64,000 nt of DNA from a bacterium (GTDB lineage Bacteria; CAIWAD01). The position numbers were made by a program, and so were the translations under genes. Of the stretch, positions 1 through 64,000 are shown piece after piece. The stretch lies in the NCBI GenBank assembly GCA_030685015.1, contig JAUXWS010000100.1, forward strand, positions 1 through 64,000, given 5' to 3'. Position 1 is the stretch's first letter, and each line of letters starts with the position of its first letter. The notes beneath the pieces were generated by a model that saw only the letters and a program-made list of their open reading frames with translations, made no database searches and was not told the DNA's origin.

Positions 1-94
1 GGGCAACACCAGGGCAACACCAGGGCAACACCAGGGCGACACCAGGGCGACACCAGGGCGACACCAGGGCAACACCAGGGCAACACCAGGGCAA
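1..94. repeat. Left array of an 11-bp tandem repeat (cut by the window edge)
   Basis: Eight full units of GGGCNNCACCA plus a partial ninth are visible, and the array runs off the left edge. The units are identical except at positions 5-6, which are AA or GA here. There are no spacers and no internal palindrome. The same unit recurs on the other side of the transposase gene (911-1100). Confidence 0.95.
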
Positions 95-107
95 ACATAT
101 CAGCTCT

Positions 108-746
108 TCATGCCTCCGTGTACTGGCTTAAGCGCAAACCCGCCAACGGATCTGCAGCTTGACGACCATTTCCGTTCATCTTGAAGCGGGGGGACTCCTT
201 GATGTACCGCTCCATGATGCGACGGTAAACCGCCTGTCGTTCGGACGAGTCCTTGCCCAGTTGCGCAATAACTGGATGTGGTGTCAGAAATGCGCTGCCA
301 AGTCCTTCCGCCAGTGCTAGATAGCTTGTCCAGTCTGACTCGCGAGGATGTTCAACCACTCGCGCACGCCAAGGATTGGCATCTATGTACAAGTGTGTGT
401 TGATGGCGTGGTCGTCCGATTCCACTGGGACCGTGGCATAGCGGTCATGCCAAAGTGGTCCCTGCCGACCTTTTGCTCTATTCAAGAGCATCGTATGGCG
501 TCCAAGTAAAATCCGCATGGCCACTGCAAGTGCATTCTGTTCCCGGGCAGTCAACATCAGGTGCAAATGGTTATCCATCATGGCATATGCGTGGATCTCG
601 ACGCGCACCTGGTTTGCCAGTGATGCGAGCAATTGCCGGAAAGTCCCCCGGCTGTCATTGTCTACGAAGCAAATCTGTGGGGGAATGGCTTTTGCCGTGA
701 CATGGTGGGTCAGGTTGGCGGAAAGGGGTCTGCGTATGCGTGCCAT
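108..746 (-). CDS. RAYT-like Y1 (HUH) transposase, TnpA_REP family
   Basis: A 212-residue single-strand DNA transposase of the IS200/REP-associated tyrosine type. The HUH metal-binding motif is His60-Leu-His62 within NHLHLML. The conserved block with the likely nucleophile is Tyr120 in LYIDANPWRARVV, matching the Y..NP.RA pattern of the family. I chose the ATG at 746 because AAGGAGG lies five bases upstream; the open frame reaches 818, but its extra N-terminal residues do not look like the family. The gene is complete and without visible damage, so it may be active. It lies between two arrays of one 11-bp repeat, which resembles how RAYT genes sit among the repeats they mobilise. Known REP targets are palindromic, however, and this repeat is not. 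Confidence 0.88.
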   Translation of the reverse strand: MARIRRPLSANLTHHVTAKAIPPQICFVDNDSRGTFRQLLASLANQVRVEIHAYAMMDNHLHLMLTAREQNALAVAMRILLGRHTMLLNRAKGRQGPLWHDRYATVPVESDDHAINTHLYIDANPWRARVVEHPRESDWTSYLALAEGLGSAFLTPHPVIAQLGKDSSERQAVYRRIMERYIKESPRFKMNGNGRQAADPLAGLRLSQYTEA

Positions 747-910
747 GGTTCCTCCTTGGATTCCAGCGAAAGCCGAGGGGACCCATAATGTTTCCGTGCT
801 TTGGCCATCACGACGCAAGGTTCTGGCAAGTGTCCAGAACTACGACAATCGACCCGTTCTTGCCTGGTCATGTCAAAGACCTGTTCCCTGAAGTTGTCAG
901 ATGTTGCTTA

Positions 911-1100
911 GACACCAGGGCGGCACCAGGGCAACACCAGGGCAACACCAGGGCAACACCAGGGCGGCACCAGGGCGACACCAGGGCGGCACCAGGGCGA
1001 CACCAGGGCAACACCAGGGCAACACCAGGGCAACACCAGGGCAACACCAGGGCGACACCAGGGCGACACCAGGGCGACACCAGGGCGACACCAGGGCGGC
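911..1100. repeat. Right array of the 11-bp tandem repeat
   Basis: Sixteen full GGGCNNCACCA units (918-1093) with a partial unit at each end. Positions 5-6 are AA, GA or GG, always purines; every other position is constant until the array ends. It stays open in all frames on both strands, which explains several spurious low-complexity reading frames here. It ends directly at the run of A residues belonging to the terminator of the operon on its right. With this array and that terminator, the 819-1163 gap holds no gene. Confidence 0.95.
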
Positions 1101-1140
1101 AAAAAACGCCCCCACGTGACCTGATGGCCACGCGGGGGCG
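1101..1140 (-). terminator. Rho-independent terminator of the surface-protein operon
   Basis: On the minus strand a 12-bp stem (CGCCCCCGCGTG with CACGTGGGGGCG, one G-U pair) encloses a 10-base loop and is followed by six T residues. It lies 24 bp beyond the stop of the large lipoprotein gene. Confidence 0.9.
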
Positions 1141-1163
1141 CCTGGCAGTCCAAGAGAACAAGG

Positions 1164-3962
1164 TCAGTCGACCACGTCCTGGATCTTCGGTGTGTAGAAC
1201 TGGAAAAGGATGCCGCCCACGATGCCGCGCGCCCCGTCTCCCGCGTCGTACAACTGATAATCGGGCAGGGTGCCGCGATACATCATCTGCAGAGGGAAGT
1301 TGTTCCAGGCCGTGCGGAAGTTGGTGAAATAGGGATTGAAGTTGAGGCCGCCAAAGCTGCCCTGATAGGCCACGCTCTCCGTATAGAGGACCAGGGGCTT
1401 GCGATGCTTCGTCAAAATGGGTCGCCAGATGGCGTCCACGTTCACCTGCTGGCCCGGCACCCACCAATTGTCAGGATTGTCGATCCGCTGATGGTTGACG
1501 CGGATGAAAACCCGGCTGGTGCCGCTGATCACGCCACTTGTCACCGAGAAGGGATTGGCCCACATGCTATCCGGGCGGGAGACATTCCAACAGTCGACCG
1601 CCGTGGTGATCTGCATGCCCCAATAGTTGCGCGCCGCGTTCGGGATGTACAGCCAGCAACCGGTGGCATCCGGATTGGTGGAGTAGTTATCGAAGCGTGG
1701 CCGCTGCCCGTCGATGACAGTGTAGAAGTTCTCCGGCAGGTCCTCCTGCCGCGCCACGCGGAAGAACTCCAGGGTGTCGCGCTCGGCCAGCCCGGCGGTG
1801 TAGGAATCATAGGTGAAGGCTGCGATCGTGCCCAGGTTCTCGTTGATGGCGTTGGCCTCGATGAAGATGAGGCAGGAGTCGGGGGCCACCGGTCGGTAGG
1901 GATTGGCAGCGTTGTAGGTATAGAAGTTGCGGAAGGCGCCGTCCGCAATGCGCATGCTGTCCAGCAGCTCCGTCCGTGGCAACAGGGGGTACTGGCCGAT
2001 GAATTCGGGCAGGCCGCGCCGCATGGCATCGATGCGGCCGTTGAAGAAGGTCGTGTTGATATCGTTGTAGGCCGCCAGGATGCCCATGTATTGGGCCAGG
2101 AAATCGCCGCCCCGCTCGTTCAGGGCCAGCGCATCCGTGGTCACGTTGGCGACCGGATCGTAGTTGAAGGTTCCCACCATGCTGGACCAGCCGCTCCAGA
2201 GAAGGGCGCCGCCCATGTCCAGGTAATCCATCCAGAAGCCCTTGGCGGGATTGCGGATCCACGCCCCGTTGGGATTGCCGCCGCCCGCCCCCGAGGCCCA
2301 TTTGTCATCCAGGCAGATGACCACCCGGTATTGGCTGATGATGGAGAAGGGCAGCTGCAGCGGGAAGTCGCCATTGTCATAGCCCATCTTCCAATAGCGG
2401 CAATTGGCCGACTCGCCGATGTCGTGATGCCAGGTGACCGTGTAGTTCTGCTCCCGCTCATGCGCCGCCGGGGCATAACGCTTCACGTCGGGCATCACTT
2501 CCTCCACCAGGGAGCGGTAGTAGGCCATGTAGGCGTTGTCGTTGGCCAGGCCGATCGCCCCGGGACCGGAGTTCACGGGCGTGTAGTCCACCACCAGCAC
2601 GTCCTTGGTCATGTTCAGCTGCTGGACCTTGAAGCGCATCCAGGCCGGCTTGTCGCACAACTCAAAGCCGTCGTCGCGACTGTACACGGCCAACTGGTAA
2701 TAGCCCGTGGGCAGGTTGAAGAGCTCGATCTGGTTGTGACGGCTGAACCCGTCTTCGTCGAATTTGTGGATATCCACATCCAGCACGTTCTCCTCGCCCA
2801 GCGCAACGCGCGTGGAGTCGGTGAGGAGGGAGATGCCGTCGTCGATGGCCACCTGGCTGGCCGCCATCTTCTCCGCCACCAGCATGTCCGGAATCCTATT
2901 GAGCAGGAACTGGAACTGGAGCGGAATGGTGACGAGGGCCTGATCGTCGGGGTCGTTGCCCGCGACCAGGAAGCGCAGGCCGCGCCAGTTCTCCAGCGGC
3001 ACGCTGGAGATGGGGATCTCATAGTAGGGGCTGACCTGGGCGCGCAGCTGCGAGACGGTGGTGGGGTCGGTCTCGATGTCCTCCCAGCCGATCACGTGCC
3101 GCGTGTATTCGCTGGGCTGGCTGACCCGGGTGTAGCCGTCCTTGTAATAGGCCATCCTCGGCGTGTTGGGCGCCCTGTTGCTGCGGTTGAAGACGCGCAG
3201 GGCCGGTGGCGAGACTGCGCCGTCATTGTCGATGGCCTGGAGGATGACCACGTGCTTCTGGATGCGGCCCAGGGCCGTGGTCAGGTTGATCACGGCGCTG
3301 GTGTTGACCGTCTGGTTCCAGTGCAGATCCTCGGTGCTGTCCTGCAGGGTCGGGTCGTTGGCGCTGACGCGCGCCAGCACGGCCGCCAGCCCGGCCTCGC
3401 TTTCATAGGCGTAGTCGAGGTAGCGGAAGGATTCCACGAAACCGTCCGCATCGCTGCCCTTCCAGAAGACCATGGGCGCGTAGGAATAAACGGGCCGGTA
3501 CTCGAAGGTGCCGTCGATGATGTAGTTGTAGCCCAGCTTCCACTGGAAACCGGCCGTGTGCTGGATCCACAGGTAGCGCGGGATGTCCGGATCCAGGCGG
3601 AAGTTCGCCGCGGGGACCGGGCTCTGGGCGCCGGTGATGGGATCAACCTCCACGATTGAACCAATCGCCAGGATGAAAAAGAACTGGTAGCGGATCAGTT
3701 CGAACTTGGCCTCCGCGTTCAAGGCATAGGGCAACTGACGCCCCACCGCCTCGGCGAAGCCCGTGGTCGAATCGGGGAAGATGAAGGTGTAATTGGGGAT
3801 GGAATAGGTCTGGCGGGCCTCGTCGGCGTCCTGCTGGTTGTTCACGAAGGACACGCTGGGGGCCTGGTTGGCGGAGACCGTCCCGTCGATCTTGCTGCAA
3901 CCTGCGGCCAGGGCCAGCAGCAGGGCCAGCAGCGGGAGGCAGAAGAGGCGGATGTGCTTCAT
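1164..3962 (-). CDS. Large outer-membrane or periplasmic lipoprotein, function unknown
   Basis: A 932-residue protein beginning with a lipoprotein signal peptide: MKH, a long Leu/Ala-rich core, then the lipobox LAAGC at about residue 22. The remainder is a soluble exported protein with no repeat or domain I can name. Stretches around residues 465-500 (KDVLVVDYTPVN) and 560-600 resemble a hydrolase-like or CARDB-like alpha/beta segment, but this is impression only. AGGAG sits eight bases before the ATG. It is the last gene of the run TonB receptor, beta-helix lipoprotein, type IX-like protein, PorV-like protein, lipoprotein, with an 11-bp gap to the PorV-like gene and a strong terminator behind it. 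An accessory role in the same surface system is inferred from position. Confidence 0.8.
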   Translation of the reverse strand: MKHIRLFCLPLLALLLALAAGCSKIDGTVSANQAPSVSFVNNQQDADEARQTYSIPNYTFIFPDSTTGFAEAVGRQLPYALNAEAKFELIRYQFFFILAIGSIVEVDPITGAQSPVPAANFRLDPDIPRYLWIQHTAGFQWKLGYNYIIDGTFEYRPVYSYAPMVFWKGSDADGFVESFRYLDYAYESEAGLAAVLARVSANDPTLQDSTEDLHWNQTVNTSAVINLTTALGRIQKHVVILQAIDNDGAVSPPALRVFNRSNRAPNTPRMAYYKDGYTRVSQPSEYTRHVIGWEDIETDPTTVSQLRAQVSPYYEIPISSVPLENWRGLRFLVAGNDPDDQALVTIPLQFQFLLNRIPDMLVAEKMAASQVAIDDGISLLTDSTRVALGEENVLDVDIHKFDEDGFSRHNQIELFNLPTGYYQLAVYSRDDGFELCDKPAWMRFKVQQLNMTKDVLVVDYTPVNSGPGAIGLANDNAYMAYYRSLVEEVMPDVKRYAPAAHEREQNYTVTWHHDIGESANCRYWKMGYDNGDFPLQLPFSIISQYRVVICLDDKWASGAGGGNPNGAWIRNPAKGFWMDYLDMGGALLWSGWSSMVGTFNYDPVANVTTDALALNERGGDFLAQYMGILAAYNDINTTFFNGRIDAMRRGLPEFIGQYPLLPRTELLDSMRIADGAFRNFYTYNAANPYRPVAPDSCLIFIEANAINENLGTIAAFTYDSYTAGLAERDTLEFFRVARQEDLPENFYTVIDGQRPRFDNYSTNPDATGCWLYIPNAARNYWGMQITTAVDCWNVSRPDSMWANPFSVTSGVISGTSRVFIRVNHQRIDNPDNWWVPGQQVNVDAIWRPILTKHRKPLVLYTESVAYQGSFGGLNFNPYFTNFRTAWNNFPLQMMYRGTLPDYQLYDAGDGARGIVGGILFQFYTPKIQDVVD

Positions 3963-3973
3963 CTCTCGTTCTC

Positions 3974-4972
3974 CTAACGGGACCAGGTGAGGGTGATCAT
4001 GTTGCGGCTTTCCAAGAAGCGGGAAGGCGCATAGGCGTAGTCGAGACCCATGGTGCCCCAGGCCTCATGGGTCCACTTGAAGCCGGCGCCCAGGCTCAGG
4101 CCATCGCTGGACAAGAGCGGATACTCGTAGCCGTCCCCCGGGTCGAAGTCCTCGAAGTCCTTCTCGTCAACGGCGTTGACCCTCTTGCCCAGACGCAGGA
4201 AGAACTGATCCTTGAATGCGTACTCGAAGCCCAGATTGATCTGTTCAACGTTGTCGCTGGGGTGGCCGAATTCGAAGGCGCCCTGCAGGAAATGCTCATC
4301 CCCCCGCGTGCCCATCAAATCCATCGAGACGCCGAACTTGAAGAGGATGGGCAGCGGGTACTCCTTCTCGATGAAGGCGAGGTCCGGCCCGAAGTTGGAG
4401 ATGATCATCGCCAGCTTCATACTGCGCCAATGGGTGTCGTAATAGGTCCCCACGTCCGCCGCCCAGCCCGAGGCGTCGAACTCCATCGTGCTCTCATTGA
4501 TGAACTTCAGCGTCAGGCCGGTGGAGAACTTGTCCGTCAGGCGTTTGGCCACGGTGGCGCCCAGAGCGAAGTCCAGGTAGTTGAACTGCCGGCCCGTGCC
4601 TTCCGGGCGCAGGGGCGTGGTCTCGTCCATCCAGCCGCTGTTGAGGAAGGTGAGGGAGAGGCCGTAGCTCGTGCCCTGCTCGGCCACGCCATAGACCACG
4701 CCCAGCCAGTTCTGGGTGACGCCCACGGGCAGGGCGTAATGGGTCATAGCCGCATGCCAGCCGTCCAGCTGGGTAAGGCCGCCCGGGTTGTAGTAGAGGG
4801 CGCTGACGTCCTCCGCCAGGGGCAGCAGGGCGTCGGCCATGCCCAGGCCGCGGGCGGTGGCGCTCAGCTTGAGGAACTGGGCGCCCGCCGTGCCGGCCTT
4901 GTTCTGGGCCTCGGCGGTCTGCAGCAGCGCCAAGGTCATGACCACGTATAGGACCGCTTGCCAGGATCTCAT
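3974..4972 (-). CDS. PorV/PorQ-family outer-membrane beta-barrel protein
   Basis: A 332-residue protein with a signal peptide ending near AEAQ. It has the family's hallmark N-terminus: GTAGAQFLKL, then ARGLGMADA and ALYYNPGGL. The rest alternates as beta strands, typical of FadL/PorV-like 14-strand barrels, and ends in NMITLTWSR. In Bacteroidota PorV shuttles type IX secretion cargo to the attachment complex; other family members are structural. The neighbour upstream carries a type IX-like C-terminal domain, which supports a shuttle role, but no other type IX core gene is in the window. AGGAG lies eight bases before the ATG. Confidence 0.85.
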   Translation of the reverse strand: MRSWQAVLYVVMTLALLQTAEAQNKAGTAGAQFLKLSATARGLGMADALLPLAEDVSALYYNPGGLTQLDGWHAAMTHYALPVGVTQNWLGVVYGVAEQGTSYGLSLTFLNSGWMDETTPLRPEGTGRQFNYLDFALGATVAKRLTDKFSTGLTLKFINESTMEFDASGWAADVGTYYDTHWRSMKLAMIISNFGPDLAFIEKEYPLPILFKFGVSMDLMGTRGDEHFLQGAFEFGHPSDNVEQINLGFEYAFKDQFFLRLGKRVNAVDEKDFEDFDPGDGYEYPLLSSDGLSLGAGFKWTHEAWGTMGLDYAYAPSRFLESRNMITLTWSR

Positions 4973-4991
4973 GGTTGGTCTCCTCAGTGCG

Positions 4992-7900
4992 CTACTTGAT
5001 GATCACGAACTTGCCCGTGGAGATGTCGCCGCTCGAACCCGGCGTCTTGTCTTCCACGCTGAAGTAGTAGAGCCCGCTCGACACCTGCTGGAAATTGCGC
5101 GAGTTCAGGTCCCAGTGCTCGCTGTAGAGGGAGTTCCAGCGGGACCGGTCGCCCTCCACGTTGTGGGGCAGCATCTGCACAAGATCGCCCGCCACCGTGT
5201 AGATGCGGATGACGCACATCTCCGGCAAATTCATGAATTCGATGCGGCGGTCGCTCTGGGGGTACCAGTCCCGCGTGCCGTCGTCCTGGTTCTCCCACTG
5301 CAGGCCCTGGGGACTATTGCCCAGACTGTAGGGCTGGGTGTAGTCCACGTCCACGCGATAGGGGTTGGGCACCACCTTGACGGCGCGTCCGGGCACGCCG
5401 CTGGGCGCCTGGCGCAGGCTGTTGCAGCTCTGGGCGGTCTCCAGCGGCTCCGTGCCGGTCTGGTAGTCGCCGAAGTCGTAGGCCGACACGCTGTAATAGC
5501 GCGGGAAGAGGCTGTGCACCTGGGTCACGCGATAGCGGAACTCCACATCGTAGTTGCCGCGATCCCAAACGTTGTTGTACGCGCCGGCGTTGTCGGGCCG
5601 GTCCTCGAAGCGCTCGCCCAACACGGGATATCCCATTCCGCCGGACTGCGAGTAGAGGCGGCCGGTGCGCGGGTCGGCCGCGGGGCCATCCTGATGGAAG
5701 ACTTCCGTGCCGCCCACCAGGAAATAGCGATGGCCGCCGCCCTCGATCCGCACGGCCACGGCGCCGTTGTGCGCTCCCGTCACGTCGTTGTAACCGGTGC
5801 CGGCCGACACCCACAGATCTTCGTTGATGTCGAGGAGGATGCCCTCCTGCAGCTCGCCGATGGGCACGGCGATATCGCGGAAGCCGGAGTTGTTGCCCAC
5901 TTGCTGGCGCTCCCAGCCCCGGTTGCCCTCCCGCATGGGCAGGCTGCCCAGGGGCCCGTAGTCGGGCAGGGTGCGCAGGGCGTTCTCCTGGTCGAAGTAG
6001 GCGAAGTTGACGTTGTCGAACTCGTCCAGCAGGGAATACTCATTGTCCATGCTGGTGTTGCTCACCCAGATGCGGTAGCCCTCGAAGTCCTGCACGCGGC
6101 TGAAGGGATCCACGTAGTCGTCGGCCATGGACTCCCGGGTCCAGATCAAGTCGACGAAATCGTCGCCCGTCTCGATGCGCATGTCGGGGCAGGGGGGCGG
6201 GGGCGGACCCTGGAAGTCGGGGATGCCGTCCCCCAGGTCCAGGAAGCCGTTGTTGTTGAAGTGTCCGATGTACCAGTCGTCCACGTCGAAGCCGTGGGTG
6301 GAGAACTTGGGTCCGGCGTAGATGAGGAAGGAATCCTCCCGCATCTCATTGACGCCCACCTTGGTGAGGAAGTCCCAGAGGAAAGTGTCCTCGCTGAAAT
6401 AGCCGCCCCAGATGGGTTGGTTGTTGGTCGTATCGATGAGGCCGTTGTTCTCCGTCCCGTCCTCGTCCGGCCCTTCGTAGATGATGGGCATGCCGCTCAC
6501 GGGATGGATCAGCGTGCGGCCGAAGTAGCGCACCGTGTCGCCGATGGCCGGCGCCCAGAGGCCGTCCAGCCCCACGTCCTCGCCACCCCAGCCGTCCCCC
6601 TTGTCCAGGAGGCCGTCGCCGTCCGTGTCGTAGATGGGCGTGTCATACATCTCGTTGTCGTAGACGCGCTGGGCCCAGATGGCGTTGAAGTCGAAGTCGG
6701 TCCAGTCGAATTTGCTTGGATCGATGAAGCCTGTGCCGTCGCCCACCACGCCTGTCTGGGGGTTGCTGCGGTTGTGCAGGTTCTCCCCGGCCACGAAAGC
6801 CACGGTCATGATGAAGCTCTCGCCCGGGTTGAGGCGGTAGACGTTGATCCCGTTGCCGTCCGTGTAGTCGAAAACGCCCAGCGGCCCCCAGGACAGCAGG
6901 TAGCGGGTGTCGTCGCCGTCCACCCGGACACGCTCCGCCGGCCCCGGCATGAGCCAGGCCAGCTCGTCCGGGGTGACGCAGGGATGGTTGCCGGGGTTGG
7001 GCTGCGGGTCCGGCGGGTTGCTGGGGTTGATCAGGTACATGTCCGGATCGAACTCGCCGTTGGCCATCAGCTGATACTTGTGGATGTCCGCCAGCGGCGT
7101 GCCGTAGGTGCGGGTCCAGGTCATGTTCTGGCCGGCGATGAGGCATTCCGGGTGCTCGCCCCAATAGGACCAGGTGGGGCCGTAGTCCTGGTCGGCGGCG
7201 CTGTTGCTGTTCCACCAGTTGAAAGTGGTCTGCAGCATGGGATTGGGCGCCCGCAGAACGCGCGTGCCCACCACGTGGGGGCAGGTGAAGTTGGTGCCCA
7301 CCGTCTCGTCGTGCTCGCGGCCGTCGTTGTCGGCGATGAAGGCGGCGTTGATCTGCACGTTCTGGCCGGAGACCGTGTCGTAGGCGAACTGGCGGAAGCC
7401 GCAGAAGTCGTCGGTGTGGTGAAGGCTCTCGTCCTTGTGGCCGATGTCGGCGTCCATGTAGAGGCCGACATAGAGGTTCTTCAGGAACTTGCGTCCCACG
7501 TTGGTGATCTTGAAGTCCACGATGATGAAATCCTGGGCGTAGGAGTAGGACCAGCTATGGCTGATCTGCTCCACTTCGATACCCAGGCTGATGTGGTTGC
7601 GGTCCTCCCCGTCGTAGCTGCGCCGCGTGACGACGGAGGGGTAGTTCTCCAGGGTGTCGGCGTAGTAGGCGATGAAGTCCTGCTCGGAGACCGACAGGCT
7701 GTCGTAGATGCTGGCGAGGGTGACGCAGTTGAGGCCGTTCTTCCGCGTCGAGATCTCCCGGATGCGGGCGTCATTGCCGCAGGTGGGATACAACTCGTTG
7801 ACGTCGGGCTCCCAGCCCTCCGACCCGAAGGAGACGCGGGCCGTCTCCACGCCGTTGTCGTCCACGATCAGCGCGCCGATCCAGACCGAACCCTGGTAGA

Positions 7901-8207
7901 GGTATTGTTGGCCGGAGCCGGCGGGATACTCCGTCTGGGGCGCCCACACGCCGGGCAGGCAGGGGTCGTCCAGGGCGGCGCTGCGGGACTGGTCGTCATT
8001 GCCGAACCAGCCCTCGTTGGTCAGGTTGATCCACATCTTGCCGAAGCGGTGGACACGGTTGTCCAGCAGCGGCAGGCAGATGTCCGCCCCGCGCATCCCC
8101 TCGTCCTTCGGGGTGGCCTGGGGTTGGGGATCCATCGTCTTAGCCAGCAGGATGGTGCTGGCGGACGCCGCGATCAGCAAGCCCGGCAGCATCGCTCGTT
8201 TCATCAT
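4992..8207 (-). CDS. Large secreted surface protein with type IX-like C-terminal sorting domain
   Basis: A 1071-residue exported protein. I place the start at the first ATG of an ATG-ATG pair (8207) because GGGAGG lies seven bases upstream. A hydrophobic signal segment follows. The middle is beta-rich and contains an EF-hand-like calcium loop (DTDGDGLLDKGD, near residue 525). The last ~110 residues match the pattern of a type A sorting or FlgD-like immunoglobulin domain: VVPNPY, IEFMNLP, IRIYTVAGDLVQ, SGLYYFSVE and a terminal GKFVIIK. In family terms this domain directs passage across the outer membrane. It lies directly upstream of the PorV-like gene in the same operon. The enzymatic or binding role of the body is not recognisable. 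Confidence 0.8.
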   Translation of the reverse strand: MMKRAMLPGLLIAASASTILLAKTMDPQPQATPKDEGMRGADICLPLLDNRVHRFGKMWINLTNEGWFGNDDQSRSAALDDPCLPGVWAPQTEYPAGSGQQYLYQGSVWIGALIVDDNGVETARVSFGSEGWEPDVNELYPTCGNDARIREISTRKNGLNCVTLASIYDSLSVSEQDFIAYYADTLENYPSVVTRRSYDGEDRNHISLGIEVEQISHSWSYSYAQDFIIVDFKITNVGRKFLKNLYVGLYMDADIGHKDESLHHTDDFCGFRQFAYDTVSGQNVQINAAFIADNDGREHDETVGTNFTCPHVVGTRVLRAPNPMLQTTFNWWNSNSAADQDYGPTWSYWGEHPECLIAGQNMTWTRTYGTPLADIHKYQLMANGEFDPDMYLINPSNPPDPQPNPGNHPCVTPDELAWLMPGPAERVRVDGDDTRYLLSWGPLGVFDYTDGNGINVYRLNPGESFIMTVAFVAGENLHNRSNPQTGVVGDGTGFIDPSKFDWTDFDFNAIWAQRVYDNEMYDTPIYDTDGDGLLDKGDGWGGEDVGLDGLWAPAIGDTVRYFGRTLIHPVSGMPIIYEGPDEDGTENNGLIDTTNNQPIWGGYFSEDTFLWDFLTKVGVNEMREDSFLIYAGPKFSTHGFDVDDWYIGHFNNNGFLDLGDGIPDFQGPPPPPCPDMRIETGDDFVDLIWTRESMADDYVDPFSRVQDFEGYRIWVSNTSMDNEYSLLDEFDNVNFAYFDQENALRTLPDYGPLGSLPMREGNRGWERQQVGNNSGFRDIAVPIGELQEGILLDINEDLWVSAGTGYNDVTGAHNGAVAVRIEGGGHRYFLVGGTEVFHQDGPAADPRTGRLYSQSGGMGYPVLGERFEDRPDNAGAYNNVWDRGNYDVEFRYRVTQVHSLFPRYYSVSAYDFGDYQTGTEPLETAQSCNSLRQAPSGVPGRAVKVVPNPYRVDVDYTQPYSLGNSPQGLQWENQDDGTRDWYPQSDRRIEFMNLPEMCVIRIYTVAGDLVQMLPHNVEGDRSRWNSLYSEHWDLNSRNFQQVSSGLYYFSVEDKTPGSSGDISTGKFVIIK

Positions 8208-8260
8208 CGTGAGGCCTCCCATGAAGCCCGCTCGTGTGTGGCGGGCCCGAATCCGTCGCG

Positions 8261-10906
8261 CTACTGGACCACGACCCGGAAGGTGCCGCGATCCTCGCGG
8301 CGGTCCGCCCGCTGTTCATTGCCGTCCACCACCCGCACGTTGACCTGGAACTCGCCGGAGAAAGAGTTGGCGGGATTCAGGGTCAGGGTCGTCCCCGTGA
8401 CGGTGAGCGAATGGCCGGAATCAATGCCGGTGACCACGTTGATCACCACCAGCTCGCCCGAGAAGGTGAGGGGATCTCCCTCCACGTCCGTGGCGTGCAG
8501 GGTCAACACCAGGTCGGGGCCACCCATGGCCATCGTCTGGTCGGGAATGGGGGTCAGCACCGGTGGATCGTTGACGGAGACCACGGTCAGGGTGGTGACT
8601 TCCGTGTCGCTGCCCTCGCTGTTGGTCACGGTGGTGGTGATCTGCGCCGTGCCGTGCCAGTCGGCGGCGGGGCGCAGGATGAGGTGATGACCCGTCAGCT
8701 CCACCCCCACGTTGGGCTCGCTGCTGGTGACGGAGAAGATGAAGTTGTCATCCCCCGTGAAGCTGATGGCGCCCAGCCACAGCTCCAGAGTGCCGTCTTC
8801 CAGGATCTGGCGGTTGCCGATGCTGCCCAGCACGGGTCCCGGATTGCTCAACTGCCCCGCGCTGCGGCCGATGTTGCGCGCCACGCCGCCCGCCTCGCAG
8901 TCGGCGATGGTCTGGCTGAAGCTCCAGTCGGAGGGCAGGCTGACGGTGGTCCACTGGTTGCAGGCGCCGATGTTCCAATTGTCGGGCAATGCGAGCGAGT
9001 CAGCGTACATCAGAGTCGAGTCGGCGCCGTCGTTGAAGTAGCGCCAGACGTTGGTGCCGCCGTTGCCGGAGAACCAATTGACGTTGACATTGGGGTTGTT
9101 GGTGTCCTGCCGCAGGCCGATCTGCGTCCCCACGATGCCCGTGGCAATGGGGGTGCCGGCGAAATCGTTGCCGGCGATCAAGTTGTAGCGGATGGAGGGA
9201 TCGCTATTGGCGTCCAGCTTGATGCCGCCGTAGGCGTTGTCCACGATCGTGTTCTGCAGGATCTCCACCGCCGGCGCGGCGTGCAGCTTGATGCCGTAGA
9301 GGTGGCCCTGGGCGATCAGGTTGTTCTCGATCTGGCTGGAATAGCCCGTGTTGTAGAGAAAGATGCCGTAAGATCCGCAGCCGCGGATGTCACTGCGGGA
9401 AACCTTGCCCCGCGCCCCGTAGGCGAAGTAGACGGCGGACAGGCCGTTGCTCCGGAAGGTGCAGTCATCCACCCAGGCCATGCTGCCGGCCCCGTGGGCG
9501 GAGACGCCGTAGTTGGTGCCGTTCTGGAAGGTGCAGCCGCGCAGTTCCGCCACCGCGCCCCCGCGCAGCTCCACCATGCCGCCGGCGTTGATCCAGTCCT
9601 GCCCGCTGAAGCTGCTTTCCGTGCCATAGCGGAAGGTGCTGTTCTCGATGTGGATCGTTCCGCCGGCGTTGTTCTTGATGAACAGGCTCTTCCAGGCGGA
9701 ATTGATCATGCGGTCGGCCGTCGGCTCGAAGGTGGCGCCGCTGATGCTGAGGCCGCCGTCGAACTCCAGACCGAAGTAACCGGCGAACTGCACGCGGGAA
9801 CCCGTCATGCTGACCGGCTCGTGGCTGAAGGCGTCGCAGGTGACGGTGTAGGTGGTTCCCGTCAGGACCGGATTCTTGATGCGCTTGCGGATCTCGTTCT
9901 GGGCCTGGATGTACACGACGCAGCCCATGTCGGCCCGGTCCCCGTTGTCCCAGTCGTGGGCCGCCTGGATGCAGGGACTGCACGAGTTGAAGGACTGGAA
10001 GTCGGCGCTCAGGTCGTCGAACATGGCGTTCTGCATGGAGTTGCCGAAGCGGTCGACACGGTCGTTGTTCTCGTTGACGCGGTACACGTCGTTGCCGTTG
10101 CCGTCCGAGGAGAGGAGGTCCACGGCCAGGGCCTGGGTGTAGTCGATGATGGTCGAATCGCCGAAGGCCGTGCCCCACTGTGTTTCCGCGAAGATCGAGG
10201 AGTAGCGGATGGTGAGCGAGCTGTTGGCGGACACGTTGTTGCGGGCCACCAGACTGTCGCTCACCCAGTTCTCGAATTTCGTGTGGTTGCCCGTGTGGCT
10301 GGTGTCGAAGACGATGCCGCTGCCGTCGTTCTCATAGATGATGTTGGAACGCAGCTTCGGCAGGGCCGAACCTTGCAGGCTGATGCCGTTGTACTGGTTG
10401 CGCCAGACCAGGCAGTGCTCGATGGTGGGGCTGGCGTCGCGGCAGACCACGCCTGCCGTCTTCTCCGGGTCGGCGTTGTTGAACCTGGAGCCGAAGGCGA
10501 CGATGGCGTAGCGCAGGATGGAGGCGTCGCTGCCGGGCCGGAAGACGATGCCCTGCCAGAGACCGTATTCCTCGTCGTCCTGGTAGCCCAGGAAGCGGAT
10601 GGGCTGGCCCAACACGCCCTCCGCCGACAATGTCCCCTCGACATATAGACTGGTGCGGTCATGCATCCAGACATCCACCCCCGGTTGGATGGTGAGGGTC
10701 TGGCCGGCGGGGATCGTGACGTCCCCCGAGATATAGTAAGGCGAACCGGCTCTAGTCCAGGTGCCGCTCACCGTCCCGGTGGGGATTTCGGTGGTGTAGA
10801 CGCGCGTGAGGCGCTGCTCTGCCTTCGTTCCCGTGCTGTCGTCGCTGCTGCAGGCAAGCATCAGGCAGGTCATCGCCGCCAGCAGCCAGGGCAGGTGTTT
10901 CTTCAT
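8261..10906 (-). CDS. Right-handed beta-helix lipoprotein with C-terminal cadherin-like repeats
   Basis: An 881-residue lipoprotein with lipobox LMLAC (Cys at about residue 19). Residues ~60-640 hold many short parallel beta-helix turns of the NosD/pectate-lyase-like type (for example SQIENNLIAQGHLYGIKL and VEILQNTIVDNAYGGIKL). From about residue 700 there are two bacterial Ig or cadherin-like modules (VSVNDPPVLTPIPDQTM and LTLHATDVEGDPLTF). Such proteins commonly bind or cleave polysaccharide; no catalytic residues can be assigned. It follows the TonB receptor by 11 bp, so the two are probably co-translated and may handle the same substrate. Confidence 0.82.
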   Translation of the reverse strand: MKKHLPWLLAAMTCLMLACSSDDSTGTKAEQRLTRVYTTEIPTGTVSGTWTRAGSPYYISGDVTIPAGQTLTIQPGVDVWMHDRTSLYVEGTLSAEGVLGQPIRFLGYQDDEEYGLWQGIVFRPGSDASILRYAIVAFGSRFNNADPEKTAGVVCRDASPTIEHCLVWRNQYNGISLQGSALPKLRSNIIYENDGSGIVFDTSHTGNHTKFENWVSDSLVARNNVSANSSLTIRYSSIFAETQWGTAFGDSTIIDYTQALAVDLLSSDGNGNDVYRVNENNDRVDRFGNSMQNAMFDDLSADFQSFNSCSPCIQAAHDWDNGDRADMGCVVYIQAQNEIRKRIKNPVLTGTTYTVTCDAFSHEPVSMTGSRVQFAGYFGLEFDGGLSISGATFEPTADRMINSAWKSLFIKNNAGGTIHIENSTFRYGTESSFSGQDWINAGGMVELRGGAVAELRGCTFQNGTNYGVSAHGAGSMAWVDDCTFRSNGLSAVYFAYGARGKVSRSDIRGCGSYGIFLYNTGYSSQIENNLIAQGHLYGIKLHAAPAVEILQNTIVDNAYGGIKLDANSDPSIRYNLIAGNDFAGTPIATGIVGTQIGLRQDTNNPNVNVNWFSGNGGTNVWRYFNDGADSTLMYADSLALPDNWNIGACNQWTTVSLPSDWSFSQTIADCEAGGVARNIGRSAGQLSNPGPVLGSIGNRQILEDGTLELWLGAISFTGDDNFIFSVTSSEPNVGVELTGHHLILRPAADWHGTAQITTTVTNSEGSDTEVTTLTVVSVNDPPVLTPIPDQTMAMGGPDLVLTLHATDVEGDPLTFSGELVVINVVTGIDSGHSLTVTGTTLTLNPANSFSGEFQVNVRVVDGNEQRADRREDRGTFRVVVQ

Positions 10907-10917
10907 GTTCGAGTCAC

Positions 10918-13900
10918 CTAGAACTTGTAACCGAGACGCAGCAGTACGTTCCGACCCGCGCTGTACATGCGCGGATTGGCATCGTAGACAGCCTTGTTCG
11001 GATAATAGATGGGGTAGTCCGGATTCGCCGGGTGCATGGCCAAATAGGTCGTGCCCGTGGCGGAGTAGATGTTGCGCCAGTTCCGCTTGTTGAAGAGGTT
11101 GCGGATCTCCATGCCCGTCACGAACTGGTGACGCTTGCTCTTACCCACCCGGTAGTACTTCTCGAATCTGAAGTCCGTGTTCTCCGTCCAGGGCATGCGC
11201 TCGCTGTTGATGTCGATCTTGGCGTCGTTGTCGATGCCCTTGGTGTAGCGGCTGGGGGTGTAGGGACCGCCCGAGCCGTAGGAGCTGCTGAGGGAGAGCA
11301 TCCAGTCGTCCGGCAGGCGGAGGCCGAAGAGCTCGGGGTAGTCGCCGTCATCGTAGAAGAGCGACCAGTAGGCGTTGATGGCGTGGGTCTGGTCCCAATC
11401 GAGCGGGTGCTCCTCGCGGTTGACGGGCACGCCCGCCACCCGCGCCTCCGCCGCCTCGCGGGCCGCGCTGGCCTTGCCGTAGGCGAAGCTCAACTCGTAG
11501 TTGAAGCTGACGCTGCTGTGGGCCGCGCCCCGCTCCACGCTCAGGTTGACGCCGCGGCTGCGGCCGTAGTCGCCGTTGGTGAACATGTCGATGGTGTAGC
11601 CCGGCGCCACTTCCACGCTGGTGGAGGTCACCTGGTCGAAAATGTCGCGGTAGTAGCCCTGGACGTTGATCGTGGTGCCCAGGTCGGGCAGGCGGGCCTC
11701 CACGCCGAACTGGTACTCCACCGTCTTCTCGTAGCTGAGGTTCGGGTTGCCCACGATGATGTTGTTGGCGCGGGCGCCCGTCGCCTCGCGGTAGTAGTAC
11801 TGGTAGCTGGGCGCCTGGTAGAAGTGCCCATAATTGAAGTAGAGCTTGGCCTGGTCCGTGATGGGGTGGCTGATGCCCAGGCGCGGACTGAACCGGCTGG
11901 TTGAAGGATCGGCTTCCACGGCGCCCGGGTTGCCGGCGTTGGCATCCTCCCGCGTCTTGCTCACATAGGAGTCGTCGTGGATGAGGAAGTCGTAGCGGAG
12001 GCCGACCAGCACGTTGAGTCCCTCGAACTCCATCTTGTCGCGCAGGTACAGGGCGCCTTCCCAGGGCTTGCGCTCGTAGAAGTCGCGGAAGTTGCCGCGA
12101 TCCGGATAAGGCGCGTCGGCGGGCAGCTTGATGAGGCCGTCATAGGGGATCTGCGGCTCCTCGATGGATTGCATCTCCATGTCGCGATAAAGCAGTTCGA
12201 AGCCCATGAGGGCGTCGTGGTGCTTGTTGAGCTGCACCTGGTACTCGGTCTTGAGGGACCAGGTGATGGAGCTGCGCTCCTGCCACAGGGCCTGGGTGTC
12301 GAAGGTCTCGGGATTCAGGAAGAAATCGTAGTAGCCCGGCTGGTTGTACTGGAAGCCCCATTCGGACAGGTAACGGGTGGAGTTGGTGATCCCGCCGTCC
12401 TGCACGCCGTTGGCGTTGTAATCCGTGAAGGGCTCCCACACGTCCCACTTGCGGTTGGGCGGATCCATGTAGCGGCCGCCCATGACCGCCATCAGGTCGG
12501 GATCCGAACTGCGTTCCCGCCAGGTCGCGCCCGCCGTTCCCTGCCGGTACAGGTCCTTGCCGCGTGGCCAGTCCGACCCGTTCATGTTCAAATTGTAGTG
12601 CTCGTAAACCACGGGACGGCTGACATCCACCACGCTGCCGTGGAAATGGGCGTTCTCGATCAGGTCATCCGGCGTCGTGGCGATGTTGCGGATGGCGCCG
12701 TAGAACTGGTGGTACTGCGAATAGGGATCATTGATGAAATCCGCATGCCGCGTGAATAGCTCGTACTCGTCGAAGATCCAGTTGGGACCATCGTAGCGGC
12801 CATTGAGGGTGGGTTCCGGCGGGTTGCCCCGCCCCCCGTTGGCCAGCCAGTTGGCATAGCGGCCTTCCGTGGAGGGCAGGTCGAAGAAGATCTCCCCCGG
12901 ATCCCACAAGCCGTTGTATTGTCCGGTGACGGCATCCGGCTGGTCGATGAAGGGTTCGCCCGTGTCCCAGAACAGATCGCCGTCGACAAAGGGCTCACCC
13001 AGATCCTCGTTGTCGTCCCGCACATCCTTGAAGTTGATGCGGCCGTCGCGGTTGATGTCGTCGTAACCCTCGGCCCAATCCATCACGCCATTGCCGTTGA
13101 GGTCCTCGAAAGGCTCGCCCTCATCCCAGCTGCCGTTGCCGTTCAGGTCGGTGAAGGGCTCATGCCAGCCGTTCCAGCGTCCATCGCCGTTGACATCCTG
13201 GAAACGCTCGCCGTCCCAGCGGCCGTTGTGGTTGGTGTCCTGCTCCGGCGTCTGGGGCTCGGCGTCATCCCAGCGGCCATTGCCGTTGAGGTCCACAAAG
13301 GGGTCCCAGGGATCGTACCCGGGATTGTTCACGCCCGTGGCCGGATTGGGGATGTTGGTGTAGGGCTCCGCGGCATCGTAGATGCCGTTGCCGTTGAGAT
13401 CGATCCAATCCTCGCCCCGGTCCCAGCGGCCGTTGCGGTTGAGGTCCTCGTAGCCCTCGGAGAAAATGGGGTTGCCGTTGCCGTCGTAGTAGAAGCCGTC
13501 ATAAGCGCCGTTGTTGTTGGCGTCCACGTAGCCGTCGAAATAGCCATTGCCGTCCAGGTCCTGGTAGCCCAGGAAGGCGGTCTTGTCATCCTCCTGCGCC
13601 CGCTGCTGGGCCGAGAACTCCAGCATGAAATCGCCCGGCTGGCGGTTGGCGGGCGTGATCAGGGTCCTCTGTTCACTCCGGTACAGCACCGCCTCGAAGG
13701 AGGAACTCTGTCCAACGGCGAGGAAGGAGTTCTGCGGGATGGCCGTCGTGTAGGTCAGCGAGAGGGCGTTGCGGTTCACCTCCGCCCGCGGCCGGTTGCG
13801 CACATTGTAGAGGTAGGGGTAGCCGTAGTTGCCGCTGGCCGCGCCTTCGCCCTCCGGATAGAGATCCCACTTGCGGTAGTAGCGCTCGCCGAAGATCTTC

Positions 13901-14937
13901 AGCTTCGAGGCGCTGGTGAGCGGGAAGGCCAGGTTGACACTGGCCTGATACTCGTTCTTCTGCCGCTCGGGCAGGTCGAGACCCAGGTTCAAGTAGTCCG
14001 AGCTGCCCCGGTCGATGTCGTAGGGCAGGTAGGTGTCGGTGAGGGCGGCCCTTCCACTGAAAAAGAAGGTGGCGCGCCGGTACTTCTCCACGCCCTGCTG
14101 GAAGGGCAGGGGACCACCATAATTGAAGGACATCTGGTCGGTGTTGAAGGAGAACTTGTCGAAGGGCTGGTCCGTCAGCCATTCGCCCTTGCCGTGGTAG
14201 GCGTCGTTGTCGCCTTCCTTGGTGCTCACCTTGATGACCGCCGCCTGTGCCTGGCCGTACTCCGGCCCGAAGCCGCCCGACAGGACATCCAGATTTTCAA
14301 TATTGGCCACGTCCAGGTTGACGAAGTTCTGCCCGCCCACCAGCGGGTCGCGGGCGTCAATGCCGTTGATGACGAACTTCGTCTCCGTGTCGCGACCACC
14401 GCGGGCGTGCAGCTTGCCCTCGTCGTCCACCTTGAAGCCGGGCATCTTTTTGATGATGTCGGCGGCTTCCGTGACGGCGGAGCGGCCGATGTCCTCCGCG
14501 CTCACGGTGAGCGTCTGGCCCGCCTGGTCCAGCTTGATGGCCTTCTTCTCGGCCACCACGGTCACGTCTTCCAGCTTGATGCTGCTGCCCGTGAGCTTGA
14601 TCACCTTGAGATCGGTGGTGAGGTCGCGCGTGACCACCACGCCCGTCACGGTGATGGTGTGGTAGCCGGCGTAGGAGATCTCCACGTCGTAACTGCCAAT
14701 GGCGACGTGGGAGATGAGGAAGGCGCCGTCCAGATCGGTGGCGGCACCCTTCTTCGGCTGCGACTCCAGCACGATGACGTTGGCGCCCACCATGGCCTCC
14801 CCCGTCTCGGAGTCGACAACCTTTCCCCTGATCTTACCTGTGTCCGCGGCGTGGCCCGTCCCGACGGCGAGAAGGGCGATCAGCATGATGGCCAGCCATT
14901 TGGGCGGGCGGAGACGAATGTGGGACCAACCCTTCAT
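10918..14937 (-). CDS. TonB-dependent outer-membrane receptor with a calcium-loop-rich insertion
   Basis: A 1339-residue receptor. After a signal peptide (cleavage near GHAAD) comes a carboxypeptidase-regulatory-like domain (GKIRGKVVDSETGEAMVGAN), then a plug domain (KLDQAGQTLTVSAEDIG and FVINGIDARDP) and a barrel ending in VLLRLGYKF, with a terminal Phe as usual. Residues ~456-667 are an insertion of repeated D-x-N-x-N-G-x-W/Y-D-x-G/A-E loops, about ten copies, resembling dockerin or thrombospondin type 3 calcium loops; its position in the barrel suggests an extracellular loop. I chose the ATG at 14937 (GGAG six bases upstream, signal peptide follows) over the longer frame to 15027. It is the first gene of the operon and would import a large or scarce ligand. 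Confidence 0.9.
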   Translation of the reverse strand: MKGWSHIRLRPPKWLAIMLIALLAVGTGHAADTGKIRGKVVDSETGEAMVGANVIVLESQPKKGAATDLDGAFLISHVAIGSYDVEISYAGYHTITVTGVVVTRDLTTDLKVIKLTGSSIKLEDVTVVAEKKAIKLDQAGQTLTVSAEDIGRSAVTEAADIIKKMPGFKVDDEGKLHARGGRDTETKFVINGIDARDPLVGGQNFVNLDVANIENLDVLSGGFGPEYGQAQAAVIKVSTKEGDNDAYHGKGEWLTDQPFDKFSFNTDQMSFNYGGPLPFQQGVEKYRRATFFFSGRAALTDTYLPYDIDRGSSDYLNLGLDLPERQKNEYQASVNLAFPLTSASKLKIFGERYYRKWDLYPEGEGAASGNYGYPYLYNVRNRPRAEVNRNALSLTYTTAIPQNSFLAVGQSSSFEAVLYRSEQRTLITPANRQPGDFMLEFSAQQRAQEDDKTAFLGYQDLDGNGYFDGYVDANNNGAYDGFYYDGNGNPIFSEGYEDLNRNGRWDRGEDWIDLNGNGIYDAAEPYTNIPNPATGVNNPGYDPWDPFVDLNGNGRWDDAEPQTPEQDTNHNGRWDGERFQDVNGDGRWNGWHEPFTDLNGNGSWDEGEPFEDLNGNGVMDWAEGYDDINRDGRINFKDVRDDNEDLGEPFVDGDLFWDTGEPFIDQPDAVTGQYNGLWDPGEIFFDLPSTEGRYANWLANGGRGNPPEPTLNGRYDGPNWIFDEYELFTRHADFINDPYSQYHQFYGAIRNIATTPDDLIENAHFHGSVVDVSRPVVYEHYNLNMNGSDWPRGKDLYRQGTAGATWRERSSDPDLMAVMGGRYMDPPNRKWDVWEPFTDYNANGVQDGGITNSTRYLSEWGFQYNQPGYYDFFLNPETFDTQALWQERSSITWSLKTEYQVQLNKHHDALMGFELLYRDMEMQSIEEPQIPYDGLIKLPADAPYPDRGNFRDFYERKPWEGALYLRDKMEFEGLNVLVGLRYDFLIHDDSYVSKTREDANAGNPGAVEADPSTSRFSPRLGISHPITDQAKLYFNYGHFYQAPSYQYYYREATGARANNIIVGNPNLSYEKTVEYQFGVEARLPDLGTTINVQGYYRDIFDQVTSTSVEVAPGYTIDMFTNGDYGRSRGVNLSVERGAAHSSVSFNYELSFAYGKASAAREAAEARVAGVPVNREEHPLDWDQTHAINAYWSLFYDDGDYPELFGLRLPDDWMLSLSSSYGSGGPYTPSRYTKGIDNDAKIDINSERMPWTENTDFRFEKYYRVGKSKRHQFVTGMEIRNLFNKRNWRNIYSATGTTYLAMHPANPDYPIYYPNKAVYDANPRMYSAGRNVLLRLGYKF

Positions 14938-15039
14938 TCTGCACTCCAGCTGTCTTTGATTGTGAGAAGCGTGACAAGCAGCACCCAACCTACCAAATGG
15001 CCCATCTGAAAGCAACCATGTAGCCAAGCGGCAGGGCGT

Positions 15040-15070
15040 GGCTAAGCGATTGAATCACAATCGTTTAGCC
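15040..15070. promoter_or_regulatory. 31-bp inverted repeat in the leader of the surface operon
   Basis: The arms GGCTAA-G-CGATTG and CAATCG-T-TTAGCC are complementary over 13 positions (one G/T pair) around the 5-base loop AATCA. It lies about 100 bp upstream of the TonB-receptor start and about 70 bp inside the predicted transcript. No T-run follows on either strand, so it is not a standard terminator; an operator or a leader hairpin is more likely. The rest of the 374-bp gap (14938-15311) shows only the promoter candidate listed next. Confidence 0.5.
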
Positions 15071-15141
15071 CTCAATCCTCTCTGGTCTGGACTGTCCGCG
15101 AAAATCGTGCCAGCATCCAGTCCACGCATCATTATTTATGG

Positions 15142-15147
15142 ATTATA
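15142..15147 (-). promoter_or_regulatory. Candidate -10 element for the surface operon
   Basis: A perfect TATAAT on the minus strand in the only AT-rich patch of the gap, about 200 bp before the TonB-receptor start. No good -35 hexamer lies at 16-18 bp (ACCAGC is the best), so it may need an activator or be fortuitous. Confidence 0.3.
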
Positions 15148-15311
15148 AACATCATTCACAGAACGCTGGTCTCATCCAACAGGGCCAATTCCGTCCCATG
15201 TCTGGCGTGGGATCGGCCGCAAAGGTGCCCTTGGGCGCGCTTGACAGGTGTAAGAAGAACTGGTCGGTCGGCCACTCGGCCATGCGGGGGAGGCGAAACG
15301 GCCGCCCATCC

Positions 15312-16379
15312 TTAGGTGCGGTTCTGCACGACCACCGGTCCGGAATCGACCAAGGGTTCCATGCCGGCCTGTTCCCGGTAGAGCAGGAACAGGTTGCGGA
15401 TGATCAGCTCCTGGTCGCCCGGATCCAGGTTTCGGAAGACGACATGCAGGCGGGAGAACTCGCGGTTGGTGGTGACATGCAACACCTCCCCCTGGACCTC
15501 ATGGAGAGTCCGCGAAGGCAGGTGCAAGGTGAAGACGATGATGGAGCCCCGAGGCGGGGGGGAGGTGGTGACGATGGCGGTGCCATTGCCCGACAGGTTG
15601 ATCAGCCGGCCCTGGCGGGCCTCCGGCGCCGAGCGCAATCCCGCTTCATGGGTGGCGCCGGCTTCGGCCAGGACGTGGTAGGCCAGTTCCATGTCCAGAT
15701 CAACGCGCCAGAACTCGCGCAGTTGGCGGACCTTGAAGTTCCCGGGGGCGCAATGGCTGGTGAGGAGGTGGCCCTCGCCCACCTCGCGCAGCTCCACGAT
15801 GGCATGGTACATGGCCTCGGGCCTCGGATAGAACAGGCTGGCCCGGTCCCCGGGCTTGCCCCGGAAAGGGGCGGTTCCCCGCCGGGCCAGACGCAGGCCC
15901 TGCATGCCCGCCTCCGTCACGAGGCAGGGTGTCGCCTCCTGTCCCGTCTGGTGCAGCACGAGGTTGAGGCTGGTGCCGGCCACCAGGTCCCTGGTGCTGT
16001 GGGGAATGAAGACATGAGGAGTGTCGGGGTAGGCCAGTTCCTTGATCCGTCCCAGCCTGGCCTGCAATTGGGGGGACTGATCCAGTTCCGGCAGGCTGTC
16101 CAGCCAGGCGTGGAAGAGGCTGACGTTCTCCAGAAGGCGGTGGGGCTGCCCGGGGCAGGTGGCGGCGATGGCGCTCTCCACCAGCCGCCAGTCATCGCTC
16201 GACAGGCCCTGGGCCTGCAGCCGGCGGCGGATCCGGCCCAGGCGGCGCCGTTCACCCAACTGGCGGGTCGCCACATGCCAAAGCACGGGCAGGAGCAGGG
16301 CGGCCATGACCAGCAGGATGAGCAGCCACACGGCCCCCTCGAAAGAACCGCGGAAACTTTGCTGGATCATCTGCCAGTC
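15312..16379 (-). CDS. Membrane-anchored PilZ-domain protein (putative c-di-GMP effector)
   Basis: A 355-residue protein with one N-terminal transmembrane helix (about residues 17-38, VWLLILLVMAALLLPVLW), a basic linker, a middle domain and a C-terminal PilZ-like domain (about 240-340: RQGRLINLSGNGTAIV, then VQGEVLHV and LHVVFRNLDPGDQELI). The NLSGNG element matches the PilZ N/D-x-S-x-x-G signature. The layout resembles YcgR-type proteins, which bind cyclic di-GMP. I chose the ATG at 16379 (GGGAG five bases upstream) rather than the one at 16412, which has no ribosome site. It follows the polysaccharide chain-length gene and a lipoprotein on the same strand, so control of surface polysaccharide is plausible. 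Confidence 0.72.
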   Translation of the reverse strand, partial: DWQMIQQSFRGSFEGAVWLLILLVMAALLLPVLWHVATRQLGERRRLGRIRRRLQAQGLSSDDWRLVESAIAATCPGQPHRLLENVSLFHAWLDSLPELDQSPQLQARLGRIKELAYPDTPHVFIPHSTRDLVAGTSLNLVLHQTGQEATPCLVTEAGMQGLRLARRGTAPFRGKPGDRASLFYPRPEAMYHAIVELREVGEGHLLTSHCAPGNFKVRQLREFWRVDLDMELAYHVLAEAGATHEAGLRSAPEARQGRLINLSGNGTAIVTTSPPPRGSIIVFTLHLPSRTLHEVQGEVLHVTTNREFSRLHVVFRNLDPGDQELIIRNLFLLYREQAGMEPLVDSGPVVVQNRT

Positions 16380-16449
16380 CATCGGACTCCCATAGACATG
16401 ATCGGCGGACATGACTCTATCGGCTTGCCGGCCACGGTCTTTACCAACG

Positions 16450-17319
16450 TCAGGGCATGAGACGGGATGCGGTCCGGATATCCAGGCTGGTCGCGGAGCG
16501 GGCGATCCACGTGGCGCTGCTGTCCACCACCTCGATCGTCATCCGGGTCTCCAGGAGGTTGGCGGCCGTGAATCGTCGGCGCAGGTCGAAGTCGATGCGG
16601 CCGCTGCCTTCACCCTCCAGGGACAAGGTCGCCCCAGCGTTGGGCGGGTCGATCTCCAGCTCAACCTTCACGTCGAAGATGGCCAGGTCGTCCACCACCG
16701 TCCGTAGCGTGACCGTGCGCAATTCGCGCCAAGCCACCGGCCACTGGCCGATCATCGTCTCCTGGCGGCTTTCCTCCCGCCAACCCTGTCCCGGCATCAG
16801 GCGCCTGGTGCTGTCGCTGAGGGACGAACCCAGGAGCAGCATGGTGGAGTGCAGATAGGCGGCGGCCTCCGGCAGGGGCAGGACCTGCACGGTCCAGCCG
16901 CTGTCCACCATCGCCGGGGCCGACCACAGGCTGTCCTTGATCCCTTCCCAGTCCAGCCGGCGGGTGGCCGTTTCGTAGCGGCCCAGGCCCAGGCAGCCCG
17001 TCAGGTTCACGCGGACCCGCTCGTCGGGCAGGGAGACGCGATAGAGGGGCACCTCCAGCTCCACCGGACAGATCCCGTCCGTGGCCGGATCCACCCGCAG
17101 GAGTGAGCGCGTGGTCATCTCCTGCCGCTGCTCCCGTCCCATGGGGCGCAGCTCGCCACCCGGCCCTTCCACGTGGAGGGACCGCTCGCTCCTCATGTGC
17201 GCCGTGATGGTGTATTCCGTGCCGGGCAGGAAGTGCCGCTCGATCAGGGCCGGATCGGCCTCCCGCCGGCAAGCGGCCGTGAGCAGGAGGAGAATCGCCA
17301 GGGAAAGGGCTGCCCTCAT
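16450..17319 (-). CDS. Lipoprotein, function unknown
   Basis: A 289-residue protein with a lipoprotein signal ending LLLTAACRR (Cys at about residue 17). The mature part is a single beta-rich domain (YTITAHM, LEVPLYRV, FDVKVELEID). I do not recognise the family. Its ATG overlaps the stop of the upstream chain-length gene as ATGA, so the two are translationally coupled. This suggests a periplasmic or outer-membrane partner of polysaccharide export, an inference from position only. Confidence 0.72.
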   Translation of the reverse strand: MRAALSLAILLLLTAACRREADPALIERHFLPGTEYTITAHMRSERSLHVEGPGGELRPMGREQRQEMTTRSLLRVDPATDGICPVELEVPLYRVSLPDERVRVNLTGCLGLGRYETATRRLDWEGIKDSLWSAPAMVDSGWTVQVLPLPEAAAYLHSTMLLLGSSLSDSTRRLMPGQGWREESRQETMIGQWPVAWRELRTVTLRTVVDDLAIFDVKVELEIDPPNAGATLSLEGEGSGRIDFDLRRRFTAANLLETRMTIEVVDSSATWIARSATSLDIRTASRLMP

Positions 17320-18542
17320 GACGCGCGCCGCCGGGTCCACAGTCGTGAGCCCAGGTCACGGCAGGCCCCGGCAAAGGCGGGATCCTGTTCGAGCCGATCC
17401 AGGAAGAGGACGACGACGCTGGCCACCAGCATGGAGAGCAAGCCGGCGGTGAGCACCATGATCGTCCGTTTCGGCTTGATGCGCTTCTCCGCCACCACGG
17501 GCGGATCCAGCACCTCGAGGACGGGGATGTCGTTCACTTCGTCCAGCTTGGCCTGCTCCAGCTGGGGCAGCATGAAGAGCAGTTTCTTGTTGGCGATCTC
17601 CAGCTCACGCTTCAGGCGCAGATGGTCCATCGTGGCGGCGGGCAGCTGGCTGAGGGCGAGGGACAGCTCCCCGCCTCCGCTCTCCCATGATTTGCGTAGC
17701 TGGGCACGCAAGGCCGCCAATTCCCCCTCCGTCGTCCTCACCAAGGGATGATCCTCGCCGAAGTTCGTGCGGGCCACCCGCAGTTCCAGCTCCTTGATCG
17801 CCTCCCGCGTCTTGATCTCGCTGTACTCGCCGAGCAGGGCCCGGCCCTGCTCCACCGGCTCCAGCAGGCGGCTGGACTGCTGGAACGCCGTCATCGCGTG
17901 CTCCAGCGAATCAAGCTCCTGGCGGATCATGCCCACCTCGCGCTCGGCGAACTGGCGGTTGTTGCGGGCCCGTTTTGTCTTGAGGTCGTGGTTGAGGGCC
18001 TCCAGGCGCTCCACCAGCCACACCGCCATGCGATGGGCCAGCTCCGGATCGCGATCGCGCACGCCAAGCACGATCATGCCGCTCTCGAAATCCATCTCCG
18101 CGCTGACGCGCTTGCCGACCGCCTTGAGCAGGTCCTCGATCTTGGCCGATTTCATCTTGTAGTGCTCGCGTAGGCCGAACTGGCGGATCAGCTCCTCATG
18201 AACCTGCCGGCTGTTGAGCAGCACCACGAAATAGCCACCGTGCGCATCGCCGCCCATGCCTCCGGCCAGGCCGCCGAGCAGGTCGCCCATGGGCAGGTCG
18301 CCAAGGATGCCGGAAATCAGGCTGGTGCTGCCCGAGGGCGGCGCGATGACGGCGCGCGACTCGAAGGTCTTCGTCATGACCAGACTGTACACGGCCGTGA
18401 TGCCGCAACTGAGCAGGACGATCCAGAGCACGAGGGACTTGTGCGCCGCCAAGAGCAGCAGGAAGCGCAGGACGGGCGTGGTGGATGGGGTTGGATTCTG
18501 CACGATGGGAGGTTGACCCCTTGATTTGAGCTTGGGAGGCAT
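17316..18542 (-). CDS. Wzz/GumC-like polysaccharide chain-length determinant
   Basis: A 408-residue inner-membrane protein with the Wzz topology: a basic, Pro-rich N-terminus, a first transmembrane helix (about 34-57), a long periplasmic coiled coil (LEALNHDLKTKRARNNRQFA onward), a Pro-containing segment and a second transmembrane helix close to the C-terminus (IMVLTAGLLSMLVASVVVLF). There is no fused tyrosine-kinase domain. It would set chain length of an exported or O-antigen-like polysaccharide. The ATG at 18542 has GAGGGG seven bases upstream; a TTG at 18557 is less likely. A sigma-54 activator gene lies 66 bp upstream on the same strand and an initiating sugar transferase 5 kb away. Confidence 0.85.
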   Translation of the reverse strand: MPPKLKSRGQPPIVQNPTPSTTPVLRFLLLLAAHKSLVLWIVLLSCGITAVYSLVMTKTFESRAVIAPPSGSTSLISGILGDLPMGDLLGGLAGGMGGDAHGGYFVVLLNSRQVHEELIRQFGLREHYKMKSAKIEDLLKAVGKRVSAEMDFESGMIVLGVRDRDPELAHRMAVWLVERLEALNHDLKTKRARNNRQFAEREVGMIRQELDSLEHAMTAFQQSSRLLEPVEQGRALLGEYSEIKTREAIKELELRVARTNFGEDHPLVRTTEGELAALRAQLRKSWESGGGELSLALSQLPAATMDHLRLKRELEIANKKLLFMLPQLEQAKLDEVNDIPVLEVLDPPVVAEKRIKPKRTIMVLTAGLLSMLVASVVVLFLDRLEQDPAFAGACRDLGSRLWTRRRAS

Positions 18543-18608
18543 GCGCTTGCCCCTCAATCAGAAGGTAGAATTGACCTCCAAGAGCGGCAAGGCGGAGGCC
18601 GGCGGCGC

Positions 18609-20195
18609 TCAAAGTCCCCGCCCGGTGGCGCCCTTGAGTCGTGCATACAGGGTGGGCAGGCTGATCCCCAACCGCGCGGCGGCCAGCCGCTTGTTCTGGC
18701 CGGTGAGCGCTAGGGCCGCCTGGATGTGACGCCATTCAAAGCGGGCCAGCGCCTCGCGCAGGGGCAAGTCGCCCAACTCCACCCGCAGGTCCTTCCCCGA
18801 CTCCGTCTTGCCCGCCGCATCCGCCCCGGCCGGCGGCAGGGCGCGCAGCTCGGACAGGATCTCATCCGACGCCAGCGGAGCCAGGCGGTGCATCAAGTGG
18901 CGCAGCTGCCGCAGATTGCCAGGCCAGGCCGCCCGTGCCAGCGTGACCAAGGTCGCCGGCGAGCAGGCCGCATGACGCAGAGGGTCCGCCACGCCCGCCT
19001 CATGAAGGAAGGCCCGGGCCAGGAGGGGCAGGTCGTCCAGGCGGCGCGCCAGGGGCGGCACCTCGATCACCCGACCGGCCACGCGGTGCAGGAGATCCTG
19101 CCGGAAGCCGACTCCCAGTTTTTCCGCCTCGCAGGTGGCCGCCGCCACGCGAAGCTCCACCCGGCGCTCCCGCGCCTCGCCCACCCGTCGGTAGACGCCA
19201 TCTTCAAGGAAACGCAGGAGACGGGCCTGGACGGAGGGGGGCAGGGCGCCAAACTCGTCCAGGAACAGGAGGCCGCCCTCCGCCTGGGCGACCAGGCCCT
19301 CCCGCTCCACTGCCCCGGTGAAAGCGCCGCGCACGGAGCCGAAGAGTTCGGCCTCGGCCAGCGCCTCGCCCAGTCCGGCGCAATTGACGGCCACCAGGGG
19401 GCGACCCTCCGGATAGGCCAACTGATGCAGGTAGGCCACCGCCAGCTCCTTGCCGGTGCCCGTCTCGCCCACAAGGAGAAGGGGCAGGCGGTCGGCGGCG
19501 GCTTGGCGCAAGCGCCGGAGCAACTCCAGGAAGGGGGCGGAAGCGCCCACCATCCGTCCGTGGCGGTGGCAGGCCAGGAAACAGGCTTCGCGCCGGCGCA
19601 GGCGCTCCTGCTCCCGGTTGTGCCCGGGTCCGGATCCGGGTCTCGCCTCAGCCACGCCTGAGCCGCGCCAGACTCCGAGTCCCGCCACCTGGCTCAGGCC
19701 CTCATCCGCCAGGTGGGCCAGGGCCGCCCAATGCCCATCCCGCGCCTGGCGCCGCGCCTCCCCGAAGAGGGGGGCCGCCTCCCGGGGCCGCCCCTCCGCC
19801 AGCAGGCGCCATCCCTGGCAGCAGGCCACAAGGGCGCTGTTCCCGCACGGGGACGGCAAAGTCCTCTCCAGCCGGCGACAGGCCTCGGCGAAGGGAAGGG
19901 TGGACCATTCCCGCCACCGGCGAAGATCGTCCGCCAGGGCCGACGGCACCTCGGCGCCATCCGCCGCCATGCCGTCGACATAGTCCAGGAAGGGGTCCGC
20001 CCGTCCATCCCAGAGCGCGCCGAGGACGTGCGCGAGCAAGGGTGCGGTCGCCTCCGGGGCGGTCCGCCTTCCCTGGCTCAGGGCCTCCAGGAGAGGCAAA
20101 AAGCCGCGGCGGTGCAGCTCCGCCCCGTGGCGCTCCAACAGCCAGGCGGTCAGCAGGGGGGCGCCTCCGTTCAGCCAGTCGAATCCACTCTTCAT
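18609..20195 (-). CDS. Sigma-54-dependent activator, Fis family, without receiver domain
   Basis: A 528-residue enhancer-binding protein. Residues 1-~215 are an unrecognised N-terminal domain with helical, Ala/Arg-rich composition and no receiver, GAF or PAS signature. The AAA+ core carries Walker A GETGTGKE (about 241), the sigma-54-contact loop GAFTGA (about 288) and Walker B LLFLDEFG (about 308). A Fis-type helix-turn-helix ends the protein (KRLAAARLGISLPTLYARLK). The ATG at 20195 has GGAG upstream and removes a basic, low-complexity tail. It is divergent from murC and precedes the wzz gene. No clear -24/-12 promoter was found by eye in the window, so its target is unknown. Confidence 0.85.
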   Translation of the reverse strand: MKSGFDWLNGGAPLLTAWLLERHGAELHRRGFLPLLEALSQGRRTAPEATAPLLAHVLGALWDGRADPFLDYVDGMAADGAEVPSALADDLRRWREWSTLPFAEACRRLERTLPSPCGNSALVACCQGWRLLAEGRPREAAPLFGEARRQARDGHWAALAHLADEGLSQVAGLGVWRGSGVAEARPGSGPGHNREQERLRRREACFLACHRHGRMVGASAPFLELLRRLRQAAADRLPLLLVGETGTGKELAVAYLHQLAYPEGRPLVAVNCAGLGEALAEAELFGSVRGAFTGAVEREGLVAQAEGGLLFLDEFGALPPSVQARLLRFLEDGVYRRVGEARERRVELRVAAATCEAEKLGVGFRQDLLHRVAGRVIEVPPLARRLDDLPLLARAFLHEAGVADPLRHAACSPATLVTLARAAWPGNLRQLRHLMHRLAPLASDEILSELRALPPAGADAAGKTESGKDLRVELGDLPLREALARFEWRHIQAALALTGQNKRLAAARLGISLPTLYARLKGATGRGL

Positions 20196-20397
20196 GCCAG
20201 CTCCACGCTCTTCGGGCGGGACAACACCCCGGCGGCGGGCCGCAGGTTTCCGCCCGGACGGTGGATTTTGATCCAGACGGAGGCGTTGTCCAGAACGGCG
20301 GACCATCCGGCGCGGGGCGGACCGCGCTGAAGCCCTATCTTCGCCGTCGCCGCCCGGCGCGGGCGGCGCATGTCCATCCGGCAGGACAGGAGCAGGC

Positions 20398-21795
20398 GTG
20401 ACTCTTCACGGTCTTCCCATGCGCATCCATTTCGCCGGCATCGGCGGCGCCGGCATGAACGGCCTGGCCCGGGTCCTCCACGAGGCGGGGCACCAGGTGA
20501 GCGGCAGCGACCGCGAGCGCACGCCGGTGGTGGAGGAACTGCTGGCCGCCGGCATTCCCGTCCGCCTCCAGCAAAACGACCTGCCCGAGGAGACGGACCT
20601 GGTCGTGCGCACCGCCGCCATGACCCTGGCTCATCCCGAGTTGGCCGCGGCCCTGGCCCGTGGTCTGCCCGTCCTGCGCCGGGCCGAGCTGCTCGCCCGG
20701 CTCTGCGAGACGCCGGTGGCGGTGGCGGTGGCGGGCACCCACGGCAAGACGACGATCACGGCGATGATGGCCCGCCTGCTCCAGGACTGCGCCCCGGATG
20801 CCGGCTGGTTCATCGGCGGCACCCATGACCGGCTGCCGCCGGCCAGGCTGGGGGAGGGGCAGGTCCGCGTTTGCGAGGCGGACGAGTTCGATCGCAGCTT
20901 TCTCGAGTTGCACCCCACGCATCTGGTGCTGGGGGCCGTGGACTGGGACCATGCCGACATCTACCCCACCCGCAAGCTGATGGAGGAGGCCTTCGACCAG
21001 CTGGCGGAGCAGATCCGTGGCGGGGCGCCCATCATCCAGCAGCTGGGCGCGGGCGCCCTGGGCGGGCGACCCTATCTGCCGGCCTGCGTGCGCCAGGGGC
21101 GGCGGCGGCGCCTGACGGTGGGCGAGGAACGGACGGCGGACCTGCGCGTGGTGCCCCGCGGCGGGGCGGGCAACGCCTTCGATCTGCTCGGCCGGCTGGA
21201 AGGCCAAGCGCCGCTGCGCCTCTCCGTCCGGCTGGGGCTGCCCGGCGCCCATAACCGGCTCAATGCGGCCACGGCGCTGGGCTGGCTCCTGTTCGGCGAG
21301 TGGGGCCGTACGATCAATCCCGCCCGGGCGGCGGCGGCCCTGGAGGGTTTCTCCGGCCTGCACCGGCGCTTCCAGTTGGTGGCGGTCAGCGGGCGGCGAC
21401 GCCTCTACGACGACTACGCCCATCACCCCAGCGAGATCGCCGCCTTCATCCAGGGGCTGCGGGAAATCGGCTCCGGGCCGGTGACGGTGATCCACCAGCC
21501 ACACACCTTCAGCCGGGTGCGGGCCTTTGCCCAGGCCACGGGCGAGGCGCTGGGCGCCGCCGACCGCGCCATCCTCTGGCCGGTCTTCGCCGCCCGCGAA
21601 TTGCCGGCGGACGGCATCAGCCACCGCAGCATCCTGCCCTGGCTGATGGCTCCGCGCAGCCTGGCGGTCGATTCGGCGGCGGAGCTGGTCGCGGAGCTGG
21701 AAGACCGCCTGGCCGATGACGAGATCGTGGCCACGGTGGGCGCGGGGGACCTCTACAAGCTGCACGGCGAGCTGACGAGGATCCTGGGCAGATGA
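20398..21795 (+). CDS. murC: UDP-N-acetylmuramate--L-alanine ligase (MurC)
   Basis: A 465-residue Mur ligase of cytoplasmic peptidoglycan synthesis, joining L-alanine to UDP-MurNAc with ATP. It shows the MurC N-terminus GIGGAGM (14-20), the ATP loop GTHGKTT (113-119), EADEFDRSFLELHP and the C-terminal YDDYAHHPSEI. The DEFDRSF form is typical of Bacteroidota and relatives, and GIGGAGM argues against the recycling ligase Mpl, although the DHADIY motif is Mpl-like. I prefer the GTG at 20398, because AGGAG lies five bases upstream, over the ATG at 20419, which has no ribosome site. It stands outside a dcw cluster, followed by dapF. Confidence 0.8.
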   Translation: MTLHGLPMRIHFAGIGGAGMNGLARVLHEAGHQVSGSDRERTPVVEELLAAGIPVRLQQNDLPEETDLVVRTAAMTLAHPELAAALARGLPVLRRAELLARLCETPVAVAVAGTHGKTTITAMMARLLQDCAPDAGWFIGGTHDRLPPARLGEGQVRVCEADEFDRSFLELHPTHLVLGAVDWDHADIYPTRKLMEEAFDQLAEQIRGGAPIIQQLGAGALGGRPYLPACVRQGRRRRLTVGEERTADLRVVPRGGAGNAFDLLGRLEGQAPLRLSVRLGLPGAHNRLNAATALGWLLFGEWGRTINPARAAAALEGFSGLHRRFQLVAVSGRRRLYDDYAHHPSEIAAFIQGLREIGSGPVTVIHQPHTFSRVRAFAQATGEALGAADRAILWPVFAARELPADGISHRSILPWLMAPRSLAVDSAAELVAELEDRLADDEIVATVGAGDLYKLHGELTRILGR

Positions 21796-21846
21796 TCCGA
21801 CCTGTTGACGTCTTCAGGGACCACGGTCGGGAGGATTCGGGAGGTC

Positions 21847-21912
21847 GATCCCGATTGCGATAGCGATCCCGATCCCGATCCCGAGAACGATAGTGATCCC
21901 GATGGCGATAGC
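21847..21912. repeat. Hexanucleotide repeat, eleven GAYNNC-like units, between murC and dapF
   Basis: Eleven consecutive 6-base units, mostly GATCCC with GATAGC, GATTGC, GATGGC and GAGAAC variants. If the dapF frame is extended upstream it encodes an Asp-Pro/Asp-Ser run, but there is no start signal supporting that. It occupies half of the 129-bp intergenic gap. Confidence 0.85.
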
Positions 21913-21924
21913 GTTTGGGGAATC

Positions 21925-22779
21925 ATGGAACTTCTCTTCACCAAGCTCAGCGCCTGCGGCAACGACTTCGTCGCCGTGGACCACCGCGACCGGCGCTTCG
22001 ACGGGCGCGAGGCGCCGCTGGCCCGCTGGCTCTGCGAGCGGCGGCTGGGGGCCGGGGCCGACGGCCTTCTGCTGGTGGAGGAGGATCCCGCCGCCGACTT
22101 CCGCATGCGCATTTTCAACCCCGACGGCAGCGAGGCCCGCATGTGCGGCAACGGGGCCCGCGCCTGTGCCCGCTTCGCCGCCGGCCTGGGCCTGGGCCGC
22201 GGTGAAGAGCTGTCCTTCAGCACCCGCGCCGGTTTGCAGCGCGCCCGGCTGGAGTCCGGCAACCGCAGCCGCCTGTGGCTGAGTCCGCCCGAGGCGCGCG
22301 GCCTGGGCGAGAAAGCCCTCGCCGCCGACGCCAGCCTGCCACCCCTCCTGCGTGGCGCCCTCTTGCTGGGCTTCATCCGGGTGGGCGTGCCCCATCTGGT
22401 CTGCGCGGTGTCCGGCGACCTGGAGGCATTCCCCATCGCCGAGGTCGGCCCCCTGCTTCGTTTCCATCCCGCCTACGCGCCGGAGGGCGTCAACGTCATG
22501 TTCGCCCGCCGCCTGGGCGACGACCTGGTCCACCTGCGGGCCTGGGAGAAAGGGGTCGAGGGCGAGACCTGGGGCTGCGGCACAGGGGCCGTGGCCAGTT
22601 GCCTGCTGCTCGAGGAGGAGGAGGCGCTGCGCTGGCCGGTGACGGTGCGCATGGCGGGCGGCGACCTGGTCGTCCTGCGCGAGGGGGGCGAGTTGAGCTT
22701 CACCGGGGAGATCCACGAGGCCTACCGGGCCGTGGCCACTCTCCCCTCGCGTGTACTGCGGGCTTCCCCCCCAGCCTGA
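21925..22779 (+). CDS. dapF: Diaminopimelate epimerase
   Basis: A 284-residue cytoplasmic enzyme that converts LL- to meso-diaminopimelate for lysine and peptidoglycan. Both catalytic cysteines are present: Cys74 in MCGNGARAC and Cys218 in GCGTGA; the GND of CGNDFV (11-15) is also conserved. The ATG at 21925 fits the family start (MELLFTKLSACGND); the frame continues upstream only through the hexanucleotide repeat. The tail after GEI is some 20 residues longer than usual and overlaps the end of the convergent antitoxin gene by 58 bp. Its pairing with murC suggests a small peptidoglycan-precursor unit. Confidence 0.92.
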   Translation: MELLFTKLSACGNDFVAVDHRDRRFDGREAPLARWLCERRLGAGADGLLLVEEDPAADFRMRIFNPDGSEARMCGNGARACARFAAGLGLGRGEELSFSTRAGLQRARLESGNRSRLWLSPPEARGLGEKALAADASLPPLLRGALLLGFIRVGVPHLVCAVSGDLEAFPIAEVGPLLRFHPAYAPEGVNVMFARRLGDDLVHLRAWEKGVEGETWGCGTGAVASCLLLEEEEALRWPVTVRMAGGDLVVLREGGELSFTGEIHEAYRAVATLPSRVLRASPPA

Positions 22780-23039
22780 AGCGGCGCTTCCTCCTGCGTG
22801 GACGAGCCATCGGCATGGGCTGCCTGATACGCGTCCAGCAATCGCCGGATCATTCGCTGGTACTGGGTGTGGTGCTTCCTGGCCTCGGCTTTGAAGAAGT
22901 CGACGCTGGCGCGGCTGAGCACCAGGGTGACTTTGACGCTCTCCTCGCGAAAGGCCAACTCGTCCGGCGGTGGCAGAAAGTCCCTGATGGCCTGAAGCCG
23001 CCCGCGCGGCTCCTCTCCGGAAACGGTTCTCGAAGTCAT
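22722..23039 (-). CDS. brnA: BrnA-like antitoxin (ribbon-helix-helix)
   Basis: A 105-residue protein whose core (KVTLVLSRASVDFFKAEARK, then HTQYQRMIRRLLDAY) matches the BrnA/CopG-like antitoxin domain, which neutralises the toxin and represses the shared promoter. Its ATG lies inside the 3' part of the BrnT-like frame, the usual toxin-first order of brnTA. The last ~30 residues are low-complexity and are encoded antisense to the 3' end of dapF, so the natural C-terminus may once have been shorter. Confidence 0.75.
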   Translation of the reverse strand: MTSRTVSGEEPRGRLQAIRDFLPPPDELAFREESVKVTLVLSRASVDFFKAEARKHHTQYQRMIRRLLDAYQAAHADGSSTQEEAPLQAGGEARSTREGRVATAR

Positions 23040-23334
23040 ACAGTGCCTTCCCCTTCCTCCAGAACCCGGCGCCGATAATGCGGATCACTTCATCACGTAT
23101 CGTGAATCTCACCGTGAGAATGCCCCGCTTGGTTTGCCCGATGCAATACAAGCGGTCCTCATCCCGGCTGTGGCCAAGGTCCCGGGCAATCACGCGCCGC
23201 GGATCCAGGAAGGCCATTTGGGCCTCCGCAAAGGACACCCCGTGCTTGGCGTGGTTCGCCTCATCCTTGTTGTCATCCCAATCGAAGCGCACAGCGTCGG
23301 CCTCATCATAAGGCAAAACCAGCAATTCCGCCAT
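23023..23334 (-). CDS. brnT: BrnT-like toxin, reading frame without its own stop
   Basis: About 104 residues match a RelE-fold BrnT toxin, which cleaves RNA: FDWDDNKDEANHAKHGVSF, FLDPRRVIARD, DEDRLYCIGQTKRG and RIIGAGFWRKGKALYDFEN. Family members stop about here, but this frame stays open to 21814, antisense through dapF, which would add about 400 meaningless residues. Either the true stop was lost by mutation or a frameshift has occurred, so the toxin may be inactive. The end coordinate is where homology-like sequence ends, not a stop codon. The ATG at 23334 has no ribosome site but lies five bases after a -10 element. Confidence 0.65.
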
Positions 23335-23339
23335 AATTT

Positions 23340-23368
23340 TTTATGGCGATCAAGCTCTGCCTTGCCAA
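23340..23368 (-). promoter_or_regulatory. Promoter of the brnTA-like pair, probably leaderless
   Basis: TTGGCA (23363-23368) and CATAAA (23340-23345) are separated by 17 bp on the minus strand. The -10 ends five bases before the toxin ATG, so transcription should begin at or within a base or two of the start codon. Confidence 0.5.
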
Positions 23369-23475
23369 CGCCAATTGGGGCTGAGTGGATGCTGGAAAGC
23401 GGGGCTTACCAGAAGAGAAGGCGAGAAGTGTCCGATGGATCCAGCAGGCCGGGCGAGCGAGCAGGCAGCCAGTGC

Positions 23476-24882
23476 TTAATAGGCTCCCTCCTTGGACACC
23501 AGCACGGTCAGGGTCTTGAGGATGATGCGAAAGTCCAGCCAGATGGACCAGTTGCGGATGTAGTACATGTCCAGCTTGACGCGGTCGTCGAAATCCAGGT
23601 CGCCGCGTCCGCTCACCTGCCACAGGCCGGTCAGGCCCGGCCGCACGCTCATGCGGTTCTGTTGCCAGACCGTGTACTTGTCGAATTCCACCTCGCTGAT
23701 GGGCCGCGGCCCCACCAGTGACATGTCGCCCAGCAGCACGTTGACGATCTGGGGCAGCTCGTCCAGGGAGAACTTGCGCAGCACGCGCCCCACCGGCGTG
23801 ATGCGCGGGTCGTGGCGCAACTTGCACTGGGCCTCCCACTCGGCGCGGGCGGCCGGGTCGGCGGCCAGGAGGCGTTCCAGCACCTCGTCGGCGTTGGTCA
23901 CCATGGTGCGGAACTTGTTGAGGAAAATGTACTTCATCCCCACCCCGAAGCGGCGATGGCGGTAGATGGCGGGGCCGGGGCTGCTCAGTTTGACGGCCAG
24001 CCAGATGGCCGCCATCAAGGGGCCCAGCACCACCAGGCCGACCAGGGCGCCCACAATGTCCACGGCGCGCTTGAGGCCCGCATTGAAAGGGCTGCGCAAT
24101 CCCTGGTTGAAGAGCAGGACCGGCTGGCCGCCCACCCGGCCGATCTCCACCTCGGCGATGTCCAGCACGGCGACGTCTGGCAGGATGTAGAGCTGGGGCA
24201 CGCGCCCCACCGACTGGCGCAGAAGCTCGCCCAGCTCGTCACGGGACAGGCGCGGCGCGCAGATGAGCAGCTGCCGCACGTGATCCCGCGCCACCACCGC
24301 GGCCAGGGAGTCCAGGCCACCCATCACCGGCAGCGGGTAGGCCGCCGCCGCGGGCGCTTGGCCCGGCAGCTCCAGCACGCCCACCACGCCCAGGGCCCGG
24401 CAGGTGCGTTCCCACTTGGGAAGGCTGAAGAAGAGGCCCAGGCCCTGGGGGTTGCCCGCGATGAGCGCCCGCCGCAGGGCCGAGAGACGCCCGATGAGGG
24501 CGGACTGGAGCAGGGCGCGGCCCAGGGGCACCAGCGCCAGGGCGATCAGCAGGCCCAGGATGAGGCCGTTGACGGGCAGGGCCAGGCGGAAGAGGAAGAG
24601 GGGCAGCGCCAAGAGCAGGGCGCTACGGGCCAGGGCGCGCAGGGCGGCGAAGTAGCTGTCCCAGGGATCCCGCACATCCAGTCGGAAGAGGCCCTCCTGC
24701 CAGGCAAGGATCATCCACAACACACATTGAAACAGGAAGATGCGCAGGGCGGCGGCCCAGGCGGCGCCGTCCGCCACCGCCACCAGCTCCGGCCGCGCCA
24801 GCGTCATTCCGGCCAGCAGGGCGGTCGCCAGGATGAGCAGATCCACCACCAGCAGCAGCAGTCTGAGAAGAAGGGACCGCAT
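23476..24882 (-). CDS. Polyprenyl-phosphate sugar-1-phosphate transferase (WbaP/WcaJ type)
   Basis: A 468-residue inner-membrane enzyme that starts surface polysaccharide repeat units by placing a sugar phosphate on undecaprenyl phosphate. Four hydrophobic helices occupy the first ~145 residues and a soluble Rossmann-like middle follows. The bacterial sugar transferase domain starts near 265 with KRAVDIVGALVGLVVLGPLM, then SPGPAIYRHRRFGVG, KFRTM, LRKFSLDELPQ and VGPRP, VRPGLTGLWQVSGR. GGAG lies five bases before the ATG. It ends an operon-like run after a sigma-54 response regulator. Together with the Wzz-like gene it indicates exopolysaccharide synthesis. Confidence 0.9.
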   Translation of the reverse strand: MRSLLLRLLLLVVDLLILATALLAGMTLARPELVAVADGAAWAAALRIFLFQCVLWMILAWQEGLFRLDVRDPWDSYFAALRALARSALLLALPLFLFRLALPVNGLILGLLIALALVPLGRALLQSALIGRLSALRRALIAGNPQGLGLFFSLPKWERTCRALGVVGVLELPGQAPAAAAYPLPVMGGLDSLAAVVARDHVRQLLICAPRLSRDELGELLRQSVGRVPQLYILPDVAVLDIAEVEIGRVGGQPVLLFNQGLRSPFNAGLKRAVDIVGALVGLVVLGPLMAAIWLAVKLSSPGPAIYRHRRFGVGMKYIFLNKFRTMVTNADEVLERLLAADPAARAEWEAQCKLRHDPRITPVGRVLRKFSLDELPQIVNVLLGDMSLVGPRPISEVEFDKYTVWQQNRMSVRPGLTGLWQVSGRGDLDFDDRVKLDMYYIRNWSIWLDFRIILKTLTVLVSKEGAY

Positions 24883-24892
24883 CAGCGCTCCG

Positions 24893-24912
24893 CCGGCTTG
24901 CCGGCAAGCCGG
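24893..24912. repeat. Perfect 20-bp palindrome between regulator and transferase genes
   Basis: CCGGCTTGCCGGCAAGCCGG reads the same on both strands. It sits between the response-regulator stop and the ribosome site of the sugar transferase, where it could form a hairpin that tunes translation or RNA stability. Confidence 0.5.
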
Positions 24913-24918
24913 ATCAGC

Positions 24919-26313
24919 TCAATCAAGGGACAGCTCGTGCTTCTTGATGCGGTAGCGCATCGTTTCGCGGCTGAGGCCAAGCAGGCGCGCCGCCTTCGAG
25001 ACATTGTAGCGGGTCTGCTTCATGGCCCGCGCCAGCAGGATCCGCTCGAACTCGTCCAGGGAGAAACCGCTCTCCGGGATCTCGAAATCGTAGCCGATGC
25101 GCTGGCGGGGCGCCCCGTCACCGTTGCCGCCCTCGCGGGTGGCGCGCCGCCGATAGAGCCGCAGGTGTTCCGTGTCGACCCAGTCGTCGGCCTCGATGAG
25201 GACGGCGCGCTCCACCGCGTTGCGCAGCTCCCGCACATTGCCCGGCCACGGATAGGAGCGCATGGCCTGCAACGCCTGCGGCGTGAAGCCCTTGATTGTC
25301 CGGGCGTGCTCCCGACAGAAGCGCTTGAGGAAGTACTCGGCCAGCACGGCCACGTCCTCCTCCCGCTCCCGCAGCGGCGGCAGGTCCAGCACGATCACGC
25401 TCAGGCGAAAATAGAGGTCCTCGCGGAAGACGTGCTGCTGGATCATGTCGTCCAGATTCTTGTGGGTGGCTGCCACGAAGCGGATGTCCACGGGGATGAG
25501 GCGGTCGCCGCCCACCCGCCGCACGGCCCGCTCCTCCAGCACCCGCAGGATCTTGGCCTGCAGGTTGAAGTCCATGTCACCGATCTCGTCAAGGAAGAAG
25601 GTGCCGCCGTGGGCGCGCTCGAGGAGGCCGATCTTGCGCTCCTTGGCGTCGGTGAAGGAGCCCTTCTCGTGGCCGAAGAGCTCGCTCTCCAGCAGTTGGG
25701 GCGGGATGGCCGAGCAGTTCACCTCGATGAAGGGCTCGGTGGCGCGCGGCGAGTTGAAATGGAGGGCGCGGGCGAAGAGCTCCTTGCCCGTGCCCGTCTC
25801 GCCCCGGATGAGCACGGTGTTGGCCGTGGAGGCGGCCACCTTGGCGGTGGCATCCAGGGCGCGCTTCATGGCGTGGGACGTGCTGATGATGGTGGAGAAG
25901 CGGCCGTCCCCCTGCTGTTTCTGCAGGAGCTCCATCTGCATGCGGTCGCGGATCTCGCGCCGCACCTTGTCCACCACCAGGCGCAGCTGTTCCAGGTTGA
26001 TGGGCTTGATGAGGAAGTCGGAGGCGCCGTGGCGCATGGACTCCACCACGTTCTTGCTGCTGAACTCCCCCGTGATCATGACGCAATGAAGGGCGGCGTG
26101 CATGGCGCGCAGCTTCTCCAGCACGGCGATGCCGGAGATGTCTGGCAGGTTGACGTCCAGCAGCACAAGGTCCGGCGTGCAGACCGCGGCGCCCTCCAGC
26201 GCCTCGCGGCCGTTGGCGAAGGTGTGGACCTCATGGCCCAGCCCGCCGACGAATTCGCCCAGCAGGCGCCGGGTCTCCCGGTCGTCGTCGACGATGAAGA
26301 CATGGTAGCTCAT
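24919..26313 (-). CDS. Sigma-54 response regulator (NtrC family) with variant GAFTGA loop
   Basis: A 464-residue activator. The receiver holds Asp9-11, the phospho-acceptor Asp53 and Lys103. The AAA+ domain has Walker A GETGTGKE (171-178) and Walker B GTFFLDEIGD. The loop that contacts sigma-54 reads GSFTDA (218-223) instead of GAFTGA. A Fis-type helix-turn-helix ends the protein (YNVSKAARLLGLSRETMRYRIK). The ATG at 26313 has AGGAGG upstream and overlaps the rsgA stop as ATGA. No sensor kinase gene is adjacent. The sugar transferase directly downstream is a possible co-regulated gene, but no -24/-12 site was seen. Confidence 0.9.
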   Translation of the reverse strand: MSYHVFIVDDDRETRRLLGEFVGGLGHEVHTFANGREALEGAAVCTPDLVLLDVNLPDISGIAVLEKLRAMHAALHCVMITGEFSSKNVVESMRHGASDFLIKPINLEQLRLVVDKVRREIRDRMQMELLQKQQGDGRFSTIISTSHAMKRALDATAKVAASTANTVLIRGETGTGKELFARALHFNSPRATEPFIEVNCSAIPPQLLESELFGHEKGSFTDAKERKIGLLERAHGGTFFLDEIGDMDFNLQAKILRVLEERAVRRVGGDRLIPVDIRFVAATHKNLDDMIQQHVFREDLYFRLSVIVLDLPPLREREEDVAVLAEYFLKRFCREHARTIKGFTPQALQAMRSYPWPGNVRELRNAVERAVLIEADDWVDTEHLRLYRRRATREGGNGDGAPRQRIGYDFEIPESGFSLDEFERILLARAMKQTRYNVSKAARLLGLSRETMRYRIKKHELSLD

Positions 26314-27431
26314 CCGCCCTCCTCTAGCAGGCTCTCCACGATCTGCAGGTAGGTGCGGAAGCGCAGCGGGTTGACCCTGCCCGCGTCCACCGCCTCCAGC
26401 ACCGCGCAATCCGGCTCGTGGGTGTGTGTGCAGTCGTTGAATCGGCATTTCGCCGCCCATTCCCGCAGCTCCGGGTAGAGGGCCGCCACCTCCTGCGGCG
26501 TCATGCGCCACAGGGTGAATTCCTTGATGCCCGGCGTGTCGGCCACGTAGCCGCCGAAGCGGAAGGGGATCAGGCGCGAGTGGGTGGTGGTGTGGCGGCC
26601 CTTGCGCGCCTGGCGCATCACCTCGCCCACGGGGAGGCGCAGGTCTGGATCCAGGGCATTGAGCAGGGAGCTTTTGCCCACGCCGGACTGGCCCGAGAGC
26701 ACGCTCACCCGGCCGCGCAGGGCCTCGCGCAGATCATCCAACCCCCGGCCGTCGGTGGCCGAGCAGGCGAGCACGCGCAGCCCCGCCTCGCGATAGGCGA
26801 CGGCCACGTCCTCCCACGCTTCGGGCGGTGCCAGGTCGATCTTGTTGAGGCAGACCAGGGCCTGGATGCCGAAGCGCTCGGCGGACAGCAGGTAGCGGTC
26901 GATGAGCCCGGGCTTGAGATAGGGGTCCTGCACCGAGGCCACCACCAGGATCTGGTCCACGTTGGCCACCAGCACCTGTTCCACCTCGCGGTGGATCTTC
27001 GAGGCGCGGCTGATGCGGTTGCGGCGGGCCAGCACCTCCGCGATGACCCCCTCCGCCACGTTCACCAGCACGCGGTCGCCCACGGCGATGAGGGTGGCGT
27101 CATGGTGGGGCGTGCGCGTCGTGGAGCGGCTGGCGCCCGCCACGGTGCGGCCATCTGCCAGGCGCAGCTCGTAGTGGTTGCGCCGGTAGTGGACGACCAA
27201 CGCCTCGACTAGGCCGGCCGCGCCCTCCCCGCCCTCGACACCGCGGCGGGAGCCGCTGCGCACGGTGCGATGGAGGGCCTGGTCGCTCTGCTCCTCGGCC
27301 TCCTCCAGGCCCAGGACGTGGCCCTGCTCCATCAGGCTGGCGCGGCGCTGCTCGCGGCGCTCCTCGTGCCGGTCCTGCTCCTCGCGCTTGCGCTTCTCGC
27401 GGCGGCGGCGGGTCCAGGTGTTCTGTGCCAT
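26310..27431 (-). CDS. rsgA: Ribosome small subunit GTPase RsgA
   Basis: A 373-residue circularly permuted GTPase that helps late 30S maturation. After an unusually long, highly charged N-terminal extension (about 60 residues rich in Arg, Glu and Lys) comes the OB-fold, then motifs in permuted order: G4 NKIDL, G1 GQSGVGKSSLLN, G3 DTPGIKEF. The zinc knuckle CRFNDCTHTHEPDC is complete. The ATG at 27431 has GGGAG nearby and starts two bases after the acetyltransferase stop. The basic extension may add RNA contacts, which is inference. Confidence 0.93.
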   Translation of the reverse strand: MAQNTWTRRRREKRKREEQDRHEERREQRRASLMEQGHVLGLEEAEEQSDQALHRTVRSGSRRGVEGGEGAAGLVEALVVHYRRNHYELRLADGRTVAGASRSTTRTPHHDATLIAVGDRVLVNVAEGVIAEVLARRNRISRASKIHREVEQVLVANVDQILVVASVQDPYLKPGLIDRYLLSAERFGIQALVCLNKIDLAPPEAWEDVAVAYREAGLRVLACSATDGRGLDDLREALRGRVSVLSGQSGVGKSSLLNALDPDLRLPVGEVMRQARKGRHTTTHSRLIPFRFGGYVADTPGIKEFTLWRMTPQEVAALYPELREWAAKCRFNDCTHTHEPDCAVLEAVDAGRVNPLRFRTYLQIVESLLEEGG

Positions 27432-27433
27432 TC

Positions 27434-28051
27434 CTACTCCCGCCCCTTGCCCGGGGGAAGACCGGGATGGAGGTCCCTGGCGCCCGCCTCCGTCCACTCC
27501 GCGCGCAGCAGCCCGAAAATGGCGCTGTCCGACCAGGCTCCCGCCACACACCAGCGCCGGCGCAGGAGACCCTCCGCCCGGAAGCCCAGCCGCTTGAGCA
27601 GGGAGAGGGTGGCGGTGTTGCGCGGGTCGGTGTCCGCCTCGATGCGCTCCAGGCCAAGGCCCCCGCTGGCCGGGTCGGCAAAGGTGTGGGTGATGACCAA
27701 GGCCATCGCCTCCCTCATCAAGCCGTGCCCCCATTGTCCTGGCGTCAGCGCGCAGCCGATCTCGGCGCGGCGGTGCCGCGGGTTGAGATGGTGCAGGGTG
27801 CAGGTTCCGATCAGGCCGTCCCCTTCCTTGGACTCGAGCGCCCATTCCCACAGCGCGCCGGCCGCCGTGTCGAGGCGGATGGCCTCGATCAGCTCCGCCG
27901 CCTCCCACACATCGGTGAAGGGCGTGCGACTCCAGTAGCGCATCACAGCCGGATCGGACATGAGCCGGAAGAGCGCGGGGGTGTCGGCCGGGACCAGTTC
28001 CCGCAGGATGAGGCGCTCTCCGCGCAGAACCGGCTGCCGGGCCTGCTCCAT
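27434..28051 (-). CDS. GNAT acetyltransferase, RimJ/RimL type
   Basis: A 205-residue acetyl-CoA-dependent N-acetyltransferase. It begins with the typical RLILRELVPADTPALFRLM strand and helix, has the acetyl-CoA loop in GQWGHGLMREAM, and the RNTATLSLLKRLGFRAEG end motif of the RimJ/RimL/SpeG group. The substrate cannot be told from sequence; ribosomal protein N-termini are a family precedent and would fit the adjacent rsgA. Start ATG at 28051 (GGGAGG upstream), two bases after the MFS stop. Confidence 0.85.
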   Translation of the reverse strand: MEQARQPVLRGERLILRELVPADTPALFRLMSDPAVMRYWSRTPFTDVWEAAELIEAIRLDTAAGALWEWALESKEGDGLIGTCTLHHLNPRHRRAEIGCALTPGQWGHGLMREAMALVITHTFADPASGGLGLERIEADTDPRNTATLSLLKRLGFRAEGLLRRRWCVAGAWSDSAIFGLLRAEWTEAGARDLHPGLPPGKGRE

Positions 28052-28053
28052 GC

Positions 28054-29370
28054 TCACCCTCCCATCGCCCGGCGGAAGCGCTCCGCCTGCCGGATCCCCT
28101 CGGTCACGTTGACGCGCAGAAGCAGGCCCATCCCCGCCAGGAAGAAGAAGAGCAGCGAGACGATGCCCAGGCGCATGTCCCCCGTGATCCAGGTGACCAG
28201 TCCGAAGCTGACCATGCCCAGGATGTTGGCCAGGCGCCCGCTCAGTGTGAAGAAGCCGAAGAACTCGTTCTCCATGCCGGCCGGCAGCAGGATGCTCTGC
28301 AGCGCCCGGGAAACGCCCTGGCTGCCGCCCATGGCCAGGCCGGCCAGCACGCCCACCAGCCAGAACTCGCGCAGGGCGTTCCCGAACAAGCCCAGTTGCC
28401 AAGCCCAGAGCAGCGTGAGCACCCAGATGCCCAGCGTGGCCAGCAAGGCGCCACGGCGCGTGAAGCGGTCCGCCGCCCAGCCGAAGGCCATGGCGCCGAC
28501 CAGGGCCGTGCCCTGGATGACCAGGAAGAAGAGCACGAGTTCACCCTGGGCCATGCCCAGTTCCAGGGCGCCGAAGATGGAGGCGAGGCGGATCACGCTC
28601 TCGATGCCCGTCGAATAGATGAGGTTGGCCAGGAGGAAGCGCTCCAGCACGGACAGCTCGCGGAAATGGGCCAGGGTGCGGCGCACGCGCCGCAGGCCGA
28701 TCTTGAGGTAGCCGCCCAGCCGCCCGGCCGGGATCTCCACGGGCCGGTCCTTCAGCCACAGCATGGTGGGCAGGGCGAAGACCAGCCACCAGAGGGCGGT
28801 GAGGGGAAAGCTGTGGCGGTAGTCGAAGCCCGGCCACTGCTGTTTGAGCAGCAGGATGACGACGAGGAGCAAGCCCCCGCCCAGGTATCCCGCGGCGTAG
28901 CCCGCCCCCGAGATGCGGCCCGCCAGCCGGCTGTCGCCCAGCTCCGGCAGGAAGGCGTCGTAGAAGACGGATCCGGCGCTGAATCCCACGCTGCTGACCA
29001 CGAAGAGCAGGGTGGCCAGCCACAGGTCGCCCGGCCCCACCCAGACGAGGGCCGCCGTGCTGGCCACGCCGCCCAGCCAGGCCCAGGACAGGTAGCGCCG
29101 CTTGCGCCCGCTGTAGTCGGCCAGGGCGCCCAGCACGGGGGAGGCGAGGCCCACCAGGCCCATGGCCAGCGCATTGACGAAGCTGAAAATGCTGGCACCG
29201 GGAATGGCGAAGCTGTGGCCCAGCAGGTGGAAGGTGGTCCCGGCCGCGCCGCCCGCCACCTCCTGTGCGAAGTAGGCATTGAAGATGACCGCCAGGATGA
29301 CCACGGCATAGGCGCTGTTGGCGAAGTCATACATCACCCAGCCGAAAATGGCTCGTGCGCCGCGGTTCAC
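28054..29370 (-). CDS. MFS transporter, UMF1/Atg22-like family
   Basis: A 438-residue inner-membrane protein with about twelve hydrophobic helices and the UMF1 signature near its N-terminus (GWVMYDFANSAYAVVIL). The loop after the third helix carries ALADYSGRKRRYLS, matching the MFS G-x-x-x-D-x-x-x-R-R motif. Family members are permeases of uncertain substrate. There is no ATG near the expected start; I chose the GTG at 29370 because it gives the family N-terminus, with GTG 29400 as the alternative. First gene of the run leading through rsgA to the sugar transferase. Confidence 0.82.
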   Translation of the reverse strand: MNRGARAIFGWVMYDFANSAYAVVILAVIFNAYFAQEVAGGAAGTTFHLLGHSFAIPGASIFSFVNALAMGLVGLASPVLGALADYSGRKRRYLSWAWLGGVASTAALVWVGPGDLWLATLLFVVSSVGFSAGSVFYDAFLPELGDSRLAGRISGAGYAAGYLGGGLLLVVILLLKQQWPGFDYRHSFPLTALWWLVFALPTMLWLKDRPVEIPAGRLGGYLKIGLRRVRRTLAHFRELSVLERFLLANLIYSTGIESVIRLASIFGALELGMAQGELVLFFLVIQGTALVGAMAFGWAADRFTRRGALLATLGIWVLTLLWAWQLGLFGNALREFWLVGVLAGLAMGGSQGVSRALQSILLPAGMENEFFGFFTLSGRLANILGMVSFGLVTWITGDMRLGIVSLLFFFLAGMGLLLRVNVTEGIRQAERFRRAMGG

Positions 29371-29600
29371 GTTGAGGGCATCCTGTCGGTTGATTTGCAC
29401 CAAGGTCGGGAAGCAAGAGCCGGGGAACAATGGCTGGACGATCCACCGGCATGACATTCGGGCCGATCCGCGCCGCTTGTGTGGACATCTGTCCCGCCTT
29501 GCGAACGCGGTCCGCGCCGGGGTGGTGTTCTTGACCGGATGGCCGGCACCTCGGGCCGCCGCCGGCGTTCTCCCCACCAACAACCGGAGGAACACACGCC

Positions 29601-29921
29601 ATGAGCCATGATCCGCACGTCGAACGCCTGCCCTTTCCCACCCGACGGCTCACCATCGGACAGGTCCGATTCGAGGAGTACATCATCCCCGATGATCGGC
29701 GGGAGGAGGTGCTGAGGCTGCTCTACCTGTTCCGGCCCGTGCCCCGGCTCAGCGCCTGGCGGGAGGACATCCACACAGGCAGGAAGTTCCGTGTCCGGGA
29801 TTTTCGAGTGTTGCGCCACGGCGGCCGCAACTGGCTGGTCAGCCCCTTCTACGAGGAAGGTGGCGGCACGGTGATCGATTGGATCCCCACCGCCCCGCCC
29901 CGCCGAGCACGAACTCCTTGA
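29601..29921 (+). CDS. Small conserved-looking hypothetical protein
   Basis: A 106-residue soluble protein, mixed alpha/beta, with no signal peptide or membrane segment. It holds a compact central part (RFEEYIIPDDRREEVLRLL, FRVRDFRVLRHGGRNWLVSP) and a Pro/Arg-rich tail. GGAGG lies about ten bases upstream of the ATG. I do not recognise a family. It stands alone, divergent from the MFS gene across a 230-bp gap in which I see nothing further. Confidence 0.6.
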   Translation: MSHDPHVERLPFPTRRLTIGQVRFEEYIIPDDRREEVLRLLYLFRPVPRLSAWREDIHTGRKFRVRDFRVLRHGGRNWLVSPFYEEGGGTVIDWIPTAPPRRARTP

Positions 29922-30018
29922 CTCCTGGCCGGAATCGGCGTATGCTGGATGGCGCCTTCCCACCTGGGATGCGCTGGCACCCCCGCCAGGTCCTCACCAT
30001 CAGCAAGGGAGAACCGCC

Positions 30019-30447
30019 ATGATCCAGAGTGGAGCCGTCTTTTGGTGGATCGCCGCCGCCTTGCTGGTGGCGGTGGAGTTGGCCACCGGCACCTTCTACC
30101 TGCTCATGCTGGCCCTGGGTGCCGTGGCGGCCGCCCTGGCCGCCCACCTGGGCCTGGCCAGCATCGGGCAGATGCTGGCCGCCGCCGTCGTGGGTGGTGG
30201 CGCCGTCTTCCTCTGGTACTTGCATCGTCGCCGGCAACCGCCCGCCCCCGGCGTCCAGGAGGATCGCAACATGCTCCTCGACATCGGCTCCCGGGTCCGG
30301 GTCGATCGCTGGGAGGAGGACGGCACGGCGCGCGTCCAGCACCGCGGTGCCAGCTGGGCCGCCCGCTGGGCCGGCCCGGGAGAACCCGCGCCGGGTGAAC
30401 ACGTCATCCGCAAGATCGACGGCAGTTGCCTGCTGCTTGAGAAATAG
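30019..30447 (+). CDS. NfeD-family membrane protein (short form)
   Basis: A 142-residue protein with two or three transmembrane helices (about 8-25, 30-45, 48-66) followed by a soluble OB-fold-like domain (LLDIGSRVRVDRWEEDGTARVQHRG, then GEHVIRKIDGSCLLLEK). This is the short NfeD layout, which lacks the ClpP-like protease domain. It is 23 bp upstream of an SPFH gene, the standard NfeD-stomatin pairing. Such pairs form membrane microdomain complexes linked to membrane-protein quality control. Confidence 0.85.
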   Translation: MIQSGAVFWWIAAALLVAVELATGTFYLLMLALGAVAAALAAHLGLASIGQMLAAAVVGGGAVFLWYLHRRRQPPAPGVQEDRNMLLDIGSRVRVDRWEEDGTARVQHRGASWAARWAGPGEPAPGEHVIRKIDGSCLLLEK

Positions 30448-30470
30448 CCACCGCCAAATCCGGAGTCGTC

Positions 30471-31382
30471 ATGGAGACCATCGCCCTGCTTCTGCTGGTC
30501 ATCGCCGGCATTTTCATCATGAGCGCCATCAAGGTGGTGCCTCAGCAGCACGCTTTCGTGGTGGAACGCCTGGGCAAGTTCCACGTGGTGCTCTCGCCCG
30601 GCCTCAGCTTCCTTCTTCCCTTCATCGACCGGGTGGCCTATCGCCACCTGCTCAAGGAGATCCCGCTGGACGTGCCCAGCCAGGTCTGCATCACGCGGGA
30701 CAACACGCAGCTCACCGTGGATGGCATCCTCTATTTCCAGGTGACGGACCCCATGCGCGCCAGCTACGGCGCCAGCAATTACGTGGTGGCGATCAGCCAG
30801 CTGGCCCAGACCACCCTGCGCAGCGTGATCGGGCGCATGGAGCTGGACAAGACCTTCGAGGAGCGCGACGCCATCAATGCCTCCGTGGTGCAGGCCCTGG
30901 ACGAAGCCGCCCTCAACTGGGGCGTCAAGGTGCTGCGCTACGAGATCAAGGACCTCACCCCGCCGGCCGAGATCCTGCGCTCCATGCAGGCCCAGATCAC
31001 CGCCGAGCGCGAGAAACGCGCCCTCATCGCCGCCTCCGAGGGCCGGCGCCAGGAGCAGATCAACATCGCCACCGGTGAGCGGGAGGCGGCCATCGCGCGC
31101 TCCGAGGGCGAGAAGCAGGCGGAGATCAACATGGCCCAGGGCGAGGCCGCCGCCATCACCACGGTGGCGGAAGCCACCGCGGACGCCATCCGCAAGATCG
31201 CCGAGGCCATCCGCCAGCCGGGCGGCGAGCAGGCCGTGCAGTTGAAGGTGGCGGAGAAGGCGGTGGACGCATACGGCCAGCTGGCCAAGACCAACAACAC
31301 CATGATCGTTCCCGGCAACATGACGGAGGTCTCCTCTCTCATCGGGACGGCCATGACTCTCTTTCGCGGCGGCGTGAAATGA
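30471..31382 (+). CDS. qmcA: SPFH/Band 7 protein, paraslipin (QmcA-like)
   Basis: A 303-residue protein with an N-terminal membrane helix (about 3-20) then a complete Band 7 domain (KVVPQQHAFVVERLGKFH, GLSFLLPFIDRVAY, DGILYFQVTDP) and a long charged coiled coil rich in Ala/Glu/Lys from about residue 170 (AQITAEREKRALIAASEGRR). This is the stomatin-like group paired with NfeD in the preceding gene. It would form large membrane-bound oligomers. CGGAG lies six bases before the ATG. Confidence 0.88.
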   Translation: METIALLLLVIAGIFIMSAIKVVPQQHAFVVERLGKFHVVLSPGLSFLLPFIDRVAYRHLLKEIPLDVPSQVCITRDNTQLTVDGILYFQVTDPMRASYGASNYVVAISQLAQTTLRSVIGRMELDKTFEERDAINASVVQALDEAALNWGVKVLRYEIKDLTPPAEILRSMQAQITAEREKRALIAASEGRRQEQINIATGEREAAIARSEGEKQAEINMAQGEAAAITTVAEATADAIRKIAEAIRQPGGEQAVQLKVAEKAVDAYGQLAKTNNTMIVPGNMTEVSSLIGTAMTLFRGGVK

Positions 31383-31427
31383 ACTTATTCGGTTCAAATC
31401 ACATTACCTGCACCTATTAAGTTCATC

Positions 31428-31456
31428 TTGCTTCTAATGCACTGTTTTGGTACAGT
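31428..31456 (+). promoter_or_regulatory. Promoter of the SatD-like gene, probably leaderless
   Basis: TTGCTT (31428-31433) and TACAGT (31451-31456) are 17 bp apart, and the -10 ends five bases before the ATG at 31462; no ribosome site is present. An inverted repeat TGAACTTA (31380-31387) and TAAGTTCA (31418-31425) ends two bases upstream of the -35 and could bind a regulator. Confidence 0.5.
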
Positions 31457-31461
31457 CGAAC

Positions 31462-32118
31462 ATGACCGTCGTGGTGATGATCGCCGATCTGGTCCGCTCC
31501 CGGGTCATCCCGGATCGGGCCGATTTCCAGCGAAGACTGGCCGGTTCCCTGCAGGAGCTGGACGTCCTCGCCGGCTCCGAATTGCTCTCTCCCGGCACGA
31601 TCACCCTGGGGGACGAGTTCCAGGCGCTGTTCCGCTCCTTCCACGGCATCCTGCCCTGGCTGCCCGTCCTGCTCAGCCGGATCGCTCCCGTGGCGGCCCG
31701 CTTCGCCCTGGCGGCGGGCCCCCTCAGCACCGACATCAATCCCAAGGCCGCCCTGGCCATGGACGGTCCAGCCTTCATCGCCGCGCGGGAGCTGCTCACC
31801 CGCCTCAAGTCCCAGCGTCGCACGGTGATCCAGGCAACGGGGGTGGGGCGGCCCGCGCCCGCCCTGGCCAACGCCGCCCTCTCCCTGCTGGCGGGCATGA
31901 TGGAGGGTTGGAAGCCGGGCACCCACGCCATCCTCGGCCGTCTCGCCTCCGGCCAGTCCGTGGATGAGATCGCCCAGGGCCTGGGCCTCAGCACGCGGGG
32001 CGTGTACAAGCACCAGGCGGGGCGGCACTTGCCGGAAGTCCGCCGTCTGCTGCAGCAGGCGGCGCAGGATCTGGACGAGCGATTCCTTGCCTGTCCGGAC
32101 GATGGAGAGAGGCCATGA
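31462..32118 (+). CDS. SatD-family protein with C-terminal helix-turn-helix
   Basis: A 218-residue protein. Its N-terminal region fits the SatD family (VVMIADLVRSRVIPDRADFQ, ITLGDEFQALF, RFALAAGPLSTDINPKAALAMDGPAF), a nucleotidyl-cyclase-like fold of unknown biochemistry. The C-terminal part holds a LuxR/sigma-4-like helix-turn-helix (SVDEIAQGLGLSTRGVYKHQ). The ATG at 31462 is supported by family start and promoter spacing; a TTG at 31447 is possible. It overlaps the next gene as ATGA. SatD with a DUF3307 membrane protein is a recurrent bacterial pair whose role is not established. Confidence 0.75.
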   Translation: MTVVVMIADLVRSRVIPDRADFQRRLAGSLQELDVLAGSELLSPGTITLGDEFQALFRSFHGILPWLPVLLSRIAPVAARFALAAGPLSTDINPKAALAMDGPAFIAARELLTRLKSQRRTVIQATGVGRPAPALANAALSLLAGMMEGWKPGTHAILGRLASGQSVDEIAQGLGLSTRGVYKHQAGRHLPEVRRLLQQAAQDLDERFLACPDDGERP

Positions 32119-32855
32119 GCACGGACGCCTTCCTGCTTCTCCTGCTGGTCGCGCTGGTCACCCGGCACGCCTGGGCGCCCCGTCCAGGCCTCCGCGGGTG
32201 GGGCGCCCAGATTGCGCTTGTGCTCGTCCAGATGCTCCTGGCCGCCCTCCTGCTCGACCTGCCGGCGCCCGTGGCCGTCTGGACCATGCTGCTGGCGGCG
32301 CAAGCGGCCCACATCCTCCTGTTGCGGCGCTTGGCCAATCCCCACCTGGCCCGGACCCTGTCCCTGGCCCTGGCCCTCCTCCTGCTGGCCCTGGTGGCGG
32401 GCGAGGCCGCCATGGTCGGCCACCCGCGCGTCGCCCTGGCCAGGGCGCTGGACCATTGGGCCGCGAGCAATGCACTGCTCTCCGCGCTTCCGCCCGATAC
32501 CGGCCACCGCCTGCTGGTGACGGCCGCCGCGCTGTGGCTGGCCGTGATGGAGGCCAACCACCCCGTCGCCTTTTTCTTGAAGCGGATCGACCTGCTGCCG
32601 GCCGCCGTCACGGCGGCGGGCCCTTCGCCCGAACCCGCCCGCGGACGCATGATCGGCCGGCTGGAACGCGGTCTTGTCTGCCTGATGGCCCTGAGCGGCA
32701 CCCTCTCCGGGCTGGGCCTGCTGCTTGCGGCCAAAGCCTTCGCCCGCTACCGCGACATGGATGAGCGGGCCTTCGCCGAGTACGTCCTGATCGGCACCCT
32801 GCTGTCCATCAGCGCCGCCCTGGCCGTGGGCCTGGCCTTCACCCTGTTCATCTGA
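32115..32855 (+). CDS. Integral membrane protein, DUF3307-like C-terminus, partner of SatD
   Basis: A 246-residue inner-membrane protein with about seven hydrophobic helices. The C-terminal segment (GLLLAAKAFARYRDMDERAFAEYVLIGTLLS) is like the end of DUF3307 proteins that accompany SatD. The N-terminal helices are too generic to place. It overlaps the SatD gene by four bases, so the two are co-translated and probably act together at the membrane. Confidence 0.65.
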   Translation: MSTDAFLLLLLVALVTRHAWAPRPGLRGWGAQIALVLVQMLLAALLLDLPAPVAVWTMLLAAQAAHILLLRRLANPHLARTLSLALALLLLALVAGEAAMVGHPRVALARALDHWAASNALLSALPPDTGHRLLVTAAALWLAVMEANHPVAFFLKRIDLLPAAVTAAGPSPEPARGRMIGRLERGLVCLMALSGTLSGLGLLLAAKAFARYRDMDERAFAEYVLIGTLLSISAALAVGLAFTLFI

Positions 32856-32869
32856 AAGCTGGAGATCCC

Positions 32870-33733
32870 GTGCCTGCCTCCTTCCAACAGCAACCCGACC
32901 TGGCCCCCGCCCTCTTCAATCTGTTGGATCTGGTGTTCCCCGGACTGGCGGCCGGCGCGGCGGCGATCCGCCAGCTGGGTGCGTCCTGGGAGGATGTCTC
33001 GACTCCCTTCGTGGTCTGTGCAGACGGCGTCGTGCTCTCCCATGTCGGTCTGATCGAGTTGCCCCTGGTGCTCATGGGCCAACCGGTGGCGGCCGGCACC
33101 CTGCACGCCGTGGCCACCCGCCCGGACCATCGCGGCAAGGGCCTTTTCCGACGGGTCATGACCGAGCTGCTGGCCCATGCCGCCTCCCGCCACGAGATCC
33201 TGGTGCTGACCACCGAACACCCGGAGTACTTCACGCCCTTTGGCTTCCGCCACGTGCCGGAACACGCTTTCCGCCTGCCCTGCCGACACGGCGGAGGCGG
33301 TCGCTCCCGGCGGCTGGATCCCGCCCAGGCGGTGGATCTCGCCCTGCTCCATCGCCTGTCGACGACGCGCCAGCCCGTCTCGCGGGTGGTCGGAGTGGGG
33401 CCGCAAGCGGCCATCCTCCTCTTCAACGAGAGCCGCCGGCCGCTCTGGTACGTGGAGGAGTTGGATGCCCTGCTCTGCCTGGAACATGAGGGAGACCTGC
33501 TGCGCCTCTTCGATGTGGTGGCGCCCAAGCCGCCTTCCTGGCCAGCCTTGCTTGCCGCCTTGCCCTGGCCGGTGTCCATGGTGGAGTTCAACTTTGCGCC
33601 TGACCAATTCGCACCCAGGGCGAAACCTGTCGCCCGCCTGCTTGAACACGATGGCCCTTCCTGGCTGATGGTGCGCGGCCCCTGGCCGCCGGATGGCCGC
33701 CCCTTCACGCTGCCACGATCGGCGCGGACCTGA
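32870..33733 (+). CDS. GNAT acetyltransferase, Eis-like N-terminal half
   Basis: A 287-residue protein. The acetyl-CoA site is HAVATRPDHRGKGLFRRVM (about 82-100), followed by LVLTTEHPEYFTPFGFRHV, as in GNAT enzymes of the Eis/enhanced intracellular survival type, though the full Eis second GNAT and sterol-carrier domains are not evident. The substrate is unknown. The start is GTG 32870 with GGAG five bases upstream; it lies 14 bp after the SatD-partner gene. Confidence 0.78.
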   Translation: MPASFQQQPDLAPALFNLLDLVFPGLAAGAAAIRQLGASWEDVSTPFVVCADGVVLSHVGLIELPLVLMGQPVAAGTLHAVATRPDHRGKGLFRRVMTELLAHAASRHEILVLTTEHPEYFTPFGFRHVPEHAFRLPCRHGGGGRSRRLDPAQAVDLALLHRLSTTRQPVSRVVGVGPQAAILLFNESRRPLWYVEELDALLCLEHEGDLLRLFDVVAPKPPSWPALLAALPWPVSMVEFNFAPDQFAPRAKPVARLLEHDGPSWLMVRGPWPPDGRPFTLPRSART

Positions 33734-33809
33734 GGATGCGCGTCCCGTCCGGCGCTTGCTAACTTCAGCGCCGTTCAGCCCAAGGCATCCCATCCAGACA
33801 GGAGCAGCC

Positions 33810-34292
33810 GTGTCCGTCCCCGCCTCTTCCCGCCCGCCCCATTGCCAGGTCCGTCGCTCCCGCATCCAGGGACGGGGCGTCTTCGCCCTGCGCACCATCC
33901 GTCGCGGCACGAAGGTGCTGGAGTACACGGGGGAGCGCATCAGCCAGGAGGAGGCCGTCCGGCGCTACGATGACGACGCGCGCCCCCGGGCCCATGTCGT
34001 GCTCTTCGCCGTGGACGATGAAACGGTGATCGACGGAGGTTCCGGCGGCAGCGATGCGCGCTTCGTCAACCACTCCTGCGCGCCAAACTGCGAGGCGGTG
34101 GAGGATGAGGGGCGCATCTTCATCCGCGCCCTGCGCACCATCGGGGAAGGCGAGGAGCTGACCTACGACTATCGCCTGCAGCTTCCGGGGCGGCGATCGC
34201 GCAAGGTCGAGACCCGCTACTCCTGCCGCTGCGGCGCCCCTGACTGCCGTGGCACCATGCTGGAGCCACGGCCGCGCTCAGTCCTCGGCTAG
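33810..34292 (+). CDS. SET-domain protein-lysine methyltransferase
   Basis: A 160-residue enzyme with a complete, compact SET domain: GRGVFALRTIRRGTKVLEYTGE (21-42), the S-adenosylmethionine-binding RFVNHSCAPNC (84-94), the catalytic-tyrosine motif EELTYDY (115-121), and a post-SET cysteine cluster C139-x-C141-x4-C146. Such eukaryote-like SET proteins occur scattered in bacteria and methylate lysines of DNA-binding or surface proteins; the target here is unknown. The start is GTG 33810 with AGGAG five bases upstream. Its 3' end overlaps the convergent cdaA gene by 15 bp. Confidence 0.88.
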   Translation: MSVPASSRPPHCQVRRSRIQGRGVFALRTIRRGTKVLEYTGERISQEEAVRRYDDDARPRAHVVLFAVDDETVIDGGSGGSDARFVNHSCAPNCEAVEDEGRIFIRALRTIGEGEELTYDYRLQLPGRRSRKVETRYSCRCGAPDCRGTMLEPRPRSVLG

Positions 34293-35087
34293 CGCGGGCG
34301 ACGACTCGCCCGCCAACTTCTCGCGACGGTGCCCCTTGCTGAAGAGCCGTTTGAGCGTGATGGCAAGATGGGCCTCGTCGCGGATGGACCACAGGCGCCC
34401 ACCCACCGCCACCCGGATGTGCCCCGTCTCCTCCGAGACCACCACCACCACGGCGTCGGATTCCTCGCTGATGCCCACCGCGGCCCGGTGGCGGGTGCCC
34501 AGGCCATCGATCGTGGGGCTGGTGGAGAGGGGCAGGATGCACTTGGCGGCCTGGATGAGCGTGCCTGTGATGATGACGGCACCATCGTGAAGAGGCGTGC
34601 GAGGGAAGAAGATCGAGACGAGCAGCTCGCGGCTGAGCTCCGCCTGCAGGCGGACGCCGGTCTCCTGCACGGCGCGCAGGCCCACTTCCCGCGTGATGAC
34701 GAAGAGTCCGCCGTACTGCCGGCGACTCAGGTCGGCGGCGGCCTTGGCGATCTCCTCCACCAAGCCGGTGGCGCGAATGGGAAAGAGGCGCGCCAAGAGC
34801 GGTGAGTTGCCGAAATGGATGAGGAAGCGGCGCAGCTCCGGCTGGAAGAGGATGACAATGGCAATGGCCCAGACGGTGGCGAACTCCTTGAAGATGAGCG
34901 AGATGAGGTCCAGCTCCATCAGCTGCACGACCACATAGGTGAAAAGGATGAGGAGCAGGCCCAGGAACATGGGCACGGCGCGCGTGCCGCGCATCAGGCG
35001 CCAGACTTGGTAGAACAGCACGCCCACGATGGCGATGTCGAGCAGATCCCGCCAGCCGGGCAGGATGATCCTCCAGACTTCTGTCAC
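34278..35087 (-). CDS. cdaA: Diadenylate cyclase CdaA
   Basis: A 269-residue membrane-bound enzyme that makes cyclic di-AMP from two ATP. Three transmembrane helices lie in the first ~90 residues, followed by the DAC domain with its DGA (168-170) and RHR (199-201) active-site motifs and the flanking YGGLFVITRE. The start is GTG 35087, overlapping the tsaB stop as GTGA; the longer frame only re-reads tsaB. No YbbR-like (CdaR) gene follows, which is a common partner in other bacteria. Confidence 0.93.
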   Translation of the reverse strand: MTEVWRIILPGWRDLLDIAIVGVLFYQVWRLMRGTRAVPMFLGLLLILFTYVVVQLMELDLISLIFKEFATVWAIAIVILFQPELRRFLIHFGNSPLLARLFPIRATGLVEEIAKAAADLSRRQYGGLFVITREVGLRAVQETGVRLQAELSRELLVSIFFPRTPLHDGAVIITGTLIQAAKCILPLSTSPTIDGLGTRHRAAVGISEESDAVVVVVSEETGHIRVAVGGRLWSIRDEAHLAITLKRLFSKGHRREKLAGESSPALAED

Positions 35088-35767
35088 GCGCGGGCCTTTC
35101 CGGGTGTGGGTTGGAACTCGAAGAGATAGTCCGGTTCCAGGCTGACTGGATCCTCGCCGCCCAGGCGCTCCCACCGGCGCAAGCCCAGTTCCACCAGCCA
35201 GGGAAGCGAGAGGAGGCAGTCCGGGTCGGGGGCCAGCTCCAGATGTCGGCCGGTGGCCAGAAAGGCCTCCCGTTGGACCAGCAAGGCCGGACCGATGAAC
35301 AAGGTGTCGTCGGGGGCTTCCGCCAGCAGCGTGGCGATCTCCTTGCGGCAGGGCGCCGTCGTCTGGGCGAGTGTTTCGCCCCGGCGACGCCAGGCGGCCG
35401 TGAACACCTCCCCGCGACGTGCCTCCACCAGGGGAAGAACATGGCCCTGGCGGGTGGGCGCCTGCCAGGCCAGCACTTCAAGGGTGGAGACGGGGACCAG
35501 GGCCGCGCCGCCGCCGAGGGCCAGTCCCTTGGCGCTGGCCAATCCGATGCGCAGCCCGGTGAAGGATCCCGGGCCATTGGCCAACACGATGAGATCCAGT
35601 TGCTCCGCCTTCAGTCCGTAGGCTTCCAGCATGTCGGCCACCGCCGGCAGGAGCCATTGGCCGGCGTTGCGCGGTGGAGCGAAGCGGCGCAGCTCCAGCA
35701 GGCCGTCCACGGCTAGGGCCAGTCCGGTTTGGCGGGTGGAGGTGTCGATGGCCAGGCAGACCGGCAT
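35084..35767 (-). CDS. tsaB: tRNA t6A biosynthesis protein TsaB
   Basis: A 227-residue ASKHA-fold protein that supports TsaD in making N6-threonylcarbamoyladenosine at position 37 of ANN-decoding tRNAs. It shows CLAIDTSTRQTGLAL at the start, then LIVLANGPGSFTGLRIGLASAKGLALG and VLPLVEARRGEVFTA, all TsaB hallmarks. The ATG at 35767 fits the family N-terminus; the upstream part of the open frame is antisense to the TolC-like gene. It is coupled to cdaA by a four-base overlap. Confidence 0.9.
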   Translation of the reverse strand: MPVCLAIDTSTRQTGLALAVDGLLELRRFAPPRNAGQWLLPAVADMLEAYGLKAEQLDLIVLANGPGSFTGLRIGLASAKGLALGGGAALVPVSTLEVLAWQAPTRQGHVLPLVEARRGEVFTAAWRRRGETLAQTTAPCRKEIATLLAEAPDDTLFIGPALLVQREAFLATGRHLELAPDPDCLLSLPWLVELGLRRWERLGGEDPVSLEPDYLFEFQPTPGKARA

Positions 35768-35856
35768 GGCGGGACCGCTTTCCGCTTTCAGCTGCTTTCG
35801 CGCCGAAGGTAATGATCGCGCATCTGCCTCTGTGGCGGGCAGGCAGTCGGACTGAA

Positions 35857-37215
35857 TCAGCGCGTCAGGTCTCGGCCGACGGCCAGTTCCAACTCGGCGA
35901 GACGGTCGCGGAAAGCCAGTCGCTGGGCCAGATGATCGTTCTCCGCCTGGTGCCAGGTGGCCTCGGCGCTCTGCACCTGCAACAGCGAGGCGAGGCCCAG
36001 CCGGTAGCGTTCCCGTTCCAGGGCCAGGCTGCGGCGTGCCAGTTCCAGGTTCGATTCCGTCATCCGACTCTGCGACCAGGCGGCCTCCAGGCGCAGCACG
36101 GCCTCGCGGATCTGGGCACGCACTTCGCGTTCGAGCTGGTCGTGCGCCAGGGCAAGGCGCCGCTCGTTGATGCGGCTGCTCTGCCAGGCGTTGACCGTCG
36201 CGAACCCTTGGAAGAGAGGGAGCTGAAGTGAAAGAGCGGCGCTGTTGTCGTAATTGCGGGGAAAAGGCTTCCAGGCCTCCGGTTCCGAGCGCTGCTCGCT
36301 GCGGGAGTGGCCCAGCTGCAGGTTGAGGCTGGGCATGAAGCCGGCGCGGGCTTCCACCGTCTGGAGGCGGGCCTGCTCCAGGGATCGCCGGCCACGCTGG
36401 ACCTCTTCGCGGGAGTCGAGGGCCTCGTTGATCAGCGCCTCCTGGCGCCAGGCGGGCTGAAACACCTCGAAGTCCATCTCCAGCCGTCCCGGGGGGCCGG
36501 GCTCGGCGCCCAGGAGCAGTGACAAGGCATCCCAACTGCTGCGCAGATCCTGATCGGCGGCAGCCACGTTCACTTGCTGGCGGCCCACGTCGATTTCCAT
36601 CTGAAGGACTTCCAGCTCTGTTCCCTTGCCCACCTGCAGGCGCATGCGGGCCAGCTCCAGCTGGCGCAGCCGGTCCTCGAGCAAGGTCTGCTCCGTGGCC
36701 TGGCGCGACTGGGAGGCCAAGACGGCATGGGCGGTCTTGCTCAAGTCATGGCGGAACTGCTGCTGCTGGCGCGAATCTTCCCCCAACACGTCCTGCCGGG
36801 CCAACAGTGCGCGGCGCACGGCGGCCGTGTTGGCGAATCCGGCGAAGAGGGTCTGCCGCAGGTTCAAACTGAGATGACTGCTCGTGGCGCGGTAGGTCTG
36901 GGCGTCGGGCAATTCCTTCACTTCCCCGTTGGCGTCCTCGTAGGTGATGACATTGCGCTCGGAGCGACCATAGGAAGACCCTGCCGTCAGGGTCGGCATG
37001 AGGCGGCCCCAGGCCTCCAGCCGCTCCCACTGCAGCCCTTCCACCGCCAGGGCGCTCTCGCGCAGACCGGTGTTGTGGGCCTGGCCCAGGGCCAGCAGTT
37101 CGTCAAAGGTGTAGGCGTGCCCAGGATCCAGCGTAAGGGGCGGGGAGGCTGGCAAGGGATGGTGGATCAGCAGGATCGCCGTGGCCAGCGCGATAGTCAA
37201 TAGGCCCTTGTTCAT
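35857..37215 (-). CDS. TolC-family outer-membrane efflux channel
   Basis: A 452-residue protein with a signal peptide (cleavage near PLPAS) and the tandem helical architecture of TolC: long amphipathic helices with heptad patterns, DVGRQQVNVAAADQDLRSSW in the first half and VQRGRRSLEQARLQTVEARAGFMPSLNLQLG at the start of the second. It would form a trimeric outer-membrane duct. No inner-membrane pump or membrane-fusion gene is adjacent; instead it begins six bases after the stop of a PDZ protein gene. Confidence 0.85.
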   Translation of the reverse strand: MNKGLLTIALATAILLIHHPLPASPPLTLDPGHAYTFDELLALGQAHNTGLRESALAVEGLQWERLEAWGRLMPTLTAGSSYGRSERNVITYEDANGEVKELPDAQTYRATSSHLSLNLRQTLFAGFANTAAVRRALLARQDVLGEDSRQQQQFRHDLSKTAHAVLASQSRQATEQTLLEDRLRQLELARMRLQVGKGTELEVLQMEIDVGRQQVNVAAADQDLRSSWDALSLLLGAEPGPPGRLEMDFEVFQPAWRQEALINEALDSREEVQRGRRSLEQARLQTVEARAGFMPSLNLQLGHSRSEQRSEPEAWKPFPRNYDNSAALSLQLPLFQGFATVNAWQSSRINERRLALAHDQLEREVRAQIREAVLRLEAAWSQSRMTESNLELARRSLALERERYRLGLASLLQVQSAEATWHQAENDHLAQRLAFRDRLAELELAVGRDLTR

Positions 37216-37221
37216 GAAGCG

Positions 37222-38100
37222 TCATCTCTCCAGCAAAGCCAGGGGCGGTCCGATCAGGCGCCGCAACAGGTTCAGGGTAGAGTCGACCGCCACCCGGCCG
37301 GGCAGGTCGCCCAGGACATCAACAGAAGGCAGTTCCGGCCAGTCCGGCATCTCCGGCATGCCGCGCAATTTCGGCAATCGGGGGCTTTCCAACGGGTCGA
37401 GACTGGATTGCTCACGGCTGCCGATGACGAGATCAACCTGCAGGACCTGGCGGTTGCGCACCAGTTCCAGGCGGGCCTTGGCGCCTGGCCGGTAATCCTG
37501 CAGCAATCGGCGCAGTCGTCCCGGGCTGTCCACGGCGCGGCCATCCAGCGAGACCAGGACGTCCCCCACTTTCAGCCCTGCCTTGTCCGCCGGCGAACCT
37601 TTGACCACAGCATCGATGAGGATGCCGTGGTTCTCCTTCACTCCGAAGTAGGTCAAGAGGTTGTTGTTGATGGATAGACTCCCGATGCCGAGATACGCCG
37701 TGTTGCCCATGGCCTTGCCCAACTGGGCCACCGCCTTGGCCCGCAATTCGGGTTCGTCGCGGGCGCCCAGCCGGACATCGCCCTTCTGACGACTGTCACC
37801 CCTGATCCAATCCAGGCTCACCTTGTCCCCCGGCTTCGAACGGCGCAGGAAGAAGGAAAGGTCATCGCCGTCCTCGATGGGCTTGCCATTGAAGTGCGTC
37901 AGAATGTCGCCGCCTTTGATCCCTACTTCAGCGGCGGGGCCTTTGGCCACCACTTGCTTGATCAGAAGGCCGGCTCCACTGAAGCCCTGGGCATTGACTG
38001 GCACGGACTTCTCAGGGACGATCCCCAGGAAAGCATGCTCCGCGGCCCGGCTGGTGCAGGAGAGAAGAACGACAACCAGCAGGAAGGTGAGGTGTTTCAT
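37222..38100 (-). CDS. Exported protein with two PDZ domains and no protease domain
   Basis: A 292-residue protein with an N-terminal signal (possible lipobox LLSC). Two PDZ modules follow: about 25-105 (FLGIVPEK, GLLIKQVVAKGPAAEVGIKGGDIL) and about 135-225 (YLGIGSLSI, GILIDAVVKGSPADKAGLKVGDVL). The trypsin-like domain of DegP/HtrA is absent, so it is probably a periplasmic adaptor or substrate-binding scaffold. GGAGG lies seven bases before the ATG. The TolC-like gene directly downstream suggests a joint role in envelope export or quality control. Confidence 0.8.
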   Translation of the reverse strand: MKHLTFLLVVVLLSCTSRAAEHAFLGIVPEKSVPVNAQGFSGAGLLIKQVVAKGPAAEVGIKGGDILTHFNGKPIEDGDDLSFFLRRSKPGDKVSLDWIRGDSRQKGDVRLGARDEPELRAKAVAQLGKAMGNTAYLGIGSLSINNNLLTYFGVKENHGILIDAVVKGSPADKAGLKVGDVLVSLDGRAVDSPGRLRRLLQDYRPGAKARLELVRNRQVLQVDLVIGSREQSSLDPLESPRLPKLRGMPEMPDWPELPSVDVLGDLPGRVAVDSTLNLLRRLIGPPLALLER

Positions 38101-38149
38101 GATTCTTCCTCCGAAAACCTGACACAGACACGATGGGGCGATGGGCGTT

Positions 38150-39397
38150 TCACTTGTCCTGCAGGATTCGGAAAGTCAATTCCGCCCCGGCCAGCGCCGA
38201 CTCCATGGATTGTGGGAGGCCGGTGTCCAGCCAGGCACCGCTCCACCACACGTTGACCAACGAGCTGCGAGGACCCGGGCGAGCAGCCTCGAAGGCCGGC
38301 GTGGGCATGGGCGTGGCATGTCGCTGCACCACCCAGCGCCCCCCTCCCAGGGAATCAAAGCCATGACTGGCTAGAAGCTCCGGCACGAGTTGCTCCATCC
38401 TCGCCCGATGGGCGAGATCCTCGTCCGTCCAACCACTGCCCACCAGCACCACCTCTCCTCCGGGACCAGGGAAGATCCACTGAAAGGGCCGGCCGAACCA
38501 ACCCATCAGGCCGCCCGAGGCAAAGCGTCCCCGCGCCGCCAGCCTGAAGTTGACGATGTGGCGCCCTTCGCTGCGCGGAGGCATGGCCGGGGCCACGTCG
38601 GCCAGACCATCCACTGTGCGAAGTCCGTCGGGCGGTCCCGCCCACACGAAGTGGTCAGCCTCCACCCGGTGTCCGGGTCCAACAAAGGCGAGGACGCGAT
38701 GTGCATCCCGCACCACGGCACGCAGCGGACAGCCCGTCAGCAGGCGTACGCCCTGCTCGTCCAGCCGACGGCGGAATGGTCCAATCCAAAGCTCCTCCAG
38801 CGTATGGGCGGCGGCAAAGGGGCGTTGAAGGCGTGGGTTGGCGAAGAGCAGGCGCATCGTGCGCAGGAAGAGCGCCCCATCCACCAGCTCCGTCGGCGCA
38901 TTGAAAATGCTGAGCGCCCACTCGCGCCAGAAGCGCTCGGCGCCGCCCCCCGCCCGGACCCCACTGCGGGCAAGGACTTGTGCCGCTCTCTCGCCAGGTC
39001 GGGCCTGATGTCCCATCAGCAGGGCCAGGTTGCCGAGCAGGCCCAGTGTCCGACCAATCCCCAGCGAACGGGCCGCCGCCGGCATGACGCGCAGGGGAGC
39101 CCCCATGGGCAAGCGCAAACGCCTGTGTCCATCCTGGACCACGGCCCAGGGATCCAACTCCACCAGCAGATGGCGGGAGCCAAGTTCTTCCAGCCGGGCC
39201 AAGCAGCGTGAACAGGCCGCCAACATGAGGTGGACACTGTTGTCAACACCTCCGGGCATCGTGTGGACGGCCCCACCCAGCCCGGCCCGCCGCTCCATCA
39301 GGGCGACGCGCCGGCCAGCCCGCGCCAGGTCAAGCGCCAGACTCATGCCGGCCAACCCGCCGCCGGCAATGGCCACATCTGTCCGAATGCTTGTCAT
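38150..39397 (-). CDS. hpnE: Hydroxysqualene dehydroxylase HpnE
   Basis: A 415-residue FAD-dependent enzyme of the amine-oxidase/desaturase group. The dinucleotide-binding motif is VAIAGGGLAGMSLALDLARAG (8-28), followed by ALMERRAGLGGAVHTMPGGVDNSVH, and a C-terminal FAD contact near SSLVNVWWSGAWLDTGLPQSMESAL. With HpnC and HpnD it makes squalene from farnesyl diphosphate by the bacterial three-enzyme route, reducing hydroxysqualene. Its ATG overlaps the hpnD stop as ATGA. Confidence 0.88.
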   Translation of the reverse strand: MTSIRTDVAIAGGGLAGMSLALDLARAGRRVALMERRAGLGGAVHTMPGGVDNSVHLMLAACSRCLARLEELGSRHLLVELDPWAVVQDGHRRLRLPMGAPLRVMPAAARSLGIGRTLGLLGNLALLMGHQARPGERAAQVLARSGVRAGGGAERFWREWALSIFNAPTELVDGALFLRTMRLLFANPRLQRPFAAAHTLEELWIGPFRRRLDEQGVRLLTGCPLRAVVRDAHRVLAFVGPGHRVEADHFVWAGPPDGLRTVDGLADVAPAMPPRSEGRHIVNFRLAARGRFASGGLMGWFGRPFQWIFPGPGGEVVLVGSGWTDEDLAHRARMEQLVPELLASHGFDSLGGGRWVVQRHATPMPTPAFEAARPGPRSSLVNVWWSGAWLDTGLPQSMESALAGAELTFRILQDK

Positions 39398-40287
39398 GAG
39401 AGGATGATCTTGATGGCTATCACCATCTTTCGCCAGATGGGATAGCCCACCTTGCCCAGAAAGGGATTGTAGGCGCGCCGGGCCAGCTCCCCCAGGATCG
39501 GGCGGTAGAGTCCGGCCATGACCAGGGCCGGCTTCAGCAAGTTCCGTTCGTTCCGGGGCAGATGAGACATGGCCTCCTCATAGCGGGCCTCCGCCGCCAC
39601 GCACAATTCGCGCAGGAGGTCCCGCACCGCCTGCCCGTCCCGCTCCGCCAGGATATCCTCCCGCCGCAGTCCGTGGCGGGAGAGAAGATCCTCCGGCAAG
39701 TAGACCCGGCCGTCGCGGGCGTCCTCGCGCACATCCCGCGCGATGTTCGTCAACTGCATGGCCAGTCCCAGACGATCGGCAAACAGCCTGGCCTGAGGCT
39801 CCCGGCTGCCCAGGATGCCGATGACCATCCGCCCGACAGTGGAGGCGACATGCCAGCAGTAGTTCTCCAGCTCGTCCATGTTGGCATAGGAGCGCCGTTC
39901 CAGGTCCATTTCCAACCCATCGAGCAAGGATCGGAACAAGTCCAGCGGGAGGGGCCGACGTTGCAGGCTGTCCAGCAGGGCGAGGAGAATGGGATCGGTG
40001 GGGAGATCCCGGCGAGAGCCGGCGAGCAAGCCCTCCAGCCAGTCCAGCTCAGCCCGCCTTTCCGCCAGCCGGAGCCGCTTCTCGGCCGCATCCGGCTCGA
40101 GGTCCATCAACTGGTCCGCCTTCTGACAGAATGCGTAGACGGCATGGATGGCCCGCCGCTGTTCCTTGCGCATGAACCGGAATGCGTAGTAGAAGTGCCG
40201 GGCATTGACCTTCGCGAACAGAGTGCAGAAGGCATGGGCTTGGCGCAGGCGGGCGGGCGGCAGCTCGGATGCAGGGGCACTGGTCAT
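39394..40287 (-). CDS. hpnD: Presqualene diphosphate synthase HpnD
   Basis: A 297-residue head-to-head prenyl synthase. It has both Asp-rich substrate-Mg sites in the family positions: the first region reads FCQKADQLMD and the second MQLTNIARDVREDARDGRVYLP. It joins two farnesyl diphosphates into presqualene diphosphate. The ATG at 40287 follows AGGAG by ten bases. It is coupled to hpnE and lies 70 bp after hpnC. Confidence 0.9.
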   Translation of the reverse strand: MTSAPASELPPARLRQAHAFCTLFAKVNARHFYYAFRFMRKEQRRAIHAVYAFCQKADQLMDLEPDAAEKRLRLAERRAELDWLEGLLAGSRRDLPTDPILLALLDSLQRRPLPLDLFRSLLDGLEMDLERRSYANMDELENYCWHVASTVGRMVIGILGSREPQARLFADRLGLAMQLTNIARDVREDARDGRVYLPEDLLSRHGLRREDILAERDGQAVRDLLRELCVAAEARYEEAMSHLPRNERNLLKPALVMAGLYRPILGELARRAYNPFLGKVGYPIWRKMVIAIKIILS

Positions 40288-40357
40288 GGGCGCGTCTCTC
40301 CTGCTTCGGGCAGGGTCTGGGCCATCGCCGCCGCCCGGCCGGCCACAAGATGGCGCT

Positions 40358-41302
40358 TCAGTACGGACGCAGGGCAACAAGAGCGACGCGAAACTTGATC
40401 AGCGCCCCCAGCACGGGCCGGCGGGTCAGCACCGCGGGGCCAAGGGCCTCTGTGCGCGCCACGATGGCGAGCCCGCCGCCGGCGTACAGACGCACGTCCA
40501 GGGAGAAGCGCCAGGGCAGCCTTGGGGCAAGCTGATCCACGGCGGACAGCTGCTCGCGGGCCCAGGCCGCCAAGTCTTGCAGCAAGGGCGCTGCCTTGAC
40601 GCCCGCCTGTTGCAAGGCCAGGGGATCTGTCGGCAGGCCATGGGCGGCCAGCCGCCGCCGTGGTACGTAGAGTCGGCCGGAGGGAAGATCCCGCGACAGG
40701 TCCTGCCAGAAATTGGCCAGCTGCAGCCCGGCGCAAACCCGGTCCGAGAGATCCGCGATCTGCGACCAGTCTGGCCTTTGCTCATTCAGGCCGTTGAGCG
40801 CCAGCAAGAGGCGCCCGACGGGAGCCGCGCTGCGCCGGCAGTAGGCCAAGACAGCGTCGTCGTCGGGGAAATCAGGCGGCTCCTGGTCCAGCAGAAAAGC
40901 GTCCAGCAGCTGTCGACACTCGTCAATCGGCAAGGCGTGGCGGGCGGCATCCTCGGCCAGCGCCATAAGGATTGGATGGCGTCCGGCCGTGGCGGGCAGA
41001 CCGTCCAGCAAAGTGGACCAGTGTCTCAAACGTTGGCGTCTCAGCTCCGCCAGGCTCAGTCCGGTCCTGGCCACGTGGGCGGCCAGGCCGTCCTCCTCGT
41101 CGGCCAGATCGTCGGAAAAGCGGGCGAAGGCGTAGATGCTGCGCATGGGAGGCTTCAATCGGGGCGGCAGCAGGATGGAGGCCATGCTGAAGTTCTCATA
41201 GTGCGCGCAGATGCGGCGCACTTCTGCCCGGGCCATGGCCGGGGATGAGCAACCAGGCTCCAGCTCGGCCAGATGGAGCGGTTGGGGAAAGGATACGTCC
41301 AT
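40358..41302 (-). CDS. hpnC: Hydroxysqualene synthase HpnC
   Basis: A 314-residue head-to-head prenyl synthase with the two Asp-rich motifs FARFSDDLADEEDG and LANFWQDLSRDLPSGRLYVP. HpnC converts presqualene diphosphate to hydroxysqualene. Gene order hpnC, hpnD, hpnE is the standard squalene cassette. No squalene-hopene cyclase lies in the window, so hopanoids or carotenoid-like products both remain possible. No ribosome site precedes the ATG at 41302, so the start is the least certain part. Confidence 0.88.
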   Translation of the reverse strand: MDVSFPQPLHLAELEPGCSSPAMARAEVRRICAHYENFSMASILLPPRLKPPMRSIYAFARFSDDLADEEDGLAAHVARTGLSLAELRRQRLRHWSTLLDGLPATAGRHPILMALAEDAARHALPIDECRQLLDAFLLDQEPPDFPDDDAVLAYCRRSAAPVGRLLLALNGLNEQRPDWSQIADLSDRVCAGLQLANFWQDLSRDLPSGRLYVPRRRLAAHGLPTDPLALQQAGVKAAPLLQDLAAWAREQLSAVDQLAPRLPWRFSLDVRLYAGGGLAIVARTEALGPAVLTRRPVLGALIKFRVALVALRPY

Positions 41303-41310
41303 GGATCAGA

Positions 41311-41340
41311 ATAAGAAAAGGGGGGCCGTGGCCCCCTTTG
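41311..41340 (-). terminator. Rho-independent terminator of the small zinc-finger gene
   Basis: On the minus strand a GC-rich stem (GGGGG with CCCCC plus flanking A-T pairs) encloses a short loop and is followed by CTTTTCTTATT. It sits between the zinc-finger stop (41341) and the hpnC start (41302), so it also insulates hpnC. Confidence 0.75.
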
Positions 41341-41544
41341 TTAAAACATCTCGGTTGGTGTGTTGACGTGAAGGTTGCCGGTCGACTGGATGTTGTTTTC
41401 CAGGATCTGACTTCCAATCCGGTTGACTTCGCGGCATACCTTGATGAAACATGACCAGTGATAATCGCCTTCCAAACCAAGCTGCGTCGAACGGTACTTC
41501 ACATCGCTATCCTTGATCTCCCTTCCGCAGGACTTGCAGGTCAT
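41341..41544 (-). CDS. Small zinc-finger protein, function unknown
   Basis: A 67-residue protein with a probable four-ligand zinc site: Cys3-x2-Cys6 in TCKSCGREI and, after about 22 residues, His-x2-Cys in YHWSCFIKVC, with another Cys nearby. This resembles a LIM or treble-clef half. GAGGTG lies seven bases before the ATG and a strong terminator follows the stop, so it looks like a free-standing, expressed gene. The base composition is clearly more AT-rich than its neighbours. Confidence 0.65.
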   Translation of the reverse strand: MTCKSCGREIKDSDVKYRSTQLGLEGDYHWSCFIKVCREVNRIGSQILENNIQSTGNLHVNTPTEMF

Positions 41545-42039
41545 TCATCACCTCGCTGGTTGGTGAGACTTGGCTTGAAAAATGAGCCGCAAGAGTAGCA
41601 GATGGCCGCCGCAAATGCAAGCATTTTCTCAGCAACCGACAACTTCGCGGCAATTCCCTCGGCGGGTCACGTGGCATGGTCAACCAATTGCCTCTCAATG
41701 TGTTTTCAAGTGTCGCAAAGCTGCGGCCGCGGGCGGCAGGGCGGGCCCGCGCCAATCCGACATCAATGGCGGGCATGGCGCCTTGGATTGTCAACAGACC
41801 CATGCGAAGACCCAGGACTTGACCGCGATCACACCCGGGCCATGCCTTGGCACACCAGGGGCAAGGAGGGCGAACCGCTTCTTTCGGCCGCATCAGGGGA
41901 GTCCGATAGTGGCTGGATATGATTCTGATGCAAGGAAGGCGGGTCTTTTGGGGAGCCCGCCTTTCTCTTTTCTTCCGACCGCCCCCCGTCCATGCGGATA
42001 TTCCATACCTTCCTGGCGTGGACCGCCCAGGCGGACCAA
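41545..42039. other. 495-bp gap without a recognisable gene
   Basis: Open frames exist on both strands (for example 41582-42049 plus) but lack ribosome sites, family resemblance or plausible composition. The only structure I see is the plus-strand terminator at 41936-41976. No tmRNA, 6S, SRP or RNase P signature was recognised. Confidence 0.6.
41936..41976 (+). terminator. Orphan rho-independent terminator upstream of the tRNA
   Basis: Stem AAGGCGGG with CCCGCCTT, 12-base loop, followed by a T-rich tail (TCTCTTTTCTT). No plus-strand gene is recognised upstream in the gap. It may end an unannotated small RNA or shield the tRNA from read-through. Confidence 0.75.
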
Positions 42040-42113
42040 GGGCCCATAGCTCAGTTGGTTAGAGCACGAGACTCATAATCTCATGGTCGGGGGTTCAAGT
42101 CCCTCTGGGCCTA
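42040..42113 (+). tRNA. tRNA with anticodon CAT (Met elongator or Ile2)
   Basis: A 74-base cloverleaf: acceptor GGGCCCA with TGGGCCT (terminal G-T pair), D-arm GCTC/GAGC, anticodon loop CTCATAA, T-arm GGGGG-TTCAAGT-CCCTC, discriminator A. CCA is not encoded. The outermost anticodon-stem pair is C-A. The CTCATAA loop and C4-G69/C5-G68 pairs fit the lysidine-modified tRNA-Ile2, but the elongator tRNA-Met cannot be excluded by eye. Confidence 0.92.
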
Positions 42114-42184
42114 TTGACAGTCAAAGGGATAGCGGGGATTTCAACCACCGCTTTTCAGCCCGGTTGCACCCCGGTTGCACCCGG
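42114..42184. other. Prophage-chromosome junction next to the tRNA
   Basis: The tRNA 3' end runs straight into non-coding DNA and then the prophage late operon. It contains the dyad TTGAC-A-GTCAA (about 42115-42125) and two direct copies of CCCGGTTGCAC (about 42161-42182), which could be integrase arm or core sites. The matching att copy would lie beyond the right edge. Confidence 0.45.
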
Positions 42185-42230
42185 AAACGAAAACAGGCCC
42201 GGAAGCATCTCGCCGCCGGGCCTGTTTCAT
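42185..42230. terminator. Bidirectional terminator at the end of the prophage late operon
   Basis: AAACAGGCCCGG (42191-42202) pairs with CCGGGCCTGTTT (42216-42227) around a 13-base loop. On the minus strand TTTTCGTTT follows the stem, ending the late transcript 20 bp after the endolysin stop; on the plus strand it could end tRNA read-through. Confidence 0.8.
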
Positions 42231-42249
42231 TGCTTTGCCATCGTGCGCG

Positions 42250-42846
42250 TTACGGCGGATGACGACTCAGCGTCTTGACCAGCCGCTGGATCCGCGCAAC
42301 GTAGCCGCGCGTCTCATCGGCGTGCTTGCCCGTCACAAGGTGCAGCCTCGCTGCCACCGGGAGCCATTCGTTGGAGCTTTGGCCGAGCACCACCAGGCGC
42401 TGGGCCTTGATGATGTTGCCGGCACCGGCATTGTAGCTAGCCAGGGTGAAGGCGATCCGCTCCTCCATGGGCCTGGGCGCTTTCCAGATCGCCCACATTC
42501 GGGCGTCGTAGTAGATGCCGGCCTGGATGGACTGCCGGACCTCCCAGGGATTCGTCAGCCCCAGCTTGGGCGCGATATCCTTCCACGTCCCCGGCATGAC
42601 CTGCATGACGCCCTGGGCCCCGCACCAGCTCTTGGCCATCGAGTCCAGGGCGCTTTCGGCGATGGCCTGCGCCTTCCACCAGCGCCAGTCAAAGTCCGCC
42701 CCGAAGTAGCGCTTGCTGTACTTCTCAAAGTGCGGGTCGTAGCGATTGGTCCAGGCGCCAGCCGTCCCGGCCAGCATCAGCCAGGCGACCAAGGCTACCA
42801 GGCTCCAACGTGTGGGCCACAGGCGGCCCGTGTGCCCCGATCTCAT
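42250..42846 (-). CDS. Phage lytic transglycosylase (SLT-type endolysin)
   Basis: A 198-residue cell-wall hydrolase with an N-terminal signal or anchor helix (about 14-31). The goose-lysozyme/SLT core carries catalytic Glu64 in QAIAESALDSMAKSW, then GAQGVMQVMPGTW and the substrate-groove motif ASYNAGAGNI. It cleaves the glycan between MurNAc and GlcNAc. The ATG at 42846 overlaps the upstream membrane-protein stop as ATGA. The signal-like N-terminus suggests release by membrane depolarisation (SAR-type) or Sec export, which is inference. Last gene of the prophage late operon. Confidence 0.88.
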   Translation of the reverse strand: MRSGHTGRLWPTRWSLVALVAWLMLAGTAGAWTNRYDPHFEKYSKRYFGADFDWRWWKAQAIAESALDSMAKSWCGAQGVMQVMPGTWKDIAPKLGLTNPWEVRQSIQAGIYYDARMWAIWKAPRPMEERIAFTLASYNAGAGNIIKAQRLVVLGQSSNEWLPVAARLHLVTGKHADETRGYVARIQRLVKTLSRHPP

Positions 42847-43061
42847 CAGTTCAGGCCCGCTGATACCAGTTGGGCGCAGAAGAGCAGCAGCACGCCGGCC
42901 AGGATGGCCGCGGCCACGTTGCCCTTCTTGATCTCGGGGATGAAGTCGATGCCCGGGAAGAGCCAGCGGTCGGCGGCCACCCAGAGCCCGACGGCCAAGG
43001 CGACGGTCATGCCTGTGTAGACCAGGTTGACCAAGGCCGCGCGTACCAGTTGATCCAACAT
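42846..43061 (-). CDS. Two-helix membrane protein, DUF350-like, candidate holin
   Basis: A 71-residue protein with two transmembrane helices (about 6-27 and 47-66) and a short charged loop. The second half (GNVAAAILAGVLLLFCAQLV) resembles half of the DUF350 repeat. Size, topology and position directly before the endolysin fit a class II-like holin. GGAGG lies five bases before the ATG at 43061. Confidence 0.6.
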   Translation of the reverse strand: MLDQLVRAALVNLVYTGMTVALAVGLWVAADRWLFPGIDFIPEIKKGNVAAAILAGVLLLFCAQLVSAGLN

Positions 43062-43081
43062 GGAATCCTCCACGGTTGTTG

Positions 43082-43459
43082 TCAGAAGCCGAAACACGTC
43101 TGCAGCAGGACGAGGCCCAGGACCACGCCCCAGATGTCGATCGCCACGTCCGACCACGAGAAGCCGTCCGCACGGAGCATCTGGTCGCGCCAGTCACCGA
43201 AGGGGCTCTCAGTCCAGAGGGGCTTGAAACCGTCACCGATCTCCCACAGGATGCCGAGGGCCAGGGCCACTCCCGCGCCCCACAGCTCGGGCCGGTTCAT
43301 GCCAAGTCGGGCAGCCCCATAGGTCAAGGCCACGCACAGGGCCATGCTGCCCACGAAGTGGGTGATGGCGTGCTTATCCAGCACGGCCTTGGCGTTGAAG
43401 CGAAAGGCCACGCGGCCAAACCGAAAGAGGGTGGTGATGTGACGAGGTTGCCGGACCAT
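43082..43459 (-). CDS. Prophage membrane protein of the lysis region
   Basis: A 125-residue protein with a basic N-terminus and three predicted helices (about 35-52, 58-76, 103-122). The pattern DKHAITHFVGSMALC and ILWEIGDGF...SDVAIDIWGVVLG recalls the YfiM/VanZ-like small membrane proteins with a conserved His and Asp in helices. The function is unknown; lysis accessory is inferred from position. Confidence 0.6.
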   Translation of the reverse strand: MVRQPRHITTLFRFGRVAFRFNAKAVLDKHAITHFVGSMALCVALTYGAARLGMNRPELWGAGVALALGILWEIGDGFKPLWTESPFGDWRDQMLRADGFSWSDVAIDIWGVVLGLVLLQTCFGF

Positions 43460-43468
43460 GTGCCCTCC

Positions 43469-44221
43469 TTAGAAAGCCTTGAAGACGAACACGCCGACCG
43501 CCCCGGCGCCGGCAGATACAGCAGCCCCCCAAGGGTCGAGCCTGGCGCCCGCCAGCACCTCCGGATGGCCGTCCCGCACGCCCAAGCCGGCCAGCGGATG
43601 AAAGCGATCGCGCCAAGTCAGCGTGCGCGGCTGGACGGCCAGGGTGACGCCGGCGGACAGGGCTGGGCTGGATGTCCTGGTAATCGCCCGCCAGCCGTCC
43701 GGGCCCTCCACCAGGTCAATGGCCAGGCCGGCGCGAACCTGCAGCTGGTCCAGCCGAACGGACAGGCTGGGCAGCCACTCCGGCCCGGGTTGGTTCAGGC
43801 CCACGCGCCCGGCCAGGCGGATGCCGTCCAGGCTGTCCCCCTCGTCCAGGGTGAAAGGGACCTCGTAGTGCGTCAGGCCCGAATCCGCCGGCGCGCTGCG
43901 CACCTGGTCCAGCCGTAGCCGGATCCCGGCCAAGTCCGCGCCCGCCAGGTCCAGGCGCAGCGCCAGGTCCAGTTGCGCCCGCGTGGCGGCCTTCAGGTCC
44001 CGCTTCAGGCGCTGGATGGAGGCATCCCGCACAAGCAGCACGTCCTCCAGGCCGCGCACGATCGTCGTCGAGTCGTCCACCTGGACGGGCCGCGCTTCCT
44101 GGATGGCGGCGCGGCGCGCGGCCGACGCCTCCTTTCCCGCCTGGCGGACACGGAGCTCCTGCCAACCCAGAAGGGCCACCAGCGCCAGGCAGATCGCCAG
44201 CCAGGCCCGGTTCACGCGCAC
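43469..44221 (-). CDS. Prophage membrane-anchored protein, spanin-like N-terminus
   Basis: A 250-residue protein with an N-terminal membrane helix (about 6-20), a coiled coil (about 25-105) and a beta-rich, Gly-rich C-terminal part ending GAVGVFVFKAF. The first half has the Rz/i-spanin layout; the C-terminal half is longer than in spanins. It overlaps the upstream coiled-coil gene by 10 bp. Confidence 0.6.
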   Translation of the reverse strand: MRVNRAWLAICLALVALLGWQELRVRQAGKEASAARRAAIQEARPVQVDDSTTIVRGLEDVLLVRDASIQRLKRDLKAATRAQLDLALRLDLAGADLAGIRLRLDQVRSAPADSGLTHYEVPFTLDEGDSLDGIRLAGRVGLNQPGPEWLPSLSVRLDQLQVRAGLAIDLVEGPDGWRAITRTSSPALSAGVTLAVQPRTLTWRDRFHPLAGLGVRDGHPEVLAGARLDPWGAAVSAGAGAVGVFVFKAF

Positions 44222-44649
44222 GCGCCTTTCATGTGCAGGCGCCGGATCTCGCCGACCTCGCTCTCCAGCCGGGACAGGGACCCCGCCTGGGAGGCCTGGC
44301 AGCCCATGACCTGGGAGAGATGCCCCTCGATCCGGCCCAGGCTCTGTTGAATCTTGGTCTGGGTCTCGACGTAGATCCGAAGGGTTGTCTCGGTTTCCAC
44401 CTGCTTCATGCGCAGATCGTCCAGGCGCTGCTGCTGGTCGTCGCGCAGGACTTCCAACCGGCCCTCCTGCTCCTTGCGCAGCTCGCTCAGACGGTTGACA
44501 TGGTCTTCACGAAACGCAGTCAACTGGCGCTCGGTGCGCAGGCCCCGGTCGTTGATCGGCTTGATGATGTAGGCCAGGACGATGGTCACGATGAGTGTGA
44601 TGCCACCGAACAGCCAGCCGCCCCAGGTCGCCAGTCCGCTCTCGCCCAT
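44212..44649 (-). CDS. Small membrane and coiled-coil protein (XhlA-like)
   Basis: A 145-residue protein with one N-terminal transmembrane helix (about 12-33) and a long charged coiled coil to the C-terminus (REDHVNRLSELRKEQEGRLE and on). The shape resembles haemolysin XhlA/holin-accessory proteins of prophage lysis modules. The ATG at 44649 has AGGAGG nine bases upstream. Confidence 0.6.
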   Translation of the reverse strand: MGESGLATWGGWLFGGITLIVTIVLAYIIKPINDRGLRTERQLTAFREDHVNRLSELRKEQEGRLEVLRDDQQQRLDDLRMKQVETETTLRIYVETQTKIQQSLGRIEGHLSQVMGCQASQAGSLSRLESEVGEIRRLHMKGACA

Positions 44650-44665
44650 GTGTCCCACCCTCCTG

Positions 44666-45715
44666 TCACGAGCTCATGTTGCTTGTAACTCCAGACCCAT
44701 TCATCGCCGTCGTGCCCACTCGGACATAGATGCCCATCTGAAGCCCCGCCGTGACGGCAAACCACTCCCCGTCATCCACGACGCTCATGGTCGGCATGGA
44801 CGTGAAGGTTCTGAGCTTGACCTTGCCGGCGGAGGCGTTGAGGATCTTGCCAGTGGGAAGCGTGGCCGTGGAACCGGAGGCGGTCAGGATGCCGCCCGTG
44901 ACCCGGGTCAGACTGCTGACACTGTTGGCCAGTTGGGTCGCCCCCACGGCCGAGGCTGCAAGCTGGGTGGAGCCAACAGCCCCCACCGCCAGCTTGCCGC
45001 CCGTAATGGTCAGGTCGGCAATTGCAGCAGTGTCCACGGCGCCGGCATTGATCTTTCCGAGGGTTACAGCACCAGCTGCGATGTTATTGCTGACGACGCA
45101 ATTCTTGGCAAGCTGAACACTGGTAATTATGTCCAGCAGGGCCAGGGCGCCCCGGTTCTTGATCCCCGCGCTGGACAGATCAACGTATCCTGCGGACAGA
45201 GCAATGTTGAGGACGCGGCCGTAAATGGTCCCGTTCGGGACATCGTCCAAGGTGCTGTGCTCGGTCAGGGAGCTGGGCGTCCAAGCCGGAAGCGCATCCC
45301 CTGGGGCCGCCTGCACGGCGTCGACGTAGCCGATGCCCTCTCCAGTCTCGATATCATTCACCACGCCAAACCGCAGTGTCAGGAAGCGCGTGCCAACCGG
45401 CATATCCACGCGTTTCACCTGGTGAATGAACTGGATGAAGCCTGCTTCGTCCTGGGCAAGCGTCCCCCAGACCACGGGCCCACCCAGATCCACCTTCGCT
45501 GCGTCCAGGAAATGCACCTCGGCCTTCACGCTGGAGGCACCCACCAGGCCGCTGGCAGAGAGCCAACACGACAGCATGACGCCGCCCACGAAGCCGTCCA
45601 CGTCGATGGCGTTGGAGGCCCCGCTCCACATGTCGGCGCCCACAGCTTCGATGCGCATGCAGTAGGTGCCCAGATAGAAGCGCTCAGTCGTGCGCGTGAC
45701 GGTTCCCACTGGCAT
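44666..45715 (-). CDS. Tail-fibre protein, distal segment
   Basis: A 349-residue protein. Residues 1-~150 form an N-terminally truncated carbohydrate-binding-like beta-sandwich (TERFYLGTYCMRIEA, FVGGVMLSCWLSASG, GEGIGYVDAVQAAPGDALPAWTP), then a short stretch of the A-V-x-x-x-x-L-A fibre repeat and a C-terminal tip. Its first strand is missing; the expected N-L-x-x-N-G-S-F-E element is at the end of the upstream gene. The ATG overlaps that stop as TAATG, in the -1 frame. It is a plausible receptor-binding tip. Confidence 0.75.
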   Translation of the reverse strand: MPVGTVTRTTERFYLGTYCMRIEAVGADMWSGASNAIDVDGFVGGVMLSCWLSASGLVGASSVKAEVHFLDAAKVDLGGPVVWGTLAQDEAGFIQFIHQVKRVDMPVGTRFLTLRFGVVNDIETGEGIGYVDAVQAAPGDALPAWTPSSLTEHSTLDDVPNGTIYGRVLNIALSAGYVDLSSAGIKNRGALALLDIITSVQLAKNCVVSNNIAAGAVTLGKINAGAVDTAAIADLTITGGKLAVGAVGSTQLAASAVGATQLANSVSSLTRVTGGILTASGSTATLPTGKILNASAGKVKLRTFTSMPTMSVVDDGEWFAVTAGLQMGIYVRVGTTAMNGSGVTSNMSS

Positions 45716-48342
45716 TAGACCCAGACCCCCGTCTCGAAGGAGCCATTGACGACCAGGTTGACCGTGCTGAGCTCCGAGAAGACGCCGGCGTCCACCTTAT
45801 CGCGCGTGACAGACCCAGTGGCCAGCTTGGCCGCGGTCACCGCTCCTGTCGCCAGTTGAGTGGTCCCAATGGCGCTGGCCGCCACGTGGCTGGCGCCGAC
45901 CGCGCTGGCGGCGAGCTTCGTGCCCGACACCGCGCTGTCCGCCAGCCTGTCGGTGGACACAGCCCCGGCCGCAATCTTGGCTGTCGCCACCGCGCCATCA
46001 ATGAGCTGGGACTGCCCCACCGCCGCGCTGCCGATCTTGGTCTGGGTGACCGCCGCATCCGCCAGCTTGGTCGTGCCCACCGACGCGTCGGCCAGGGCGC
46101 TCGATCCCACCGCCAGGGCGCCCAGCTTGGACGAGGTCACCGCCCCATCCCCCAGCTTGGCGTTCGTGACAGCGCTGGCGCCCAGCTCGGTGGAGCCCAC
46201 GACCCCGGCGGCGATCTTGCCACTGGTGACCGCGCCCGTGGCGATCTTGCTGGAGCCCACGGCGCCGTCGACGATCTTGGCCGAGTACACCGAGCCATCG
46301 GCGATCTTGGTGCTGGTCACCGCGCCGTCGGCCAGCTTGTTGCCGGTCACCGCCGCATCCTGCAGGGCACCCTCGCTCACCTTGACGGCGCCGATGAGGC
46401 CCCCAGCCGTCACGACGGTGGATCCGTCCGCCAAGTGGATCAGGGGTGTGCCGCTGCCCAGGGCAATGGACCCATCCGCCTGGCGCTGCAGGGCGTTGGA
46501 CGTCATCTTGCCCAGGGACGCCGTGTCAGCCGCGAGGAGCGTGTTGGTCACGGCATTGGTGGCGACCTTGGCCGTGGAGACGGCCGCGTCGGCGATCTTG
46601 GGCGTGGACACGGCGCTGTTGGCAATCTTGGCGTTGGTGACCGCCGCGTTGTCCAGCTTGGTCTCCGTCACCGCGCCGGCCACCAGTTTCGCATCGGTGA
46701 CCGAGGCCGTTCCCAACTGGGTGGTGCCCACGGCGCCCGTGGCAATCTGCGTCGTGCCCACCGCCGCTGCGGCAATCTTGGACGAAGACACCGCCCCGTC
46801 CGTGATCGACGCCTGGACCACCTTGGACGGCGCGATCTTGCCAGACGAGTCCGTCAGCTCGATGAGCTTGCGGCCTGCCACGATGGGCGTGTTCCAGTCG
46901 TCCGTGCCCTTCAGATCCTTGATCGTGCCCGTGATGTTCGGATCCGCCTCGCCCGAGACGACGGCCTTCTTCACCAGGGCATTGCGCCCCAGCGTACCGA
47001 TGGTGTTGCGCTTGCTGTAGAGCAGGTCAAAGTGGGTGACCGTCCCCACGGGCAGGGCCGAGAGGGTGACGAAGACCGTGGAGAGAGGCACGGCGCCGCC
47101 GTCGTTCAGCCACCAGCCCGCGCCCAAGCCCGACCCGGTCTGCGCATCCCCTGGGGTGATGATGGATGTGCCGTTTTGGTTGAGGCACATGGCCGTGACC
47201 GTGACCGGGTTGCCGCCCGTGTCCAGCAGGTCGCCGCCCGCCGCGTTGAGCAGGTCGAACAGGCCGAGTAGCGAATCGCCCGTCTCGCCGATGTTGACGG
47301 CCGCGCCGGCCGCCTGGTAGGCCAGACGGTAGGTATAGACGCCGCCGCCGGCGCTATAGATGCTGCCCACCGGCACATTGCTGTCCTCGTAGGGCTCGGC
47401 GATGGCCCGGGCGTGCAAGGCCGCGGCGTTGCGCACGTTCGTGTCCAGCACCGCCCCATCCGAGGTCCTCAGCTCGGCCGTGACCTGGCCGCTTGCCGCA
47501 CTGATCAACGTGCGAATGCCGCCCGGCGCCCCCGCGTCCTCCTGGACGACGTCGCCCTTCACCTTGCCATCGGATCGCAGCGCCGCCAGCTTGCCCTGGG
47601 AGGCCGCGTCCAGCTTGGTCTCGGGCAGGATGCCGTCGCCAATCAGGGACGCCAGGTCGATGCGGGCCAGGTTGGTGTTGGGCAGCTCGCCCGTCACCTT
47701 CGTGCCCAGGTTGACGGCTCCGTCGGCGATCTTCGTCGTCCCGACCGCGCCATCAGCCAGCTTGGGCTGCTGCACGGCCCCGTCCTGAATGGACCCGGGC
47801 GTGATCGTGCCGTCCAGGCTTACTTCCTTGACGCGCTTGAAGATCGTGCCGTCGGAGACCAGGTCCAGCGAGTCCTGCTCCTTCAGGCCGTAGGGCGTCC
47901 AGTGGGTGGGGTAGGAGCCCTGCTCGGCCTTGACGGCGTCCACGTAGGCCGTGCCGCTGGCCGTCGCGCCATCCCAGCCAAAGGACAGCTTGATGAAGAC
48001 CGTGCCCAGGGGCAGCTCGCCGGCGTTGCCCAGCAGAGCCATGTCGAAGCTGCGCCAGTAGCGCGTGAACTGCGTCTCGCCCGACTGGGTCAGGACGGTC
48101 CAGTCAATGGGGAGCATGGCGATGCCGTCGGCGTAGTAGGGCGTCACCCGGGCGTAAAAGGTGCCGGCATTCCGCAGGTGCATGCGGATGTAAGTCGAGA
48201 TGCAGACCTTCGACAGGCCGCGCAGGTCGATGAAGTTGACGCTGGCCAGGCTCGTGGAGCACGGGCCTCCCTCGGCCGTGATCTTCATCGAGTAGCCGCC
48301 AAAGACCGAGCAATCCGAAGACCGTGTGACAGGGGTCGACAT
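45715..48342 (-). CDS. Long tail-fibre protein with tandem shaft repeats
   Basis: An 875-residue protein. It starts with an N-terminally truncated beta-sandwich (about 1-160, ending GTAYVDAVKAEQG), followed by fibre repeats such as IADGAVNLG, then a globular insert (about 290-500), then a shaft of about thirty repeats with the pattern AVT/G-x-x-K/Q-L/I-A/G-x-G/S (about 515-850). It ends NLVVNGSFETGVWV, the first strand of another such sandwich. Repeats of this type form trimeric beta shafts in phage fibres. The ATG follows a strong AGGAGG. Confidence 0.82.
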   Translation of the reverse strand: MSTPVTRSSDCSVFGGYSMKITAEGGPCSTSLASVNFIDLRGLSKVCISTYIRMHLRNAGTFYARVTPYYADGIAMLPIDWTVLTQSGETQFTRYWRSFDMALLGNAGELPLGTVFIKLSFGWDGATASGTAYVDAVKAEQGSYPTHWTPYGLKEQDSLDLVSDGTIFKRVKEVSLDGTITPGSIQDGAVQQPKLADGAVGTTKIADGAVNLGTKVTGELPNTNLARIDLASLIGDGILPETKLDAASQGKLAALRSDGKVKGDVVQEDAGAPGGIRTLISAASGQVTAELRTSDGAVLDTNVRNAAALHARAIAEPYEDSNVPVGSIYSAGGGVYTYRLAYQAAGAAVNIGETGDSLLGLFDLLNAAGGDLLDTGGNPVTVTAMCLNQNGTSIITPGDAQTGSGLGAGWWLNDGGAVPLSTVFVTLSALPVGTVTHFDLLYSKRNTIGTLGRNALVKKAVVSGEADPNITGTIKDLKGTDDWNTPIVAGRKLIELTDSSGKIAPSKVVQASITDGAVSSSKIAAAAVGTTQIATGAVGTTQLGTASVTDAKLVAGAVTETKLDNAAVTNAKIANSAVSTPKIADAAVSTAKVATNAVTNTLLAADTASLGKMTSNALQRQADGSIALGSGTPLIHLADGSTVVTAGGLIGAVKVSEGALQDAAVTGNKLADGAVTSTKIADGSVYSAKIVDGAVGSSKIATGAVTSGKIAAGVVGSTELGASAVTNAKLGDGAVTSSKLGALAVGSSALADASVGTTKLADAAVTQTKIGSAAVGQSQLIDGAVATAKIAAGAVSTDRLADSAVSGTKLAASAVGASHVAASAIGTTQLATGAVTAAKLATGSVTRDKVDAGVFSELSTVNLVVNGSFETGVWV

Positions 48343-48351
48343 TTGATCCTC

Positions 48352-48966
48352 CTACCAGGCTATTTCCTCAAAAGACCCACCGCGCTGCAGGTTGGTCGCG
48401 CCGACACCCGCAACCTCCCCCGTCGTGGCGCTTCGCGGGCGGCTGTAACCGCTGAAGCGCCCTTCAATCGTTTCCTGCCGCACGCGGAAGGCGTAGGGGG
48501 TCGCGGGCAAGAGATCCGCAACCGTAAGCCAGAGGGCGCGTCGATCGCGCGTCTCCGCCACGTCCGTCCAGACCGAACTTGCCTCTGCGCGGGCCTGCGC
48601 CACCAGGCGCTCTCCGGCAAAGCCATCCGCCGGATGCACCCACACCAGGTCCACGACCACCCCTGATGCCGTGGCGCTCATCAGCACCACCGGAGGCGGC
48701 ACCACGTGCTCCAGCCGCCGGCGAAAGGCCGCCCGGTCCCCCACGTCAAGGGAGAGCCGGGACTGCGCCACCAGCTTAAGCGGCCGGAACAAGAGGGCGT
48801 AGTTCGAATCGCGCAAGCCCGTCAGACTGAGCACGCCCGTCTTGGGGATGACGCCGGTCCGCACCAGAAGCCCGTGCCGCAGTCCGCCCCGGTCCACCTC
48901 GAAGAGGTTGTCCTGGAGGACATAAACGGCGCCGGCCGGCAGCCCGCTTTGCGTCATCACGGCCAT
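48352..48966 (-). CDS. Tail-fibre base or linker protein with FN3-like domain
   Basis: A 204-residue protein. The N-terminal half is beta-rich (GAVYVLQDNLFEVDRGG, GVLSLTGLRDSNYALLF). A fibronectin type III-like domain follows (LTVADLLPATPYAFRVRQE). The C-terminus is NLQRGGSFEEIAW, which looks like the first strand of the beta-sandwich that begins the next gene. The ATG overlaps the upstream stop as ATGA. The stop is TAG, and the next ATG is in the same frame four codons on. Confidence 0.7.
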   Translation of the reverse strand: MAVMTQSGLPAGAVYVLQDNLFEVDRGGLRHGLLVRTGVIPKTGVLSLTGLRDSNYALLFRPLKLVAQSRLSLDVGDRAAFRRRLEHVVPPPVVLMSATASGVVVDLVWVHPADGFAGERLVAQARAEASSVWTDVAETRDRRALWLTVADLLPATPYAFRVRQETIEGRFSGYSRPRSATTGEVAGVGATNLQRGGSFEEIAW

Positions 48967-51095
48967 CAGACACCCGCCTGCAGCTCTTCGATGGTCTTCA
49001 CCACCGTGGAGAACTGCTCCTGCGTGGGCGCCTCGGCCAGGGCGCGCTGCAGGGTGAACACCTGCTCCTCCAGATCCGTGGCCAGGCGGTCGCGCTCGAC
49101 CTCGAAGCGGGTCCGCTCCTGGCTGCGCCGACGGGCCAGGATCTCGGCCAGGGTCTGGCCGTCCGCGCTCTGAAGCTCGCCCGTCAGCACTTCCAGCCCA
49201 GCCGACCAGTCCCCGCCCACGTCGTACTCGGTGACGGCCTGCGCAAAGAGCACGAGATGCTGGCCGCCGCGAATGGGCCACTGCAGCCGCTCGGTCCAGA
49301 CGTCGCCCTCCCAGGAGAGCTGGTAGCCGGTCAGGGCCACGCCCGCGCCTGGCGCGGAAACCAGGGCCGTCAGGAGCTCGATCGTGCGGCTGCTGCTGTT
49401 GTACGCCTTGACGATGCGCGAGACGCCGCCCACCTCCACGCGCGTGCCCGGCTGGAACACGGCCGTGCCGGCCACCTTCACCAGCGTGGTGGTGGATCCG
49501 GACGCCGTGAGGTCGCTGGCCTGAACGGCCTCACGCTTCTGGCGCGGGATGGTGGCGGACTCGTGGGACCGGTGGATCAGATCGACGTGGATGCTTTCGA
49601 GCACGTCCTTGGCCACGCCCACGGGCAGGCGCGTGCGCGTGTGTTTGAGCTCGTAGACGCGCACGCGGTAGCCGCGGATCTCCTCTTGGTCCACCAGGGC
49701 CGGCTTGTCCCAGGACAAGCGCAGGGCATAGGAGTCCTCGGCCCCGCCATGCTCCTCGGTGAAGAGCTCCAGGACCGTGTTCGCATGGACGGCCTTGGTC
49801 TGCAGGACCTCCGTTCGCGTGGCCGCGCGCGAGGCCTTGACGGCATCGACGGCCGCCAGCATCTCGGAGGCCGTGGCGACGTCCGCGCCATAGCCAAGCG
49901 AGACCGGCTTGGCCAGGTAGAAGTAGGCCGCGCCCTCGGAGACGCCCACCGCCTCTGTCAGCACCAGGGTCTGCAGGCCGACGTTCACGCTCAAGACGAC
50001 CGCCTCCAGCAGGAGCCCGTCCGAGTGCAGGAGCAGGGCCTCCCCTTCCAGGCTGGAGCTGAAGTCCGTGCCGGCGCCCGTCACGTTCGCGGATCCGCTG
50101 GTGATGGCAAGGGTCCCCGGCTCGCGGCTCACGCCCGCCGTGCCCGTGACAATGGCCTGCTGCTTGGCGTGCCACACGTCCAGGTCGGCGCTGCCGCCCA
50201 CGTTTTCAGTGCCGCGAATCTGCCCCAGCGTGTAGCCCAAGAGGCGCTTGGCGTTGATGAGGGCCCGGTAGCCGTCCAGCTCGCTCACCTGCGTGGATAG
50301 GGCCTCGACGCTGACGCGCGCGGCCGTGTACACGTCCAGGGCGCTCGTCAGGGCCGCCATGTGGTCCGGCGAGTCGGCGTGGATCTGCAGGGCCAGGTTC
50401 GCTTCCACGAGCACGGGCGTGCCGGGCTTGGACGGGACCTTGCGCGTCTCGATGACGCGGTCGCCATGCCCGTCCTGCAGGTTGATGATGCCGCTGCGAA
50501 AGAGCAGGGCCAGCTCCGGATGCTGCTCCAGGGCGTTCAGGACGGTCAAGACCGCGCTGCCGGGATTCATTGCGTCCTGGTAGCCCACCCGAAAAGCCTG
50601 GGCCGTGGTGTGCGTGTCCGTGCCCGGTGGGTGCATGCGTGGGTCGCTGACGACCTGGGCGAAGGAGCGCAAGTCCTCCACGGTGCCGTTTGCTTGGACA
50701 CGCGCCACGAGCAGGTCCCGCGCACCCGGCGTGGCACTTGAGGCGAGGCGAAGGGCAAAGCCGTGGGCCTGGCGAGTTTGATGGGTCAGCCCCGTCACGT
50801 AGTGGGTCTTGGGCGCGCCTTCCGTCAGGGTGTAGCCGACAAAGACGTACTGCTGCCCCGCCGGCCATGCCTGGCGCACCTCCGCCGAGCTGACGATGCG
50901 CTCACCGCCTAAGTAAGCCACGCCCGGCGCCAGCACCAGATCGCTGCCGTCCTGGCTGACCGCAAAGCCCTGGACGATGCCGTCCGTGAACAGGTCGTTC
51001 GCTCGGTCCAGGATGGCCTGGATCAGGGCGTCCCGGCTGAAGGTCTCGTCCTCCAGGGTGGGCTTGTCGCCGGAAAAGAACAGGTACTTATCCAC
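48966..51095 (-). CDS. Large phage tail/baseplate-distal protein
   Basis: A 709-residue structural protein starting at a GTG (GGAGG eight bases upstream). The N-terminal part (about 40-160) resembles proximal tail-fibre or collar proteins that attach to the baseplate (VSQDGSDLVLAPGVAYLGGERI). Middle segments are helical; an FN3-like module lies at about 450-600 (LRLSWDKPALVDQEEIRGYRVRVYEL), and a coiled coil ends the protein (RRRSQERTRFEVERDRLATD). Position between the gpI-like and fibre genes supports fibre attachment. Confidence 0.65.
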   Translation of the reverse strand: MDKYLFFSGDKPTLEDETFSRDALIQAILDRANDLFTDGIVQGFAVSQDGSDLVLAPGVAYLGGERIVSSAEVRQAWPAGQQYVFVGYTLTEGAPKTHYVTGLTHQTRQAHGFALRLASSATPGARDLLVARVQANGTVEDLRSFAQVVSDPRMHPPGTDTHTTAQAFRVGYQDAMNPGSAVLTVLNALEQHPELALLFRSGIINLQDGHGDRVIETRKVPSKPGTPVLVEANLALQIHADSPDHMAALTSALDVYTAARVSVEALSTQVSELDGYRALINAKRLLGYTLGQIRGTENVGGSADLDVWHAKQQAIVTGTAGVSREPGTLAITSGSANVTGAGTDFSSSLEGEALLLHSDGLLLEAVVLSVNVGLQTLVLTEAVGVSEGAAYFYLAKPVSLGYGADVATASEMLAAVDAVKASRAATRTEVLQTKAVHANTVLELFTEEHGGAEDSYALRLSWDKPALVDQEEIRGYRVRVYELKHTRTRLPVGVAKDVLESIHVDLIHRSHESATIPRQKREAVQASDLTASGSTTTLVKVAGTAVFQPGTRVEVGGVSRIVKAYNSSSRTIELLTALVSAPGAGVALTGYQLSWEGDVWTERLQWPIRGGQHLVLFAQAVTEYDVGGDWSAGLEVLTGELQSADGQTLAEILARRRSQERTRFEVERDRLATDLEEQVFTLQRALAEAPTQEQFSTVVKTIEELQAGV

Positions 51096-51098
51096 GGG

Positions 51099-51773
51099 TC
51101 ACGCCTCCACGAAGGTCAGCACGCACGCCGTGTGCGCAGGTTTCTCAGCCATCACCAGCTCGGTCACGCGGGTCCGCTCCTCGGCGTCCAGGGGGCTGGC
51201 CGGCAGGATGGACAGCCAGAAGGTGAAGCGGATGTCCAGGTCGAATTCGCTGAAAAGCCGGTTCTGCCGCAGGCCCACCGCGGCCGCCTGGTCCGCTGCG
51301 TTGAATAGATGGCTGCGCTCGGCCTCCACCTGCGCCGCCTGGTCCGCCGCTGTCCGCACGATGCGCGTCTCGGGGTCGTCGGCGTAGACGGTCAATGCAG
51401 ACAGGGTGTGGCCCAGCACGTCCTCGACCAGGTACTTCATCCCCATGGCGCTCCCGGCGACTTGCCGCGTGCTGGGCATGATGGCCAGGCGTGCCTCCAA
51501 CTGGGCATTCGTTTCACCCAAGAGCCGTCTCGTTCCACGATCCAGGGCATGCCGTTCCAGATCCGTGGTGCGCTGCGGATCTGCGTAGTAGGGATGCGTC
51601 CCATTCCCCAGGGTCCACAGGAAGCCGCGCCGGCGCAGCTCGTAGATGGCGTCCTTGGCCGCGTCCAGGGACAGGCCAACCGCGTCCAGCAGGCGCGAGA
51701 GGACGCTGTTGTCCACGCGCCGGCGCACGTTGGGCAGCAAGGCCAGCAGATAGGAGCCGAGGCGGCTTTCCAT
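51099..51773 (-). CDS. Phage tail protein I-like (baseplate)
   Basis: A 224-residue protein occupying the gpI place after baseplate J. It begins LGSYLLALLPNVRRRVDNSVL and is largely helical in the first half, with a beta C-terminus, like tail protein I or YmfQ-type baseplate proteins. In family terms it links baseplate to fibres. The ATG at 51773 overlaps the J-like stop as TAATG. Confidence 0.65.
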   Translation of the reverse strand: MESRLGSYLLALLPNVRRRVDNSVLSRLLDAVGLSLDAAKDAIYELRRRGFLWTLGNGTHPYYADPQRTTDLERHALDRGTRRLLGETNAQLEARLAIMPSTRQVAGSAMGMKYLVEDVLGHTLSALTVYADDPETRIVRTAADQAAQVEAERSHLFNAADQAAAVGLRQNRLFSEFDLDIRFTFWLSILPASPLDAEERTRVTELVMAEKPAHTACVLTFVEA

Positions 51774-52963
51774 TACAGGTCCCACTCGCTCTTGTCGATC
51801 GGATCGATGATCGTGACGGGCTCACCGGCGGGGACCTGGTCCCGGTCCTGGTAGCCCCGGCCCTTCACGCGATGCACCAGCGTGGCCACTGCGGCATCCA
51901 CGTCCAGGTACTCGGCCGGCGTGGCCGGCACGTCCGCCGTGGGCGAATCCACGGTCACGTTGTAGACGCCGTCCACGCCCATGACCGCCGCCACCAGGCG
52001 CGCGCGAATCAGCCCTTCGCCCAGCTGCAAGCCATCCGAGTAGTCTTGCAGGGCCAGGCGCACGTCCGCGTCCACCGTGGCCTGGTCGGCCGTGGCGTAG
52101 CGCCAGACGGTCAGCGAAAGGGCAACCGGCGTGATGATGGCGCCGGATACCACCAGATGGGCGGTCAGGGGCTGGCGCGGCCGGATGAAGTCCTTGACGG
52201 CGGCCAGCAGCGCGGGCGTGGGCGCGCCATTCGTGCCCAGCACCACCACGCCCACCGTGCCGGGCCCGTAGGGCGCGTCGTCCAGCACCATGGCCGCCTG
52301 CACGCCAGCTACGGAGAGGGCCCAGGCGTGATAGGCCCCGCGCGTGCCGCCCACGCCCAGCGTGTCCCACTTGCCAATCGCCCGCTCGCGGAAGGCGCGG
52401 TCGCTCTCGGCGTCCGCGCCCTCTTGGGCCAGATAGGGAATGCCCTCACGGTCCACGTTGGTGACGGTCTCGATGCCTGAAATGGGCGTGACGATGAGTG
52501 TGACCGTCGCTGGGCCGACGTTGCCGGCGACGCCCGCAGTCTCGGCCGTGGCGGTCACATACGTGGCGGACTGGCCCGTCTGCAGCGTGACGTCATTGTC
52601 CGTCAGGAAGCGCGTGCTGCTGCCTGTGGAGTCCTTCTTGCTTCGCACGATGGTGCCGGCGGGAATCAGCGTGTCCTGCGTGGCCGGCGTCGCCCGCCCG
52701 AAGGTCAGGCGGATCTGCGCTTGCTTGGCCACCAGCCGGCGCACGCCCACCTCGCGGGCCTTCAAGTCCAGCCACGTGCCCGTGGCGGTCTGGATGAAGA
52801 GGGCGCCGCTGACGGTGCGCACCAGCTGATACAAGCCCGCCACACCACTGGCGATGGACTCCAGCAGGCCACGCAGGGCCGCGCCCACGTTGACGTTGGT
52901 GAAGGGTGTCTTGGTCAGGACAGAGGCCAGCAGGTCGGCCAGGACCTCGTCAAAAGACTTCAT
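51773..52963 (-). CDS. Baseplate J-like protein
   Basis: A 396-residue wedge protein of contractile tails. It has the N-terminal helical part (AALRGLLESIASGVAGLYQLVRT), the typical RLTFGRATPATQDTLIPAGTIVRS segment, then AGVAGNVGPATVT and RERAIGKWDTLGVGGTRGAYHAWA, all hallmarks of gpJ/gp47-like proteins. It overlaps the W-like gene by four bases. Sits in the conserved order V, W, J, I. Confidence 0.92.
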   Translation of the reverse strand: MKSFDEVLADLLASVLTKTPFTNVNVGAALRGLLESIASGVAGLYQLVRTVSGALFIQTATGTWLDLKAREVGVRRLVAKQAQIRLTFGRATPATQDTLIPAGTIVRSKKDSTGSSTRFLTDNDVTLQTGQSATYVTATAETAGVAGNVGPATVTLIVTPISGIETVTNVDREGIPYLAQEGADAESDRAFRERAIGKWDTLGVGGTRGAYHAWALSVAGVQAAMVLDDAPYGPGTVGVVVLGTNGAPTPALLAAVKDFIRPRQPLTAHLVVSGAIITPVALSLTVWRYATADQATVDADVRLALQDYSDGLQLGEGLIRARLVAAVMGVDGVYNVTVDSPTADVPATPAEYLDVDAAVATLVHRVKGRGYQDRDQVPAGEPVTIIDPIDKSEWDL

Positions 52964-53388
52964 GCCTGGACCTCCCCCTGGCTGATCGTGAAGGGCCCGT
53001 TCAGGCCCAGGCCCCAGACCAGCTCCTGCAGCCGGTCACTGCCTGCGAGGCTGAAGCGGACCCGGAACACCTTCTCTTCGGAGGTGAAGCCCACCTGCTG
53101 CACGAGGATACTGGCGTCCTCGACGCGCGGCTCGTCCTCCAGCGCCTCGCGCAGGTAGCGCAAGGCCAGCATGCGCGTCCGGGGCGTGTCCGGCGCACCC
53201 AGCAGGCTCCGGATCCGGCAGCCCCACGCGGGGTGGGCGGGCAGCTCGCCCGGCAGGCAGGACAGACGGTCGAGAATGTCCTGGCGCAGGACGTCCTCAT
53301 CGTGGGCGATCTGCAAGTCGCCGGTCGGTCCAACCAGCAGGTCTCCGTCAGCCGCAAAGGCGATGTCGCGGGCCAGGAACGTGCTCAT
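52960..53388 (-). CDS. Baseplate assembly protein W (gp25-like)
   Basis: A 142-residue protein with the gp25/W pattern: DLQIAHDEDVLRQDILDRLSCLPGELPAHPAWGCRI, then LALRYLREALEDEPRVEDASI. It forms part of the baseplate wedge that primes sheath polymerisation. It is coupled by overlap to both neighbours. Confidence 0.82.
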   Translation of the reverse strand: MSTFLARDIAFAADGDLLVGPTGDLQIAHDEDVLRQDILDRLSCLPGELPAHPAWGCRIRSLLGAPDTPRTRMLALRYLREALEDEPRVEDASILVQQVGFTSEEKVFRVRFSLAGSDRLQELVWGLGLNGPFTISQGEVQA

Positions 53389-53633
53389 TGGATCATCCCC
53401 GGGCCCGTCGTGGCCCCCGTCTGCGCACTTTGGCTGCCGGCGGTCGCCACCGGGATGCCGGGCATCACCATGGCCGCCGCCTGGATATGCTCGACGATGG
53501 CCTCTGCTAGTGCCAGGGCGCTGGCCACCTTGACCTGGTCGGCTGTGCCAGGGCTGGCTGCATTGATCGCGGACAGACGCTGGTCCGTCCGCAAGAGGAT
53601 GAGCTCGGCCAATGCTTGAGGATTCAGTGCCAT
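53385..53633 (-). CDS. Small prophage protein between spike and gp25-like genes
   Basis: An 82-residue Ala-rich, mainly helical protein with a Gly/Thr-rich tail (TGATTGPGMIQ). No family is recognised. It is translationally coupled to the W-like gene, so a small baseplate or chaperone role is likely. Confidence 0.55.
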   Translation of the reverse strand: MALNPQALAELILLRTDQRLSAINAASPGTADQVKVASALALAEAIVEHIQAAAMVMPGIPVATAGSQSAQTGATTGPGMIQ

Positions 53634-53642
53634 GCTTCTACA

Positions 53643-54209
53643 CTACTCCGTCCGAGAGGTGTTTGAAAGTTCCGCACCGGTCAAAGGCGAAATGGGTGTG
53701 GAGGTCGGTGCACCCTTGTTGCCGATGTGCTGGTGGGTGTTGAAGAGCGACTGGAACGTGTTCCCCTTGATCAGCTGCTCGGCCGCGGCCGAGCCCAGCT
53801 CCACCGCTGGGGCTTTCACATGGACCTTCACAGCCGATTCGATCTCCACCAGTCCATCCGCGCTGATCACCACGCGCGCCTGGCCCTGCTCCAGCACCAG
53901 GTGCTTGCCTGCTGGCCCAGATGCTGTGAGAAAGCCCGAGACGAAGGGCTTGTCCGGCTGGCCGCCTTCGAAGGACACCATGACCTGATCGCCGGCCGTG
54001 GGCAGCGCCACCAGGCGCGCCGCGCTCGTCGCCCAGACGGCCAGGATCTCGCAGCGGGGCAGGATGGCCAGGGCGGGATCATCCGGCTGCACGCTGACCG
54101 TGTAGGCCGCGGCGTCCACCTCGGTCACCACACCGCGCACGGGAAAGCGCATGTAGGCGGACAGGTCCGGCCTGGCCTGCTCGACGATGGTCTTCAGCTC
54201 TGCGCGCAT
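53643..54209 (-). CDS. Baseplate spike protein V with HxH tip motif
   Basis: A 188-residue protein: an OB-fold (about 22-95, FPVRGVVTEVDAAAYTVSVQ, LPTAGDQVMVSFEGGQPDKP), a beta-helical stem (VVISADGLVEIESAVKVHVK) and a C-terminal THQHIGNKGAPTSTP with His159-x-His161. In P2/Mu-like spikes an HxH at the tip binds an iron ion, so this one probably does. It pierces the outer membrane on contraction. Confidence 0.85.
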   Translation of the reverse strand: MRAELKTIVEQARPDLSAYMRFPVRGVVTEVDAAAYTVSVQPDDPALAILPRCEILAVWATSAARLVALPTAGDQVMVSFEGGQPDKPFVSGFLTASGPAGKHLVLEQGQARVVISADGLVEIESAVKVHVKAPAVELGSAAAEQLIKGNTFQSLFNTHQHIGNKGAPTSTPISPLTGAELSNTSRTE

Positions 54210-54949
54210 GGCACCACCTGCAGCACGAGACGCCCGCCGGACTGCCAGCGGTACTCGGCCTCTTCCACGAAGCAGCGCGCGCCGTCAAGCGTCACCACCT
54301 GGCTGTGCAGGACGGGCGCCACCAGGGTCTCCACCTCGCTCATGCCCAGCTTGCCTGGACGCCGGTCGATCAGGTTGACGCCGGTCTCGATGGCATGGAC
54401 GGCTGCCTGGCCGTGGTCGGCCTTGGCCAGCACCAGCGCACCGTCCCGGACATGGAAGCGCAGCTCGTCGCCCGTTTCGCGCTTCACCCACTGCACCAGC
54501 TGCAGCAGGGCTTCCTTGGGCGTCAAGCCGTGGATGGGGAAGCGGTCAATGGTGATGGCCGGCGCTTGGGCCGCCAGGGTGAGGCCCGTGCCGGCGATGA
54601 GGTCCCCCGCGATCTCCGCCGGCGTCGAGTGCTCCCAGGTCCGCGTGATGGCCCGGCCCCGCGCCTGCAGGATGGTCTGCCAGTCGATCAGGTGGACGAT
54701 CGTCTGCAGGCCGCTGGCCTGGATCTCCCGCACGGCGCCGTGGAAGATGCGCGTCAGGGCTGCGTCATCCGGGTAGCCCCAGCGGATACTGATGGCGTCG
54801 CCCTTGGCCAGCGCCAGGTCGCCGTCCGGGTCGTGCAGGATGAGATGCCCGGAGTCCGCCGCATTCGACGCCTGGCTGAAGAGTTGGAAGGACGCCACCG
54901 CAACATCGATGCGCTGGCGCTTCCAGTCGATTTCAAACAATGGCGTCAT
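54194..54949 (-). CDS. Baseplate hub protein, late control D/gp27-like
   Basis: A 251-residue protein with the beta-barrel hub pattern of gpD/gp27: LFEIDWKRQRIDVAVASFQLF at the start, a second barrel around ITIDRFPIHGLTPKEALLQLVQWVKRETGDELRFHVRDGALVL. The hub holds the spike onto the tail tube. The ATG at 54949 is used rather than 54961 because it leaves the upstream stop clear. It overlaps the spike gene start by 16 bp. Confidence 0.68.
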   Translation of the reverse strand: MTPLFEIDWKRQRIDVAVASFQLFSQASNAADSGHLILHDPDGDLALAKGDAISIRWGYPDDAALTRIFHGAVREIQASGLQTIVHLIDWQTILQARGRAITRTWEHSTPAEIAGDLIAGTGLTLAAQAPAITIDRFPIHGLTPKEALLQLVQWVKRETGDELRFHVRDGALVLAKADHGQAAVHAIETGVNLIDRRPGKLGMSEVETLVAPVLHSQVVTLDGARCFVEEAEYRWQSGGRLVLQVVPCAQS

Positions 54950-54957
54950 GCCGTCCC

Positions 54958-55656
54958 TCACTCGTCGTCGCCCACATCGTCCAGGTCCTCGCCAGGCGTC
55001 TCCGTCCCCGCCCCGTCCGCCATCCCGGCGTTGAACTGATCCTGGACATAGCCGAGCTCGCGGTTCAGCTCCTCATTGCCCTCGATGGCCTCCGCGCCTT
55101 CGGCCGCGGCGTCATTGGAAGCCGCGCTTGCCGCGGCGGCATGCTCCAGCTGGGTCTTGATGGATTCGTATTCGGTCAGCACCAGGTGGACGGGGATCCA
55201 GTCGAAGGTCCCGTCCTCGTCGGCCGTGAGCTCCTGGATGTAGACCTGGCGGATGCCCATCAGGTCGGTCAGAGGAGAGACGATCTCGACGGCCTTGGGC
55301 AGGCTGGCGCGCCCATCGCGGAAGAGGCGCTGCAGAACGCGCAAGCGCTCGATGGCCGGCTGGACCAGGACGCCGTCGAGGCCTTCCTCATCGCAGACCT
55401 CCAGCTCCACCGTGATCTCGGCGGCCTCGTAGCCCGTGACCTGCCGGATCTTGCCGCTCTTCTTGGGGATGGAAATCTCGTCGACCTTGATGGCCTGCTT
55501 GACGGTCATGGCCTTGGGCGGCACGATGAAGGTCAGGCCGCCCAGCATGAAGGGAATCTCGGCAAGGTTGCGCAGCTGGGAGCCCGCCGCCGTCGCCTCG
55601 TCCAGCAGCTGCTGCTCGGCCGTGGGCGGTCCCACGGTGTTCGGGTCAGTTGGCAT
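54958..55656 (-). CDS. Tail/baseplate-associated protein
   Basis: A 232-residue protein between tape measure and hub genes. The N-terminus holds a beta segment (IPFMLGGLTFIVPPKAMTVK) and the C-terminus is acidic and Ala-rich (NRELGYVQDQFNAGMADGAG then TPGEDLDDVGDDE). In contractile tails this slot is usually a tube-tape-measure-baseplate connector. ATG 55656 has GGAGGG about ten bases upstream and overlaps the tape measure by 11 bp. Confidence 0.6.
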   Translation of the reverse strand: MPTDPNTVGPPTAEQQLLDEATAAGSQLRNLAEIPFMLGGLTFIVPPKAMTVKQAIKVDEISIPKKSGKIRQVTGYEAAEITVELEVCDEEGLDGVLVQPAIERLRVLQRLFRDGRASLPKAVEIVSPLTDLMGIRQVYIQELTADEDGTFDWIPVHLVLTEYESIKTQLEHAAAASAASNDAAAEGAEAIEGNEELNRELGYVQDQFNAGMADGAGTETPGEDLDDVGDDE

Positions 55657-58450
55657 AGCGCACGCCCTCCAACCCATCCTCCTGGCCCGCAATCGCCCGG
55701 AAGGCTTCCTCCAACTGCTTCTTCATGTCCGTGGCCGGCACGTTCGGGCCGCTGGTCACCTCGATCTTGGCCACGGAAATCCGCCGGTCCACGTGGGTCG
55801 TAGAGGTTCGATTTGAGATGGATGCTCCAGGCCGGGCACCCACGCCGGCGCGGGCAGGCTTCAGATCCGCCGGCTGGGCTGCCGCCATGAGCATATCCAT
55901 GCCCGCCAGGCTGCCCGGCATTGCGGCTACGCGTTTGGGCTTCACCGCGGCCGCGGGGATGATCCCTATCTCCATGCCGCCCGCGAAGCCGCTCCATTCC
56001 CCCAGGCTGCCACTCGTCGCGGCGAAGGCGGGCGGCTTCTGGGCCACCATAACTGGCTTCTCGTTTGGCTTGACCAGCGTCTTGGGGATGTGCTTGCCCA
56101 CGGCCGCCGCCAGCCCAGAGGCATCCGCGCCGAGACTGGTCCCGGTCTTGAGTTTGGGGATTAGGGGGATCTCGACGCCCGGGATCAAGTTGATGCCCTT
56201 GATGAAGGCGTTGATCAGGCCAATGACGCCATTAATCCCGGACTTGAATCCATCCCACATTCCGTCCAGGAAGTCGCGGACGGGCTGGAACTTCTCGTAC
56301 AAGACCTTGATCAGCGTAATGGGCCAGAAGATGAGTTTAGCCACTGTCTTGATGCCCCACAGAAACCCGCTCCACACGATGTTCAGCAGGTTCCTGAATC
56401 CGCCCACCTTGTTGGCGATGATCCCAATGATCGCTCCGAATGCCGCGATCCCGGCGATGACCAAGCCAATGGGGTTTGCCGTCAGGGCGACGTTGAGCGC
56501 CCACTGCGCCACAGTCCAGATGCCGGTAGCGGCCGCCATGAGCAGGGCCATGCCCGCCGTCCACGCATAGGCGATGCCCGCCCGGATGGCCGCCACGCGC
56601 GCCACGAGGAAGCCCCAGGCCGCCACGCCCCCGGCGATCACGGTCTGCGTGGCGAAGACCCACACGGCCGTCACCGCACTCCAGATGAAAGGCCATGAGA
56701 GCGCCGCCAGCGCCGCAAACACCTGCCCAGTGATGATGGGGTGATCCTTGATCCAGCCCCAGGCCCTGATGATCGTGCCCACCATGAACCCCATGCAGTA
56801 GGCGACCACGCCCGCCAAGCGAAGGATTGGGGCGGTGCCACTCATGAAGACCCGACGCCAGCCATCTGCCCAGCGCCATGCGGCGCCAATGGTCTTGTCG
56901 AAGACCGTGGCCACACCGTCGCCAAAGGCCTTCATCATATCCCAGATCCCCATCACCGTGGGCTTGATGGCCGTCCACACAGCCTCCACCGTAGTGCGGA
57001 ATCCCATGAAATTCGTGTCCCAGGCCTTCACGATGGCGTAGAGGGCCAGGCCCACCAGGGCGAATGGGGCAATCATCTTCAGCGCCCCCAGGCCCAGCGC
57101 TTTCAGGCTGGCCGTCAGCGGGACGGCCGCCGAATTCGTCACGCCCATCGAGAAGGCGATCTGCCCCAGCTTGGCCGGGAGCTGCAGGGCCAGGGCGCCG
57201 ATATGCATGAGGCCCCCCCCCACCAGGAGCAGGGCTCCGCCCAGGATGAGCCCCACGGCCGCCACCAGTGCAAAGCCGGTGACGAACTTGGTCAGCAGCG
57301 GATGGGCGCGCATCCACTCGAACATGGCGTCCGCAATGCCCTTGATGCCGTCCACCATCCGCATCACCAGCGGCATCAAGTGCCCGCCGATGGTCATGCT
57401 GACGCCGTCCACGGCGCTCTTCATGAGATTCCAGTGCCCGACGGGCGTGTCGAGGATGCGCTTCTCGAAGGCCGCCATCGACCCCTCCGCGCCCGCGATG
57501 TCGCTTCGCATGCCCATCAGCTCTTCGCGCGAACTGGACAAGAGGATGTTGAAGACCTTGACCCCTTCGGCGCCGAAGAGATCGGTGATCGCCACGTTTT
57601 TCTTCTCTTCCGTCATCGTGCCCAGTTTGTCCTTCAGCTCGCCAAAGACCTCGATGAAGTCCCGCGTCTTGCCCGTGACCTTGTCGTAAGGGTTCACGCC
57701 CAGGACCTTGTTCACCTTGTCGCCCTGCGTGTAGACCTTGGTCATGGTCATGGCCAGGCGCGTGCCGGCGCGGGCGCCGATCTCGTTTCTGTTGGACAGG
57801 ACGCCCAACAGGGCCAGGTTGGTCTCGATGGATTGGCCGAAGGAGGACATGGTCGAGGCCGTGTTGGTCACCGACTCCTGCATGTCCCCGAATTTGAGGT
57901 TGGACTTGTTCATGGCGGCCGTGAACAGATCGCCCACGCGCGTCGCGTCGCTCATGGGCTTCTGGTAGGCGTTGAGCGTGCCCACCAGCATGGCGCCGGC
58001 GTCGGCCATCTCCACCTGCTGGCCCGTGGCGAAGGCGATCGTGTCCGCCATGATGCCGGTCTTGAGGCTCACCTGGTCCGCCGTCAGGCCCATGGAGGCC
58101 AGGGACTCCTGCCCCTCGGCCACCTGCTGGGCCGTGAAGCTCGACTTCGCGCCCAGATACATGGCCGTGTCGCCGATGGCCTTCACCTGCTGGGCCGTCG
58201 CCTCGGCGATGCCGCCCGTGCGCTCCACCTGCGTGGCGAACTTCCCGAACTGCAGGATGGGCATGGCCAGGCTGGCCGCGATGCCCGCGCCCACCAGCAT
58301 GGTCTTCAGGCCGGCCTTCCGCACGCGTTCGCTGGCCTTCTCGAAGTTGCCCGCGAATTTGTTCAGGCGTTTGGACGCTGCCGTGAAGGCCGACAGATTG
58401 GACGTGCCGAAGACGCTGATCGTGATGGCGCTGGTGAAGCCGCTCAGCAT
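55646..58450 (-). CDS. Tail tape measure protein, TP901 family
   Basis: A 934-residue protein that fixes tail length. The conserved N-terminal core is clear: FATQVERTGGIAEATAQQVK, YLGAKSSFTAQQVAEGQESLASMGL, ADAGAMLVGTLNAYQ, GDLFTAAMNKSNLKFGDMQES and NEIGARAGTRLAMTM. Hydrophobic, potentially membrane-active helices lie in the middle (about 380-680). At ~934 residues the tail would be roughly 140 nm by the usual 1.5 Angstrom per residue rule, which is inference. Confidence 0.93.
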   Translation of the reverse strand: MLSGFTSAITISVFGTSNLSAFTAASKRLNKFAGNFEKASERVRKAGLKTMLVGAGIAASLAMPILQFGKFATQVERTGGIAEATAQQVKAIGDTAMYLGAKSSFTAQQVAEGQESLASMGLTADQVSLKTGIMADTIAFATGQQVEMADAGAMLVGTLNAYQKPMSDATRVGDLFTAAMNKSNLKFGDMQESVTNTASTMSSFGQSIETNLALLGVLSNRNEIGARAGTRLAMTMTKVYTQGDKVNKVLGVNPYDKVTGKTRDFIEVFGELKDKLGTMTEEKKNVAITDLFGAEGVKVFNILLSSSREELMGMRSDIAGAEGSMAAFEKRILDTPVGHWNLMKSAVDGVSMTIGGHLMPLVMRMVDGIKGIADAMFEWMRAHPLLTKFVTGFALVAAVGLILGGALLLVGGGLMHIGALALQLPAKLGQIAFSMGVTNSAAVPLTASLKALGLGALKMIAPFALVGLALYAIVKAWDTNFMGFRTTVEAVWTAIKPTVMGIWDMMKAFGDGVATVFDKTIGAAWRWADGWRRVFMSGTAPILRLAGVVAYCMGFMVGTIIRAWGWIKDHPIITGQVFAALAALSWPFIWSAVTAVWVFATQTVIAGGVAAWGFLVARVAAIRAGIAYAWTAGMALLMAAATGIWTVAQWALNVALTANPIGLVIAGIAAFGAIIGIIANKVGGFRNLLNIVWSGFLWGIKTVAKLIFWPITLIKVLYEKFQPVRDFLDGMWDGFKSGINGVIGLINAFIKGINLIPGVEIPLIPKLKTGTSLGADASGLAAAVGKHIPKTLVKPNEKPVMVAQKPPAFAATSGSLGEWSGFAGGMEIGIIPAAAVKPKRVAAMPGSLAGMDMLMAAAQPADLKPARAGVGARPGASISNRTSTTHVDRRISVAKIEVTSGPNVPATDMKKQLEEAFRAIAGQEDGLEGVRYAN

Positions 58451-58463
58451 CGCCTAAGCACTC

Positions 58464-59008
58464 CTATCGTTTGCGGGCGCGGGACCGGCGGGATCCCTGA
58501 TTGGCCTTGCGCTCCTCGTCCCCCAGCCACTCGGCCGCGGCCGCCAGATCGAACACGCGTTCAAAGGGCAGGTCGTCCAGGAGCTCGAACGTGTAGGCCG
58601 GGAACCGATGGGCGATCACCGCGCGCGCCTGGAGGTACCAGGCCCCCTCCAGGTCCGCGCGTGCCGCCCTCAGAGCTTTTTTACCGTGATCTCCTTCGAG
58701 TAGCCCAGGACCTCCTGGATCTTCTCGGACAAGGCAGCGATCAGGCCCGGCTCCCAGGCGCCGCCCTGGTTGTATTCCAGCTCCTGGGCATCGATGGTCG
58801 GCGCCACCACGAAGGTCCGCACGATGTCCAGCGCCAGGCGCTGTTCATTGCCTTTCGCGCTCTTGGCCAGGCGGCTGAACTCGTCCCAGCTGGAGCCGCG
58901 CACGATGAAGCCACGGCCATCCGGCAGTTCCAGCTGGAACAGGCTCTGCTTGGGGTACTTGGTCTTGAGCTCTTTGATGAGCTCGGGCGTGATGGGGTTC
59001 GGGTCCAA
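58464..59008 (-). CDS. Tail assembly chaperone, -1 frameshift fusion product
   Basis: Translation that slips back one base at 58676-58682 leaves the 112-residue frame after Val-Lys-Lys and continues for 70 codons (ALRAARADLEGAWYLQARAV to SRRSRARKR) to the TAG at 58464, giving about 181 residues. A -1 open frame of exactly this kind, directly before the tape measure, is the arrangement of lambda G/GT and Mu-like chaperones, where the long form binds the tape measure. Confidence 0.85.
58622..58696 (-). promoter_or_regulatory. Programmed -1 ribosomal frameshift signal
   Basis: The slippery heptamer A-AAA-AAG is at 58676-58682 in the correct phase (zero-frame codons GTA AAA AAG CTC TGA). AAGGAG (58691-58696) lies eight bases upstream, like the stimulatory Shine-Dalgarno of dnaX. 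Downstream, CCTGGAGG (58646-58653) and CCTCCAGG (58628-58635) form a stem with a 10-base loop, extended by CGCGCG pairs (58656-58661 with 58622-58627). Confidence 0.85.
58670..59008 (-). CDS. Tail assembly chaperone, zero-frame product
   Basis: A 112-residue protein (PNPITPELIKELKTKYPKQS, LFQLELPDGRGFIVRGSSWD, GYSKEITVKKL) in the slot between tube and tape measure. It starts at TTG 59008: GGAGG lies four bases upstream and there is no ATG or GTG option in the segment. The open frame continues to 59575 only as an out-of-frame reading of the tube gene. It ends in the slippery AAA-AAG just before TGA. Confidence 0.82.
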   Translation of the reverse strand: MDPNPITPELIKELKTKYPKQSLFQLELPDGRGFIVRGSSWDEFSRLAKSAKGNEQRLALDIVRTFVVAPTIDAQELEYNQGGAWEPGLIAALSEKIQEVLGYSKEITVKKL

Positions 59009-59097
59009 GGGTCCTCCGGGGATTGAGGGATTGGGTGAAGCAGGGGAGGGTGACGCCGTGCCCAATGGCCGGAAGCGCCACCGTCCCCGGACAGATG

Positions 59098-59559
59098 CTA
59101 GAAGCCGAGCATGCCCGTGGCGAAGCCCGAGCACTTGACGCTGATCGCCTCCGCGTCCTCGCTGTCGGAGATGCCGCCGTCCGCGTTCGTGATCTCCACG
59201 CCCGTGAAGGTCTTGGACAGCACGCTGTTCAAACCCGGGTAGAAGAGCACGATGACGGCGTTCCGACAGTCGGTGGGGTTCAGGTAGAGCTCGCCGGCCG
59301 CCAGGCTGCCCAGCGCCATGACGGTCCTGAGCTCCACAAGGGAGATCAGCAGCTCCGTGATCTCGAAGTCGATCTCGTAGGTCGTGTGGTTGCTTCTGAC
59401 GACGCCGTGGGCGCCCTTGAAGCCCGCGCCGAAGACGGGCTTCTTGTCGGAAGCGATCTTCCAGTTGAAATTGACAAGCCCGAAGACGGGCATGCCATTG
59501 ATGAGCATCTTGACGCTGTTGCCCGCGATGCCGTCCGCGAAACCCGGCGTGGCCGTCAT
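59098..59559 (-). CDS. Phage tail tube protein
   Basis: A 153-residue protein in the tube slot directly downstream of the sheath gene. It has the beta-rich tube fold pattern (VKMLINGMPVFGLVNFNWKI, HTTYEIDFEITELLISLVEL, VLSKTFTGVEITNADGGISD) and a family-typical length. It would polymerise into the inner tube through which DNA passes. Confidence 0.75.
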   Translation of the reverse strand: MTATPGFADGIAGNSVKMLINGMPVFGLVNFNWKIASDKKPVFGAGFKGAHGVVRSNHTTYEIDFEITELLISLVELRTVMALGSLAAGELYLNPTDCRNAVIVLFYPGLNSVLSKTFTGVEITNADGGISDSEDAEAISVKCSGFATGMLGF

Positions 59560-59596
59560 GGCGCTTCTCCTTCACAGTTGTGGACGTTGCCGGCGG

Positions 59597-60991
59597 CTAG
59601 TCCAGGTAGACCTTCTCCAGGATGATCTCGAAGGCCTTCATGCTGTTGATGCTGATGCGGGCCTCGGCCTCGCCCAGGACCCGCATCTCGTCCGTGGACG
59701 TCAGCTGCAGCTCGTAGCTGTCGATCTCGCCCTTCTGCGTCATCAGGGCCAGGGGCTGACGCATGTCGGTCTCCATCAGGAGCAGGCCCTCGCCCGCCGA
59801 GTCGTTGGGCTTGCCCAGGTGCGGCAGCGCCGCCAGGCGGCAGGCCTTGCCCGCGGCGTAGGTCGCCCGCACCTTCTCGATGCGGTTGTAGGCACTGCCC
59901 TCCGGACAGCGCGTGTCGCTGCAGCCGAAGATCAGCCCCAGGCCGGGCTCATTGCGCATGTGGACCAGGTGCTCGGTCACCAGCAGCGTCTGCTGGCCGA
60001 CGTTCCACTCCGGACAGAGCTTGGAGACATTGGGCGCCGACTTGGCCAAGAGGCTCTCCTGGACCTTCAGCGCCGCGATCCTGCCCGAGACCGTCGAGGT
60101 GATGCGGTTCCAGTAGACGGTCCCGGCCATGTCCGTGTAGCGGGCCTCGCCCACCGGGATCACAGCATTCTGGTCCGCCACTGTGGCGATCAGGGCCTGG
60201 ACGGTGGAGAGGTAGGTCGACGTCTCGCCCGCCGTGGGCCGCAGCGGATCGGCCACCGTCATGCGCGGCACGTCCAGGAGGGCGAAGCGCTCGCCCAGAT
60301 TGCTCGTCACCATGGTGTTGCAGCTGGTGAGGATGGCCGCCCAGAGCGTCAGGCTGTCGGCGCCCACGAAGTGGACCCAGTTGACGTCCGTGTAATCCTC
60401 GCTGGCCGTGATGCCCGCCGTGACATCGCCATTCGCCAGTGTGAGGCCGTCGTTGCCGCCCGCCAGCGGGGCCGCAACCTTGGCCGCCACCAGGGCGCCA
60501 GCGCCGATGGTCGCCTTCACGATGCCCTGCCCGGCGTTGATGGCCGCCACCAGCGCCACGTTGGTTGTGCCCGTGAAGCTGTAGACGGCGTCCGTCTCAG
60601 GATCGACGATCTCCACCGTGCGGTTGCCCGCATCGGCTGTGATCGAGATCTCCACGGCGTTCCACCACGCACCCGGGTAATACCCATCGATGGTGAATGC
60701 CGTGCCCGTCGCACCAGGAATGGTCATGGTCGCCGTGGCCATGGCGCTGCCCGCCAGGCGCAAGGCGTAGATGACCGTGGAGCCCGCGTCCAGGCGCTCC
60801 AGGATGGCTTGCAGCAGGGGCCCACTCTTCAGTAAGTCCAGGGCGCTGCGCTTGTCGCTGATGATGTACCGGGTCAGCTTGTCGCCGCCCCCCGCCGCGC
60901 CGGCCACGAGCTCGACGGCCGTCGGCTTCTGGCTGAGACCGGCTCTGCCCGAGAAGTACTCGGTGTAGACGTCCTTGATGATCTTGCCCAC
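59597..60991 (-). CDS. Contractile tail sheath protein
   Basis: A 464-residue protein starting at GTG 60991. The N-terminal domain (IIKDVYTEYFSGRAGLSQKP), an immunoglobulin-like insertion (about 95-190), the central part (NWVHFVGADSLTLWAAILTSCN, TAGETSTYLSTVQALIATVA) and the C-terminal VLGEAEARISINSMKAFEIILEKVYLD fit tail sheath proteins of myovirus-like prophages. It contracts to drive the tube through the envelope, so the prophage is myovirus-like. Confidence 0.85.
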   Translation of the reverse strand: MGKIIKDVYTEYFSGRAGLSQKPTAVELVAGAAGGGDKLTRYIISDKRSALDLLKSGPLLQAILERLDAGSTVIYALRLAGSAMATATMTIPGATGTAFTIDGYYPGAWWNAVEISITADAGNRTVEIVDPETDAVYSFTGTTNVALVAAINAGQGIVKATIGAGALVAAKVAAPLAGGNDGLTLANGDVTAGITASEDYTDVNWVHFVGADSLTLWAAILTSCNTMVTSNLGERFALLDVPRMTVADPLRPTAGETSTYLSTVQALIATVADQNAVIPVGEARYTDMAGTVYWNRITSTVSGRIAALKVQESLLAKSAPNVSKLCPEWNVGQQTLLVTEHLVHMRNEPGLGLIFGCSDTRCPEGSAYNRIEKVRATYAAGKACRLAALPHLGKPNDSAGEGLLLMETDMRQPLALMTQKGEIDSYELQLTSTDEMRVLGEAEARISINSMKAFEIILEKVYLD

Positions 60992-61000
60992 GATGCCCCC

Positions 61001-61225
61001 TTACTTGCTGCCGGCCGGGGCCGCCAACCAGGCGGTCACCTTGGCCTCGAAGTCCGCCGGATCCACGAGGGCCGTCCGGGTCAGCCCATGCTCTACCAGC
61101 ACGCCTGCAGCTATTGGCGCAGGAACCTTCAGTCGTTTCACCACCGTCGCCGCGCGTTGCAGCCTATTCTCCGCCAGCTCTTTCGGCGGACCGACTTCGT
61201 CCGGAGGCTTATTGTCCTTTGGCAT
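61001..61225 (-). CDS. Small prophage protein upstream of the sheath gene
   Basis: A 74-residue basic, helical protein (ENRLQRAATVVKRLKVPAPI, then DPADFEAKVTAWLAAPAG). GGGAG lies seven bases before the ATG at 61225. Mu-like phages have a similarly small gene of unknown role before the sheath; I cannot assign a family. Confidence 0.65.
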   Translation of the reverse strand: MPKDNKPPDEVGPPKELAENRLQRAATVVKRLKVPAPIAAGVLVEHGLTRTALVDPADFEAKVTAWLAAPAGSK

Positions 61226-61236
61226 GCTTAGGCTCC

Positions 61237-61788
61237 CTAGTTCAGTTCGATGGTCTGCGAAATCGACTCCATGACCGGCGCGCGCTGGACCTCGTCCACC
61301 ACCCGCGCCCAAAGCTCCACATCCACGGTCCGCTGGGCCTCGAAGGGCGCGCTGGAAATCTGCGGACTCTGGTCGCTCTCGCCCAGTCCGCGCACGCGCT
61401 CCAGGTGAACGCCTGCGCCCGAATCCGTGTCCGTCAGGTCAAGGGCCAGGCCCGTGGCGTGCCGGCGCAGCAGGGCCCGGATCGCCTCGGCCACCTCGTC
61501 CACGAGGGTCGCGCCGCTCTTTGTCCCCAGCGCCGCGCTGCGCACGGTCAGGCGCAGGGACAGGCGACGGTTCCAGTGTTTCTCGTAGACCCACTCGCCC
61601 GCGTCCTCGTCCCACCAGCGCAGGTCGTAGCGCCCCGTGCCCTTCCCGTCCAGACGCTCGGCCGTCTTGGTGACCAGCACACAGGGCCAGCTCTCGCCGG
61701 CTTGCGTCCACGCCAAGTCGTCCTTGAACGCATGCAGCCCGGGATAAAGGCTGACCAGGTGCTGGGCGAAGGCGCGCTCAACGATCAT
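61237..61788 (-). CDS. Neck or tail-terminator protein
   Basis: A 183-residue protein (MIVERAFAQHLVSLYPGLHA, CVLVTKTAERLDG, YDLRWWDEDAGEWVYEKHWNRRL, FEAQRTVDVELWARVVDEVQ). Position between the gp10/G-like gene and the sheath fits a tail terminator or completion protein. The ATG overlaps the preceding stop as ATGA. Confidence 0.6.
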   Translation of the reverse strand: MIVERAFAQHLVSLYPGLHAFKDDLAWTQAGESWPCVLVTKTAERLDGKGTGRYDLRWWDEDAGEWVYEKHWNRRLSLRLTVRSAALGTKSGATLVDEVAEAIRALLRRHATGLALDLTDTDSGAGVHLERVRGLGESDQSPQISSAPFEAQRTVDVELWARVVDEVQRAPVMESISQTIELN

Positions 61789-62279
61789 GCCAGGTATTTC
61801 CCAACGGCTGCGAACGCCAGCTCCACCGCATGCTCGACGGTTGTCGGCGCCATGGCCACGCCCATCAACCAGGCCGGCTGCATGAAGGGTTTGGGTTTGG
61901 GATGCACGTAGAAATAGGTCCGCGTCTCGCCCTGCGGGATCCGATGCCTCACCAGCCACTCCCGCAGGCCCGGGATGTTGTCCACCTTGACGAAGTGCCC
62001 CACCGTTCCGAACTCCACGGGCGCGGCGTACTCGCTGGGCGTTCCCACGAGGACGGTCAGGGGACTCACCACGACGATGTGGATCGAGGCCCGCAGCGCC
62101 CCCAGATCGATGGCGCCCTCATCGCGCAGGCTCGTCTTGGCCTGGGCCTGCACGACCTGCGCGATCTGCAGGATGGCCAGGGCCAGGCTCTTGGCCAGGA
62201 CGCCGGGAAAGGCCTTCAGCAGCTTCTGGGTCTTGCCCAGGGCCTTCTTGTCCAGCAGCATGGTCACGCCGTCCAGCAT
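61785..62279 (-). CDS. HK97 gp10-like/virion morphogenesis protein
   Basis: A 164-residue protein with the gp10-like layout: helical N-terminus (KKALGKTQKLLKAFPGVLAK), ALRASIHIVVVSPLTVLVGTPSEYAAPVEFGT and the C-terminal FMQPAWLMGV. The Y-A-x-x-V-E-F-G-T motif is characteristic. It contributes to head-tail joining. TAATG coupling with the upstream neck gene. Confidence 0.75.
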   Translation of the reverse strand: MLDGVTMLLDKKALGKTQKLLKAFPGVLAKSLALAILQIAQVVQAQAKTSLRDEGAIDLGALRASIHIVVVSPLTVLVGTPSEYAAPVEFGTVGHFVKVDNIPGLREWLVRHRIPQGETRTYFYVHPKPKPFMQPAWLMGVAMAPTTVEHAVELAFAAVGKYLA

Positions 62280-62653
62280 TAGACGCCTCCGTGCAGCTGC
62301 TTGGTGGACAGCTCCAGATGCGTCACCGTGCCGAAAAGGTCTCTGGGCACGATATCCACCACGCGGTAGCGATGCCCACCGTGCGTGAACTCGTCGCCCT
62401 CGGCCACCACCGTCGTCGCCCCCACGATCACCAAGAGCTCGTGCCCCACCTGCAAAAGATCCTCCGGGGCCTTGGCCGTCACGACGGCCGGGACGGCGAC
62501 GGGAGACCCAAAGCTCTCGCCTGGGTCTCCCGCAAAGCCCGTGGACGTGGGAGCCTGGCGCCCCAGGAGCTGGATGACGTCGCCTGTCGAGACAAGCATG
62601 TCCGCCACATCCCGCAGGGCCAGGGCCGCCTCGGATGCCGTCAAATAGCTCAT
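62279..62653 (-). CDS. Head-tail joining protein
   Basis: A 124-residue protein, beta-rich in its C-terminal half (ELLVIVGATTVVAEGDEFTHGGHRYRVVDI). This is the shape and place of head-tail stopper proteins next to gp10-like genes. It overlaps the neighbour by four bases. Confidence 0.6.
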   Translation of the reverse strand: MSYLTASEAALALRDVADMLVSTGDVIQLLGRQAPTSTGFAGDPGESFGSPVAVPAVVTAKAPEDLLQVGHELLVIVGATTVVAEGDEFTHGGHRYRVVDIVPRDLFGTVTHLELSTKQLHGGV

Positions 62654-63099
62654 GCGGCATCCGTTTCGATGACGGATCCGCGCTCAAAGAGCAGGGATTG
62701 CAGGGCCGCCAGGCGATCGCCCTCGCTGAGATCCACCAGCCGCTGGTATTCGCCCTGGGCGTGGCTGAGCAGCTCGCGCCAGGCGCCAACCGCACGCGAG
62801 GCATCGATCTCAATGGCACCTGCCTTGAAACTCGGGCGCCGGGACGCCTTGGCGATCTCGATCCGGCAGCAGGTGGGCGTGGACGCCAGGAGCAAGAGCT
62901 CCATGTCCAGGTCCGTCAGCTCCGGCGTGATCGTCTCCTGGTCCGCCTCCACCAGGTAAGACCGCTCGAAGTCGCGGTTCATGGCCGCCACTCCCCTTTT
63001 CAGGGCATTGCGCAGCTGCTCGGTCGTCAGATCGGCCTCGTCGGCCGCGACCAGCTCGCCGCGCAGAACCTGGATGAGGGTGGTGATCGTGGTGGCCAT
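62650..63099 (-). CDS. Head-tail connector/adaptor protein
   Basis: A 149-residue mainly helical protein (LTTEQLRNALKRGVAAMNRD, LDMELLLLASTPTCCRIEIA, AWRELLSHAQGEYQRLVD), resembling gp6-type adaptor proteins that dock below the portal. Position between capsid and stopper genes agrees. Confidence 0.6.
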   Translation of the reverse strand: MATTITTLIQVLRGELVAADEADLTTEQLRNALKRGVAAMNRDFERSYLVEADQETITPELTDLDMELLLLASTPTCCRIEIAKASRRPSFKAGAIEIDASRAVGAWRELLSHAQGEYQRLVDLSEGDRLAALQSLLFERGSVIETDAA

Positions 63100-63106
63100 G
63101 GGTCAG

Positions 63107-63556
63107 CTACCGCCGCCCACCGCGCGAGGTCCGGGTCTGGGACTTGGGCGGGGCCACCGGCGGGGCCGGCGCGGGCACCAGAAGCTCATCCGCATCCGCG
63201 AAGGGATCCGGCGCGGCGCCGCCATCATCCTCGCCCACGACGGGGTCGGGGTCAGGGTCGGTCGTGCCGGCCGACGGGTCCGCAAGGGGATCTTCGCCGC
63301 TTGTGTCCTTGTCCACGTCGCCGTCCGCGGTGCTGGCATCCTCGCCCGTGTGGTCGATGCCGTCCGCCGTGAGCCCGCCGCCCGCCGGGTTGGCGACCTG
63401 GGCAAGCAGCTCCTCGTCGAGCTCGATGATCTCCAGCAGGTGCTCGTGCTTGCCCACCAGCTCCGGCAGCTCGCCACGAATGAGGGTCGGCGCGTTCACC
63501 TGGAACACCCAGTCGCCGATCACCACCGTCGTGGTCTTGGCTTTTACCTGAAACAT
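63107..63556 (-). CDS. Acidic low-complexity prophage head-region protein
   Basis: A 149-residue protein. The first ~45 residues fold-like (TTVVIGDWVFQVNAPTLIRG), after which it becomes a disordered tract rich in Asp, Pro, Gly and Ala, ending in a basic SQTRTSRGGRR. No family is recognised. It follows the capsid gene, where decoration or scaffold-like proteins are common, which is inference. Confidence 0.6.
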   Translation of the reverse strand: MFQVKAKTTTVVIGDWVFQVNAPTLIRGELPELVGKHEHLLEIIELDEELLAQVANPAGGGLTADGIDHTGEDASTADGDVDKDTSGEDPLADPSAGTTDPDPDPVVGEDDGGAAPDPFADADELLVPAPAPPVAPPKSQTRTSRGGRR

Positions 63557-63631
63557 GCGTCCTCCTGTCCTGGGGAGAGTGCCGGCCGGGCAAGTCCCCG
63601 GCCGGCCATGTCGTTCCTGCGAGTCGGCTGC

Positions 63632-64000
63632 CTAGGCCGTGATGACGACCTTGAAGACCAGGTCGGGGCGCGTGATGCCCATCGCGCACTCCTGCCAGGT
63701 CAGGAAGCCCACCTTGAAGCCCTTCTTCTCGGGATCCACGCGCAGGGCCGTGCGGATGGCGTACTTGCCCACCTCCATGTCCGGCAGGAGGATCACCTCG
63801 TCCGTCTTCATGGACGCGCTGTTGATCAGCCCCGCGCCCTGCAGGCGGTTGAGGATGCCCTTCTCCACGAACTCGCGCCGGGACTCGTTGTCCAGGCCGA
63901 AGTCCTTCAGGTCGATGATGCGGCTGCCGCGGATCAGGATGAACCGAGGCGTCAGCTCCAGGTCGTTGATCTTGCCGATGGCCGTGTAGAGGCCCGTGTC
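63632..64000 (-). CDS. Probable major capsid protein, C-terminal part
   Basis: The last 122 residues of a gene that begins beyond the right edge. The segment (PRFILIRGSRIIDLKDFGLD, MEVGKYAIRTALRVDPEKKG, TWQECAMGITRPDLVFKVVI) reads like the C-terminal axial domain of a phage major capsid protein. Its place, just before the head-completion genes, supports this. The GTG at 63868 that opens a shorter frame is internal. Confidence 0.6.
   Translation of the reverse strand, partial: DTGLYTAIGKINDLELTPRFILIRGSRIIDLKDFGLDNESRREFVEKGILNRLQGAGLINSASMKTDEVILLPDMEVGKYAIRTALRVDPEKKGFKVGFLTWQECAMGITRPDLVFKVVITA

Follow-up and report, generated by a model that had tools for sequence, protein, structure and literature searches.

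The window, i.e. the whole 64,000-nt stretch of DNA analysed here, carries part of a prophage with a contractile tail, whose tape measure, sheath, gp25-like and J-like baseplate proteins are encoded within the window and whose portal, minor head and large terminase genes lie directly past the window end. Immediately outside the window, the head and tail genes of the prophage are separated by a DNA methyltransferase gene (L014:998-3583; phrog_27806, E 1.8e-136). A 1498-residue protein (L014:4471-8967) exhibits a minor-head/head-morphogenesis domain at about residues 100-330 only, a further 1100+ residues lying outside it. Genes adjoining the prophage on the minus strand (38150-41302 of the window) resemble, as judged by eye, a squalene/hopanoid synthesis cluster. 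The tail operon, also on the minus strand, ends with a 709-residue protein followed by three ORFs, referred to here as A, B and C. Protein A (48352-48966, minus strand, 204 residues) comprises an N-terminal part, a weak FN3-like region (E 0.014 only, under the Pfam cut-off), and a C-terminal peptide termed donor strand 1 (NLQRGGSFEEIAW, 48355-48393, minus strand). Protein B (45715-48342, minus strand, 875 residues) is a tail fibre with PHROG tail-fibre repeats (phrog_892, E 3e-61). It starts with a domain that we call the acceptor (47848-48342, minus strand), a CBM_4_9/CBM16-like β-sandwich devoid of strand 1 according to AF2, Foldseek and hhalign, continues with GAVTxxKIA-type repeats, and ends with donor strand 2 (NLVVNGSFETGVWV, 45718-45759, minus strand). 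Two long antisense ORFs facing B (471 and 386 residues; 45856-47271, plus strand) are likely artefactual, owing to the GC-rich repeats of B. The ensuing protein C (44666-45715, minus strand, 349 residues), a fibre or tip protein, comprises its own acceptor domain (45245-45715, minus strand), a short region of the same type of repeats, across which weak tail-fibre PHROG matches are reported, and a C-terminal tip.

At the A/B junction (48340-48354, minus strand), the stop codon TAG lies within an AGGAGG Shine-Dalgarno sequence and the ATG of B is found 9 nt past the stop; the C-terminal end of A reads TNLQRGGSFEEIAW, followed by the stop, then TAGGAGGATCAAATG, then B. At the B/C junction (45713-45717, minus strand), the C-terminal end of B reads STVNLVVNGSFETGVWV before a stop that overlaps the start of C in TAATG, and the ATG of C is in frame -1 (equivalent to +2) relative to B. 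The original prediction, that B ends at a strand-1 peptide and that C opens in the -1 frame at the overlapping TAATG, is thus confirmed on the sequence. It had also proposed that both boundaries cut one domain type at one structural position, and alignment bears this out on both sides of the cut: the N-terminal domains of B and C are homologous (34% identity, E 2.1e-8), while A and B end with peptides that have in common the motif N-L-x-x-x-G-S-F-E-x-x-x-W, the NL, GSFE and W being identical between the donors of both joints. Aligning eight acceptor domains yields 35 invariant columns. Furthermore, B and C both carry a post-domain linker, WTP..L.E..(S/T)LD.V.(D/N)GT.(Y/F).RV. Because their homology extends past the acceptor into this linker, the acceptor and linker of B and C are probably duplication products of one split unit, and the two junctions therefore do not count as independent evidence.

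The residue at which each cut falls is shared by four prophage copies, which come from three genomes: the window, a second related copy in the same genome (contig 87), and one copy in each of two other species of the genus. All four copies hence belong to one genus. The related prophage of contig 87 possesses an A-B-C fibre operon (L009:7141-13515) whose B and C are 82% and 62% identical, respectively, to those of the window. Across the four copies, identity amounts to 72-87% for A, 78-89% for B, and 56-77% for C; B is exactly 875 residues long in the three complete copies, and the C homologues of the other copies comprise 328-340 residues. In all four, A ends with TNLQRGGSFExxAW, followed by the TAG within AGGAGG and the ATG of B, and B ends with NL(V/I)(V/I)NGSFETxxW(V/I), the B/C overlap being TAATG in three copies and TGATG in one. 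Homologous fibres are thus broken at identical rather than random positions, and the earlier conclusion that the cuts are not chance damage holds. Single breaks of such fibres are known elsewhere, an example being the viral contig L256 discussed below; nevertheless, chance damage or an assembly or sequencing error is barely credible for the same breaks in four copies and three genomes, two of them being public records from unrelated sampling projects. Damage, pseudogene formation and assembly error were rejected on the conservation of the cuts in the four copies and on the origin of the homologous contigs in separate public metagenome projects.

A further explanation is recoding, by which read-through or programmed frameshifting would turn a fraction of the products into covalent A-B or B-C fusions with a whole domain. 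In the window, the TAG of the A/B junction shares the frame of B, as this would require, but the other three copies read TAGGAGGAATCATG and are out of frame. Read-through is therefore not a conserved mechanism, and the contrast between an in-frame stop at one junction and a frame change at the other is incidental. The original prediction had taken these different means as an independent argument, which does not survive, given the in-frame stop restricted to the window and the probable duplication of B and C. In addition, the start of B is preceded by a perfect AGGAGG, and the B/C junction has no slippery heptamer, its pre-stop codons varying between copies (GTC, ATC, GTG). Recoding thus appears highly improbable, and frameshifting and read-through were rejected as mechanisms since there is no slippery site and the frame is not conserved.

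Regarding its distribution, the B/C junction pattern (donor motif followed by TRATG) was found only in the four homologous copies among 386 genomes of 327 genera, and is thus not a chance occurrence. To date, the split trait is known from a single genus, whose phylum is represented by five species in the collection. Searches of genome contigs returned relatives only in MAGs of the same genus; searches of viral contigs with domain and fused profiles did not return any relative of the split unit, and tblastn against phage and plasmid sequences did not return any useful one.

The identity of the divided domain was approached by structure prediction and by profile comparison. AF2 prediction of the A/B read-through with 11 aligned sequences reports a β-sandwich with a core pLDDT of about 60-86, for which the top Foldseek hit is a CBM16 module (2zey, E 9e-6), followed by CBM4 modules and phage fibre and tailspike proteins. 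With 18 aligned sequences, the core pLDDT is about 70-90, and Foldseek reports similar matches (2zey, E 1.3e-4). The acceptor fold is hence predicted, with moderate model confidence, to be of the CBM4/16 type. It also exhibits fold similarity with the central fibre protein gp20 of Mycobacteriophage Douge (PDB 8ZDP; TMq 0.54-0.57). Strand 1 of intact CBM_4_9 domains reads NL(I/L)xNG.FE...W, as does the donor peptide, and the strand-1 motif N-L-x-x-N-G-x-F-E...W sits in the donor peptide and is absent from the acceptor protein. The fused B/C sequence scores 12.3 bits (E 0.23) with PF02018, for a cut-off of 25.9, and the A/B sequence returns no hit; because the score is under the Pfam cut-off, we use the term CBM_4_9-like and do not assign the domain to PF02018. 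A sequence search of the PDB with the fused and unfused profiles did not return any hit. Judging from these comparisons, the split module is best described as a divergent CBM_4_9-like sandwich, of a predicted sugar-binding type.

The donors and acceptors match successive parts of this one domain. With hhalign, a profile of eight acceptors aligns with 44 non-redundant intact viral domains (E 1.6e-8) from template column 34 only, whereas donors plus acceptors cover columns 1-159 (E 1.1e-14); as the 44 templates were picked by the donor motif, the gain brought by the donor is partly circular, while the acceptor score is free of circularity. The C acceptor reaches an E-value of 5.9e-6 alone and of 2.6e-12 with its donor against the same intact domains. 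Of the controls, other stretches of the four proteins (the 709-residue one, A, B and C) do no better than E 0.16, and the highest score of a shuffled acceptor is 16.7, as compared with 51.9 for the real ones. A second template set comprised 15 Pfam CBM_4_9 domains picked independently of the motif; against it, the fused profile scores 34.4 (E 2.8e-5) and the unfused one 18.1 (E 0.022); the best donor shuffle reaches 27.5, and none of the 150 shuffles attains the fused score. Taken separately against these 15 domains, the B/C set is significant (7e-6) and the A/B set is not. The acceptor therefore lacks one strand of its fold, and the missing strand is found at the free C-terminus of the neighbouring protein, in four copies for each junction. 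The intact homologues L177-L179, from one unrelated genome, are of about equal length across the break.

A census of the strand-1 motif in IMG/VR returned 178 occurrences, 143 of them in closed frames, of which 137 run on for at least 100 residues, and none of these 137 long closed viral frames is cut at the motif. The remaining six comprise five short non-fibre frames and one broken fibre, L256. A loose pattern scan of IMG/VR reported 80 loci, nine of them in frame, with no real fibre end, and a tighter scan reported a single, unrelated locus. In L186, L237 and L239, GAVT-type repeats, an intact NLVANGSFE domain, and again GAVT-type repeats follow each other in one frame, an arrangement that, from its sequence layout, is the apparent un-split counterpart of B plus C. 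As for L256 (IMGVR_UViG_2609459960), its very long fibre frame breaks a few residues past the CBM strand-1 motif (L256:13274-13300), at a place where the near-identical L309 and L275 keep the frame; the break is likely a frameshift and illustrates genuine damage at a comparable position.

Both donors are under purifying selection, with a pN/pS of 0.16 over the last 14 codons of A, and of 0.28 for the donor of B; the region of A before its donor was left out of this use, as the length of A differs there by one residue. These values bear on two further explanations. In the first, the cut would be a relic of gene fission, the leftover strand 1 acting on its own protein as a trimer cap or folding tail, and the acceptor being stable without it. 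Two observations agree with such a relic: AF2 folds the acceptor confidently while leaving the donor unplaced, and the A/B donor has diverged (NLQRGGSFE). However, the CBM strand-1 signature NL..(N/G)GSFE...W is kept in eight of the eight junction copies under this selection, and the donor always stands beside an acceptor missing exactly that strand, which makes a relic unlikely. In the second, the boundary within the domain would stem from the exchange of fibre modules, and the split would have no structural role. The faster divergence of C relative to B across copies speaks for such a recombination border, yet partners are not seen to be swapped in any copy, each copy retains both halves, and the selection on the donor is left unexplained; we regard this origin as very unlikely. 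The original prediction had proposed either a functional joint or a recombination point for swapping fibre modules: the former is favoured, and the latter has gained no positive evidence.

In the favoured reading of a functional joint, A, B and C would be successive tail-fibre segments of the contractile-tailed prophage, probably held end to end by non-covalent, strand-complemented joints, each made of one split domain. The ancestral fibre would have been continuous, with repeats, an intact CBM_4_9-type β-sandwich, and repeats again, as in many phages, until a stop/start pair became fixed in the loop that follows strand 1. That strand would thereby have become the C-terminal donor tail of the upstream protein, and the other strands the N-terminal acceptor of the next one. 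Once the proteins have been translated from their adjoining or overlapping genes, B would have its acceptor completed by the donor of A, and C by that of B. This close gene arrangement would supply the partner chains in equal amounts, possibly coupling translation and assembly. If the fibres are trimeric, each joint would bring together three donors and as many acceptors. Our confidence in the joint is lowered because the donor is not placed in either of the two AF2 runs on the A/B read-through, which relied on shallow alignments (11 and 18 rows) and in which the acceptor is folded and the donor disordered (pLDDT about 26-36). The fuller description, in which the tail fibre consists of segments encoded by separate genes and strung into a chain where donor strands complement split CBM-type domains, twice in series, is one that we favour only slightly.

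In chaperone-usher pili, the terminal strand of one subunit completes the incomplete sandwich of its neighbour, by donor-strand complementation and exchange. The TasA fibres of Bacillus also assemble by donor-strand complementation and exchange (PMC9674648). As in pili and TasA, a terminal strand would here complete the incomplete sandwich of a neighbouring protein. In contrast with both, the donor is C-terminal rather than N-terminal, the chain would be heteromeric with a fixed order, the fold is of the CBM type, the structure is a phage fibre, and neither a chaperone nor an usher is seen. The likeness to the CBM_4_9 (PF02018)/CBM16 modules of phage fibres extends to the strand-1 motif, the colinear match, the predicted fold, and the repeat-domain-repeat layout; here, however, strand 1 is encoded by one gene and the rest of the domain by the next, and the score is under the Pfam cut-off. 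The likeness to Mycobacteriophage Douge lies in the presence of CBM-like domains in phage fibres that bind the host surface (PMC13033339). Its gp20 is a single-protein central fibre, for which no split domain is reported in the passages covered (PMC13033339), whereas the domain is split here. A search of the open-access literature did not return any donor-strand joint in phage tail fibres; the proposed joint would thus be of the kind found in pili and, within the literature searched, not previously described for phage fibres.

The end-to-end joining of multi-protein phage fibres is poorly known, and a strand-complemented joint would provide a simple and testable principle for it, as well as a definite site at which genes could split and modules be exchanged. 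The natural peptide/domain pair could be put to use for coupling proteins. For genome annotation, 'truncated' fibre genes of this type need not be pseudogenes. If the proposed mechanism is true, these phage tail fibres possess a snap-together joint that would, in principle, be able to add or exchange fibre segments.
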